Both the position numbers and the translations under genes were made by a program. From a virus: a stretch of DNA of 42,109 bases. The stretch is taken from the IMG/VR virus record IMGVR_UViG_3300031950_000112, positions 1 through 42,109 of that record. One strand, 5' to 3'. Numbering within the stretch: position 1 is the stretch's first letter; each line of letters starts with the position of its first letter. Below, piece by piece: positions 1 through 42,109 of this stretch. The notes beneath the pieces are model-generated. The model had not been told where the DNA came from. It saw nothing but the letters and a program-made list of their open reading frames with translations, and did no database searches.

Positions 1-201
1 ACTGGTCAAGGTGATGGAGTGGCGGTGATTGAGCATCGCCCCAGGCGCGCCCTGAGGGCCCTGTGCCCCCCGTTCCCCTTGAGGCCCCTGCGGGCCGCTC
101 CGAGCCTCTCCCGGTGGGCCTTGTGGCCCCGGCGCCCCCCGGCCGCCAGAATACTTGAGTACGCCCTGCCATGTAGAGAGGTAAACCTTTATCCCAGCCA
201 T
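1..201 (-). CDS. Collagen-like tail fibre protein, N-terminal part (gene crosses the window ends)
   Basis: This is the first 67 codons of a fibre protein whose remainder is at 41909-42109. The ATG at 201 overlaps the TGA of the upstream fibre gene (TGATG), which implies coupled translation. A short N-terminal segment of about 20 residues (MAGIKVYLSTWQG) is followed by Gly-X-Y repeats rich in GPQ and GAQ, then NHRHSIT, which opens the C-terminal domain. Collagen repeats in phage fibres form a trimeric shaft; the role as a receptor-binding or accessory fibre is inferred from position after the tail genes. After joining, the protein is about 130 residues if the nine terminal bases are counted once. 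Confidence 0.8.
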   Translation of the reverse strand, partial: MAGIKVYLSTWQGVLKYSGGRGAPGPQGPPGEARSGPQGPQGERGAQGPQGAPGAMLNHRHSITLTS

Positions 202-572
202 CAGTTTACCCACCCCGTCTCAGTGTCGCACTTGTCATAAAGATGGGTGTGATTCACGCTCACCATATGGGCTCGCGTCCAGCCCCCCGTCGTATACATG
301 TACGTCCGCGTCCCGCCAATCTCCTGTATGGCGGAGTTGAAACCGTACACGCCCGTGGTCTGCGTGCTGGTATATGTGATGCTGTGGGTGTGATTCACCA
401 CTTGCCCTGTAACCCCCTGCGGCCCCTGAGGCCCCTGCGCCCCCTGAGGCCCTTGTGGGCCAGGGAGACTCTCCCCGCGCACCCCTTGCGGGCCTGGAGG
501 GCCAGGCTGGCCCCCCGCGTAGGCCAGGATTATCCACTGACCGCCAACGAAGGCTTTCAGCGCGCCAGCCAT
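201..572 (-). CDS. Collagen-like tail fibre protein with HxH motifs
   Basis: A 123-residue fibre protein. It has an N-terminal anchor (MAGALKAFVGGQW), about ten Gly-X-Y triplets (GPPGPQG-type), then a Ser/Thr/Tyr-rich C-terminal domain that begins NHTHSIT and ends near VNHTHLYD. The two HxH motifs recall the metal-coordinating HxH pairs in trimeric phage fibre tips; metal binding is inferred. I chose the ATG at 572 because AGGAG lies about 7 nt upstream; a GTG at 578 is the alternative. The gene overlaps the end of the GT2-methyltransferase gene. It is paralogous to the next two collagen-like genes in transcription order. Confidence 0.8.
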   Translation of the reverse strand: MAGALKAFVGGQWIILAYAGGQPGPPGPQGVRGESLPGPQGPQGAQGPQGPQGVTGQVVNHTHSITYTSTQTTGVYGFNSAIQEIGGTRTYMYTTGGWTRAHMVSVNHTHLYDKCDTETGWVN

Positions 573-1834
573 AGGCACTCTCCTATAGGCTCATAGCCTG
601 GCTTGACAGCGATGAGCTGGGCATCGAGGTAGCAGATACGATATTGCTCATGCCACGCTGTCGGATACCAGGTAACCGCCCGCGCAAGCTGAAATCTGGC
701 GTAGCACTCTGGCACATACTTGGCGAAGGCAGGCTCGGTGTAGTACCAGAGGCTATTCTCGTTCCAGAAGCTCTTGTGGGATGGGTCTTGAAACGCCCCC
801 CGCCCGTCGGTGCTCGGTACGCGCAAAAACAGCCAGCCGCCAGGGGCAAGGACGCGGTAAATCTCGTTCATTATGCGTACGGGACTGGAGAGGTGCTCCA
901 GCACGTCGTAGGCCCGTACCAGCCCCACGGAGTCGGATTCTATGGGGATGCCATCCTCCAAGTCCCAGAGGATGTCGGCGGGCGGGCGTTTGTCCAGCGT
1001 GGTGTAGCCGTCCAGCCGCTCCTCTCCTGCACCGATGTTGAGCATGGCTAGGTCGTTATCTGCACACCAGCGCTCCACCATCGCCCGCACGCGCTCGCGG
1101 TAGACCGTCTGCGTCGCCGCCTGTACGTCTGCATTGCGGGCCACGCTGGTGTTGTCCCCGTGGCGGCGGTAGAGGTACAGACACTTGTCCACATGGCGCA
1201 TCCCCGCCGCGCCGTAGGCGAGATACGTCCGACAAACGAGGTCGTGGTCATCCCCCACCGCCCTGTGCCCATTGTGGCCCCCTAGGTCCTCGTACGCCGT
1301 CCGCCGCCAGGCCCGCACGTGGTTAGGGGCCCAGTAAACGTAACGTAGAGCGTGGGGTGTTGGCGGAAAGGCGATCATCTCGGTCAACTCATGGCCCTGG
1401 TAGGTAAACGGCCTAGATCGCCAGCCATAGTCGGCGCTATAACTGAACGGCTTCCAGGTAGCGTGCTCAAACTCTGCAAAGTTGGAGTAGGCGAATTGCA
1501 CCTGTTCATCCCTGAAGGCCACCGCCAGCTCCTCTAGGGCGTCGGGCGTCAGCATATCATCCGCGTCCAGCTCCACCAGGATGTCACCCTGGGCCTGTTG
1601 CGCGCCATACCACTTTAGCCAGCCGATGGCGTGCGTGCCGCCCCCCACCATGACGGGGCGTACACGGTCATCCGCGCGCATATCGGTGGGCAGCTCGCCG
1701 CCATTGTTGAGCACCACAATCCATTCCCAGTCTCCGTAGGTCTGGGCAGCCAAACTTGCGTAGGCCTCGGCGATGTACGGGTTAGTGCCGCGATAGTGCG
1801 GTGTGATGACGCTGAACGTTACATCATGAACCAT
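557..1834 (-). CDS. Glycosyltransferase family 2 fused to a SAM methyltransferase
   Basis: A 425-residue two-domain enzyme. Residues 1-260 are GT-A type: FSVITPHYRG at the start and the nucleotide-sugar/metal motif LDADD at 89-93. Residues 262-425 look like a class I SAM-dependent methyltransferase with motif I LNIGAG (265-270) and YDVLEHL (309-315), as in small sugar or lipid methyltransferases. It likely transfers a sugar and methylates the product. The target is not shown by sequence. Its place between the tail-associated protein and the collagen-like fibres makes tail fibres a plausible substrate. The start ATG overlaps the end of the upstream tail gene by 16 nt. Confidence 0.85.
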   Translation of the reverse strand: MVHDVTFSVITPHYRGTNPYIAEAYASLAAQTYGDWEWIVVLNNGGELPTDMRADDRVRPVMVGGGTHAIGWLKWYGAQQAQGDILVELDADDMLTPDALEELAVAFRDEQVQFAYSNFAEFEHATWKPFSYSADYGWRSRPFTYQGHELTEMIAFPPTPHALRYVYWAPNHVRAWRRTAYEDLGGHNGHRAVGDDHDLVCRTYLAYGAAGMRHVDKCLYLYRRHGDNTSVARNADVQAATQTVYRERVRAMVERWCADNDLAMLNIGAGEERLDGYTTLDKRPPADILWDLEDGIPIESDSVGLVRAYDVLEHLSSPVRIMNEIYRVLAPGGWLFLRVPSTDGRGAFQDPSHKSFWNENSLWYYTEPAFAKYVPECYARFQLARAVTWYPTAWHEQYRICYLDAQLIAVKPGYEPIGECLWLAR

Positions 1835-4173
1835 AGGTCATGTCCCTCGGACACAATCGGGCCCTCCTCATCCGTGTCCACCCAAAGCATCCCCTCGAAC
1901 GATGTACCCGGCTCACTCGCTGAAACTGCGGCCTTGCCGTAGTGTAAATTGCTGGTCAAAGCCTCGTGGCGTGCATTGTTCAGATACTGTGTGTGGTCAT
2001 CGGCGCTCAAATTAAGGAGATCGCTGTGGGAAAGCGCCCCCGCGAGCTCCGAGGCCGAGACCCAGGCGAGGGTCGTCCCCGTACCGGTGGCCTTGAGATA
2101 TTTATTCGCCCCCGCCCCGCTCGTGGGCCAGGTGTAGGTGTACCCGCCGAATTTGGTCGTGGCCGCATCCGCTAGCCAGAGGTTGCCCGTGTCGCCATGG
2201 ATGATAGCCTTGTACACCCCGCCGGGTTGGATACTGAAATTGCCGCCGCCGAAAATGGCGATAGCGCCATTGCTGCCCGCCCAATATCCGGTGATATTGC
2301 TCCCGCCCTCACCCGTCTCTAGCTGTAAATCGTGGCCGTTTTCAATGTGAATTCCACCACCACGAAATAAAGAGGAGGAGTGGGAATGCAAAAGCACTTT
2401 CGGCGTCGCGCCATTGTAGATGTACAGCACGCACGCATTAGAGAAATCTACTACGTTAACCTGGCCGCCCTTGCCGAAAATGTTTAGGGTGTTTTCGGAT
2501 GCATATAGATAATTGTTGACTCGTACATTGCCATTCACATCCAGCCAAGTGTTGCCGCCATCACAATTTGTACGGTTGATGGCCACCTTATCGGTAGACG
2601 TGCGTGGATAGAGTACTGCCGTCGTCGCCTCGCGAAACCACGGCCCAAGCACCGTCAACACCGCCGTGCCACCCGTCACGGTATATCCTGAATGGCCCGT
2701 GATCTGGATAGTAGAGTCCCCAGCCGGCGAGACCAGCGTCATACTATCATCCCGTAGGCCCCATGGCGTGCCAGTTACGTCGATGTAGATGCTGTTCGTC
2801 TCCGAGTCGCTAGATGTAATACAACCATCGCCGCCCAGGATGTAGAACGCCCCCGTGGATGTTGGCCCCACCGCCGTCCCGTCGTTGCTGACCAGCACAG
2901 CGCGATGTTGGTGATCCGCATGGGGAATAGCCATGGCCGTGCCCGCCACGTTGGTGGACGCCACAGGTTGGATTTTGCCCCCGGCCGCCCACGGCGTTTG
3001 GCTCGGCACGGCGTCACCACCTGGCAATCGCCGCCGCGTGCCGCCGCTGTTCTGGTTCTTAGTGATGGTCGGTTTCGGGTCGCCGAAAACGAGCTCGATC
3101 TTCTCCGAGCCGATGCCATCCTGCTGGATGCTGATCTTAATCCCGGTAAGCTGCTCTACCTTGATAGGTGTATCAAGGTGTTTGTCATAATGTGGAATGG
3201 TGTCGCCCAGCCAAAAGTCGCGGCCCAGCTGGAAGGCCGCCGACTCGATAAAATCGAACGTGTGGCCCTGCTCTGGTCGCATATCCTCCAGGGCCTCCTT
3301 TATCTCCATGCTATCGTCTGTGTTGAGAAGCACCTCCTTGCGAATGCGCCCCGTCGCGTCGGGATTCTCTACCACAGTCAGCCCATCGTTAAGGTATCCA
3401 TGTGTGCGCAGCGGATAATTGTTACAATGCCAAGAGGATTTACTAAAGACCTGGTACACATCCGAGAGCACCACAGGATGGGCCGAGCCTGGCGAACGGT
3501 CTATCCCCCGCGTGGGCACATAGGTCTCGAAGACGAACGTCACCGCAGCGTCTGGGCCGTTCCATATCGGCATCCAAACCATATCTATGTCGTAGGCCTG
3601 GGCCAGCTCTCTGAGCACTTCCCACAGGTTGCCTTTGCGGAAGATGGTTGCCTGGGTCTCATGTTCACTTTTTTTGGCGGCCACCGTGAGACCGGCAAGC
3701 CCACGGGGATTCCCCAGGGGATCATTGAAGGCTGTGCCCGGTTCTAGGTTGTAGCGCACAAAATCTTTGATGACATCATCTAGTTTGCCGTTGAATTGTT
3801 GTCCCAGCTCGTCCCCGTAACCTGCGCTGGGTTGGCAGATACGCGTATCCAGGAAATAAGCATTGCCGCCTTTCCCTGCCAGATGCGCCATATCGCGTTG
3901 CCCCGTGCGCGGGTTATAGGCTAGCTCGATAGACTCGATGGCAAATACCTGCCACTTGTCCAGGCGCGCCACAAGCAGGAATTGATCCTGCGTCGTGTCT
4001 AGGAGGGGATAGAATTGACTGGACAGCGGGATAGAGCAGGTAAATGAACACTCATCCCGCTTGAGCCATTCAAGATGGAATTCGGCCAGTTCGCTCTCGA
4101 TGCGCGTGATAGGCATAAATGAGCTATCCAGAAGCCAAACTTGCCAGTGTTCACGGAAATTATGCAGGCTCAT
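1819..4173 (-). CDS. Tail-associated protein / tail spike (Tal-like, ReqiPepy6 gp37-like)
   Basis: A 784-residue tail-tip protein. The first ~370 residues resemble siphovirus Tal/gp37-like proteins, which form the hub at the tail end. The rest is a Gly/Asn/Ser-rich, beta-structured spike with an HxH element (DHQHRA) and, near the C-terminus, SADDHTQYL, a motif shared by many fibre proteins just before their tips. The gene starts in an ATGA overlap with the Dit-like gene and lies downstream of the tape measure gene, the normal siphovirus order. No catalytic depolymerase motif is recognisable. Confidence 0.75.
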   Translation of the reverse strand: MSLHNFREHWQVWLLDSSFMPITRIESELAEFHLEWLKRDECSFTCSIPLSSQFYPLLDTTQDQFLLVARLDKWQVFAIESIELAYNPRTGQRDMAHLAGKGGNAYFLDTRICQPSAGYGDELGQQFNGKLDDVIKDFVRYNLEPGTAFNDPLGNPRGLAGLTVAAKKSEHETQATIFRKGNLWEVLRELAQAYDIDMVWMPIWNGPDAAVTFVFETYVPTRGIDRSPGSAHPVVLSDVYQVFSKSSWHCNNYPLRTHGYLNDGLTVVENPDATGRIRKEVLLNTDDSMEIKEALEDMRPEQGHTFDFIESAAFQLGRDFWLGDTIPHYDKHLDTPIKVEQLTGIKISIQQDGIGSEKIELVFGDPKPTITKNQNSGGTRRRLPGGDAVPSQTPWAAGGKIQPVASTNVAGTAMAIPHADHQHRAVLVSNDGTAVGPTSTGAFYILGGDGCITSSDSETNSIYIDVTGTPWGLRDDSMTLVSPAGDSTIQITGHSGYTVTGGTAVLTVLGPWFREATTAVLYPRTSTDKVAINRTNCDGGNTWLDVNGNVRVNNYLYASENTLNIFGKGGQVNVVDFSNACVLYIYNGATPKVLLHSHSSSLFRGGGIHIENGHDLQLETGEGGSNITGYWAGSNGAIAIFGGGNFSIQPGGVYKAIIHGDTGNLWLADAATTKFGGYTYTWPTSGAGANKYLKATGTGTTLAWVSASELAGALSHSDLLNLSADDHTQYLNNARHEALTSNLHYGKAAVSASEPGTSFEGMLWVDTDEEGPIVSEGHDLWFMM

Positions 4174-4991
4174 CCCAATCCCGCCTTGCGGATGTCATAG
4201 CGCAGCTCGTACGTTGCCGAGCCGGAGGCAGCCCATATCTGCACCGTCCCCGGCCCGATCCCAAGCCGCCAAAAATTAGAGACAGTCCCCGCATAACCCG
4301 TCCAGTTGCTTCCAGCCCCTGGGTCTCCCGCCGCGGTGCCACCGGCATAATAGCGGATGAGCACAGGATTCGTCCAGATGTACATCACGTCAGCCGCCCC
4401 CGCCATCGCCGTGCCGATCTGGATCATCTCCCGGGTCTGCGGGTTATAGATAGTGGGCGTCCCCACGGCCCCCGTGATAACGTGCACGGGATAGGCGAAA
4501 TAGTCGCCGCTGTTGTCGTAAGTTACGCTTACCACGCTGGTGCCGGCAAATGCCGTGGCTGTGCTCTGTGTCGCGCCATACACCCAAAATGATAGCGCTT
4601 CAAAGGCCAGCGTCACATCCGCGAACCCGAATTGTGGCTCTGCAATCTTGGTTGTGGTGATGGCTGCTGGGATGGTATATGTGCCGCCGTCGAACACCAC
4701 CTGCACCGTGCCGGCCATGCCCCGGTGCACATCACGGTAAAACCATTGCCGCCACATCGCCACCGTGCCCCTGGCGTGTTCATAGCTGTCGGCGCAGATG
4801 GCAAAACGTAGTTGCAATTGCTTGCGCTCAAAATCCCACCCGCTGAGGACGTCCACGTCATTGGTCATGTCATCCCAGACCGGTTTGGCCGTCCAGTCAT
4901 CCAGACCCTCACCATGTACGTAACGCACCGTAGCGCTGGTTAAGGTGTGGCTCGTGCCGTCTGATTCGATATAGCGGATGATCTCGCCCAT
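4170..4991 (-). CDS. Distal tail protein (Dit-like)
   Basis: A 273-residue protein between the tape measure and Tal-like genes, where siphoviruses encode the distal tail protein that caps the tail tube as a hexameric ring. The first ~135 residues (with LSGWDFERKQLQLRF and FADVTLAFEALSFW) fit a Dit N-terminal tube-like domain; the remainder is a beta-rich, Gly-rich domain like the galectin-like C-terminal half of Dit proteins. The assignment rests mainly on gene order and overall character. Confidence 0.6.
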   Translation of the reverse strand: MGEIIRYIESDGTSHTLTSATVRYVHGEGLDDWTAKPVWDDMTNDVDVLSGWDFERKQLQLRFAICADSYEHARGTVAMWRQWFYRDVHRGMAGTVQVVFDGGTYTIPAAITTTKIAEPQFGFADVTLAFEALSFWVYGATQSTATAFAGTSVVSVTYDNSGDYFAYPVHVITGAVGTPTIYNPQTREMIQIGTAMAGAADVMYIWTNPVLIRYYAGGTAAGDPGAGSNWTGYAGTVSNFWRLGIGPGTVQIWAASGSATYELRYDIRKAGLG

Positions 4992-4994
4992 CCC

Positions 4995-7900
4995 TTACAC
5001 CGCCCCCTGATTGCCCGCCAGAAGGTACAGGTCTTGGGCCGTGCCGACAGCCTCCAGCACCCGCGTCGTGATGGTGGGCACGAGGTTCTCATCCAGCCGC
5101 ATGGTTAGTTCCAGCCGAATGCGTCCCGCGTCACCCTGGACCGTGTTATCGCCCGTGGCCCAGGTGGGTTGTGGCATGGGCGGCAATGACCCCCACGCCC
5201 CGCCCGCGAATAGCGCCCCCAGCTCCCGCAGCGCTGTGCGTAGGAAGCTGAAATCCCATTCACCTTCTGCAATCTGCGTCTGCGCCTGGGCAATGCTCCC
5301 CAGGGCTTCAAAAACAGCCTTGATGTTGGTTACCGTCCCCTGGATCTCGACCAGAGCATCGCCATACTGTTGGCCAATGTCCTGCATCTGGGGGACAAGA
5401 TACTCGATCCCATCCCGCAGGTTTTTGATGATCACCTCGAAGGAACGCCGGGGCACATACTTGGCGCCCGGCTTTTTGGCTGTTTCACCGGTCTGGGCGG
5501 CCTGGGTGAACGTCTCGCCCAGATTGAGTACATCGGTAATGCTCTTGATCGCCCCAGCGGTCTCTGCTGCCTCAGTGAGCACCTCACCCGTGTAGCGCGC
5601 CCGCACTGCCCGCAACATAGGCACAATGGCGTCTATGGCCACATTGACCGCCTGCAGGTGCGCCTCCATCGTTTTCTGGAACCCCACGTTGGGCATGGCT
5701 ATTCTGCTCAGGTCTATTGAGAGCAAACCCAACACCTCACGCGCTGCTCCAGAGGCCTCCGCTGCCTCCTTCATGGCATCCACACCCAGCAGGCGTCGCG
5801 CCGTTTGCAGGGCCGAAACGGCGTGTTGCACCACGATCACCATGCGATTGCCCCACTCGGCCATGTCGGGCAGAGCCTTGGCCAACGCCAATTTGGAAAA
5901 GTCTATTGTGGCCACGCCCAGGACGTTGCGCATATTCTCCGAGAGGTCATTCGCCGCCTTGAGGCCGTCCTCGCCAACGAGTTTGGCTGCATAGTTGATG
6001 GCGTTGGTAGTATGTTGTATCACCAACACGAAACGATTGCCCCACTCGGCCATGTCGGGGAACTTTTCACTCAAGGTAAGCCTAGAGAGATCTATCCCCA
6101 CGATGCCCAGAATCTCACGGAACGGCCCAGCGATCTCGGCGCTGGCCTTGATCTTGTCTTTACCGATAAGCTCTGCGGCATAGGCAATGGCATTGGTGGC
6201 ATACTCCAACGTGGCCACCAACCGATCCGCCCACACATCCAGGTTGGGCATGGCCCTCTCGGTGTTTATCGCCCCCAGAGCCTGGTTCGCGGCAGAGATC
6301 ACCTGGGCCAGCTCATTCAGCGGCGCGAGGTCGTCTTTGATGCCCGCGATCTGGGGCTTAATCGGGATGATGAAGGCATAAAACTTGGCCACAGCGAGGC
6401 TGTAAAATTCGCCCACCTTGTCGAGGCCCGCCCCTACGCCCTCCGGCAGCTCGAATTTGACCAGATCCTTGATGGCGCTCTTGGCCGCAGCAATACCCCG
6501 CTCGATGTCGCTGGCCACATCGGAAAGGGCGCGCGTCGCCGGTTCGGTTTTCTCTTTGACTGCCGCCGCCACGGCGACACCACCGCCGATATCACTCATG
6601 TCCAAGGGCGGGAGCGGCGGGAGTTTAATTTTGAACCCGGAAAGCTTGGCCTCCAGGTCTTTGATGGCCTGACCGGCGTCCACCTGGGCCTTGTTCACGG
6701 CATCCATCGCCTGGATCACCATCATGCGGGCATCTATCTGCCCCCGCGCCCACTGGTCGGCCAGTTCCAGGCTGCGCCGTGCCGTCTCCACCTCAATGCG
6801 CAATTGCTCCGAGCCCTGGGCCGCCGCAATATCGATGGCCGCCTTCGCCGTTTCGGCATCGATTTTATTCTCCGCCCTGGCCTTTTCTATCTGCGCGATG
6901 AGGCTCTTGAGCAGGGCATCTCTCTGTACCGCCAATTGTTGCTGGTAAGAGCGCGCTTGCTGAATTTGCTGAATCAGCAGAGAGCGTTCCTGAACCTGAC
7001 GCCGCACTTCATAGTTGGCGGCTGCTGTAGCGTTCTCGTTCCGGAACTTTTGTTTGAGCCGCTCCGCATCCGCAATCCGCCCCGCCTCCATAAGGGCCGC
7101 ATACTGGGCCTGGAACCGCTGCTCGGCCTGCAGCCGCTCTAGGTTGTGGTTGAACTCCAAGTCGCTCAATGCCTGCGCATGGGAAACCTGGAGGTTCTCC
7201 ATCGCCTGGTTGTGCTGGCTGACGGTTTGCTGGATAGAGGCCAGAGCGCTCTGGAAGGAATCCGACCGGATACCCTGCGCCAAGGCATCACCGATCCGCA
7301 CGGCTTGGGCCGCCATATGGTCGGCGACGCCCTTGAACGCCTCCATCGCGGTGTTCATCGATGTCTGGTAAATCTCCCAGTCGGAGGCCCCCGACCGGAT
7401 ACTCGCACTTACACCCGTGATGGACGGGATGAGCTGTTGCACCGCCGCCGCGAACGCCACGCCGTCAATTTTACCCCTCTGCAGTTGCAATGTCAGGGCA
7501 TTGAACTGCCGGACAAGCTGGTCGGCTTGGTCTTGGGTGAGCGCTCCCTCATCCTTGAGGGTGCGGATCTGCGCCGCGAACTGCTGCGTTGCCTGCCCCG
7601 TGCGAACACTTTGCGCCGTGATTCGCTCAAGATATTGGGCTACCTTGAGTAGACCGCCAGCGCCCGATTCGGCACTTATGGCTAGCGTTTGGCCAACGTT
7701 TGCCTGGATATTGGCCGTGCTCGATTTAAGCCTGGCGATGTCCCCTGACAGGCCCTTGGTCTGGTCGCCCATGCGCTCCATGGCCCTGGCGCCCTCTTCC
7801 AGCACGGCCTTATTAAACGCAGCCTCGCGGGTGAGGCCGGGGAAGGCTTTCTGTAATTCTTCGATGCGTTGACGTACGCGGCCGGAAGAGATGCCGAAGT

Positions 7901-8459
7901 TGTCCAGGCGCATGATGGATTGGTTAGCCAGCATCAAGGCGAAGTCCTGAGCCGCCGTGGTTGCATCCTGGCCCATCGCCATGCCCAGCTGTGTGGCCAT
8001 CTTAGTCAACTGCGCCGCCTCGTCCGTGGTCTGGGCAATACCCATGGCCAGGAACTTGCTGGCTGCCATTTGTAGCTGCATGTCCGAGACCGTGCCCTGC
8101 GTGGCAGCACGCAATTGCTCCATCGCCCGTTGGGCCTGGTCCGTCCCGCCCGCCAGGGCAACAAAGGTGTTGTTGAGCCGTTGCGCCTGCGCACCAATCA
8201 TGGTCAGGTCAACGGCGGTGTCGATCATCTTCATCGCGCCAGCGACAGAGATCGCCCCCGTCGCCCACCCCATCAGTCTTTTAATGATGGCATCATAGGG
8301 GGCAGCGCTGGGCGCCTTTAATTTCGGGGTGCTCTGTTCCACCTGTTTAAACTGCGCCGCCGTCTGCCGCAACATATCCCCGGCTTGTTTTAGGCCAGCG
8401 GCAAGCGCGTCGGTGTCCACCCCGATCTTGGCATATAGTGATGCTATCTCTTGCGCCAT
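4995..8459 (-). CDS. Tail tape measure protein
   Basis: An 1154-residue protein that sets tail length and passes through the tail tube. The N-terminal 300 residues carry the usual TMP helical segments. Residues ~390-610 are Gln/Ala/Glu-rich coiled coil. Residues 739-990 are four tandem modules of exactly 63 residues, the middle two each opening with DMAEWGNR. At ~30 residues of TMP per ~4-5 nm, the length suggests a tail of roughly 150 nm (rule of thumb). It follows the frameshifted chaperone pair, and its ATG overlaps the end of the T reading frame. Confidence 0.9.
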   Translation of the reverse strand: MAQEIASLYAKIGVDTDALAAGLKQAGDMLRQTAAQFKQVEQSTPKLKAPSAAPYDAIIKRLMGWATGAISVAGAMKMIDTAVDLTMIGAQAQRLNNTFVALAGGTDQAQRAMEQLRAATQGTVSDMQLQMAASKFLAMGIAQTTDEAAQLTKMATQLGMAMGQDATTAAQDFALMLANQSIMRLDNFGISSGRVRQRIEELQKAFPGLTREAAFNKAVLEEGARAMERMGDQTKGLSGDIARLKSSTANIQANVGQTLAISAESGAGGLLKVAQYLERITAQSVRTGQATQQFAAQIRTLKDEGALTQDQADQLVRQFNALTLQLQRGKIDGVAFAAAVQQLIPSITGVSASIRSGASDWEIYQTSMNTAMEAFKGVADHMAAQAVRIGDALAQGIRSDSFQSALASIQQTVSQHNQAMENLQVSHAQALSDLEFNHNLERLQAEQRFQAQYAALMEAGRIADAERLKQKFRNENATAAANYEVRRQVQERSLLIQQIQQARSYQQQLAVQRDALLKSLIAQIEKARAENKIDAETAKAAIDIAAAQGSEQLRIEVETARRSLELADQWARGQIDARMMVIQAMDAVNKAQVDAGQAIKDLEAKLSGFKIKLPPLPPLDMSDIGGGVAVAAAVKEKTEPATRALSDVASDIERGIAAAKSAIKDLVKFELPEGVGAGLDKVGEFYSLAVAKFYAFIIPIKPQIAGIKDDLAPLNELAQVISAANQALGAINTERAMPNLDVWADRLVATLEYATNAIAYAAELIGKDKIKASAEIAGPFREILGIVGIDLSRLTLSEKFPDMAEWGNRFVLVIQHTTNAINYAAKLVGEDGLKAANDLSENMRNVLGVATIDFSKLALAKALPDMAEWGNRMVIVVQHAVSALQTARRLLGVDAMKEAAEASGAAREVLGLLSIDLSRIAMPNVGFQKTMEAHLQAVNVAIDAIVPMLRAVRARYTGEVLTEAAETAGAIKSITDVLNLGETFTQAAQTGETAKKPGAKYVPRRSFEVIIKNLRDGIEYLVPQMQDIGQQYGDALVEIQGTVTNIKAVFEALGSIAQAQTQIAEGEWDFSFLRTALRELGALFAGGAWGSLPPMPQPTWATGDNTVQGDAGRIRLELTMRLDENLVPTITTRVLEAVGTAQDLYLLAGNQGAV
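5490..6245 (-). repeat. Four 189-bp tandem modules inside the tape measure gene
   Basis: The modules start at 6245, 6056, 5867 and 5678 and each spans 63 codons. Modules 2 and 3 are closest (DMAEWGNR opening, then IDFSKLALAK / IDLSRIAMPN). Module 1 opens NLDVWADR, and module 4 is divergent but keeps the helix pattern. The exact 189-bp spacing points to in-frame duplication followed by divergence. Confidence 0.85.
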
Positions 8460-8659
8460 CTAATCTGCCCTGCGCTCTCCGGCCCCCCCCTGGCCAGGTC
8501 AATCCCCTCCCAAGCCTTCAAAAGCCGGGTCAAGTCTCTTGCGTCCATCCGCTTGATATAATCGTACGTCCACCCCGTGCGGTCTATCACCAGCGCCGCC
8601 AACCCCTCAAAGGGCATGGGTTCGCCAAACTTCAGCGCCAGGTAGACCCGCTTCTTCAG
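8444..8659 (-). CDS. Tail assembly chaperone T-domain, made by -1 frameshift from the upstream gene
   Basis: This 71-codon frame (starting LKKRVYLALKFGEP, ending QIRWRKR) has no convincing start of its own and is entered from the chaperone gene by a -1 shift at 8665-8659. It equals the lambda gpGT extension, which recruits the tail tube protein to the tape measure during assembly. An internal Trp-Thr-Tyr-Asp-Tyr and DLTRLLKAWEGI segment resembles phage T-domain helices. The frame runs 13 nt past the tape measure start. The fusion product would be about 163 residues. Confidence 0.8.
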   Translation of the reverse strand: MKKRVYLALKFGEPMPFEGLAALVIDRTGWTYDYIKRMDARDLTRLLKAWEGIDLARGGPESAGQIRWRKR

Positions 8660-8934
8660 TTTTTTGCGTCGCTGATCTCCAATAGCACAGCGGGCGCCTG
8701 CCGCAAAAGCGGCATCATCTCCCTGAACAGGTCAAGTTTGCGATAGCTGTCTATCTCGGCAGGCGAACCGGAGAAATCCCAGGCCTCTATCACCCGCGTC
8801 AGAAAACGTGCTGCCGCTTCGAAAGACGCTTGCGGGTTGGCCAAGGCGTCAATGTCCGCATATAAGCTCCAGTATTCCTCCGCCGGGAAATATTCTCGCA
8901 GCACAACTTTCTTGCCGTTGACTACAATCTCCAT
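8656..8934 (-). CDS. Tail assembly chaperone, G-like (frameshift donor)
   Basis: A 92-residue acidic helical protein between the major tail protein and tape measure genes, the standard place of the gpG-type chaperone. The zero frame ends at TGA just after GCA AAA AAC, a perfect A_AAA_AAC slippery heptamer that shifts some ribosomes to the -1 T frame. I chose the ATG at 8934 because GGGGG lies 5 nt upstream; the ATG at 8946 is the alternative. Confidence 0.85.
   Translation of the reverse strand: MEIVVNGKKVVLREYFPAEEYWSLYADIDALANPQASFEAAARFLTRVIEAWDFSGSPAEIDSYRKLDLFREMMPLLRQAPAVLLEISDAKN
8659..8665 (-). promoter_or_regulatory. -1 programmed ribosomal frameshift site A_AAA_AAC
   Basis: In the zero frame the codons are GCA AAA AAC TGA, so the heptamer has the canonical X_XXY_YYZ form and is followed at once by a stop. 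The -1 frame stays open for 71 codons to 8444. Neighbouring genes match the conserved phage tail-chaperone frameshift arrangement. Confidence 0.85.
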
Positions 8935-8950
8935 CCCCACCCCCATATAT

Positions 8951-8982
8951 AATTGGCGGGGAGGCAAGTCTCCCCGCCAATT
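8951..8982 (-). terminator. Perfect 13-bp hairpin between tail tube and chaperone genes
   Basis: The arms AATTGGCGGGGAG and CTCCCCGCCAATT pair perfectly around a 6-nt loop. It follows the tail tube stop by 3 nt on the transcribed strand and is not followed by a clear U-tract, so it may act as a partial terminator or an mRNA-stabilising 3' end that keeps tail tube expression above that of the chaperones. Confidence 0.6.
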
Positions 8983-8985
8983 CCG

Positions 8986-9393
8986 TTACCACGTGCCGTT
9001 TGTTAATGCCGAGGACACTCTGAACGATGCGCTGCACGTCACGCCATCGTCAAATGGAATATCCATGCTCCGCGACTCTACAACCACGCGAGCCCAAGTG
9101 AACTTAGGCCTACCCGCCGCCGTGCCGTAAGGCGCGACAATCAGCGTACCCTCGTTGCCCGGCACTACAGTATTCCAAGGCGCGGTGCTGGCAGCATCGA
9201 AGAAAGACTCAACTTTAACGCTGTAATCCCCCGCGCGCACCGGGATACTGTAGTGGTATGCGTCCGCGCCCGCCGTCACATCGGCCAAGTCATAGTTTTG
9301 TTCGAACGAGATACTGGTAAAGTCGCCGCTGATGGCCGTGCCGCCAAAACTAACGTATGCATCCTTACCGGTGATGCGTCCCGTGTTCGCCAT
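8986..9393 (-). CDS. Major tail protein (tail tube)
   Basis: A 135-residue beta-rich protein opening MANTGRITGKDAYVSFGG, with regular alternation and the size expected of siphovirus tube subunits that stack as hexamers. Position supports the call: between the tail terminator-type gene and the chaperone pair. GGAGATGAGAT precedes the ATG as a ribosome binding site. The strong hairpin just downstream fits a highly expressed structural gene. Confidence 0.8.
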   Translation of the reverse strand: MANTGRITGKDAYVSFGGTAISGDFTSISFEQNYDLADVTAGADAYHYSIPVRAGDYSVKVESFFDAASTAPWNTVVPGNEGTLIVAPYGTAAGRPKFTWARVVVESRSMDIPFDDGVTCSASFRVSSALTNGTW

Positions 9394-9403
9394 ATCTCAT
9401 CTC

Positions 9404-9808
9404 CTATTCTGCGATTTTGATCCGATATTGCGCGCCCCGATGCCAGTACAACACCCCGCCCACCAACTCGCTGTAGACAAAATCGGACTCGCGAGCCGTC
9501 CAATAATTGCCCCAGTCGGCGATGGTCAAGGTTTGATCGTGCAACCGCGCGTCAATCAGATCGTCCAATGCCTCTGCGTCCGCCTGTGATGTAGAGATCG
9601 CCTTCACGGTGTAGACCAGCGAGCGCGCCCTGCGAGGTGAGCTATTCTCATCTACACCGGAGGATAAACTGAACACCACATATGGCGGCGCAACACCCTG
9701 CGGGGCCAACGTGTTATAAATCGCCGTGCCCCCCAGGGCATTTATCAGAGCCGTACCCGCTGCGAGGTGCGAGTACAGCGCCGAGCCCATAGCTGCAAAG
9801 AGACTCAT
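9404..9808 (-). CDS. Tail terminator / tail completion protein (DUF3168-like)
   Basis: A 134-residue protein opening with a helix (MSLFAAMGSALYSHLAA), followed by a segment with VAPPYVVFSLSSG and later SLVYTVKAIS and DDLIDARLHD, a pattern typical of the DUF3168 family that caps the tail tube at its head-proximal end. It overlaps the HK97 gp10-like gene by 4 nt and precedes the tail tube gene. Confidence 0.75.
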   Translation of the reverse strand: MSLFAAMGSALYSHLAAGTALINALGGTAIYNTLAPQGVAPPYVVFSLSSGVDENSSPRRARSLVYTVKAISTSQADAEALDDLIDARLHDQTLTIADWGNYWTARESDFVYSELVGGVLYWHRGAQYRIKIAE

Positions 9809-10173
9809 TTACCCCGCCTCTTCTGGAATGAGGTGCTAAACGTTTCACCACTTACCACATGGATGGAGTTCTTGAGCAATCCTGTATCTACAGGTGCAAG
9901 GGCCTTGGCCCGCGCCACAATGTCCATCGCTACCTTATCCAGCACGTTCTCAAGGGCTATCATCCACCCCTTACGCACGGCGTCCGCGAATTTGTCCCGC
10001 ATCGCCTCCACCGCCGGCGTCATGAACGGATGAGCTGGCATTTTACTCGTGCCCAGCTCCTGGTAAATGCCGTACTCTACACCATCGGCCACTATCCGTA
10101 GATGTTCTCCCTCCGCCACGGCGTCCAGGAGCTTTTTGAGCTCGCGGTCGTTGATCACTACGTCCACTTTCAT
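9805..10173 (-). CDS. HK97 gp10-like head-tail joining protein
   Basis: A 122-residue protein with features of the HK97 gp10-like family: GVEYGIYQELGTSKMPAHPF near residues 31-50, a central helix, and APVDTGLLKNSI near the C-terminus. These proteins act in the neck or tail completion of siphoviruses. It overlaps both neighbours by 4 nt in the connector gene cluster. Confidence 0.85.
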   Translation of the reverse strand: MKVDVVINDRELKKLLDAVAEGEHLRIVADGVEYGIYQELGTSKMPAHPFMTPAVEAMRDKFADAVRKGWMIALENVLDKVAMDIVARAKALAPVDTGLLKNSIHVVSGETFSTSFQKRRGK

Positions 10174-10535
10174 TCCAGTAGCTCCATATAGGCCCGCGTG
10201 AGACCCAGCTCACTCTCCGCATGGTTTACGCCATTCACCTGAAACGCTCGCCCGCCACAGACAACCTTGTCGCCCACCTCTACGGTTTGATCATACGCCA
10301 CCGAGAGCGTCCAACTCAGCCCCTCTTTAATCTGCTCTGCTGTGATGCCCCCACCGCCGCCGCTACCCGGCGCGATTCGGCACGGGATAGCCGTCCCCCG
10401 CGCCGCCCAGGATTGCACCTGCCGGCCAGCCCCATCTACAGTGATGCTCTCGGCATAGATAGCACACGTGTCCGGCAGCGTCTCCGCCAGATGCTCACGA
10501 ATCGCAGCAAGCTCGTCCGCTGTGAGATAGCTCAT
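10170..10535 (-). CDS. Head closure / head-tail adaptor protein
   Basis: A 121-residue protein starting MSYLTADELAAIREHL, with CAIYAESITVDGAGRQVQSW and VGDKVVCGGRAFQVNGV, the pattern of phage head closure proteins (SPP1 gp16-like fold) that gate the portal channel. A GSGGGGG stretch sits mid-protein. Neighbour overlaps of 4 nt on both sides place it in the connector operon. Confidence 0.7.
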   Translation of the reverse strand: MSYLTADELAAIREHLAETLPDTCAIYAESITVDGAGRQVQSWAARGTAIPCRIAPGSGGGGGITAEQIKEGLSWTLSVAYDQTVEVGDKVVCGGRAFQVNGVNHAESELGLTRAYMELLE

Positions 10536-11095
10536 AAGTCATCCCCATCGCCGACGCGCCAAACGCGTACTCTTTTGGCCACAGCCATGCCGCGGTAATA
10601 ACGTGCCATCTCCAAACACTGCTTCATCCACTGGGAGCGGCTCAAGCTGTGGCCGTCCAGAGATACATCATAGTATGCGGCCACGTTACCCGCTTTACGC
10701 TGCCAGACATCCGCTGCCGCCCCGTTCAGGTCATAGCTCCAACCGCTCAAATAGAGAGCCGTGCCGGCCTGGTCCTGGGCCATGACAATCTCGCCCCGGA
10801 TATAGTCAGCCGTGAAATCTGCCGTGCCCCGTTGGTTGCCAGCCGCGTCCTCCAGCTGGAAATAGGCGGACCCGCCCGCCTCGAAGTTGCCATATCGAGA
10901 ACGGAATCGCTTGTAAACGTAGCTCGAACCATTTACCCACGTTCTCTCCATCGCCAGCGGCTCCCGCAAGACGCGGAACTTGTGCTCATCCAGGATATCC
11001 TGCAAATCCTGGTCACCGAATGTGTCGCCGCTCAACTCGTTCGTCATGCCGCGCAGGCGAGCAATCAAATCCGCCATGCCAGACCTAACGGCCAT
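10532..11095 (-). CDS. Head-tail connector / adaptor protein
   Basis: A 187-residue protein that starts with a helical region (MADLIARLRGMTNEL) and contains DQDLQDILDEHK, as in gp15-type head-tail connectors that bind below the portal. The middle is beta-rich (FEAGGSAYFQLEDAAGNQRG), and the end has helices and a basic patch (AVAKRVRVWRVGDG). The ATG at 11095 overlaps the glycosyltransferase gene by 11 nt; an ATG at 11077 would avoid the overlap. Confidence 0.65.
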   Translation of the reverse strand: MAVRSGMADLIARLRGMTNELSGDTFGDQDLQDILDEHKFRVLREPLAMERTWVNGSSYVYKRFRSRYGNFEAGGSAYFQLEDAAGNQRGTADFTADYIRGEIVMAQDQAGTALYLSGWSYDLNGAAADVWQRKAGNVAAYYDVSLDGHSLSRSQWMKQCLEMARYYRGMAVAKRVRVWRVGDGDDL

Positions 11096-12050
11096 CTCTC
11101 AGCCCCCCGTAGAACGTCACATAATCACGCCCCATGCGCTCCAGGTTCGCGCTGGCCACAGCCCAGGCCCGTGCATTCTCACCTAAACGCTTGCGTAAGC
11201 CGGGATCATCCAATAGCCGCTGGATAGCCTCCGCCAAGGCATCTACATCCCTGGGGGGCACTAACAGACCGTTGATGCCGTGCTCAATCTGCGCCCGCGG
11301 GCCACATACATCAGATGCTATACACGCCAACCCGCAGGCCATCGCCTCCGTCAATCCTAAACCCCATGTCTCCTCATAACATGACGGGAAGACATAGATC
11401 GCGCCACGTCGCAGCTCGTCCCGCACCCGCGCCCGCGGCACGCCCGTGACCAGGCGGGCATTCGCGTTGATCTTCCGTAAGGCCCGCTGCAAGATATGCA
11501 TCCCCTTAGTGGGGGAGCTGGCCCAGGCCGAGGTGGTGACAATGCCCTCGCCACCATCCCCCGGCGAGAAGAAATCCGTGTCGATCCCGTGGGGGATAAT
11601 AGCATCTACCCTGATGCCATGCCGTCGCAAAATAGCAGCAGAATAAGGGTTGAAACAGACTGTTGGTGTGCCGTTGACCGTCTCCCGCCATGATGACCCC
11701 ATCGGCTGGCTCTCACACTTCCCGTCACATATCCCCGTAACCGCCGCGCACGGTTGATCGTAGGCCGCCAGTAACATCCTGCCGGAACAGAAAGGCCAAT
11801 AATCGTGCAGGCTGATACAATGCGGGATATGCGCCAACTGCGCCCACCCAAGCACCCCCAGACCCATGCCGCAATGCACCGTATGAAAATGTACCACATC
11901 TGGGTTGAAGCTGCTGTAGGCCCGTTCCGGGTGGGCGTGCTCTATCTCGACCTCGTGCCCCAGCCGGCGCAGCGCCTCCGCCTGATCGCACAGGGCAGAT
12001 TCCGCCCCGCCCCCCGCGCCTGGGTTGTAGTGCACCAGCAGAATCCTCAT
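11085..12050 (-). CDS. Glycosyltransferase family 4, last gene of the radical SAM/GT cassette
   Basis: A 321-residue GT-B enzyme of the GT4 type. It opens MRILLVHYNPGAGGGAESA, and the nucleotide-sugar region has EETWGLGLTEAMACGLACIA with the EX7E motif. VPPRDVDALAEAIQRLLDD follows, as usual near the C-terminus. It would transfer an activated sugar onto a glycan or protein acceptor. The start ATG forms an ATGA overlap with the radical SAM gene, which decides the start over the longer frame beginning at 12086. Confidence 0.9.
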   Translation of the reverse strand: MRILLVHYNPGAGGGAESALCDQAEALRRLGHEVEIEHAHPERAYSSFNPDVVHFHTVHCGMGLGVLGWAQLAHIPHCISLHDYWPFCSGRMLLAAYDQPCAAVTGICDGKCESQPMGSSWRETVNGTPTVCFNPYSAAILRRHGIRVDAIIPHGIDTDFFSPGDGGEGIVTTSAWASSPTKGMHILQRALRKINANARLVTGVPRARVRDELRRGAIYVFPSCYEETWGLGLTEAMACGLACIASDVCGPRAQIEHGINGLLVPPRDVDALAEAIQRLLDDPGLRKRLGENARAWAVASANLERMGRDYVTFYGGLRDGR

Positions 12051-12850
12051 GCTGTCTCCCCCCAAGGCCGCGCCTCGATGCACCACATGTCACCCGCGAC
12101 ATGTTGGCTTGGCAAAATGTAGTAATCCGCGCAATCCAGGTAGCATGGGACCGGTTTCCGCGTGAGGTCGATCGTGCCATCCAGCCAATTGCCCAATACC
12201 AACTCTTCCCAGTAAGGCGACCTTAGTACGGTAAGACATGGCCACGCCATCCCATCCGGGCCGACGGTCAAGTGGTTGATGCCCCCCTTGCACACCAGCC
12301 CTAATGACCGGTATCCCCCCAGGCCTGCCACCTCCTCGTAAGGCGAGACCTCGTGTGGGATACTTTGCGCATTGAGCCACCCTAGAGCTGCTTGACTGCG
12401 CGCCACGTTGTTGGCATAATCCACAACATTGACATGCACACGGAATCCTGCCTGCCGCAACACCGACACCGCCCACTGCCAACGCGCGTCGTACCACACC
12501 CAGCGAGCGCTTGCGTCGGGGTGGTAGGAAACGTTAATGGCGACAATGTTCTGCGGCTGCGCCTTACACAAACGTAACACGCCATCGGATATCAAGCCGT
12601 TGGTGCTTACCCCAAAGTACGTCGACGGACAGGCCGACATGAGTTCTGGCAGCCACTCCACTAAAAGCGGCTCGCCCCCCGCGATATCTACCAGCTCGGG
12701 TTTGTCCCGATGAATCGCGGCCACCCAGTCCGCCAGGGGACGCGTCGGGGCGTCATATAATTCTGGCCGCAAGGCTACAGTCTTCCGCATCCAACAATAT
12801 GGGCAGCGGTTGGGGCATTGCCAGGTTAGATTGAGCAAAAAATGCTTCAC
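12047..12850 (-). CDS. Radical SAM protein with SPASM/twitch-like C-terminus
   Basis: A 267-residue protein. The [4Fe-4S] motif CPNRCPYC (C12, C16, C19) and the SAM-binding GGEP (58-61) are intact. The C-terminal Cys set (VCKGGINHLTVGPDG then WPC, and later PCYLDC) resembles a SPASM/twitch auxiliary-cluster region, seen in enzymes that modify peptides or sugars. Start GTG at 12850 forms a GTGA overlap with the upstream gene. The substrate is unknown. Context with two glycosyltransferases and a B12-radical SAM enzyme suggests sugar or protein side-chain tailoring. Confidence 0.85.
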   Translation of the reverse strand: MKHFLLNLTWQCPNRCPYCWMRKTVALRPELYDAPTRPLADWVAAIHRDKPELVDIAGGEPLLVEWLPELMSACPSTYFGVSTNGLISDGVLRLCKAQPQNIVAINVSYHPDASARWVWYDARWQWAVSVLRQAGFRVHVNVVDYANNVARSQAALGWLNAQSIPHEVSPYEEVAGLGGYRSLGLVCKGGINHLTVGPDGMAWPCLTVLRSPYWEELVLGNWLDGTIDLTRKPVPCYLDCADYYILPSQHVAGDMWCIEARPWGETA

Positions 12851-14097
12851 GCTATCCCCTCCAGCCGCGCCTTCCAGTAACGTAACTCCCGCTGGGTAAG
12901 CCACGGCGTAGCATTGTACACTTGCGCCATCTGCGGGCCGGTCTCCGGTTGCTCTGCTAGCCATCCCTCTTTGGCAGCATATTCATAGAGCCGCGTACCC
13001 CGTACCGGCGTGCATACCGTCACCTGCCGCCACTGCACTAACCCTTCGCCACAAGCTTGACGTAAGCGCTTCTCCGTGTAGGCCAGGTCTCTAGCTGTTT
13101 CCTGATAGTTCCCCACCATCAGGAAAACCCAATTGCCGATGCCGACCTCGTGGCTCAAACGCAAGGTGTGCCAGATATCATCCTCTGTCGTGGCTTTATG
13201 TATCGCCTGGAGCACACGATTGCTGAAACTTTCCACACCCCACATCACCGCCCGGCAGCCGGCGTCGTACATGGCCTGCAATACATCCCTAGTGTTGTTC
13301 CTCTCCGAGCAACGACCCTGGCATTTCCAGAGCAATCCCAATGGCGCAATACGCGCACATGCCGTCATGAGCCACTCGTTCTGCCCCCCACCGTGGCCGA
13401 CGAGCTCGTCGTCGTACACGAACACACCTCTGCAACCCAGGTCTCGCAATGCCGCCATATCCTGGTAAATCGCCTCAGCCGGGCGATAACGGATACGCTG
13501 GTGGCCAAAAACAGGGTTAGCACAAAAGATGCAATCATGTGGACACCCCCGCGACCACATGGCGATACCCTCCGGCATGGCCAGGGGCGGCTGATTGCCG
13601 CCGTACTCCACCGGCTGCGGATGGTGCACTTGCCACAGCGGTCCAGGGATGTTTTCTATGGCCATCGCCTTGCCCCGGACAATTCCGTGTTGCCGCAGTT
13701 CGAATATCTCGGTCACGTTCCCTTCGGCCTCACCCACTACGGCAGCGTCCGCTCCCCAACCCAAAACCTCGTCCGGGGCGACGCTCACATGGGGGCCACC
13801 CACGGCGATGTATCCGCCATAATGCGCATCACGCAATGCCGCGATGCATTCCCGTACCCCCCTGGCCGCATGAGTCGTACAAGTGAACCCTACAGCGTCG
13901 GGCCAATGTTCCCGCTCGCCCAGCGAGAGCACCAATTTGGCCGGCGAGATGAGCAGAGCCTCTAAATCCCACACCCCCACACTGTGCCCCGCCCGCTCCA
14001 ACACCGCCGCCAGGATGGGCAATCCCAACGGTGGGTTCAGCCGATAATGCACACCCGCATAATGATGCACCGGCGGGTTGAACAGGGCGATTCTCAT
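12847..14097 (-). CDS. B12-binding-type radical SAM enzyme
   Basis: A 416-residue protein with an N-terminal cobalamin-binding-like domain (MRIALFNPP; GGPHVSVAPDEVL; VVGEAEGN) and a radical SAM domain with CPHDCIFC (C185, C189, C192). The classical DxHxxG cobalamin motif is not visible, which is common in this superfamily. Family members catalyse C- or P-methylation and other difficult rearrangements. It sits between a GT4 gene and the SPASM-like gene with 4-nt overlaps at both ends, so all four products are probably made together. Confidence 0.9.
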   Translation of the reverse strand: MRIALFNPPVHHYAGVHYRLNPPLGLPILAAVLERAGHSVGVWDLEALLISPAKLVLSLGEREHWPDAVGFTCTTHAARGVRECIAALRDAHYGGYIAVGGPHVSVAPDEVLGWGADAAVVGEAEGNVTEIFELRQHGIVRGKAMAIENIPGPLWQVHHPQPVEYGGNQPPLAMPEGIAMWSRGCPHDCIFCANPVFGHQRIRYRPAEAIYQDMAALRDLGCRGVFVYDDELVGHGGGQNEWLMTACARIAPLGLLWKCQGRCSERNNTRDVLQAMYDAGCRAVMWGVESFSNRVLQAIHKATTEDDIWHTLRLSHEVGIGNWVFLMVGNYQETARDLAYTEKRLRQACGEGLVQWRQVTVCTPVRGTRLYEYAAKEGWLAEQPETGPQMAQVYNATPWLTQRELRYWKARLEGIA

Positions 14098-15278
14098 ACT
14101 GTATCACCTACGGCGATCAACCCAACGCTTAGGTCGCGCTCGATTGTCTTCAATACAGGTTGCCAATACTCTTCCGTAACCCGATCCGCATCGTATGCCG
14201 CCGCACCACCAATGGCCTTGCGCTGCATCACGGAAAATTCTTGGCTCTGGCTCGCCCGGTAAGCGCGTTCCAGGTATTTGCGGATGTCATGGATGAAAGG
14301 CAACATCTGCCACCCGCCCAGGGGCGTCCAGAACGGCTGCCCCCGCACCTTCCAACCGGCGAAGCATAGCTCCGGCATACTCGTCCAATCGCCAACAATC
14401 ACCGGCGTTCCACATGCCTGGGCCTCCAAGATGGGGATACCAAAACCCTCACCCATCGATGGATTCACCAATACATCTGCCGCATTGTACAGGCGCGCCA
14501 TGAACTCTGGCGGAAAACCCAGCACGTTCCAATACGGGTCACAGAACACCACATGCTCACCGGTCAGACCAAGGTTATGCGTTATTTGCGGCAAATCTAA
14601 ACCGCTCATCTGCGGCCCAGACGTGGTATGCAAAAACAGCATCGCCTTGGGATGCTCTTTGATAAAATCCGCCCAGGCGAATAGAACCTCGGCGAAGCAT
14701 TTGCGGCTCGGCGTACCTTTGTTCGCCGCCACCATGACGGCCAAAAAGTCGACGTCCGTCCTGGGCAGGTTCAGCGTCTTGCGCGCTTCCATTTTGTCCA
14801 GTGGCCTGAAAACTTTGGTGTCCACCCCGTGTGGCACATATAGAGCATCAATGCCAGCCTGCTTCATAGCATTCAATGCAAAACGGCTGTAGACAATGGG
14901 TTGCCAGGCAACGGAGAGCGCGGCCTTGACCGCGTCCGGCACACCTACGTGGTCCACGGGCAGCCATGGGCACCAACGAAACTGGCTCATCGTCTTGGGA
15001 TCGAAAACCCAGGCATCATAGAGCGTGATTACGATGTCTGCCTTGGTGTACTTGGCATGAAACGCCAAGACGTCATTGCCATTAGAGTTGTACCCAAACG
15101 GCAGCACCTTGGTAAGCTCGCCGTCATGCTCTAGGTTCAACGTAGCTCCAGCTAGGCCGTAGTTAGCTGCCAGCGTCACCTTGTGACCCAGTTTCTGAAT
15201 GCGCCACCAAAAAAGGTCGGTTTGGTTACCGTATCCCGTGTGCGTCCAGGGCGCGTTCGAGAACCAAAGGATGTTCAT
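14094..15278 (-). CDS. Glycosyltransferase family 4, first gene of the cassette
   Basis: A 394-residue GT-B enzyme. MNILWFSNAPWTHTGYGNQ opens the N-domain, VPHGVDTKVFRP leads into the C-domain, and the nucleotide-sugar site has GEGFGIPILEAQACGTPVI with EX7E. I chose the ATG at 15278 because GGGGGGAGAG lies directly upstream; a GTG at 15293 adds five residues. It follows the capsid gene group across a large hairpin and begins the four-gene cassette. Confidence 0.9.
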   Translation of the reverse strand: MNILWFSNAPWTHTGYGNQTDLFWWRIQKLGHKVTLAANYGLAGATLNLEHDGELTKVLPFGYNSNGNDVLAFHAKYTKADIVITLYDAWVFDPKTMSQFRWCPWLPVDHVGVPDAVKAALSVAWQPIVYSRFALNAMKQAGIDALYVPHGVDTKVFRPLDKMEARKTLNLPRTDVDFLAVMVAANKGTPSRKCFAEVLFAWADFIKEHPKAMLFLHTTSGPQMSGLDLPQITHNLGLTGEHVVFCDPYWNVLGFPPEFMARLYNAADVLVNPSMGEGFGIPILEAQACGTPVIVGDWTSMPELCFAGWKVRGQPFWTPLGGWQMLPFIHDIRKYLERAYRASQSQEFSVMQRKAIGGAAAYDADRVTEEYWQPVLKTIERDLSVGLIAVGDTV

Positions 15279-15314
15279 CTCTCCCCCCCACACGCTAGTC
15301 TATATCCCCCCAAT

Positions 15315-15375
15315 GTTGCGGCTGGCAGGGCGGGGGAGTCGCCTTTTCGGCCCATGGCGCCTAGCCAGCCGCAGC
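15315..15375 (-). terminator. Large GC-rich hairpin before the GT/radical SAM cassette
   Basis: Arms at 15315-15326 and 15364-15375 pair over 12 positions (one G-T wobble) around a 37-nt loop that has a small GCC-GAAAA-GGC hairpin of its own. It separates the abundant capsid-type genes from the enzyme cassette and may reduce readthrough. No U-tract follows. Confidence 0.5.
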
Positions 15376-15382
15376 CAGGGTA

Positions 15383-15784
15383 TTAGGCCCCGACACCTTG
15401 CACATAGCAGAAGCCGACGGTCACATTCTTCGGCGCGATTGTGCCTTCCTCATCATACTGAAGAGCCAGATAATGCTCGCTCTCCAGCGTGCCATCGGAA
15501 ATGGTGAACTCCTTAGGCACATTGGCCGTCCAGGTCGTAGACGTCCCACCCAAGGTCGCGCTCACCGTGCCACTACACGCCGTGCCGGCCGTGCCGTAGT
15601 CCAACAGCCGCAACGCCACACCAGTGCCCGCGCCAGCAGTGATGGTCGTGTCGATCTGCGCCCAGGCCGAGAGGATTTCGATCTTCTCAACCCGCTTCGG
15701 GACACGGAAAATCATCGGCGTCGAATCGGCCCCCGGATCGGAGATCACCACCGTCACGGTGTGGACATTGTCATAACCAAACAT
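15383..15784 (-). CDS. Capsid-associated protein, possible decoration protein
   Basis: A 133-residue beta-rich, Thr/Gly/Ala-rich protein directly after the major capsid gene and behind a strong ribosome binding site (AGGAGGT, 8 nt before the ATG). Position, size and composition fit a head decoration protein, but I do not recognise the family. It is the last structural gene before the glycosyltransferase cassette, so it is one candidate substrate for that cassette. Confidence 0.55.
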   Translation of the reverse strand: MFGYDNVHTVTVVISDPGADSTPMIFRVPKRVEKIEILSAWAQIDTTITAGAGTGVALRLLDYGTAGTACSGTVSATLGGTSTTWTANVPKEFTISDGTLESEHYLALQYDEEGTIAPKNVTVGFCYVQGVGA

Positions 15785-15800
15785 GTTGTCTTACCTCCTA

Positions 15801-16652
15801 TCAACTAGTGGGGGCCGAAGCGTCGGCGATAATTTTGATCCCCCAGTTGGAACGCCAGACGCCGTGGGCATACACCGCCGTCATGTTCAGTTCCCAGGCG
15901 CGCTTGCTGGCATCTCTCTCCGGCTCCAGGCGCAGGTCGCGCCGCAAGTCGAAGGCCAGCGCGTTGGGATTGAACATAGCGCCAACCGCCGCCGTACCTG
16001 CCGCGATATGCGAAGTTGTGAACACGTTCACCCCGGCGATAGTGCCCACATACCACTGCTGCATCACCGCGTCCTGGAACGCTGGCGCGTTGGTCATCGT
16101 GGCCGCGACTGCCGCCGACTTGGCCAGGGCATGGTACTGATAAGGGTGCAAGACACAGTACCACGGCTGCGGCACATTGTTGGCACGCAAGCGGCTCAGA
16201 GCAGCAAAGAAATAGCCCCAAATCATGGTGCTACCCGCTGCACCCACCGTACCCCCAGTCAGGCTGCCAAAATCGCCGGCCAGGTCGGTCTCGAACTTGG
16301 CCGCAATAGCCGCGCCCAACTCCAGCGCACAGTCCTGTCGCGCGTCCTGGGTGTCGGTTTCGATGCGACGGTCGGTCAGGATCGCCTGGGCAATAGCCTC
16401 CTCCGGTGTGAGGGACGCAATTGGGGTCTTGGAAAAAACCGTCGGATTGCTATAATCCTCCAGCTCCGCCACCGTGTCCGCCGTCACCTCAGGATATTGA
16501 CCCAGATAACGCACCTGGTCGCCACGGCCATCAGTGAACGTCTTGACCAGCCGCGTCAACAGGCTCTGCTCACGGGCTACAAAAACAGCATCCTCAAAGA
16601 TGTTGTTAAAGAGCCCGTTCAAATCCGAAACACTCGAATACCCCGTAGCCAT
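15801..16652 (-). CDS. Major capsid protein
   Basis: A 283-residue protein after the scaffold gene. Features fit an HK97-fold capsid protein: an N-terminal arm (SSVSDLNGLFNNIFEDAVF), the E-loop region, the spine-type stretch with CALELGAAIAAKFETDLAG, then VLHPYQYHALAKSA and GVNVFTTSHI of the A- and P-domains. GGGAGG sits 5 nt before the ATG. No protease gene or long pro-sequence is evident, so maturation may rely only on the scaffold. Confidence 0.85.
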   Translation of the reverse strand: MATGYSSVSDLNGLFNNIFEDAVFVAREQSLLTRLVKTFTDGRGDQVRYLGQYPEVTADTVAELEDYSNPTVFSKTPIASLTPEEAIAQAILTDRRIETDTQDARQDCALELGAAIAAKFETDLAGDFGSLTGGTVGAAGSTMIWGYFFAALSRLRANNVPQPWYCVLHPYQYHALAKSAAVAATMTNAPAFQDAVMQQWYVGTIAGVNVFTTSHIAAGTAAVGAMFNPNALAFDLRRDLRLEPERDASKRAWELNMTAVYAHGVWRSNWGIKIIADASAPTS

Positions 16653-16681
16653 ACAAACCTCCCTGCGGGTCTACCGCATTG

Positions 16682-17332
16682 TTAGTCTTTTTTGGGCCAG
16701 AACACCCCTCCCCCAGCCTTGCCCAGCACCGAGTTCACGCCGCCGAAGAGACGTGCGCGACGATCGGTATCGGCCTCATCCACACCGCTGCTACGTGGCA
16801 TGTTGGTCGGGCCCATCTGGGGTTGGGCCTTGAGCAGGTATGGTTTGCTTTTGGCCAATTGCTGTAACGCCGCTTCAACTCCCTTCACCGAGCCATCGTC
16901 AGCCACCTGTAGCTCGGCCAGGTCGATCATCTGGTAAGCGTCACCTGGGTCTATGAACCCAAGCCGCGCTGCACAGTTGGTCACCTCCATGCGCAACAGG
17001 GTCTGTACCCGCTCCTGGGCGAGCCTCGCATTCTCGCTCTGGAGCTGGCTCAGTTTCTCGGCTAGTTTCTGCGCCTCGGTCTTTTGCGCTTCCTCCTGCT
17101 CGCGTAGTTTGGACAGCGCGTCCCTGAGGGCATCCACGTCGTCAAAGCCAAGCTCCTTCAAAAGGGAGATTTTGGCCTCCTTCCGTATCTTGCCCATCAA
17201 GGCGTTGACCTGGGATTGCGTCAGCACTCGCTCCTCCGCTGACGGGTTCTCGGTTTTGGCCTGGCCGGTGCCAGTTTCCGCCATGCTGGGGTCATGCTCC
17301 GCCACCTGCTCCATCTCTTTCTCCTCCACCAT
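16682..17332 (-). CDS. Capsid scaffolding protein
   Basis: A 216-residue acidic, helical protein with a coiled coil rich in Lys, Glu and Gln (roughly residues 60-115) and a disordered, Gly-rich C-terminal tail. It lies directly before the major capsid gene, the standard scaffold position. It would guide procapsid assembly and then leave. The end, GGVFWPKKD, is basic and could contact the capsid protein. Confidence 0.8.
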   Translation of the reverse strand: MVEEKEMEQVAEHDPSMAETGTGQAKTENPSAEERVLTQSQVNALMGKIRKEAKISLLKELGFDDVDALRDALSKLREQEEAQKTEAQKLAEKLSQLQSENARLAQERVQTLLRMEVTNCAARLGFIDPGDAYQMIDLAELQVADDGSVKGVEAALQQLAKSKPYLLKAQPQMGPTNMPRSSGVDEADTDRRARLFGGVNSVLGKAGGGVFWPKKD

Positions 17333-17394
17333 CTATCTCCTTCCCCCGGCTTACCCTGCCGGTGAGGTAAAATGACGGGGGCCAGGGTCATTCA

Positions 17395-17592
17395 TTAGTT
17401 CCATTGCGCCCCCGCTTGTAACCACCTCGTGCGTTCATCGTTTAGCGCCGCCTGGTATTTCTTGAGCCGACGTATCAGCTCATCTGGATCATCTACAATC
17501 CCATTGGCGCGGGTCAACAGCCGCAAGGCCTCCTCGATCACCGCCGCACCTAGTTGAATGATTTTGTACAGACGCTCTACATCCACGCTCAT
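17395..17592 (-). CDS. Small helical protein of the head operon
   Basis: A 65-residue, mostly helical protein (MSVDVERLYKIIQLG; LIRRLKKYQAALNDE). It overlaps the next gene upstream by 4 nt, which supports it being expressed. I do not recognise its family. Position between MuF/portal genes and the scaffold gene suggests a head-assembly or accessory role. Confidence 0.65.
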   Translation of the reverse strand: MSVDVERLYKIIQLGAAVIEEALRLLTRANGIVDDPDELIRRLKKYQAALNDERTRWLQAGAQWN

Positions 17593-17897
17593 GTACCCGC
17601 CAAACGCCGCAACATCACCCCGGCTTCGATGCCACCCTCTTCCGCCAAGCGCAAAAGTCGCCTCGCAGCTTTGCGCTTCTCCGTGGCCGGCAGGTCTGTC
17701 TGCGGCAAGCGCGCAATGGCGTTACGGATGGCATTTAGGTTGTATGGCGCGTCAGGACGTCTGCGCACAGGCAATTTACACCGCGCCTTCGTTTTTGGCT
17801 GCCCGGATGGATTCATGTCCACCAGGCACACCGCACAAAACTCTTCCGCGTCTAACTCCGACTCCGGCGATTCCCACGGCTCATTAGAGAATGGCAT
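17589..17897 (-). CDS. Small head-operon protein with a CKLPVR domain
   Basis: A 102-residue protein. An N-terminal Cys pair (FCAVCLVD) precedes ARCKLPVRRRPDAPYNLNA and a basic helix (EKRKAARRLLRLAEEGG), a short domain found in several phage head-region proteins, sometimes next to prohead proteases. No protease motif is present here. Function unknown. Confidence 0.65.
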   Translation of the reverse strand: MPFSNEPWESPESELDAEEFCAVCLVDMNPSGQPKTKARCKLPVRRRPDAPYNLNAIRNAIARLPQTDLPATEKRKAARRLLRLAEEGGIEAGVMLRRLAGT

Positions 17898-17901
17898 ATC
17901 A

Positions 17902-18108
17902 TCACTCTCCCAACTTCTCCACCGTCACCACAAAACGACCATTCAGGTCGCCAAACCACTCCAGCAAAATGTGGATGAGTGGCCGCCCCTGATCAGCGAA
18001 CCACCAGCCATCGAAAGACGGCTCAAACCGCCCCTCCAGGCGTAGTACGTCCTGCGGCCGCCCTGGCTCTGTGTTTTTTTCCGCTTCCACTCTAGTTGTC
18101 CTCCCCAT
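17902..18108 (-). CDS. Small hypothetical protein next to MuF
   Basis: A 68-residue protein with a compact C-terminal half (FDGWWFADQGRPLIHILLEW; FVVTVEKLGE). It begins 2 nt after the MuF stop, so it is likely co-translated. Family not recognised. Confidence 0.6.
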   Translation of the reverse strand: MGRTTRVEAEKNTEPGRPQDVLRLEGRFEPSFDGWWFADQGRPLIHILLEWFGDLNGRFVVTVEKLGE

Positions 18109-18109
18109 C

Positions 18110-19162
18110 TCATCCCTCCCCTAATAGGTCTCGCAGGCTCGCCTCGGTGAACATCCTGCCCCACTCCGGATCATCATGGACCTTGCTTAACTCCGGAAAG
18201 GTGAACTTGCCCTCCTTCCAGGCACGCCATTTGTCCTCGCCCATCATGCGCCGCTGCACATCCTCTGGCTGCTGCATAAACCAGCGCTCCCCATCCCCCT
18301 CCTTTACGACGGGATCTGGGTCATCTAGGTCAATGCCCAAATCGCGGAAGCTGACGGTTTCGGGGATGGCCGCACATCGCCCGTTCGGATGATCGTCCAA
18401 GGTTTCATCTAACGAGTGCAGCGTACCATGCATGGCGACACAACTCATGCATGTCCGCTCATCCATCTGCGCGTGCCAACGCCACCCGCGAACCACGTGC
18501 TCGTTGGCGCGATAGGTTGCAAGATTCGCCATGCGATGGGCGCGGATCATCTCCGTCCGCGAAATCCTAAGCGCCCTGGTCAGGGACAGCCCGGCTTGCT
18601 GTTGCAATTCCCTGGCTACCTTACGGGGGCTGTATCCCGCCGCTAGACCATGCAACAAACCATCGCCGATGCGTTTGGCCGCCTCCTCGCCAAACTCCGC
18701 CAGCAGTCTAGACAGCGGTGACCCTTCCTGTAGCGCTCCCACCATGTCGATAAGCGCTTGCCGCGGCAATTGCTGGAACGTGGCCAGAATCGAAGCCTGC
18801 ACCTGTGGCGGATAGCCAGCGAGCCTGGCCTCAACCATTGCCCTGGCCTCCGCCGCCCCGCGCAACGCTGCCCCTGGACCGTTGCGCCGTATGGCGTCCT
18901 CTACCACTACGGCGTATTTGTCCATCTCTTCTTTGACCTCTCGCACCAGCCGCTTATAACGCTCCATGTTCCGTAGGCGATTTAGGGTGATCTCCTCCCC
19001 CGCCTTGCGCATCTGCTCAATCGCCTCAACCAGGGCATCCGCCTCCCGCCGTAGGCGCAGATAAATCGCGCCATAGGATTCGGTCAATTGCCGCGTGGCG
19101 CTGTCCAAGAGCTCATCCAGATCACTCTCGAATTGGCGGATGACCTCCTGAATCGTCGGCAT
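18110..19162 (-). CDS. Minor head protein (MuF / phage head morphogenesis domain)
   Basis: A 350-residue protein. The N-terminal half is long helices. The C-terminal MuF domain shows SRTEMIRAHRMANLATYR, then TCMSCVAMHGTLH and HPNGRCAAIPE, the Cys/His set typical of the family. MuF proteins sit inside the head near the portal and are often ejected with DNA. It follows the portal gene directly, as in SPP1-like phages. Confidence 0.9.
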   Translation of the reverse strand: MPTIQEVIRQFESDLDELLDSATRQLTESYGAIYLRLRREADALVEAIEQMRKAGEEITLNRLRNMERYKRLVREVKEEMDKYAVVVEDAIRRNGPGAALRGAAEARAMVEARLAGYPPQVQASILATFQQLPRQALIDMVGALQEGSPLSRLLAEFGEEAAKRIGDGLLHGLAAGYSPRKVARELQQQAGLSLTRALRISRTEMIRAHRMANLATYRANEHVVRGWRWHAQMDERTCMSCVAMHGTLHSLDETLDDHPNGRCAAIPETVSFRDLGIDLDDPDPVVKEGDGERWFMQQPEDVQRRMMGEDKWRAWKEGKFTFPELSKVHDDPEWGRMFTEASLRDLLGEG

Positions 19163-19165
19163 AGA

Positions 19166-20512
19166 TTAGCCCTGCTGCTGTGTCCGCATGGTCTCAAAAT
19201 TGCGCAACAGCACCGCTCCGATGTTGCCCGACGCCACCTCCTCGGCGGCCATGCGTTGCTCCTCAACCTCATTGTCCAGGCCGCGCCGCGCCCGTACCGT
19301 CTCCATGCTGGCCAATTTATAGTCGAGCTCGAACTTGTCCCGCGCCGTGGTCATGGATTGATCCTCTGGCAATGGCTCTGGCCAGTGGATGGTACAGATG
19401 TTATCCGCCCCAGCGCCCATCATCTCCAATAGCCGCCGGTTCAGCTCGATGAGCATATCGCCGTACGTGCGCCGCTTGAGCTCGTTCTTCTCCAGCAGGT
19501 CACCATACAGAATCCGCAAGGCAAAGCCAGAGAGCGCCCCCACACTCACCTCCGTTGGGTCGAGCCGCGGCACGCGCCCCATAGCCAAACATCGATTGAG
19601 CAGCGTGTTCAGGTAGGCCAGACTAGAGCTAAGGTCGCTGGACATTTCCAAATTCTGTAGTGTCCCGCGCTCATCCGGCAAGATAAGCATCTCGTCCGGC
19701 CCAATCTCCACATCCTGTGCTGTGAAACCATGTCCCCACGTCTTGGGATGAGCGTGATAACGTAAGATGCGCTGGATGTTGGACGCGGTAAAGTTGATCG
19801 CATCCTGCAGCCCCAAATCCTCGATGTCGCTCAAACCATAGAAAACATGCGGGCACGGGATATTCTGGCAATCGATAATCGGCGGCCAGGGATAGGGCCA
19901 CTCAATAGTCGGCCGCGCCTTGTCTAGCGCATACACCCCATTCCCTTTGGCCACATAATTAATCACTGTCCATCGGCCGTTCTCGCGCACAATGTCTTCC
20001 CGCCGGTGCACGGGGCGCTGTTGTTCGTCCATACCGGTCCAGGAAATGCGATAAAGCCAAACATCATCCACATCCTCCGGCGACCACATCACCGTCACAT
20101 AGGCCGGGTCAATGTTTACTAGCCTGGGATAGCGCTGCCCGCTCCAGAGCGCGCCCTCCGGCACGATTTTGATAAAACAATGGCCACACACCGCCCCCGT
20201 CACCGCAACCTTGCTCAAGAACGACATCTTGCGGTTGGCCCGCCAGATGTCGGACAGCACCTGCTCCTCGGCTGTGGTCTCGCCCTCCTGTAGCTCAAAG
20301 ACAGGCTCTTTACCGAAAAGGAATGAGACCCCCTTGTCTACAATATAGCGTACAAGGTTAATAATGACGTTATCATCCGCCTGGCCCGCCTTGACCTTGA
20401 GCGGCTTGGGGTGCTCTCCGTTGTAGTACCGCCAGCGGGTCATGTACCCCTGCAGGCGAGCCGATTCCTCCTCGCGAATGCGTTGCTCCCACAGAATGAG
20501 GTTGTAATCCAT
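19166..20512 (-). CDS. Portal protein (SPP1 gp6-like)
   Basis: A 448-residue protein between terminase and MuF. RYIVDKGVSFLFGKEP near residue 55, the wing and stem regions, and SVGALSGFALRILYGDLLEK near residue 345 match the SPP1 gp6-like portal family. Twelve copies form the DNA channel and the docking site for terminase. Confidence 0.9.
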   Translation of the reverse strand: MDYNLILWEQRIREEESARLQGYMTRWRYYNGEHPKPLKVKAGQADDNVIINLVRYIVDKGVSFLFGKEPVFELQEGETTAEEQVLSDIWRANRKMSFLSKVAVTGAVCGHCFIKIVPEGALWSGQRYPRLVNIDPAYVTVMWSPEDVDDVWLYRISWTGMDEQQRPVHRREDIVRENGRWTVINYVAKGNGVYALDKARPTIEWPYPWPPIIDCQNIPCPHVFYGLSDIEDLGLQDAINFTASNIQRILRYHAHPKTWGHGFTAQDVEIGPDEMLILPDERGTLQNLEMSSDLSSSLAYLNTLLNRCLAMGRVPRLDPTEVSVGALSGFALRILYGDLLEKNELKRRTYGDMLIELNRRLLEMMGAGADNICTIHWPEPLPEDQSMTTARDKFELDYKLASMETVRARRGLDNEVEEQRMAAEEVASGNIGAVLLRNFETMRTQQQG

Positions 20513-20524
20513 ATTTACCTGCCG

Positions 20525-21772
20525 CTACGCGTATAAGCTAGGCATGGTCTGCAGCTTGGGCCGCCCCCAATCCAACGCCATCACACCATACCGCAGCGCG
20601 TCCATCGCATGATCAGTTTGTTTCTCCGGTTTATCTGTCACTATCCCCCGATGGTCCTTGGCCCACACATACATCTCGAACTCTGCAATGAGCTGCGCGC
20701 AACGTGGCGCGGCCGTAAGCCGGGGACCACCATCTCCTGCCACAGCCAGGCGCGCCTTGACCGCCTGAATCCCCTGGCGTAGATCGTTGCGCGCCGCACG
20801 CGTTGGCACGCCAGCTGACCTTAGCGCCGCAATCAATCCCGCCGCACTAGGGTCAACATACACGGCCTCAACATCATAAACCTGCGCCAACCGCCCGATT
20901 TCCTCAACGAACGATTCCTGCAATACGCGCCGCTGGTAGAACTCCTCAATCACATGCACCCGCCCGTCGCCGTCCACACCGATAACCAGCGCCACGGCCG
21001 GGTTGGTGTAGCCCTCGTCCACGCCGATAATGAATCGCTGGAACTCGGATTTATCACGTTCACGGATGTGGACATCGCGGCGGAACTCATCGTAAACCAG
21101 GCCCTCGAACGCCACGAACTCGGCGTCCAGCTCCTGCGCCGCAAACTGGCCAGTATACACGCGCCGTAAACTGTCTTTAAACTCCGTCGACGTATGCGGG
21201 TTGTCCTCCGTCCGCGCACGGTAGACCTTCAACGTCCCATCCCGCACGCGGTCATAGACCCAGTTACGACCTTTAGGCGTGGTCGTGAGCCAGACGGGTC
21301 CAGCCGTCCCATCGGCACGCACACGGCCAATCACAATGTCGAATGTCTCCCTGGCACATAGCGCAGACTCATCGATGTGTGCCCAATGGGTGTTCGGCCC
21401 ACGCAGGTGCTCTGGCTCGTCCGCGCTGCGGAACAAAATCTGTGCCTTGCCCCAGTAAACCATCATGTCCGACTTGCGAAACATCGCCGGCGTGAACCGC
21501 AACACATCCTGATACGTCCGCAACGTTGCGTCGGCTAACATCCTATATGTTGGCGCAACTACCAGGCCCACGCTAGGCCTATCGCCCCAAGCCAACAGCC
21601 ATTGCAACGCTTTGAGAGCACCGCCATAGGTTTTGCCGGCGCCAATACCGCCGATAAAGGCGCAAAACCTGGCAGAATCGCGCACAAAATTCGCCTGCTG
21701 CGGATAATCCCGCAGGTCATACTCAACTGTCGGGATAGATGATGCGGAAGGCGATGGCAGCGCCATTCTCAC
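20525..21772 (-). CDS. terL: Terminase large subunit
   Basis: A ~415-residue packaging motor. ATPase: Walker A GGIGAGKT, Walker B HWAHIDES, coupling motif WLTTTP. Nuclease: acidic residues in IGVDEGYTNP, VYVDPSAAG and TDHAMDALRYG, as in RNase H-like terminase nucleases. Start is either GTG 21772 or ATG 21766; both overlap the small subunit gene by about 45-50 nt. Confidence 0.95.
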   Translation of the reverse strand: MRMALPSPSASSIPTVEYDLRDYPQQANFVRDSARFCAFIGGIGAGKTYGGALKALQWLLAWGDRPSVGLVVAPTYRMLADATLRTYQDVLRFTPAMFRKSDMMVYWGKAQILFRSADEPEHLRGPNTHWAHIDESALCARETFDIVIGRVRADGTAGPVWLTTTPKGRNWVYDRVRDGTLKVYRARTEDNPHTSTEFKDSLRRVYTGQFAAQELDAEFVAFEGLVYDEFRRDVHIRERDKSEFQRFIIGVDEGYTNPAVALVIGVDGDGRVHVIEEFYQRRVLQESFVEEIGRLAQVYDVEAVYVDPSAAGLIAALRSAGVPTRAARNDLRQGIQAVKARLAVAGDGGPRLTAAPRCAQLIAEFEMYVWAKDHRGIVTDKPEKQTDHAMDALRYGVMALDWGRPKLQTMPSLYA

Positions 21773-22064
21773 CCGTGACCTCCTGCCGCTCGGTGTACCC
21801 GCGCTTTTTGCCTTTAGTGCTCAAGTAATACCTAAGCATCTGCGGGTCGCCAGCGCTAATCAGCTCGATGACCTTCGACTCGGCTATGTCTAGCACGCGC
21901 TCGCACTCATCCCGGTAGGCCTGCTGGATGGTGGGGTACCTTTTGATGTACTTGTCCGCCGTGTGCCAGGAACAACCCACCCGCCTGGCGATGGCGGTGA
22001 TGATACCGCCCGTGCCGGGGATGGCGTCTAGAAAAACCTTCACCGGGATGTTGCTCCGACCCAC
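21723..22064 (-). CDS. terS: Terminase small subunit
   Basis: A 113-residue protein with an N-terminal HTH (GGIITAIARRVGCSWHTADK) and a helical tail, directly before terL. It recognises phage DNA for packaging. GTG is the probable start. It begins 85 nt from the divergent plus-strand HTH-JAMM gene, and the two share the intergenic control region. Confidence 0.85.
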   Translation of the reverse strand: MGRSNIPVKVFLDAIPGTGGIITAIARRVGCSWHTADKYIKRYPTIQQAYRDECERVLDIAESKVIELISAGDPQMLRYYLSTKGKKRGYTERQEVTGENGAAIAFRIIYPDS

Positions 22065-22088
22065 CTGTCAAACCTCGCGCGCAAGGAC

Positions 22089-22117
22089 TTGACAAACTAT
22101 GTCGCATATGCTATAAT
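22089..22117 (+). promoter_or_regulatory. Perfect sigma-70 consensus promoter for the HTH-JAMM gene
   Basis: TTGACA (22089-22094), 17-nt spacer, TATAAT (22112-22117). Transcription would start near 22124 and leave a 26-nt leader with GGGAGG 6 nt before the ATG at 22150. The 8-bp palindrome GCATATGC (22104-22111) abuts the -10 box, and TGTCAA at 22066-22071 forms an inverted pair with the -35 box. Both are operator candidates, possibly for autoregulation. Confidence 0.85.
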
Positions 22118-22149
22118 TATTTTGACGCAATGAACGACGGGAGGCGCAC

Positions 22150-22767
22150 ATGCTCAATAACCTCATAACCGTGGCAGAAGCGGCAGAACGGCTCAATGTG
22201 TGCGAGAGCCGGGTCCGCGCCATGATTGCCGCCAAACGCCTGCCGGCCAATCGCGTGGGGAGGCAATGGCTCATCTATGCACCCGATCTCGCCCTGGTGG
22301 CAGAGCGCAAACCTGGCCGGCCCGCCACCCGCATCATCATGCCACCGCCCATGCCCTGCGCCGTGAACCTGACAGCGCCAGATCTGATTCCGCTGATTGA
22401 CTGGTACGGTTTCGAGTCTGGCGGTTATCTGTGCGGCCCAGAGAGGACAATAGACCATATCCTGGTGGTCGCGTCCGCCCTGGAATCTCCGAATAGATAC
22501 AAAATGGACGCCACCGAACGGGACATGGCCAGAGCGTATGCGCGGGAACGCGGGTGGCACGTTCATGGCTCGATTCACACCCACCCCTGTGGACCAGTTG
22601 GCCCAACCAAAACAGACATCGCCATCGCACAACGTGGCAACGCCCTGCACGCCGTCTGGCATATACGCTCCGGGACGCTCACATTCTACACCGCAGCAGG
22701 GATTATCTACGTGGTACAGGTTGAGTATCCACGAGACCTCGCTGCCGCATCTCTGCTATTCTACTAG
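22150..22767 (+). CDS. HTH - JAMM (JAB/MPN) metalloprotease-like fusion protein
   Basis: A 205-residue protein and the only plus-strand gene. Residues 5-50 are an excisionase/MerR-type HTH (ITVAEAAERLNV; VGRQWLIY). RKPGRPATR (53-61) resembles an AT-hook. Residues 80-190 carry a complete JAMM signature: E89 in FESGGYLCG, H143-T-H145-P, then T153-x-x-D156, with Thr where Ser is usual. JAMM proteins are zinc isopeptidases or peptidases; phage versions are normally in tail protein K. Here the DNA-binding domain suggests a regulator or host-interaction factor. It has its own consensus promoter and converges tail to tail on the next gene. Confidence 0.85.
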   Translation: MLNNLITVAEAAERLNVCESRVRAMIAAKRLPANRVGRQWLIYAPDLALVAERKPGRPATRIIMPPPMPCAVNLTAPDLIPLIDWYGFESGGYLCGPERTIDHILVVASALESPNRYKMDATERDMARAYARERGWHVHGSIHTHPCGPVGPTKTDIAIAQRGNALHAVWHIRSGTLTFYTAAGIIYVVQVEYPRDLAAASLLFY

Positions 22768-22900
22768 CGCGCAGGACGGAAGCGCGGTCTGCCGACGATC
22801 ACCAAACCGCCCCGTCGCGTTATCGTTGGCCGCGTAGTCCGCACAAGCCCAGCAGGACGGCTAACCGTCCCGCTACCACCAGCAAACACCTCGTCTCTCA
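22764..22900 (-). CDS. Small Arg-rich protein
   Basis: A 45-residue basic protein (about ten Arg; RPTITRRGGLVIVGRPRFR). The ATG forms an ATGA overlap with the stop of the ParB-DUF4417 gene, and GGAGGT lies 8 nt before it, both good signs of translation. Its stop shares the tetranucleotide CTAG with the stop of the converging plus-strand gene. Family not recognised; nucleic-acid binding is only suggested by charge. Confidence 0.6.
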
Positions 22901-24121
22901 TCGCAACGTACCTCCAAACTTGATTGACCGACGGCTGTCCATAAACGTCGGCAACACAACCATGGGAATGCCGATATTTAGAGAACGCACAAACTCGCGC
23001 CCCGGAGCGCCCGCGTACACCAAAAGCTTTTGCGGCTTGAGCCGATCCAGCGCCGTCATAAGGCCATCTCGTGCCCGCGCCACGTTGCCCACGTCCTTGG
23101 GATTGAACGTCTGGAATTGCACGGCCACGCACGGCGCATGTGATGGAATCCCAGCGAAACAGAAATCATAATCATCTGGTCCGGCCCAGTTGATATCTGG
23201 GATAACCGGCACCCCCGCCTCCTGCATATACCTGGCCAACCAGCGCGAACGGTACACGTTGAAAATATGAATGGCCTGCGGCTCGCCGAACCATAACGAG
23301 AAGTTAGGAGCAACACATCCCATAATCCCAGCGTTAATCAGCTTGCTCACAAACTTGTCGGGATACAGCCACATGGACTCGAACCTGCGGTCATCCACAT
23401 AAAAGGACAAAATCACGCGGCGAAAATCCAGCACCCGACAGGTGGCCGCTGAATATACAAGGAAATAGGTTTTCTGCGCGTCGAAAGACCCTAGGTCATC
23501 ACCGGGCCAAAGCTCAAGGCTATCTGGCAACTCCAGCAGCCGGTCATCGCGCAAGGCCGGGATGTTGTACAACTCCTGAGAAGAGAAGGACATGGACGGT
23601 TTAAGCATCATCGCCCCTGCCAGCTCCTCTCCGAAATCGGCCAGGTCTTTCCCCCCCTTGTCCTCTTTCTCGTTCTCCTCCAACAGCTTTGCTATCTCGC
23701 TGGCATCGAATATCCCACCAAGGTCAACCCCAGCCTCTATATCCGCCGCAATCTGTTCAACATCCCAGTCCAGGCCTATCTCAGACGTGCGATTGTCGTA
23801 GTAAGCCAATTTGCGCGCCTTTTCCTCGTCCAGGTCAAGGTCAACACGCTGCACTACCACGAGCTCAGAGCCGTTCGTCTCCACGACGCGAATAGGCAAC
23901 TCTAGCTCCTCGGCTACCTCCAAGGTCTTGTTGCCCGCAATGACGCGGCCCTGTTTATCCACAACGATGGAACGCCCAGCCCCGCATTCCCGCAGGGACC
24001 TCTCCAGCATAGACCGTCCACGCTCAGTCCCCCGGTTGGCGTTGCGTGCATCTGGCATTAAATCGTCGCGTTTAGAAACTTTCTTCGCCACTCTCCAATA
24101 TCCCCCGCCATGGCTGCTCAT
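22898..24121 (-). CDS. ParB-like domain fused to a DUF4417-type domain
   Basis: A ~407-residue protein. The N-terminal ~120 residues resemble ParB-N/sulfiredoxin-like domains (NANRGTERGRSMLERSL; VIAGNKTLEVAEEL; LAYYDNRTSEIGLDWD). The C-terminal ~200 residues (VDDRRFESMWLYPDKF; VIPDINWAG; GNVARARDGLMTALD; LLVYAGAPGREF) match the DUF4417 family, known from phages but without a settled function. It follows the HNH gene and precedes the terminase region. The start is unsure: ATG 24121, or GTG 24091, which reduces the overlap with HNH. Confidence 0.7.
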   Translation of the reverse strand: MSSHGGGYWRVAKKVSKRDDLMPDARNANRGTERGRSMLERSLRECGAGRSIVVDKQGRVIAGNKTLEVAEELELPIRVVETNGSELVVVQRVDLDLDEEKARKLAYYDNRTSEIGLDWDVEQIAADIEAGVDLGGIFDASEIAKLLEENEKEDKGGKDLADFGEELAGAMMLKPSMSFSSQELYNIPALRDDRLLELPDSLELWPGDDLGSFDAQKTYFLVYSAATCRVLDFRRVILSFYVDDRRFESMWLYPDKFVSKLINAGIMGCVAPNFSLWFGEPQAIHIFNVYRSRWLARYMQEAGVPVIPDINWAGPDDYDFCFAGIPSHAPCVAVQFQTFNPKDVGNVARARDGLMTALDRLKPQKLLVYAGAPGREFVRSLNIGIPMVVLPTFMDSRRSIKFGGTLR

Positions 24122-24371
24122 CGTACGTGTAGCCGTACTTTTGCCGTAAAATCCGCAGGTGTTTGGCCCGCGCCTCTTTCGTATGGCTCATATCGTCATG
24201 GCAATATGCACAGAGCGTGATGAGATTCCAGATAGCATCCCGCTGGCCCCGATTGTGTCTGCCGAAATGTGAACGCGGCACGACGTGGTGCGCCTGCACC
24301 GCATACCGGCCGCACTCCTGGCAAGTGTAGCAGTCACGCTCTAAGGCTGCGCGCCTAGCATCACTCATCAT
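24072..24371 (-). CDS. HNH endonuclease
   Basis: A ~99-residue HNH nuclease: zinc-binding CQECG, AHHVVPRSHFG with the catalytic His, then NLITLCAYCHDD. It starts at one of two adjacent ATGs overlapping the end of the zinc-ribbon gene. HNH proteins beside terminase genes often assist terminase in cutting concatemers at the packaging site; that role is inferred from position. Confidence 0.85.
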   Translation of the reverse strand: MMSDARRAALERDCYTCQECGRYAVQAHHVVPRSHFGRHNRGQRDAIWNLITLCAYCHDDMSHTKEARAKHLRILRQKYGYTYDEQPWRGILESGEESF

Positions 24372-24615
24372 CTGCCTCACCACAGAAAAGCTTTTCCACG
24401 ATAGCACGCTCGGCGGCGTTTAAATTCGACACCGCTACCTCAACAACGCCAGCATCACGACGTCGGCGGCGCCCCTTCTCTTCATGGCACATAAACTTCG
24501 CCCAGTCTGGCCAGCGCGCGTATGGAACATCCAAACCATATGCCTTCGCGCATGGCTCGCACACCCAAAAGTCATCACGGATAGAGCGTCCGCATATCAT
24601 ACACCTAGAGCGCAT
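24361..24615 (-). CDS. Small zinc-ribbon protein
   Basis: An 84-residue protein with two Cys pairs (CMICG and CEPC), a WPDWAKF segment, a basic run RRRRR and an acidic tail. It lies between the sigma-like and HNH genes with tight spacing. Probably nucleic-acid or protein binding; no enzyme motif is visible. Confidence 0.7.
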   Translation of the reverse strand: MRSRCMICGRSIRDDFWVCEPCAKAYGLDVPYARWPDWAKFMCHEEKGRRRRRDAGVVEVAVSNLNAAERAIVEKLFCGEADDE

Positions 24616-24618
24616 GTA

Positions 24619-24864
24619 TCAGTCTCCTACTAGATACAAACCAAAATCGCGGCAAAACGTCGTATTCAGTCGCCTAAATGCGCGCCGCAGCAATCCACAC
24701 ACTGTCCAGCGCCTTATCCCCATCATCTCGCCTATCTCTCTTTGCGTGTACCCTTGCAACCAGAGAGCCAGAGCCTGGCGCTGCCTAGCTGTCAATCCCC
24801 GGCACGCGCGCTCCAGGTCTATGCGCAATTCACACCGCGCCGCTAGGTCATCATCCGATACCAT
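24619..24864 (-). CDS. Sigma-70 region 4-like HTH protein
   Basis: An 81-residue protein with a C-terminal HTH like sigma region 4 or RinA/ArpU-type late regulators: LTARQRQALALWLQGYTQRE then IGEMMGIRRWTVCGLLRRAF. It is the first gene after the terminator behind ssb and leads the late operon, so a role in late-gene activation is likely (inference). I chose the ATG at 24864, behind AGGTGG; a GTG at 24873 is possible. Confidence 0.75.
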   Translation of the reverse strand: MVSDDDLAARCELRIDLERACRGLTARQRQALALWLQGYTQREIGEMMGIRRWTVCGLLRRAFRRLNTTFCRDFGLYLVGD

Positions 24865-24878
24865 CGCTGCCACCTAGC

Positions 24879-24915
24879 AAAAAAAGAAGGCCAACCGACA
24901 TGGCCGGTTGGCCTT
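24879..24915 (-). terminator. Rho-independent terminator after ssb
   Basis: Arms AAGGCCAACCG (24887-24897) and CGGTTGGCCTT (24905-24915) form an 11-bp perfect stem with a 7-nt loop. On the transcribed strand it is followed by C and seven T residues. It would end early transcription after ssb, just before the sigma-like gene. Confidence 0.9.
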
Positions 24916-24939
24916 AGTTTACTATATTAGTCAGGATAA

Positions 24940-25293
24940 TCAGAATTCAATATCTTCAACACCCTCCTTCCCGCCAAGGAACTTAATGGTGGTCGCCGTA
25001 ATCTCCAGGCTGGCACGCCATTCTCCGCTTTTAGCCTGGTATAGCCTCGGCTCGGACAATTCGCCAACCACCAGCACCAACATGCCTTTCCGAACCATCT
25101 GCGCACACACTTCAGCCAGGTGCTTCCACGCCACCACACGAAACCAAACCGTCTTTTCGCGCTGCTCGCCATCAGCACCACGCCAGCGCCTATTGGTAGC
25201 CACCGTAAAGTTCGTCACCGGCGTTCCCTCCGGCGTGTAGGACATCGCCGGCTCAACACCAACGTTACCCACGAGCACAACCTGCTGGTACAC
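24940..25293 (-). CDS. ssb: Single-stranded DNA-binding protein
   Basis: A 117-residue OB-fold SSB: VYQQVVLVGNVGVEPAM at the start, TPVTNFTVATNRRW, WFRVVAWKHLAEVC, and GMLVLVVGELSEPRLY. The C-terminal EDIEF matches the acidic tip that recruits replication proteins. The GTG at 25293 is chosen because AGGAGG lies 7 nt upstream; the open frame extends further into the repeat array but has no better start. Confidence 0.92.
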   Translation of the reverse strand: MYQQVVLVGNVGVEPAMSYTPEGTPVTNFTVATNRRWRGADGEQREKTVWFRVVAWKHLAEVCAQMVRKGMLVLVVGELSEPRLYQAKSGEWRASLEITATTIKFLGGKEGVEDIEF

Positions 25294-25310
25294 TATCACC
25301 TCCTCATTTT

Positions 25311-25502
25311 TTATCGCTCTTCCTCTGCCGGGGTACACAGCATTTGCGGCTCGCTTAGCGAGGCTGGTCTCCACTTGCCTTTTGGCTCGCACCCCATGGC
25401 TGGCATTCTAGACCACACTGGCTCGCTCTCCCGCCATGGTTTCCTCTTGGGTCTCGGCTCGCTCCACGCCCCTGGTCTCCTCCTCCGCAGCGGCTCGCTC
25501 AT
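25311..25502 (-). CDS. 12-residue-repeat protein encoded by repeat array 1
   Basis: A 63-residue frame made of five 12-residue units that each begin SEP (once CEP). Its ATG forms an ATGA overlap with the stop of the IS110-like gene, and it ends 17 nt before the ssb start, so it is placed like a real gene. It is exactly coextensive with the 36-bp DNA array, and the same repeat is read in other frames elsewhere, so the DNA repeat may be what is selected, not the peptide. Confidence 0.4.
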   Translation of the reverse strand: MSEPLRRRRPGAWSEPRPKRKPWRESEPVWSRMPAMGCEPKGKWRPASLSEPQMLCTPAEEER

Positions 25503-25527
25503 CTCCAGCTTAATTTATTTTGCACCA
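25348..25527. repeat. 36-bp repeat array 1 (five units)
   Basis: Units start at 25348, 25384, 25420, 25456 and 25492, exactly 36 bp apart. On the plus strand each opens GGCTCGCTC (units 1 and 2 vary at the end), and a second conserved block TGGTYTCC starts 17 nt later in most units. The other ~19 positions vary. The array fills the interval between the IS110-like gene and ssb, with the last core right at the stop codon. Confidence 0.9.
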
Positions 25528-26278
25528 CCGCCTGCGGCGCGATATACGTCGTGTGGCCGAGAATGTCCTGCGCATACGGCATCGTCACCGGCAGACCCTC
25601 CGCCTGCCGCCACACCACCCACAAATGCTGCAGGAAGATTTTTATCATCTTCCGCCACGCCATATTGTGAATATGCGCGTCGCTGTAGCGCGTCTTACCG
25701 TCCACCTTCTCTGGCACGGGGTGCAATTCTCGCTGCCGCCGTTTCTCATCATAATAGATATCCACATATACCGGCGTCTGCGCCCGGAGGAAGCTCACAG
25801 CGATATTATAGCACGTTGCCTTGAGTCTGCGGTTATAATGCGACTTCTCCCCACGCGTATTCCGCTCCGCCTGGCCGTCCACAACACCGAAACCGGCATA
25901 CCGCCACAATGCGCTGACGGTGTCTGCTTTGCTGATGTCGTCTATCAGCGCCAAAAGCTGCGCTGCCAGCCCTCCGGCGCCGAGGCCTTTGATACCGGTT
26001 ACCCATTCCCAGACCTCGCCGAGCTCCTCGCCGGCCTCAATCATCCGCTGGCGCGCCATAGCCAGCACATCATCTAACTGTAAACAATCTACCATCGTGC
26101 GCTCAAAAGCCGCGTCCAGGCAAGATTTGCCACGCTCGGCCGCCACGATACGCAACGTGTGCCGTTGCCGCATGAGCATCAGCTCCTCCCACCAGAGGTA
26201 GCTCTGCCACAGCCTCGGGTGCTTCCTCGGTTTCGGTTCAGGCCGCCTATCCTGATACAACTCCAAATCCGTGTCCAT
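25499..26278 (-). CDS. IS110-like protein lacking the RuvC domain (Transposase_20-like)
   Basis: A 259-residue protein. Residues ~92-180 resemble the C-terminal Transposase_20 domain of IS110/IS116/IS902 recombinases: helix-hairpin-helix VTGIKGLGAGGLAAQLLALI, ALWRYAGFGVVDGQAERN, then EKSHYNRRLKATCYNIAVSF. C-terminal helices MAWRKMIKIFLQHLWVVW follow. The N-terminal DEDD RuvC-like domain of IS110 is missing, replaced by ~90 helical residues, and the usual Ser-Gly before the catalytic loop is not evident. It is probably domesticated. It lies between two 36-bp repeat arrays in the replication module. Confidence 0.65.
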   Translation of the reverse strand: MDTDLELYQDRRPEPKPRKHPRLWQSYLWWEELMLMRQRHTLRIVAAERGKSCLDAAFERTMVDCLQLDDVLAMARQRMIEAGEELGEVWEWVTGIKGLGAGGLAAQLLALIDDISKADTVSALWRYAGFGVVDGQAERNTRGEKSHYNRRLKATCYNIAVSFLRAQTPVYVDIYYDEKRRQRELHPVPEKVDGKTRYSDAHIHNMAWRKMIKIFLQHLWVVWRQAEGLPVTMPYAQDILGHTTYIAPQAVVQNKLSWR

Positions 26279-26293
26279 GTTTTACCTCCTGTT

Positions 26294-26947
26294 TTAATCC
26301 TGTAAAATAGCGAGAAGATTTGCGGCTATCCTGCGCCGCGCTTCGGCAGCCCAACGGTCAATATCGCTCATAGCACGCTCAACGCCCCTGGTTTGCTCGC
26401 TACTGGTGGCTCGCCCATTTCTACCGGTTTCCATTCCAAAACTGGCTCGCTCTGCGTCCTTGGGTTGCACACGAGCTTCGGCTCGCTCCTTTCTACCGGT
26501 TTCCTGCACCAAACCGGCTCGCTCCCCATTCATGGTTTGCGTCTGCGGAATGGCTCGCTCAACAGCCACGGAATTCACTCTCATATTGGCTCGCACACCG
26601 CGCATGTCCACTATTGCCATTTCCACCGGGACGCGCCACGTTTGACCACAAACAGTGCACTGCAACAGTCCACGTCCCGCTGGTTCAGCGTTCCAGGGAT
26701 GTAGGACGTCCCGCACTTCCGTCGCCAACACCCAGCCACATCTTTCGCACGCAATATGCCGCTCGGTATGCGGCGACGGCAATCCGCAGACGTACGGCAA
26801 ACGGAGCTTCCGCCTACCCTCACCCGTACATCGCGCATCCCACTCGGCTAAGCAATCGTCCAGCGCCGGGCACTCCCCACAGCAGAAACCATCATAACCT
26901 GCTCGATTCAACGCCACAATACACCGTAGTTCCTCGATTTTATTCAT
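26294..26947 (-). CDS. Zinc-finger protein with a C-terminal 12-residue repeat
   Basis: A 217-residue protein. The N-terminal ~110 residues have several Cys/His clusters (FCCGECPALDDC; CERCG; CTVCGQ), likely two zinc sites. Residues ~118-195 are about seven 12-residue units with ERA at a fixed position, encoded by repeat array 2. A helical end follows (RWAAEARRRIAANLLAIL). GGGGAG precedes the ATG. The first half resembles nucleic-acid-binding zinc proteins; the repeat part has no known fold. Confidence 0.7.
   Translation of the reverse strand: MNKIEELRCIVALNRAGYDGFCCGECPALDDCLAEWDARCTGEGRRKLRLPYVCGLPSPHTERHIACERCGWVLATEVRDVLHPWNAEPAGRGLLQCTVCGQTWRVPVEMAIVDMRGVRANMRVNSVAVERAIPQTQTMNGERAGLVQETGRKERAEARVQPKDAERASFGMETGRNGRATSSEQTRGVERAMSDIDRWAAEARRRIAANLLAILQD
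26372..26623. repeat. 36-bp repeat array 2 (seven units)
   Basis: Units start at 26372, 26408, 26444, 26480, 26516, 26552 and 26588. The plus-strand core is GGCTCGCTC (first unit AGCACGCTC), and the second block is YGGTTTSC at offset 18 in five of seven. It lies inside the 3' part of the zinc-finger gene, where it is read as ERA plus nine residues, a different frame from array 1. Confidence 0.9.
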
Positions 26948-27026
26948 GCTTCGCTCCCCGACAGCGGGTTACGTCTAAAACTTGGCTCGCTTCCTCCTTT
27001 TGGTTTCCGCGTGAAGAATGGCTCAT
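26940..27026 (-). CDS. Possible 28-residue ORF in array 3
   Basis: An ATG that overlaps the stop of the upstream gene opens a 28-codon frame (MSHSSRGNQKEEASQ...), ending over the start of the zinc-finger gene. The array core is read here in a third frame. No good ribosome binding site is visible, so it may be only a coupling frame. Confidence 0.3.
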   Translation of the reverse strand: MSHSSRGNQKEEASQVLDVTRCRGAKHE

Positions 27027-27030
27027 CACG
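26948..27030. repeat. 36-bp repeat array 3 (three units, degenerate)
   Basis: Units start at 26948 (GCTTCGCTC), 26984 (GGCTCGCTT with TGGTTTCC at offset 18) and 27020 (GGCTCATCA). Spacing is again exactly 36 bp, and the first unit is 360 bp, ten periods, from the last unit of array 2. It fills the gap between the 79-residue gene and the zinc-finger gene. Confidence 0.75.
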
Positions 27031-27265
27031 ACTCTGTCTGCTGGGTAGACACCTCGCCCACTATCTCAGCCGCGCGCTCCTCGCCTATTGCATCGCCTCC
27101 TATGCCAGACAGACCCTCCGAGATAAACCGCGTCAACATTTTACCTGCATCGGTAACCGCGCTCTGCCACGAAACACCTTTGCTGTGGCACCTCCGTATA
27201 TATGCTAACGCCGTCAGATAACCCCACGCAAAAAGCCGTGCGCGTTCATCATCCCGTGAACTCAT
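27026..27265 (-). CDS. Small hypothetical protein downstream of the helicase
   Basis: A 79-residue protein, helical (ERARLFAWGYLTALAYIRR) with an acidic C-terminus. It overlaps the helicase gene by 17 nt, so it is probably translated with it. A helicase partner or loader is possible from position alone. Family not recognised. Confidence 0.6.
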   Translation of the reverse strand: MSSRDDERARLFAWGYLTALAYIRRCHSKGVSWQSAVTDAGKMLTRFISEGLSGIGGDAIGEERAAEIVGEVSTQQTES

Positions 27266-28631
27266 CTATATCCTCCTTCACCACATCAGCTAAAAGGAAC
27301 CTACCTGCCACATGTATGAGCTCCACCTCACCGGTAGAACCCTGCGTGTTCTTCTCCACCGACGCCAAAACACGCTCTGCTTTTAGCACTGCTCCTTTCT
27401 CCCGCGGCTCTAAACGGTGCAGCACCACAATCTGGTTGGCCTTCTCCTCGATTTCGCCAGAATTGCGGATGTCCTCCATCCGCGGCCTTTTGTCTTCCCG
27501 CGCCTTAAAATCCCGCGAAACCTGGGATCCTAGTACCAGTGGAATAGAACAGATTTCAGCCACGTTTTTCAGCGTCTCCGCAATCTGGCCATACAACATC
27601 GCAGCATTCATCCCAGAGCGTTCCGGCAACGCTATCTTCTGTAGATAGTCCACCAGCGCCACATCACACCGGCCCTGTGCCACAACACGCTGGATATCTG
27701 CGGCGATACGCTCCGCCGTCCAACCCGGGCAGTGGATATAGGTTACATTGCCGAACCACGGACGGATAAGGTCCATCGCGCCATGGACAGGACGGCTCAG
27801 GTTGCCCCGGCGCAATTCCGTGATGGATACGCCACTATGCCTGGCCACGGCGCGGTCAAACATCATCTCGTGGCTCAGTTCTAGATGGTAGAACGCCACA
27901 CGGTGGCCACGCCGCGCGTTCTCCTCACACACCCGTTCGAGATACATCGTCTTGCCAACCGATGGACGACCCACCACAACGTGGAGACATCCAGCCGGCA
28001 GGTCGCCGAGGATATTATCCAGGCTACGCAATCCTATCACAATAGCAGCATCCGGGTTCTTGGCCAGGCGCTCGGCACGCTCCTGCTGGCGCACGAGATA
28101 CTGCGTTAGCTCCTCATCACCACCGTAACGATGAGAGCCAACGCGTGAAACATCCACCGCGCCGAAAAAGAGCCGCGACGCATGGTTATATAGCTCATCT
28201 AGCGGGCCTTCGTGTTCCTGCGCCAGCGTAGCGATATCCTGCGCCACCGCAATAAGCCGACGTTGTCTAGCTGCGCGCTGGATGAGCTCAGCGTAATGCG
28301 CCGCGTATACCGTGCTACCGTTCCAGTTCAGTAGCTCCGCGAGCGCGGCATCGCCACCAATGGCCTGCAACCTGTTTCCAGTGCCATCCTGTTGCACCTC
28401 CAGCACACCGCGGATTGTCGTCAGCTCGACCGGTTCGAGCCGCCTGGCCAGCGTGAGCGCGGCGTCGTAGATGTACGCCAGTCGCCTGTCCAGGAAGTCT
28501 TCAGGTGTCAGTCCCCGTTCCCTAGCCGTAATGACGGCGTCCGGGTCAATGAGGATGCTAGCTATCAGGCCACGCTCTGCTTCGGCGTTGTGCGGTAGAA
28601 GCTTTTTCTGTTCTGTGGATATTTTGGCCAT
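27249..28631 (-). CDS. DnaB-family replicative helicase
   Basis: A 460-residue helicase. The N-terminal DnaB helical domain (LPHNAEAERGLIASILIDPD; DFLDRRLAYIYDAA) precedes a RecA-like motor with Walker A GRPSVGKT, Walker B DVALVDYLQ, and the LGSQVSR and RMEDIRNSGEIE motifs typical of DnaB. It unwinds the fork as a hexamer. No phage primase or polymerase is seen, so host proteins probably complete the replisome. Confidence 0.92.
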   Translation of the reverse strand: MAKISTEQKKLLPHNAEAERGLIASILIDPDAVITARERGLTPEDFLDRRLAYIYDAALTLARRLEPVELTTIRGVLEVQQDGTGNRLQAIGGDAALAELLNWNGSTVYAAHYAELIQRAARQRRLIAVAQDIATLAQEHEGPLDELYNHASRLFFGAVDVSRVGSHRYGGDEELTQYLVRQQERAERLAKNPDAAIVIGLRSLDNILGDLPAGCLHVVVGRPSVGKTMYLERVCEENARRGHRVAFYHLELSHEMMFDRAVARHSGVSITELRRGNLSRPVHGAMDLIRPWFGNVTYIHCPGWTAERIAADIQRVVAQGRCDVALVDYLQKIALPERSGMNAAMLYGQIAETLKNVAEICSIPLVLGSQVSRDFKAREDKRPRMEDIRNSGEIEEKANQIVVLHRLEPREKGAVLKAERVLASVEKNTQGSTGEVELIHVAGRFLLADVVKEDIDEFTG

Positions 28632-28658
28632 CGTAGCGCTACCCGTTGAGTTACATCG

Positions 28659-29648
28659 TTAGGTTTTGGCTGGTTCTTTAGCGAACTTCGACCAATCAAA
28701 ATCCGGCCCGACCTTGTGGATGGTTTTGCCATCGAAATACTCGCCAGTTAGTGTGGAGTACCACGGGATTTCACGTCTAGGCGTTTTTACGGCTGGCTGA
28801 GGAGCCGGTGGCGGGTCTTGGCTCTGCGCCACCCGGTGGCCGTTTCTGGGGATGCCTTGCGGATACCACTCCAGCAGCCATGTCCATGCATTCGGGTTAT
28901 ATCCCCGCGCCAACCAGGACCGCCGGCACCGGTCCAGTCTCTGCTGGTCCGGTTTATCACCTAGCGTGCTGATAACCTGGTCATATAGCTCTTTAGGTGG
29001 ATAACGGCCTGTGGCTTGTCTGGCTGCTTGAATGGCTGGATGAGATGTTCGTGGGTCCGAACGTTTCGTTTTCGTGCGTGGGGGTGTGGCGGCGCTAGCC
29101 GCCTCGATTGCGTTAGCAATCGAGTTTCCTCTCTCTGTAGTAATCTCTGTAGTAGTCTCTGTAGTAGTCTCTGTATTAATATGCGGGTTTGCACAGGTTG
29201 TACCAACAGTGCGGCCCGTTTCGTACAGACTCTGCGGTACATCCTGTAACGACTCGGTGTCCACATCGTGCACACCAGATTCACTGTCATCATCATCAAA
29301 AGCAGCATCATCGCGGTTTGCGGCGTATTCACGCAACAACTCGCCCAGTCGCCGTAGATTCACGTGATAGTACACGCGACACGGCAGGCCTTCGCGTTTC
29401 TCCGACAGCACCCCAAGCCGTTTCCAGGCGTCCCGCGCCTTATAGATTTCACGCCGCGAGAGCACGGTTTCATCGCGCCACTCCTGCAACGTCTTGTAAA
29501 TCCAGCCGTCGCTATTGCGTCCCTTGCCGGTCCAGTAGAGCAATTGGGATAGAAACACGCCCTCCGCTACACCGCCGCCGATTCTGGCCAGACACGGGTG
29601 GAACGCGATGGGGCGTTCACTCAGAATCGCCAGCTCTTCAAGTCGCAT
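28659..29648 (-). CDS. Replication initiation protein (O/DnaD-like, winged helix)
   Basis: A 329-residue protein. The N-terminal ~110 residues look like a replication-initiator winged helix (GVFLSQLLYWTGKG; WIYKTLQEWRDETVLSRREI; LGVLSEKREGLPC). An acidic stretch and a Thr/Glu repeat (157-172) follow, then a C-terminal domain with WLARGYNPNAWTWLLEWY. It lies just before the helicase gene, as lambda O precedes P. Its gene contains iterons and an inverted repeat, so it may bind an origin inside its own coding sequence. Confidence 0.7.
   Translation of the reverse strand: MRLEELAILSERPIAFHPCLARIGGGVAEGVFLSQLLYWTGKGRNSDGWIYKTLQEWRDETVLSRREIYKARDAWKRLGVLSEKREGLPCRVYYHVNLRRLGELLREYAANRDDAAFDDDDSESGVHDVDTESLQDVPQSLYETGRTVGTTCANPHINTETTTETTTEITTERGNSIANAIEAASAATPPRTKTKRSDPRTSHPAIQAARQATGRYPPKELYDQVISTLGDKPDQQRLDRCRRSWLARGYNPNAWTWLLEWYPQGIPRNGHRVAQSQDPPPAPQPAVKTPRREIPWYSTLTGEYFDGKTIHKVGPDFDWSKFAKEPAKT
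29103..29180. repeat. Iteron-like repeats and inverted repeat inside the replication gene (origin candidate)
   Basis: Four 12-bp units (CTCTGTAGTAAT, two CTCTGTAGTAGT, CTCTGTATTAAT) occupy 29133-29180. Directly beside them, CTCGATTGC (29103-29111) and GCAATCGAG (29116-29124) form a perfect 9-bp inverted repeat. Lambda-type origins have iterons within the initiator gene, so this is a reasonable origin candidate. Confidence 0.55.
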
Positions 29649-29666
29649 GATGCAATACCTCCTTGG

Positions 29667-30257
29667 TTATTTTGACTTATCCGTAGCAAACAAACCGGCC
29701 ACAAACGGTAAAACTTTTTGCTTATGATGACTACGAAAGTCCATCGGCCGCAATGTATCCGGGTCTACCTCGAATTTCAATATTTTGAGCAACATCTCCA
29801 CATCAATTAGCCGACGGTCCCAGCGTATCCACTCTGAATCCTCAGGCCCCAAGCCAGAGAATTGCAGGACATGCACGCCATAGTGCCTTAGCCACACCTT
29901 CCGCCTGGCTATCTCAGAGTAGACCCGCAAAGGCGCGGTCCCGCTTTGCCACTGGCATGGTTTGGTCGGCGTCTGTCGCCGGTTCCTGATGATTTGATTT
30001 TTCATGTGTAGGCTGTCACGCTGCGATGGGCTTAATTCCGCACCGTTGGTTTTAATCTCTATGTGCATCATCAGTTGAAAATCGCGGCCACGCCCCGTGC
30101 AATATAGCTGCCATTCTAAGTCCTGGTCTGTGGTAACGTAGCCCAGCGAACTATCCAACTCAGGTTGTTCGCGCACCCAGCGGCTAAATGCGGACTCCTG
30201 CGTAATAACCGCGCCGCAATGAGGACAGTGTATCAGTTGACCGAACGCACGCGTCAT
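29667..30257 (-). CDS. PD-(D/E)XK-like nuclease with an N-terminal zinc knuckle
   Basis: A 196-residue protein. CPHCG near the start is one half of a zinc site. The segment GRDFQLMMHIEIKTNGAELS has the D...ExK arrangement of PD-(D/E)XK nucleases, followed by SPSQRDSL, as in VRR-NUC and phage relatives. It overlaps the methyltransferase gene by 4 nt. A recombination or restriction-type role is possible; I call only the fold, moderately. Confidence 0.6.
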   Translation of the reverse strand: MTRAFGQLIHCPHCGAVITQESAFSRWVREQPELDSSLGYVTTDQDLEWQLYCTGRGRDFQLMMHIEIKTNGAELSPSQRDSLHMKNQIIRNRRQTPTKPCQWQSGTAPLRVYSEIARRKVWLRHYGVHVLQFSGLGPEDSEWIRWDRRLIDVEMLLKILKFEVDPDTLRPMDFRSHHKQKVLPFVAGLFATDKSK

Positions 30258-31444
30258 ATGGCCACCTCCATCAACCGCGCCAATGACGTCTTAACCGCAT
30301 CGGAATCCAAATCAATCCCCAGATAGCGCCGGCTCAGCGACTTGGCCGCAACCAGCGTTGTTCCACTACCGCACATCGGGTCAAGAACAAGACCCCCGGG
30401 TGGACAGAGCGCAGCGATGAAATGCTCCGCCTCCGACACAGCCTGCTGCCAGGGGTGGTTTTCCTTCTCCTTCCCGCCGCTATAGGTATCAGAGAACCAG
30501 TCCCACCACGGCTCGATGGGGTCTTTGCCGCAGATGATAATCGGCTTCCAACCGTTGTAGATGTGCAGGTCGCGAAAACGCAACTCTCCCCCACTATGCC
30601 TGATACAGGCCAGCCAGAGGTAGGAGAGCCTTTCGCTCAGCGCTGCGATAGCCTGCGGTAAATGCCGCTCGCCGGAATAGGCCAGACAAAGTCCGCCAGG
30701 CTTGAGCACCCGCGCGGCCACCTCGGACAGGCGCGCGTAAAGAACGATACTATCCGCATCATACGGCGGGTCGGTGAAGATTAAATCCACACTGTCCGGC
30801 GGGATTCTGCTGCAAAGCTGATAAAAATCGCCTACCCAGAGCACATCGCCGTCCACCTTATTTTGCTGTGCCAGTAACTCCCGCTCGGCGCGACGCTTGG
30901 CCTCTTGCTTCTGCTTGGCCAGAATTTTGGCGATGGTTTGCCGTTTGACACCAAAATCAGCGGCAATCTGCTCTTGTGTCTTGCCGTCCGCGTATCGCTT
31001 GACGACCTCCTCCCGTTGCGCCGGCATCAGCTTGTAGCGCTGGTCAAGGATGCAACTATTGGTAATTTTACCAATAGTTGCAGAATCATCGCTTACCGTT
31101 TCCCGGCTCACCCCCAGCGCCTCGGCAATCTCCGCTTGCGTCCAGCCTCTTAGGCGTAGCTTCTGAACAACCTCTTGTCGTTGCTCTCTGGATAGGTGGC
31201 GGCGGGCCAGATTGAGTAGAACATGAGCTCGTTCAACATCATGAGGTGTCGCAAAACGCCGGCGCTCGAACAGCGGTTCAATCCCCAGTTCCTGGCAGGC
31301 GCGCAGGCGATGCCGGCCGTCTACAACCTCCCCGGTGTCCTCATCGATGAGAATCGGTACTTTCTGGCCATCCCTGGCTATGCTGCTTTTGAGCGTCTGG
31401 TAGTCAATCTCCGCGAGGGGCGGCAAAATATCATCCTCTGTCAA
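30254..31444 (-). CDS. ParB / HTH / DNA methyltransferase fusion
   Basis: A 396-residue protein. Residues 1-80 are ParB-like (VVDGRHRLRACQELGI). Two HTH segments follow (WTQAEIAEALGVSRETVSDD at 101-120 and KTQEQIAADFGVKRQTIAKI at 155-174). The methyltransferase spans 200-396 with catalytic TDPPYD (224-229) and then DPMCGSGTT (~355), the beta order of N6-adenine/N4-cytosine enzymes. Start is TTG at 31444, with AAGGAGG 7 nt upstream. It may protect phage DNA and regulate its own leader. The gene carries a 32-bp perfect palindrome at codons 121-132. Confidence 0.85.
   Translation of the reverse strand: MTEDDILPPLAEIDYQTLKSSIARDGQKVPILIDEDTGEVVDGRHRLRACQELGIEPLFERRRFATPHDVERAHVLLNLARRHLSREQRQEVVQKLRLRGWTQAEIAEALGVSRETVSDDSATIGKITNSCILDQRYKLMPAQREEVVKRYADGKTQEQIAADFGVKRQTIAKILAKQKQEAKRRAERELLAQQNKVDGDVLWVGDFYQLCSRIPPDSVDLIFTDPPYDADSIVLYARLSEVAARVLKPGGLCLAYSGERHLPQAIAALSERLSYLWLACIRHSGGELRFRDLHIYNGWKPIIICGKDPIEPWWDWFSDTYSGGKEKENHPWQQAVSEAEHFIAALCPPGGLVLDPMCGSGTTLVAAKSLSRRYLGIDLDSDAVKTSLARLMEVAI
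31051..31082. repeat. 32-bp perfect palindrome inside the methyltransferase gene
   Basis: TGCAACTATTGGTAA and its exact reverse complement are separated by 2 bp. The palindrome falls between the two HTH segments of the coded protein. It is more AT-rich than its surroundings. A protein binding site, cruciform or mRNA hairpin are the options. Confidence 0.75.
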
Positions 31445-31541
31445 TGCATATCCTCCTTAAAATGCAAACGCCCGTTACAATGGCGAGGGGGCTTTGTCTG
31501 GGGGACATGAGCTTAGCCATTGTAACGGGCAGATTTGCCAT
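31431..31541 (-). CDS. Leader peptide before the methyltransferase
   Basis: A 36-codon ORF (MANLPVTMAKLMSPRQ...) behind a strong ribosome binding site (GAGGAGG, 7-nt spacing). It runs through both inverted repeats and ends 13 nt inside the methyltransferase gene, so ribosomes on it would disrupt the leader folds. It looks like a regulatory leader ORF, not a functional protein. Confidence 0.5.
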   Translation of the reverse strand: MANLPVTMAKLMSPRQSPLAIVTGVCILRRICIDRG

Positions 31542-31574
31542 AAATATTCCTCCTCAACATTGCTCATGTCCCCC
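31470..31574 (-). promoter_or_regulatory. Interlocked inverted repeats in the methyltransferase leader
   Basis: Pair A is GCCCGTTACAATGGC at 31470-31484 with its perfect complement at 31516-31530. Pair B is GGGGGACATGAGC at 31500-31512 with its perfect complement at 31562-31574. The order on RNA is B', A', B, A, so the 13-bp and 15-bp stems interlock: they are either mutually exclusive or form a pseudoknot. The B loop holds the leader start and its ribosome binding site. Confidence 0.7.
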
Positions 31575-31584
31575 CTGCCTCAGC

Positions 31585-31613
31585 ATAATATCACATTCTT
31601 TCCCGCATGTCAA
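31585..31613 (-). promoter_or_regulatory. Near-consensus promoter for the methyltransferase
   Basis: On the minus strand TTGACA (31613-31608), a 17-nt spacer and TATTAT (31590-31585). The start would be near 31578, just before the left arm of inverted repeat B'. The -35 box lies in the 3' end of the upstream membrane protein gene. Confidence 0.75.
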
Positions 31614-31803
31614 GCTCAAGCCACTTCCCGGCGCCGAACAGGAGCGCGAGGAACATGCCGAAGGTGATAACGCCAGGCAGTTTCAGCACCGCGCTGGCCA
31701 CGACAGCCAGGGTCATAATCACCAGAATCACCAGGCATCCACCACCGTGTGGTAGGATACCATCCTCATCCCGATAGTCGTCATCATCACCGGACCATTT
31801 CAT
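31591..31803 (-). CDS. Small membrane protein
   Basis: A 70-residue protein with an acidic N-terminus (MKWSGDDDDYRDEDG), then two hydrophobic segments (CLVILVIMTLAVVASAVL and ITFGMFLALLFGAGKWL). GGAGG precedes the ATG at 31803. Function unknown; it could act in superinfection exclusion or membrane anchoring. Confidence 0.65.
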   Translation of the reverse strand: MKWSGDDDDYRDEDGILPHGGGCLVILVIMTLAVVASAVLKLPGVITFGMFLALLFGAGKWLELDMRERM

Positions 31804-31813
31804 GTTGTACCTC

Positions 31814-32362
31814 CTACGGGTGCACCATCCGCCACGGGTTGTTACAGCCATCGCGTTCGATGACGGTCTTAATACCGGCCTGGTCGGTAAGGAACGACGT
31901 CACCTCGATGAACTCACCGTTGCGCTCTACAAAGACCGACAGCGACCAGAGACTCTTAATAGTATCACCCTGCCGTTCCAGAATCTGGTTAATCGCGTAC
32001 CACTTGACCTTGCCAGTCAACGGGTCTTTGCAACGCCAGAAAGCGTCTGCGCCGCCGGCGATGGTGGCTGCACGTGCGCGCATGGCATCCCAGCCGTGCT
32101 TATCCTCAGCGTGTGTACCCCACACGAGCGTCCCAACGCCGGGCAGCTCCGTCTTCTCCCCCGCCGGCGGCATAAGGCGTTCGGCCAGCAGTAGCGGCGC
32201 GTAGCGCAGGTAGTCGGGTAGCTCAACATCCGCTAGGTTCACGTGCACTGCCGGCGTTGCCTTTGGTATGGCCAGCGCGCCGCACACCACCAAGAGCAGG
32301 CAGGCGATGAGCGCGACAGCTAACAGCGCCGCGACAACAGCGAATCCACGCTCAGCGTCCAT
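31814..32362 (-). CDS. Membrane-anchored hypothetical protein
   Basis: A 182-residue protein with one N-terminal hydrophobic segment (AVVAALLAVALIACLLLVVC) and a soluble domain with WRCKDPLTGKVKWYAINQIL and SLWSLSVFVERNGEF. Likely displayed outside the membrane or held at it. Start ATG 32362 overlaps the upstream gene by 11 nt. Family not recognised. Confidence 0.6.
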   Translation of the reverse strand: MDAERGFAVVAALLAVALIACLLLVVCGALAIPKATPAVHVNLADVELPDYLRYAPLLLAERLMPPAGEKTELPGVGTLVWGTHAEDKHGWDAMRARAATIAGGADAFWRCKDPLTGKVKWYAINQILERQGDTIKSLWSLSVFVERNGEFIEVTSFLTDQAGIKTVIERDGCNNPWRMVHP

Positions 32363-32669
32363 CGCCACCCCCCAGCCGTTTTTGTTCCCGTGCCATGACA
32401 AAGGCGATAATGCCTAAGGCAGCGCTCAACAAATCGCGGATGATATATGCGCCGTACTTCGCATCAGCCGCCGCACATAACAAGTCCCCGGCACTGCGGA
32501 TATCTTCGAAGGACAACGCATCGATATCTACCTGCTCCACCGTTTCCTCAAACACCGCACTCACTAATTCGTACGCGTCATCTAGTACCACGAGGTTAGC
32601 ATCGGCGTTCCCGTGGTCGGCCAGTCCAGCGAGATAGTGGCCGATGAGCTTCACTTTCTCGTAGTCCAT
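32352..32669 (-). CDS. Hypothetical protein
   Basis: A 105-residue helical, acidic protein (AYELVSAVFEETVEQVDIDA) with a hydrophobic C-terminal helix (LLSAALGIIAFVMARE) that may touch the membrane. It belongs to a run of small membrane-linked early genes. Function not recognised. Confidence 0.6.
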   Translation of the reverse strand: MDYEKVKLIGHYLAGLADHGNADANLVVLDDAYELVSAVFEETVEQVDIDALSFEDIRSAGDLLCAAADAKYGAYIIRDLLSAALGIIAFVMAREQKRLGGGDGR

Positions 32670-32672
32670 GTT

Positions 32673-32765
32673 TCACCTCACCATCCATGCAATAACGTGC
32701 CCGAGTAGATAAAGCAGCATTGCCAGCGGAATCAGGAAGGCAATTAAATCTTCACGCTTCATCAT
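32673..32765 (-). CDS. 30-residue membrane peptide
   Basis: A short ORF, MMKREDLIAFLIPLAMLLYL..., with a single hydrophobic helix ending MVR. AAAGGAG sits just before the paired ATGs. Tight spacing to the next gene supports expression. Function unknown. Confidence 0.5.
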   Translation of the reverse strand: MMKREDLIAFLIPLAMLLYLLGHVIAWMVR

Positions 32766-32786
32766 CTGCTCCTTTTCGTAAAGTCC

Positions 32787-32809
32787 GGGGCGGTTGCCCA
32801 AGCCGCCCC
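32787..32809 (-). terminator. GC-rich hairpin in the 32766-32972 intergenic stretch
   Basis: GGGGCGG and CCGCCCC form a 7-bp stem with a ~9-nt loop. No U-tract. It may weaken transcription within the early block. The rest of the 200-bp gap shows no gene and no clear promoter; a TTGACA on the minus strand near 32940 has no -10 box at normal spacing. Confidence 0.35.
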
Positions 32810-32972
32810 TCACCACAATCTGTGCCGAGCCTCTCCTCTGGCTTGTTCCATGTCGCAGCAACTATAGCAGGGGGGCCACCTCTATAGTCGCTAGGACGCG
32901 TCTTGTATTAGCGCTGCGTCCCCCTGCGCTGTATGTCAACGTCCAGCGCAACGCGCCGTTCACGTTGATCTT

Positions 32973-33314
32973 CTATCCTTTGTCCTCCTTCTTGAGGAGT
33001 GGCGCACGATATGGTGATAAGGAAGCGAGTCCCCAGTAGGCGGCATCATAGTAACGCTTATCGTTCATGATCTCCTCAGCTGGGCGATCCCAGTCTAGGT
33101 CTCTGGTTGCCTCGTCCAACGCGGCATAGGCCTCTCGTAGTGTAGGCCAAAACTCATACGATATGCGCCGTCCAGAGCGGATATGTGTCAAGATATAGTG
33201 GCCAACTGTCTCTCCAATTTCCCGCGTCACCGCCAGCCCCCGCTGCTTGCGGTAGGCCTTTACTTCAACAGGCCCTTTCTTGGTAAGAATCGTGATAGTC
33301 TCGAACTTTGCCAT
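32973..33314 (-). CDS. Hypothetical protein
   Basis: A 113-residue mixed alpha/beta protein. MAKFETITILTKKGPVEVKA and a following region with GHYILTHIRSGRRISYEFW suggest a small beta sheet, then an acidic helix. GGAGG precedes the ATG. Family not recognised. Confidence 0.65.
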   Translation of the reverse strand: MAKFETITILTKKGPVEVKAYRKQRGLAVTREIGETVGHYILTHIRSGRRISYEFWPTLREAYAALDEATRDLDWDRPAEEIMNDKRYYDAAYWGLASLSPYRAPLLKKEDKG

Positions 33315-33335
33315 CTCTGTTTTTCCTCCTCTCCT

Positions 33336-33569
33336 TCATATTAGCCTAAGCTGCGCGGGATCCCCCGCGTCCTGCAGCCTTTGCTTTACATAATCTAGCA
33401 CCGCCTGCTGCGCCTCGGCGAGGGTCCCTGTCCAGTCAGCAAGGTGCTGTACATGTAGGACGCGCTCCTTGATGCCCTCATGCGTCAGATTCACCGCATA
33501 CTGGCGCGCCACCTCCCGTACCCAGGCGAACCAGTATCGCCGCACACGCTCATCCTGGAAGATATTCAC
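33336..33569 (-). CDS. Hypothetical helical protein
   Basis: A 77-residue helical protein (VRRYWFAWVREVARQYAVN; QQAVLDYVKQRLQDAGD). GTG start with GGAGGT 6 nt upstream. Family not recognised; one of a run of small early genes of the kind that often target host functions. Confidence 0.65.
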   Translation of the reverse strand: MNIFQDERVRRYWFAWVREVARQYAVNLTHEGIKERVLHVQHLADWTGTLAEAQQAVLDYVKQRLQDAGDPAQLRLI

Positions 33570-33572
33570 CGC

Positions 33573-33803
33573 TTACCTCCAATCTCGGCCAACGCTACGC
33601 GTTGTCCTTGCTGTTTCCCCTTGCGGCGACGCTCCATTTTCCAGGACATCGCGCAGACACTCTTCAAGCGTTAGATACACCCGCGAGGACTGCCTCTCCT
33701 TGATGTTCGGGTCAAACACGTAATATCCCCAAAGTCCCCGGTGTACCTCAAGGTCATATCCAGCCTCTCGTAGCTTCTTGGTAGCCCGTTTCAGCAGAGC
33801 CAT
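33573..33803 (-). CDS. Small protein with the KATKKLREAG domain
   Basis: A 76-residue protein. Its first ~55 residues (LLKRATKKLREAGYDLEV, then YYVFDPNIKE and LEECLRDVLE) are paralogous to the first domain of the NDT-like fusion protein 150 bp upstream. GGAGGTAAAG precedes the ATG. Function unknown. Confidence 0.65.
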   Translation of the reverse strand: MALLKRATKKLREAGYDLEVHRGLWGYYVFDPNIKERQSSRVYLTLEECLRDVLENGASPQGETARTTRSVGRDWR

Positions 33804-33806
33804 CGT

Positions 33807-33953
33807 TTACTTTACCTCCAATCTAGGGGCGGGGGCTGCCAGGTCGCTCGGCTGTGTGATGTCGACGCCGATTTGTGGCCGCTGCCGAACCCTCGGCCAA
33901 CGGGCACCCCACACAAACGTCTTAGTGACGCGCCGCCCTCGCTGAGCCCCCAT
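33807..33953 (-). CDS. 48-residue basic protein
   Basis: A small ORF that fills the gap between two genes: ATG 2 nt after the upstream stop, GGGAG 7 nt before it, and a stop 3 nt before the next ATG. It is Arg-rich (MGAQRGRRVTKTFVWGARW). Tight packing supports it; family not recognised. Confidence 0.5.
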   Translation of the reverse strand: MGAQRGRRVTKTFVWGARWPRVRQRPQIGVDITQPSDLAAPAPRLEVK

Positions 33954-33957
33954 GTTG

Positions 33958-34677
33958 TTACTCCCAGACCTCTACCAGATTGCCGCGCATCATGTTCCAA
34001 GCCGTCCAGGTAGGCTTGTAACAACAGAATAGTGGAATCCCCAACGCCAGCGCTGCCCCCATGACCAGGAGCGCATCCTGGGAGACCCCATCCCAAAACA
34101 CATGCGCCACATCAGAATATCGCAGCGCGCTCAGATTGTCCTCAAAAACCTGTCTAATGTCGCGGTTGCCATCTGGACGTGCGTCCATCTGCGGCATATA
34201 TACCTCAACACCGCTGGTCTTGAGCCACGTTACATGCTCCTTCGCCACGTCCACCAGGGACGGTGAGTAGATGATAAGGACCCGCTTGAGCGGTGGGCAC
34301 TCGCTAGCTATGTCGTCGGCATTCGCGCGTGCCCAGTCGTGGGAATAATAGTGGCGGTCAGTACCGCAAACGCTGCACCACTCTTCACCATCTGCTGTGG
34401 CATCTAGCAGCGCGCCGCACTCATGGCAATGGCCACAATTTCTCATCACGCCTCCTGTTTTTCCCTCGCCTTGCGCCGCTGGCTCTAGCCGTGGCCGAAT
34501 CCCCTCCAAAGCCGCCTTGATACATGCGTCCAACACTATGTACCCTGGCATCACTTGATTCATCCCCGCTGGGGTGGTGGTGTACGCAAGGTAGAAGAAT
34601 TTCCCAATGGCAAGTACCTCCAGGTCTTGGATGCCATGCTCTCTGAGCTTTTTTGTCGCCCGCGCCAACCGCCTCAT
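33958..34677 (-). CDS. Three-part fusion: KATKKLREAG domain, zinc ribbon, NDT/TIR-like domain
   Basis: A 239-residue protein. Residues 1-65 match the 76-residue paralogue nearby (RLARATKKLREHGIQDLEV). Residues ~80-105 hold a zinc ribbon (CGHCHECG, CSVCG). Residues ~135-239 resemble nucleoside 2-deoxyribosyltransferase/TIR-like folds (VLIIYSPSLVDVAKEHV; SDVAHVFWDGVSQDALLVMG). The Glu that normally precedes the family's conserved Gly appears to be Val. An internal ATG at 34446 behind AGGAGG could give a 162-residue zinc-ribbon/NDT-like product. Confidence 0.6.
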   Translation of the reverse strand: MRRLARATKKLREHGIQDLEVLAIGKFFYLAYTTTPAGMNQVMPGYIVLDACIKAALEGIRPRLEPAAQGEGKTGGVMRNCGHCHECGALLDATADGEEWCSVCGTDRHYYSHDWARANADDIASECPPLKRVLIIYSPSLVDVAKEHVTWLKTSGVEVYMPQMDARPDGNRDIRQVFEDNLSALRYSDVAHVFWDGVSQDALLVMGAALALGIPLFCCYKPTWTAWNMMRGNLVEVWE

Positions 34678-35147
34678 AGCAGCACCTCCAGCGACGGGAT
34701 GTCCACCTCGTCCACCAGCCGCCCCGCCAGGCCACCCTCGCCGCAATTAGGACAACTGGCGTCTATCGCCTCGCCAATGGCGATATCATCCTTCTTGGCG
34801 CTCAGCGCGTGCAGCACACCATCCTGTAACCGCAGCGGCCATGAGCAGACGGGACAATATTGCCATGAGCCGCTTCTCCTGGCGTAGTAGATGGCCTGGC
34901 GCAATTCCACAAGTTTGGCGATGCGGTCAAAAACCTGTATCGCCTTGCGGATGGCGGTTGCGTTGCTAGTCCGCGGGGGGAGAATCTTCCAATATTGTGC
35001 TTGGAAGTCGTCCACGAGGGATGTCTGGCCATAATATATGACGTATCCATCCCACTCGTGGCCAGGGAGAAAGCTATACCGATACAGTTCTACGAATGTG
35101 CCATACGTATCGCGTTCGAGGTATAATTCTTCGCACTTTACTTTCAT
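34674..35147 (-). CDS. Zinc-ribbon hypothetical protein
   Basis: A 157-residue protein. The N-terminal part is beta-rich with several aromatic residues (YGTFVELYRYSFLPGHEW). The C-terminal third has CPVC and CPNCG, a likely zinc site. It overlaps the NDT-like fusion gene by 4 nt, so a partnership is possible. Family not recognised. Confidence 0.6.
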   Translation of the reverse strand: MKVKCEELYLERDTYGTFVELYRYSFLPGHEWDGYVIYYGQTSLVDDFQAQYWKILPPRTSNATAIRKAIQVFDRIAKLVELRQAIYYARRSGSWQYCPVCSWPLRLQDGVLHALSAKKDDIAIGEAIDASCPNCGEGGLAGRLVDEVDIPSLEVLL

Positions 35148-35170
35148 ACCCCCCCCTCTCCTTTGTCATG

Positions 35171-35203
35171 GCTGGGGCGGCGAGTTTCCCCAACCGCCCC
35201 AGC
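35171..35203 (-). terminator. 10-bp hairpin between early genes
   Basis: GCTGGGGCGG and CCGCCCCAGC pair perfectly around a 13-nt loop. There is no U-tract, so it may be a partial terminator or RNA processing signal within the early block. It resembles the hairpin near 32790. Confidence 0.5.
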
Positions 35204-35229
35204 AGCGCCCCCTGCGCGAGCAGGCCAAG

Positions 35230-35565
35230 CTATGCGTAGATGCGCCGTTTCCCCGCCTGCTTGGGCGGGTCCCACGGGAGAGCGTTGTCGCGCTCCTCTT
35301 GCGTCAGCATCCGCGGCTGGGGCAGCTCGGCCTCCATCTGCGCCATGACCTCCTCCAGCTCGAACGTGCTCTGCCCCAAGGCCCGCAACGCCGCCCACGC
35401 CGTCTCCATGCTGACCCGCTTCGCCCCGTAGCATGTCGGACATTCTGCCGGCCACCACGGCGCGCCGGGGATGGTATTGTCCAGACACTCCATAACCGTG
35501 CCCGTGCCATCGCACGTCGGACAGGCTACTGTTCCATCGGTTGGGTCAAAGTTCAGCTCATACAT
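35230..35565 (-). CDS. DnaJ-type zinc-finger protein
   Basis: A 111-residue protein with CPTCDGTGTV and CPTCYGAK, which match the CxxCxGxG pattern of DnaJ zinc fingers, then an acidic helix (LEEVMAQMEAELPQ). No J-domain. Its ATG overlaps the stop of the annealing-protein gene (TGATG). Likely a binding partner for protein or nucleic acid. Confidence 0.7.
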   Translation of the reverse strand: MYELNFDPTDGTVACPTCDGTGTVMECLDNTIPGAPWWPAECPTCYGAKRVSMETAWAALRALGQSTFELEEVMAQMEAELPQPRMLTQEERDNALPWDPPKQAGKRRIYA

Positions 35566-36470
35566 CAGTACGGTAACTCCTCCACCTGTTTCACATCCAC
35601 AGCGCGGAAGTCCACGCCCTTGCTCATCTCGGCCATGAACTCATCCATGCGATGAATCGCCTCGGCCACCGTCCCCTGGAACGCCGCTATCGGCGCAACC
35701 TCCAGCGCCGCCTCCATCGCGCCGACAGTCAGGCCGTGCGCTATGCCATACAGGACGATATCCTGAATCTCCATCGCCCGCTGCGGCGTTAGCGTACAAT
35801 CGCGCATGTGCTCAACGCCGTAGGCCTGGTATGCGATTTTAGTGATATCATCCCGGCTAAGGCCGGCCTCTCCCCATCTGGCATAGAACCGTTTGCGCAG
35901 CGCCTCCGGCCAGGTCTGGATGCCGGTCTTGGTCTCATCATGTTTTGGCAGCTCGGGCTCTGTAGGTTTAGGCAATTGCACTACCTCGCCCGTCTCAACG
36001 TTCACCGCAGCAGGTTTGGCCTCCGGGATGGTTTCAACCTCCGTCTCATCCAGCCAACCCAGGCCCACGATGCTGAGCGTCACGCGCCGTTTCGCCTTGG
36101 TGATAGCCTTCATGATGGCGTTGGCTTTGTCCACGCCTTTTAGCCCGGCCAGGGACACAGCCCCTAATTCTGAATCCGTGCGTCCCTCGGCATCTTTGGC
36201 CACGACAGTAACCAGGATGAGGTCGTCCGCGTACTGAATCTGCGGCGGCTCGATGGAGACTTTGTGTAGTTTGCGCAGCTGGTCCGTTGCATCCTTGCGC
36301 GCATAGAGCACCAGTCGGCCATTGAGCGTGATATAATCGAAAGGCCGCGTGAGCGGGTTCAGGCCCAGGCTCTCGCAAACCGCGCGATAATATGCCACGC
36401 GTTCGTTCGGCGTGAGTTTGGACAGGTCTCCAGCCACCACCACGCGCTCTACGATATTCATATCCGTCAT
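35565..36470 (-). CDS. Candidate single-strand annealing recombinase (RecT/Rad52-like group)
   Basis: A 301-residue protein. The N-terminal ~170 residues (LTPNERVAYYRAVCESLGLN, then RPFDYITLNGRLVLYARKD, then NAIMKAITKAKRRVTLSIVG) look like phage ssDNA-annealing proteins, which promote strand annealing in recombination. The C-terminal part is helical and probably variable. Start ATG 36470 forms an ATGA overlap with the coiled-coil gene. The exact annealase family cannot be settled by eye. Confidence 0.6.
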   Translation of the reverse strand: MTDMNIVERVVVAGDLSKLTPNERVAYYRAVCESLGLNPLTRPFDYITLNGRLVLYARKDATDQLRKLHKVSIEPPQIQYADDLILVTVVAKDAEGRTDSELGAVSLAGLKGVDKANAIMKAITKAKRRVTLSIVGLGWLDETEVETIPEAKPAAVNVETGEVVQLPKPTEPELPKHDETKTGIQTWPEALRKRFYARWGEAGLSRDDITKIAYQAYGVEHMRDCTLTPQRAMEIQDIVLYGIAHGLTVGAMEAALEVAPIAAFQGTVAEAIHRMDEFMAEMSKGVDFRAVDVKQVEELPY

Positions 36471-36649
36471 TTTGTCTGCTCCTTCTGCGCCCATGCCAGT
36501 GCCTCCTCTAGACGCGTGAGACGCTGGCGCTCATCCTGCAGCGCCGCCGAGACATCTTGGAAGGCCAGGGTCAGCGTTTGCAGGTCTTTCTGCAGCCGCT
36601 TAACGGCCTGCCGCAATGCCGCCATGTCGTCCCAAATCTCCTCGTTCAT
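36467..36649 (-). CDS. Small coiled-coil protein
   Basis: A 60-residue protein that is nearly all heptad-like helix (LRQAVKRLQKDLQTLTLAFQ). It overlaps the RHH-like gene by 50 nt if the first ATG is used; an ATG at 36625 shortens this. It overlaps the annealase start by 4 nt. Probably a small oligomeric accessory protein. Confidence 0.55.
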   Translation of the reverse strand: MNEEIWDDMAALRQAVKRLQKDLQTLTLAFQDVSAALQDERQRLTRLEEALAWAQKEQTK

Positions 36650-36809
36650 CTTCCCTCCTGAACTTTAGTGCTTCGAGCAGTAAAACCAAACACATGTTCG
36701 ACGCCGTCCGCTTCTCCCGCCGCTGCAGTTCGCGAAAGTACTCGTACCATTCGCGCTGCTCGTCCGGGAAGTGCACCCACAACCGCATCCGCATCCGCAA
36801 TGTTTTCAC
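36600..36809 (-). CDS. Ribbon-helix-helix-like small protein
   Basis: About 69 residues. RLWVHFPDEQREWYEYF is followed by EKRTASNMCLVLLLEALKFR, the pattern of short ribbon-helix-helix or arc-type proteins. A DNA-binding regulator of the early block is likely. The start is unsure: GTG at 36809 or a downstream ATG, with AAAGGGGG upstream. The leader comes from the duplicated cassette. Confidence 0.55.
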   Translation of the reverse strand: MKTLRMRMRLWVHFPDEQREWYEYFRELQRREKRTASNMCLVLLLEALKFRREDERGDLGRHGGIAAGR

Positions 36810-36811
36810 CC

Positions 36812-37111
36812 CCTTTCAATTCGGCCTGCCTCATCAGTCCCCAGGCGGCCACCCCTGGGGAGACCGGGGCTTGCGCCCCGGTTTCGGCCTAACGCTTGGC
36901 CTTGTAAACCTCCTCCGCCTGGCGGATGAGAGCCCGGCGGTAGTTTGTGGCCTTCGCAGTGCAAACATTGCACCGGAAGGCCAGGTCGCGCTCGGCCAAC
37001 CACACAATAGCATCGTACACTTGCGCCCACCGGGGGAGAACCATTTTCCGCGTCATCGTACACCTCCTGTTGTGTTTCTATTCTCTGGTCTTATCATAGC
37101 ACACAATCGAG
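36812..37111. repeat. Duplicated cassette, copy 1
   Basis: About 300 bp that matches 37452-37749 with few changes. It contains a promoter remnant (-10 TATGAT near 37092-37097, but no -35 match), a CxxC protein gene and a hairpin (arms ACCGGGGC/GCCCCGGT). In the hairpin stem, copy 1 has a G-T wobble where copy 2 has a Watson-Crick pair, so pairing is preserved. Confidence 0.9.
36889..37056 (-). CDS. 55-residue CxxC protein, copy 1
   Basis: MTRKMVLPRWAQVYDAIVWL is followed by RCNVCTAKATNYRRALIRQA and EEVYKAKR. AGGAGG lies 6 nt before the ATG. Nearly identical to the 54-residue gene at 37529-37693 except residues ~11-17. One CxxC pair could bind zinc in a dimer. Short early genes of this type are often host-takeover factors, but no function is recognisable. 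Confidence 0.65.
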   Translation of the reverse strand: MTRKMVLPRWAQVYDAIVWLAERDLAFRCNVCTAKATNYRRALIRQAEEVYKAKR

Positions 37112-37143
37112 TCGGCCTCTTTGATGATTTGCCATGCCAGCTC

Positions 37144-37437
37144 TCACAAAGACGGCTCATAGAGCAGCTCACCGGCAAAACGAGTAAAGTAGAGCTCCTC
37201 CTCCGAGCTGCCTTTTCGCAATGTCGGCAGCAGGCGCCGCAACCGAGCGAACGACTCCGCGGTCATCAGATGCCAACGGTAGTCGTAGCTCCAGATCGTC
37301 ACCTCGCCGGGCCAATATCGGCTGTCTACGAGGTTGGCGACGCCAAACTCGGCCCAGACGAGTTTGACGTCCGGGCAGATGTCGGGCAAGGAATGATCGT
37401 GGATTCTGATAGAAACGATTACTTTTCGACGATGCAT
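37144..37437 (-). CDS. Hypothetical protein between the two cassette copies
   Basis: A 97-residue alpha/beta protein (HRRKVIVSIRIHDHSLPDIC; WAEFGVANLVDSRYWPGEV). GGAGAGGAGG precedes the ATG. It is the unique stretch between the duplicated units. Family not recognised. Confidence 0.6.
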   Translation of the reverse strand: MHRRKVIVSIRIHDHSLPDICPDVKLVWAEFGVANLVDSRYWPGEVTIWSYDYRWHLMTAESFARLRRLLPTLRKGSSEEELYFTRFAGELLYEPSL

Positions 37438-37451
37438 CTCTAACCTCCTCT

Positions 37452-37749
37452 CCTTTCAATTTGGCCTGCCTCATCAGTCCCCAGGCGGCCACCCCTGGGG
37501 AAACCGGGGCTTGCGCCCCGGTTTCGGCCTAACGCTTGGCCTTGTAAACCTCCTCCGCCTGGCGGATAAGAGCCCGGCGGTAGTTTGTCGCCTTCGCAGT
37601 GCAAACATTGCACCGGAAGGCCAGGTCGCGCTCGGCCAACCACACAACCGCCTTATGCGATTGTGTCCATCTGGGGAGAACCATTCGCGTCATCGTGCAC
37701 CTCCTGCTTGGTTTTTTATTTTCTGGCCTCATTATAGCACACAATCGAG
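37452..37749. repeat. Duplicated cassette, copy 2 (with intact promoter)
   Basis: Matches 36812-37111 at an offset of 640 falling to 638 because of short indels. It carries the intact -10 box and the 54-residue gene. Its hairpin (arms GAAACCGGGGC/GCCCCGGTTTC, 11 bp, 4-nt loop) lies after the stop codon. Confidence 0.9.
37529..37693 (-). CDS. 54-residue CxxC protein, copy 2 (first early gene)
   Basis: MTRMVLPRWTQSHKAVVWLA then RCNVCTAKATN, as in copy 1. AGGAGG lies 6 nt before the ATG at 37693. It is the first gene behind the strongest early promoter, so it should be made immediately after infection. Function unknown. Confidence 0.7.
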   Translation of the reverse strand: MTRMVLPRWTQSHKAVVWLAERDLAFRCNVCTAKATNYRRALIRQAEEVYKAKR

Positions 37750-37759
37750 CATTTGTCAA
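37731..37759 (-). promoter_or_regulatory. Perfect sigma-70 consensus early promoter
   Basis: On the minus strand TTGACA (37759-37754), 17-nt spacer, TATAAT (37736-37731). It drives the early block. It shares TTGACAAA and GCTATAAT with the plus-strand promoter at 22089-22117, so both should be read by the host housekeeping sigma factor. Confidence 0.9.
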
Positions 37760-37779
37760 TACCCAAAGCGCGATTTTTT

Positions 37780-37807
37780 ATGACAAAATCATGACAAATT
37801 TATGACA
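37780..37807. promoter_or_regulatory. Three 11-bp direct repeats upstream of the early promoter
   Basis: ATGACA occurs at 37780, 37791 and 37802 in an AT-rich stretch (ATGACAAAAT, ATGACAAATT, ATGACATGAG). The spacing is about one helical turn, 20-50 bp upstream of the -35 box. Likely activator/repressor sites or an UP-element-like region. Confidence 0.6.
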
Positions 37808-37819
37808 TGAGGTGGGGTC

Positions 37820-38158
37820 TTAGGCGCGCATCGCAATTTTGAGCTCGTTGTCGAGCACGAGTCGCTTTATGAGCTCGTGTACCCAGTTCGACCCACGGCC
37901 TAGCAGCAAACCCGTTAAGATGTTGCCGACCAGTGGATGCCGCAGCGTCGCGCCGAGTAGACTGAACACGTCCAGGTTTAGCTCCCAGGCGATGCCGACA
38001 CCCACCAGGCCGGACCAAATCCGCATCACCTGGACACGGACAGTCTCATTGAGCCGGCCTTTCAGTCCGTCCAGCCACGGCAGGAAAAAGAATTCGTTGA
38101 TACCCTCGCCGACAGCCGCGGCGAAAACGATGAGCAACACGCGTTGCACTAACTCCAT
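37820..38158 (-). CDS. Holin-like membrane protein
   Basis: A 112-residue protein with hydrophobic segments near the start (VQRVLLIVFAAAVGEGI), in the middle (IWSGLVGVGIAWELN) and towards the end (NILTGLLLGRG), plus charged ends. Its place at the end of the lysis cluster suggests a holin, though the topology is not textbook. AGGAGG precedes the ATG, which overlaps the phosphoesterase stop. Confidence 0.5.
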   Translation of the reverse strand: MELVQRVLLIVFAAAVGEGINEFFFLPWLDGLKGRLNETVRVQVMRIWSGLVGVGIAWELNLDVFSLLGATLRHPLVGNILTGLLLGRGSNWVHELIKRLVLDNELKIAMRA

Positions 38159-39030
38159 CTCACACCTCCTAGTGCGCCGATAATCTCGCGATTCAGCAGA
38201 AACGGTATCCCGTCCCTGATAATCACCGCGCCCTGCAACATGGCAGGCCTCGTGTTGTGCAGCTTCTGCGCCCAGGCCAGCCGCGCCGGGTCGCATACTA
38301 CCCCAGAATCGATGGCCCAGAACGTACCCGACGGGTCTTTGGTGATACCCCACAGGTGACCATGGCCAGCGATGACGTTCCGCCGGTACTTCACCGCCAA
38401 TGCGCTGGCCACCCGCGTCGGTATGATGGACACATTGCGCGGATGTTCTACCTGAAACGTCTGCCCGCCACTGTGCAATAGGAACCAGTGATAGTCCGTA
38501 ACGTGCACACCTTCTGCCCAGAGGCTCATCAATTCCACCACCGTATCCCCAGCGTTGAGCACACGCATGAGCCGCATCTCGTGGTTGCCAGCACAATAAT
38601 ATATATCAAACGTCTGCCGCAAAGTGCTCAGCACACGGCGTGCCAGTTCTACCTGTTCAGTGACTGTCGCCGGCTTGTCGCTGAACTTGTCCAGGCCAGA
38701 GAGCGCCTCAAAATCGAGCAGGTCGCCGGCGATACCTAATTGCCGTATCCCCCACCTCAACGCTAGCTCGACGCACATATCCAGGAACTCAGCATCGTGA
38801 CACGGGATGTGCGGGTCCGCGATGACCAGCATGTCGCCTTCGGCTTCCAGCGGATGGACATACCGCGGCATACTGGCCGCCGGGACGGGTATAACTTTGC
38901 GGTAGCGTTCCCTGGCACGTTGGACGGACGCATGAGTGCGCTTCAATATCCCGGCGATTTCTTCAGTCGTTTTGCCTTCCGCTACCAGCGCCTGTAGCTG
39001 CCGTATCTCCTCTACTGTCCAGGCGCGCAT
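38149..39030 (-). CDS. HTH - metallophosphoesterase fusion
   Basis: A 293-residue protein. Residues 1-45 are a Myb/SANT- or HTH-like segment (WTVEEIRQLQALVAEGKTTE, then ASVQRARERYR). Residues 65-290 are a calcineurin-like phosphoesterase with the metal motifs ADPHIPCHD, GDLLDFE, GNHE and GHGH. Its substrate is unknown: DNA ends, nucleotides or a signal. Start ATG 39030 overlaps the upstream stop (TGATG). It is oddly placed between lysis-type genes. Confidence 0.85.
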   Translation of the reverse strand: MRAWTVEEIRQLQALVAEGKTTEEIAGILKRTHASVQRARERYRKVIPVPAASMPRYVHPLEAEGDMLVIADPHIPCHDAEFLDMCVELALRWGIRQLGIAGDLLDFEALSGLDKFSDKPATVTEQVELARRVLSTLRQTFDIYYCAGNHEMRLMRVLNAGDTVVELMSLWAEGVHVTDYHWFLLHSGGQTFQVEHPRNVSIIPTRVASALAVKYRRNVIAGHGHLWGITKDPSGTFWAIDSGVVCDPARLAWAQKLHNTRPAMLQGAVIIRDGIPFLLNREIIGALGGVRWS

Positions 39031-39419
39031 CACCACCAGCCTTTGGCGCGACCTATGGCCATAACAACGCCGGCGATAATAGCCACTATCCCCCCAGCGC
39101 CGCCTCCACCGAGCGCGGCATACCTGGCCATGTCCACCCTCAGCTCGGCCACGGCACGCTGTAGGTCTTTCACGCACGTATGATTCTCCTCCGCTCTGGC
39201 GATGGCCACCTGATACGGACACGTTTCGGCGCGCGCCTTGACGTTGCTCTCCACCAGCTTGGTCAGGTTGGCCAGCTCAACGCCTATCTCGGTGAGTTTG
39301 ACCTCGACATCGTGCCGCCAGCCGTCCCAGGCCGGCGATGCCTCCCGGTTGCTGGCCACGATAAGTTGTCGCAATTCCGCAATCTGCCGCGCGAGTTCTA
39401 CGTTGGTGACACCTGGCAT
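39030..39419 (-). CDS. Coiled-coil membrane protein (lysis cluster)
   Basis: A 129-residue protein: a long coiled coil (~residues 5-100), then GGGGAGG and a C-terminal membrane segment (IVAIIAGVVMAIGRA). This layout is common beside phage endolysins, in spanin- or holin-type or hemolysin-XhlA-like proteins. It overlaps the lysozyme gene by 22 nt. Confidence 0.6.
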   Translation of the reverse strand: MPGVTNVELARQIAELRQLIVASNREASPAWDGWRHDVEVKLTEIGVELANLTKLVESNVKARAETCPYQVAIARAEENHTCVKDLQRAVAELRVDMARYAALGGGGAGGIVAIIAGVVMAIGRAKGWW

Positions 39420-39757
39420 CTACCTCTCTCCGTGATGTTTTTCCGCGCCTTCTCCGCCGTAGACCACCACCTGTCCAGCTTCATGACGCCAAGTGCGTAT
39501 AGCGCCGTGATGGTGGACTCAAAGACATCATCGCGCCTATCCGTCACCGGCAAACCCATGGCGCGGCGCACACAAACCCATGACTCGTACCACCATTGCC
39601 ACAGCCCAACCGCCTTCCCCTTGTCGCCGACAGCATACGGGTTCAGGCCAGACTCCAGCCGCGCAATCTCGACGGCATAATCAGGATCCACGCCATAGCG
39701 CGGCGCTAGCAGACGGATAACAGATTCAATCTGCGCATGATAATCGTTCGTGTTCAT
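39398..39757 (-). CDS. SLT-type lysozyme (endolysin)
   Basis: A 119-residue protein like soluble lytic transglycosylases: IARLESGLNPYAVGD with the catalytic Glu at residue 35, then GKAVGLWQWWYESW. It cleaves the peptidoglycan glycan strand. No signal peptide, so release depends on a holin. It lies in the lysis cluster, after the membrane-anchored protein gene. Confidence 0.8.
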   Translation of the reverse strand: MNTNDYHAQIESVIRLLAPRYGVDPDYAVEIARLESGLNPYAVGDKGKAVGLWQWWYESWVCVRRAMGLPVTDRRDDVFESTITALYALGVMKLDRWWSTAEKARKNITERGRCQVSPT

Positions 39758-39760
39758 CAG

Positions 39761-40558
39761 TCACCCCGGCATAAACGTCGCCGCATCGATTATCGAGTAA
39801 CACCCATCCGGCCAGCGGACAACCAGCGTGAATGGCGTCCAGAGCTGGCCACGGTAGGTCTGGCCGCTTAGTTCGACGCTCTGCGTCAACATCGGCCAGC
39901 CAAAACCGTACAGGAAACCTAACCGTGTCATCTCATCCGTCCTATCGGCCGGGAACATGGCCATAATCCGAGCTGTCACGGCGTCTAATAACTCCGGCGA
40001 CGGGTCTCGGAAGCACGGCGTCGGCCCCGGAGTCCAGGTGGGTGTAGGCATAGCGGGTTGTGGTGTCCAAGTCGCCGTCGGCAGCGGCGTCCTGGACGGC
40101 GTCGGAGTCCTGTTTTTGGCGACGCAGAACACGATAAAGTCCCCCGTCTGGCCACCGGCGGGGGATACGCGAAACTGGCAACCGCTGTGGTTACCGAAAA
40201 TGGCAAAGTCGGTCACGTTCGGCGCTTTGACGATTCCCGTGACGGCGTAACCTGCTGGCGGTACGAACGTGAGATGATATAACCCCGTCCGCACGCCAAC
40301 CTCAACACCCCACGCGCCGTTGGCGGCCACACTCGTTGATGTCGCGATGAGCCGTCCGTCACAATAAAGCTGCGCAGTAAATCCTTTCACCCCCGATAGG
40401 TCGTCTTCTAGCACGGCTTTGCCGTGTATGTACACGTTCACCGCGACGTGCGGCGTTGGCTGCGCTGTGATCCCGGCAATACTGTCCACCCGCCAGGAGA
40501 TGAACAGGACACAGAGCAAAAGCGCAACGAGTAGGACGTACAGTAGCCAGTTTTTCAT
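39761..40558 (-). CDS. Membrane-anchored protein with a Thr-Pro-rich linker
   Basis: A 265-residue protein. MKNWLLYVLLVALLLCVLFI is a signal anchor. A beta domain follows (~35-140), then a linker of TPTP, TATW and TPGP motifs (~150-180), then a small C-terminal domain. Pro/Thr linkers of this kind are typical of Chloroflexota secreted proteins, which may hint at the host. A surface or lysis-related role is possible. Confidence 0.6.
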   Translation of the reverse strand: MKNWLLYVLLVALLLCVLFISWRVDSIAGITAQPTPHVAVNVYIHGKAVLEDDLSGVKGFTAQLYCDGRLIATSTSVAANGAWGVEVGVRTGLYHLTFVPPAGYAVTGIVKAPNVTDFAIFGNHSGCQFRVSPAGGQTGDFIVFCVAKNRTPTPSRTPLPTATWTPQPAMPTPTWTPGPTPCFRDPSPELLDAVTARIMAMFPADRTDEMTRLGFLYGFGWPMLTQSVELSGQTYRGQLWTPFTLVVRWPDGCYSIIDAATFMPG

Positions 40559-40586
40559 GCTGCCCCCGAAGATGTAATCTTCGCTA

Positions 40587-40709
40587 TCATTCCTTCTTGG
40601 TTTCCTTTGCCAACTGCGCCCGCAGCGCATCAATCTCTTTCCGCAGTAGGATATTCTCGACATAGAGCGCACCGATGATGCGTAGCAGTTCGTCAATAGA
40701 GATGTTCAT
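40587..40709 (-). CDS. 40-residue coiled-coil protein
   Basis: MNISIDELLRIIGALYVENI followed by LRKEIDALRAQLAKE, a leucine-zipper-like helix. The ATG forms an ATGA overlap with the fibre gene stop. Function unknown; could be a small assembly or lysis accessory. Confidence 0.5.
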   Translation of the reverse strand: MNISIDELLRIIGALYVENILLRKEIDALRAQLAKETKKE

Positions 40710-41200
40710 GCTGCACCCCGAATCCGTATGGCTACTAGCTCCTGATAGCGCACGTAAACCGTCGGTGTAGTTGAGTAACAGTAGACCTGCGATTTCACCG
40801 TCCAAGTTGCTGTGCCGGTGGCGGCTGCCGAGAAAACAATCGTGACAGATTTTTTGGCGAGACTCGTATAATCCGCGCCGCCGATGATCGCCTGCGAAAC
40901 ATTCCCGCCGACACTCAATCGGAACGAGGCCACGTCCGTCATCTGTGATGCGTTCACCCACCACGTCAACGTGTGCCATGCGATAACGATATCGCCGCTC
41001 TGCACCTCAATGCTCAGTTGCGGCGCCGGGATATCAGTATACGCCTGCGTGTTAAACGTATACTGCGTGGAACTGCTCGCTGCATAGCGCTGCACCTTAG
41101 TCCCGCCCAGGTCGGCTGCGTGGTAGCCGTCCACCGTGTCGGCATCACCAACGATGTCCGCCCAGAGCTTCTTGAGGCCGCGTGGTGTCAGTATGAGCAT
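40706..41200 (-). CDS. Fibre-like virion protein
   Basis: A 164-residue protein. DADTVDGYHAADL near residue 20 is a motif often found in phage fibre proteins before their beta-rich tips. The rest is beta-rich and Ser/Thr-rich (SAAATGTATWTVKSQV). ATG overlaps the upstream stop (TGATG). Likely part of the tail fibre system. Confidence 0.6.
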   Translation of the reverse strand: MLILTPRGLKKLWADIVGDADTVDGYHAADLGGTKVQRYAASSSTQYTFNTQAYTDIPAPQLSIEVQSGDIVIAWHTLTWWVNASQMTDVASFRLSVGGNVSQAIIGGADYTSLAKKSVTIVFSAAATGTATWTVKSQVYCYSTTPTVYVRYQELVAIRIRGAA

Positions 41201-41526
41201 CAGCTATCTCCGTAGGCGCAGTAGTATACGGGTTGAGAAGACGCTGGCGCGGCAGCGAGCACTGCCTGCAGGGTTTTGGTCGTGGCGTCCAAGACGATGG
41301 GGTGCTCATAGATGAACGTCTCCCCCGCCGCCAGGGTAGCCTTGGCCAGTACCCGCGCCGTGCCGTTGTTGTTCAGTCGCATCGTCACCGTCACCGAGGC
41401 CGTGTCCGCGTTGTAGATGTTCACCAGCCGAATCGTGCGCACCGCGCCGCTCGCTGGGGCTGAGACGATGGTCACCGGTGTTGTGCCATTGAGTAAGCCG
41501 TCCGAGCTGCCCAGGGTAAATGGCAT
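41200..41526 (-). CDS. Small beta-rich virion protein
   Basis: A 108-residue, Ala/Thr-rich beta protein (VTIVSAPASGAVRTIRLVNI; SVTVTMRLNNNGTARVLAKA). Lies between collagen-like fibre genes and the fibre-like gene, with TGATG overlaps at both ends. Probably a fibre head or base component. Family not clear. Confidence 0.55.
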   Translation of the reverse strand: MPFTLGSSDGLLNGTTPVTIVSAPASGAVRTIRLVNIYNADTASVTVTMRLNNNGTARVLAKATLAAGETFIYEHPIVLDATTKTLQAVLAAAPASSQPVYYCAYGDS

Positions 41527-41912
41527 CAGACTGGTCCTCCTGTGGGGTTGTTCACCTTATAGTACCAGTGCCTGTGGGGATTGCCGCCAATCCGCACGTA
41601 CTCCAACGTCGCGCCACTGCCGCTGCTATCCGCAGCGGTGTAAAAATAGTCGTACCCGTTGTCGCCGATAACGTAGTCGCTGTCATAGGCGCTATTATTG
41701 CCAGTGTAGGTAGCCGTGGTGGACAGGTACATGTTGTGATTCTGCACTCCGCTAGCGCCCCGCGGGCCCTGCGGGCCAGGGGCCCCCGCATACCCTTGGG
41801 GCCCAGGCAAGCCCTCGCCAGGCTCCCCTTGCGGGCCTGGCTCTCCGCGCGGGCCGCGCCCCGCGCCAAAAACATAACCTTCGCCCCCAATAACGCGCAA
41901 GACAACCGTCAT
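41526..41912 (-). CDS. Collagen-like tail fibre protein
   Basis: A 128-residue protein. MTVVLRVIGGEGYVFGAGRG is the N-terminal segment; Gly-X-Y repeats (GEPGPQGEPGEG; GAPGPQGPRG) follow; the C-domain opens VQNHNMYLSTT and has PHRHWYY near the end. It is paralogous to the two other collagen-like genes but keeps only one full HxH. It overlaps the previous fibre gene by 4 nt. Confidence 0.8.
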   Translation of the reverse strand: MTVVLRVIGGEGYVFGAGRGPRGEPGPQGEPGEGLPGPQGYAGAPGPQGPRGASGVQNHNMYLSTTATYTGNNSAYDSDYVIGDNGYDYFYTAADSSGSGATLEYVRIGGNPHRHWYYKVNNPTGGPV

Positions 41913-42109
41913 ACCACCGGGCCCGTCCAGTTGTAAAGGTTTTTCTGGTAGTTGTGATAGTGGCTGATATCGTTCACCCGCGCCTGTACCCAGGCCGCCC
42001 CGCTCCCGTTGGAGTCATACGCCATCACAAAGTAGCGATGGTAGCTGGGGTAGCCGTAACAATACGAGTCGCCGCTTTGCTCAATGCCCCAGGTGCTAGC
42101 ACTGGTCAA
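41909..42109 (-). CDS. Collagen-like tail fibre protein, C-terminal part (continues from 201-1)
   Basis: This is the C-terminal 66 residues of the fibre protein that starts at 201. It is in frame with that part across the window ends. The domain (STWGIEQSGDSYCYGYPSYH, ISHYHNYQKN) matches the paralogue at 201-572 in length and HxH position. It ends GPVV, then overlaps the next collagen-like gene by 4 nt. Confidence 0.8.
   Translation of the reverse strand: MTSASTWGIEQSGDSYCYGYPSYHRYFVMAYDSNGSGAAWVQARVNDISHYHNYQKNLYNWTGPVV

Follow-up and report, generated by a model that had tools for sequence, protein, structure and literature searches.

The window analysed here is a virus record taken at its whole length of 42,109 nt (42 kb), in which terminase, portal, head, DnaB-like helicase and SSB genes lie on the minus strand. 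Its ends, positions 1-9 and 42101-42109, are identical (ACTGGTCAA), and the genome is possibly circular or terminally redundant. A gene on the plus strand, between a terminase small subunit gene and a ParB-like gene, encodes a protein with an N-terminal HTH domain and a C-terminal JAMM domain. The features of this locus are as follows:

21723..22064, minus strand: terminase small subunit gene (terS), the divergent neighbour; 81% identical to the terS of a sister phage, with a weak PHROG terS match
22089..22117, plus strand: sigma-70 promoter TTGACA-17-TATAAT with a TG before the -10; 12/12 match, 17-nt spacer
22104..22111, no strand assigned: 8-bp palindrome GCATATGC, a weak candidate operator, in the -35/-10 spacer and abutting the -10
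22139..22144, plus strand: Shine-Dalgarno GGGAGG, from sequence, 5 nt before the ATG
22150..22767, plus strand: gene for the HTH-JAMM protein (205 aa); ORF, strand and coordinates exact on translation
22162..22290, plus strand: HTH_17/excisionase-family domain, residues 5-47; Pfam E 9.8e-10, 39 bits against a cut-off of 27
22306..22323, plus strand: RKPGRP tail, residues 53-58; common to free-standing HTH proteins of the same type
22405..22656, plus strand: Prok-JAB/JAMM domain, residues 86-169; Pfam E 9.6e-9, 35.6 bits against a cut-off of 25, and Foldseek match to JAMM1
22414..22416, plus strand: E89, catalytic glutamate position; invariant in a 14-sequence alignment
22576..22584, plus strand: H143-T144-H145, metal ligand positions; H143 and H145 invariant (14 sequences)
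22606..22617, plus strand: T153-x-x-D156, S/T and metal ligand positions; D156 invariant and the S/T nearly so (14 sequences)
22898..24121, minus strand: ParB-like + DUF4417 gene, the convergent neighbour; PF14386 E 1.9e-37, PHROG 940

The first-pass annotation described a fusion of HTH and JAMM domains, encoded opposite the other phage genes under its own promoter. The fusion proved genuine, as Pfam places HTH_17 and Prok-JAB in one 205-aa chain, both above their gathering cut-offs and with the full set of JAMM residues, and the coordinates and promoter bear out the orientation. An antisense ORF at 22117-22662 (minus strand) gave no match in Pfam, NCBIfam or PADLOC and has a codon score of -0.03. 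Because this ORF combines a negative score with the lack of a family match, and because the frame is decided by domain matches whose active-site residues are intact, we take the plus-strand ORF as the gene. Its own codon score is 0.02, against 0.12-0.26 for the structural genes, and some other accessory genes score similarly low. That it is the only gene on its strand, as had been claimed, is supported short of proof: none of the eight other long plus-strand ORFs has a Pfam match over the cut-off (one has a sub-threshold match to DUF4192), and a PHROGs search of two of them returned nothing. From its sequence, the gene is a real and unusual one, with a domain architecture that is new within a known peptidase family and a predicted function.

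The JAMM signature reported earlier is complete in the translation (E89, H143-T-H145-P146 and T153-K-T-D156), so that the Glu, HxHP and (S/T)xxD elements of the JAMM/MPN+ set are all present. In an alignment of the protein with 13 natural JAMMs, E89, G92, D120, H143, H145, P146 and D156 are invariant. AlphaFold prediction from the single sequence was uninformative (pLDDT 39). With the 13 natural JAMMs supplied as the MSA, the mean pLDDT was 70, with ten-residue blocks at ~71-82 for residues 1-40 and at ~72-93 for residues 91-180, in a model where the placement of the HTH relative to the JAMM domain is unreliable. In the PDB, Foldseek ranked Pyrococcus JAMM1 first, both by itself and together with SAMP2, a ubiquitin-like protein (E 3e-7 to 4e-7; TM by target 0.78-0.80), the best single match being 5ld9 (TM 0.80 by target, E 2.9e-7). 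DSY2949, AMSH, AF2198, SRU_2040 and others ranked lower, and Cap3 (9ild) was weaker. As regards the fold, the proposed check by structure prediction and Foldseek came out in favour of the annotation: the C-terminal half matches JAMM1 and, by comparison of the model with 5ld9, has the JAB/MPN fold, with peptidase activity as the prediction. In the Foldseek viral library, the named top matches were JAMM or HTH proteins, none demonstrably with both. The closest curated functional model in NCBIfam is that of a desampylase, with a score far below its cut-off, and the PADLOC JAB models match only weakly.

A lone JAMM protein (L170/L199) from a genome of the Chloroflexota search shares 36-38% identity with the JAMM half. 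In a tree of 35 rows the two pair at 100/100 and are nested at 90/93 among free-standing JAMMs. The JAMM half falls outside two other clusters, that of tail K (81/98) and that of RadC, which has its own long branch (100/99). As the free-standing rows come mostly from the Chloroflexota search and hence from one phylum, the nearest JAMM here means the nearest among those sampled. With the free-standing peptidases, i.e. Prok-JAB (PF14464), Pyrococcus JAMM1, the Haloferax desampylase HvJAMM1 and Deinococcus DRJAMM, the phage protein has in common the JAMM residues, the fold, the tree neighbourhood and an S-P-x-(R/H/E)-(Y/F)-x-M-D segment; it differs in that they are single-domain proteins, whereas it is phage-borne and carries an N-terminal HTH. 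A gammaproteobacterial relative (L163, Thiohalobacter) lies directly behind an E1-like gene, read by eye as ThiF/MoeB-type, an arrangement that has been reported for JAB peptidases in sulfur-carrier systems (PMC1779556), and DRJAMM, another prokaryotic JAMM, cuts a MoaD-MoaE fusion (PMC8832034). The JAMM half appears to be related to cellular JAMMs that process ubiquitin-like or sulfur-carrier proteins.

Two other families that combine a JAMM with phage or defence functions were compared. Tail tip protein K (JAB + NlpC/P60) also has a JAMM motif in a phage protein, but the HTH-JAMM protein has no NlpC/P60 domain, falls outside the tail cluster and is encoded between packaging and ParB-like genes, in line with the earlier view that it is not a tail JAMM. 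The JAMM deconjugases of type II CBASS (Cap3) and Bil belong to the same peptidase superfamily, and a role of Cap3 in deconjugating CD-NTases has been described (PMC10449767). The phage gene differs from these in being phage-borne, HTH-fused and flanked by terS and the ParB-DUF4417 gene rather than by E1, E2 or Ubl partners; no E1, E2 or Ubl gene was recognised among the window genes examined.

For the HTH half, the NCBIfam excisionase-family model TIGR01764 scored E 3.5e-11 (43 bits against a cut-off of 28.8), and the domain model is helix-helix-strand-strand, with helices at 8-15 and 19-27 and strands at 33-36 and 39-43. Profile scores over the curated cut-off and a winged HTH secondary structure place it as an HTH_17/excisionase DNA-binding domain. 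Among the phage genes matched, in the part of the genes that was scanned, there was no integrase to serve as partner for an Xis function. The HTH half resembles small free-standing HTH proteins with the same kind of tail, including a Herpetosiphon plasmid ORF (L004, tail RKPGAPRK), a podovirus ORF (L005, tail RKAGRPRK) and ORFs from the Chloroflexota search (L171, L172, L176, L179 and L189). Such proteins (L004, L005, L171, L176, L189) share the HTH and a (K/R)xGxP-type tail with the phage protein but are mostly 60-100 aa long without an enzyme domain, although relatives fused to or paired with a nucleotidyltransferase exist (L195, L202). The GRP motif noted as AT-hook-like is indeed present (53-RKPGRP-58); since it belongs to a recurring HTH module, it does not count as independent evidence of an AT-hook. 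The HTH_17-GRP module also recurs in toxin-antitoxin-like settings: in L195 (1060-1713) it is fused to a nucleotidyltransferase, and in L202 the HTH gene overlaps an ORF read as AbiEii-type (ORFs at 1435-2169 and 2048-2893).

The promoter of the gene had been called a consensus one, and its 12/12 match is indeed perfect; about 0.005 such sites per 42 kb are expected by chance in random sequence of the same composition. It is not unique, since the minus strand carries a second 12/12 TTGACA-17-TATAAT promoter (37759) as well as an 11/12 site (31613). The promoter at 22089-22117 thus appears to be one of a few strong promoters of host type that the phage carries. The palindrome GCATATGC in its spacer occurs once in the window, where 1.4 copies are expected by chance, and we estimate a chance of ~4% for an 8-bp palindrome anywhere in a 17-nt spacer; it is at most a weak candidate operator. 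A search for inverted repeats near the promoter found nothing strong. A small-ORF cassette (MTR..MVLPRW...EVYKAKR) is present in two copies, the first of them preceded by the promoter at 37759; at the 3' end of each copy lies a type II hammerhead ribozyme (36820-36889 and 37460-37529, minus strand, 54-55 bits).

The nearest relatives by TerL are three contigs (L126-L128; TerL 70%, terS 81% identity), in which a gap of 17 bp containing no gene separates a ParB-like methyltransferase gene from terS (in L128 the former ends at 9607 and the latter starts at 9625). The HTH-JAMM gene is accessory, as the nearest relative lacks it at the same site: it is a moron gained here, or it was lost in the sister. 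The three contigs score identically and are probably one virus, i.e. one independent comparison, so gain and loss are not polarised. Of the marks of a moron, the gene has its own promoter and is absent at the same site in a relative (one sister lineage); an own terminator is missing, with no terminator-like site on the plus strand at 22767-22900. The convergent neighbour has undergone a domain swap, as its ParB-like N-terminal half is common to the sister (L128 8351-9607), followed by DUF4417 here and by a DNA methyltransferase there. A transposase-type gene at 25499-26278 (minus strand; PHROG 4285, E 8e-43) is 71-72% identical in the sister phage, and is therefore apparently part of the phage core rather than a passing insertion. 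Between the head gene and connector-type genes, ORFs at 11085-15293 (minus strand) resemble, by eye, radical SAM and B12-binding radical SAM proteins and glycosyltransferases, an unusual cargo in a structural region. An int-alpA RNA family match (15306-15371, minus strand, 42.9 bits) lies upstream of the glycosyltransferase-like gene at 14094-15293.

TerL is ~40-54% identical to proteins encoded by Chloroflexota genomes, compared with 31% for the phage collection, and together with the HTH and JAMM relatives this suggests a Chloroflexota host. The assignment stays tentative because the TerL-matching regions share no other detected gene with the phage; no close prophage was found.

The search for the same architecture in phages and hosts that the first-pass annotation had called for found no second fusion in phages, plasmids, viral contigs or genomes, several of the searches being limited by the patterns used. 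With tblastn, no relative was found in 50,697 phage records, nor in 72,556 plasmids after two full-length-looking matches were rejected; these, on Variovorax and Cupriavidus megaplasmids (29% and 25% identity over 84-87%), lie in an ORF that reads as fumarylacetoacetate-hydrolase-like and lacks the JAMM residues. Scans of viral and genome contigs with the single protein, sensitive to close relatives only, gave nothing, and neither did a scan with a two-row alignment. Two earlier HTH..JAMM patterns carry no weight as evidence of absence, since both require a G before the Trp codon that the window lacks and so could not match the window itself; among the matches listed for the first were mainly tail K proteins or chance matches. 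A fusion pattern validated on the window matched 11 genome stretches and one viral stretch, with no fusion among them, and a JAMM-only pattern validated in the same way found 15 viral JAMMs, none with an HTH, a few of which extend beyond the stored stretch. Profile scans of ~1,200 genomes in three phyla yielded HTH-only or JAMM-only proteins among the best loci read. Across these searches the architecture appears rare and is currently a singleton, for which uniqueness cannot be claimed.

Taken together, we tentatively favour, at a probability of about 0.4, the reading that this accessory phage gene encodes an early-expressed, DNA-tethered JAMM (iso)peptidase that may regulate its own expression. 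Judging from the promoter sequence, host RNA polymerase would transcribe the gene early in infection. The HTH would bind DNA, plausibly at the gene's own promoter, and so limit expression, as the domain type and the weak palindrome GCATATGC would allow. Leftward transcription of terS and the upstream genes could then run antisense across the gene and silence it at a later stage. The JAMM half would hydrolyse a bond that follows the C-terminal glycine in a host protein of the ubiquitin-like or sulfur-carrier kind, which may free or deconjugate the ubiquitin-like protein near or on DNA, and the phage might benefit through counter-defence or through remodelling of host metabolism. A more specific form of this, which we consider unlikely, is a DNA-tethered deconjugase made from a captured host JAMM and a DNA-binding domain, which would strip ubiquitin-like modifiers at phage or host DNA early in infection and thereby defeat a ubiquitin-like defence or control transcription.

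The alternative that survives best, though doubtful, is a protease-coupled transcriptional switch resembling ImmA-ImmR in one chain, in which the HTH would repress or activate and the JAMM would cut a repressor, an antirepressor or itself on a signal. A DNA-binding regulator is linked with a metallopeptidase in ImmA/ImmR as it is here, modules of this type are described in ICEs and phages, and the promoter with its spacer palindrome GCATATGC would suit a switch, as would the occurrence of related HTH modules beside or fused to effectors (the nucleotidyltransferase of L195 and the overlapping AbiEii-type ORF of L202). However, ImmA and ImmR are two proteins and ImmA is a peptidase unrelated to JAMM; the fold matches and the tree place the phage protein among JAMMs, in a lineage of the kind that cleaves Ubl tails, and its neighbours, terS and ParB-DUF4417, include no repressor partner.

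The JAMM fold might instead work on nucleic acid or nucleotides, brought to DNA by the HTH. A JAB domain next to a DNA-binding domain has precedent, since RadC is a JAB clade fused to a DNA-binding HhH domain and proposed to process nucleic acid (PMC5512222), and L199, the closest relative, matches RadC over a short stretch of 21 residues (E 5.6e-5). The phage protein itself does not match RadC in Pfam at E<=1, carries a different DNA-binding domain, lies far from the RadC branch in the tree and keeps the S-P-x-R-Y-x-M-D-x-x-E segment of free-standing JAMMs, which is absent in the aligned RadC sequences. A RadC-like role is therefore disfavoured and has a small chance. We give a similarly small chance to a purely transcriptional regulator in which the JAMM half would serve for sensing or docking and not for catalysis: this is a single protein with a predicted substrate, and MPN-minus domains elsewhere are catalytically inactive within complexes (PMC8832034), but unlike those domains it has kept every catalytic residue. 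Least probable is a recent chance fusion or decaying cargo without a selected function, which the singleton status across all searches and the atypical codon usage might suggest but which the intact frame, active site, perfect promoter and ribosome-binding site argue against.

If the DNA-tethered peptidase that we favour is active, it would be a phage enzyme coupling DNA recognition to the removal of ubiquitin-like modifiers, a combination otherwise seen in eukaryotic MYSM1, a SANT/SWIRM + MPN deubiquitinase, which is similar in fusing DNA- or chromatin-binding domains to a JAMM peptidase and different in those binding domains and in its eukaryotic origin. It would also offer a direct handle on whether prokaryotic ubiquitin-like conjugation acts on DNA-bound proteins or in phage defence, in under-studied bacteria that are possibly Chloroflexota. 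If the protein only regulates itself, it would still illustrate cleanly how a phage can take up or retain a peptidase of cellular type by joining it to a common HTH module.
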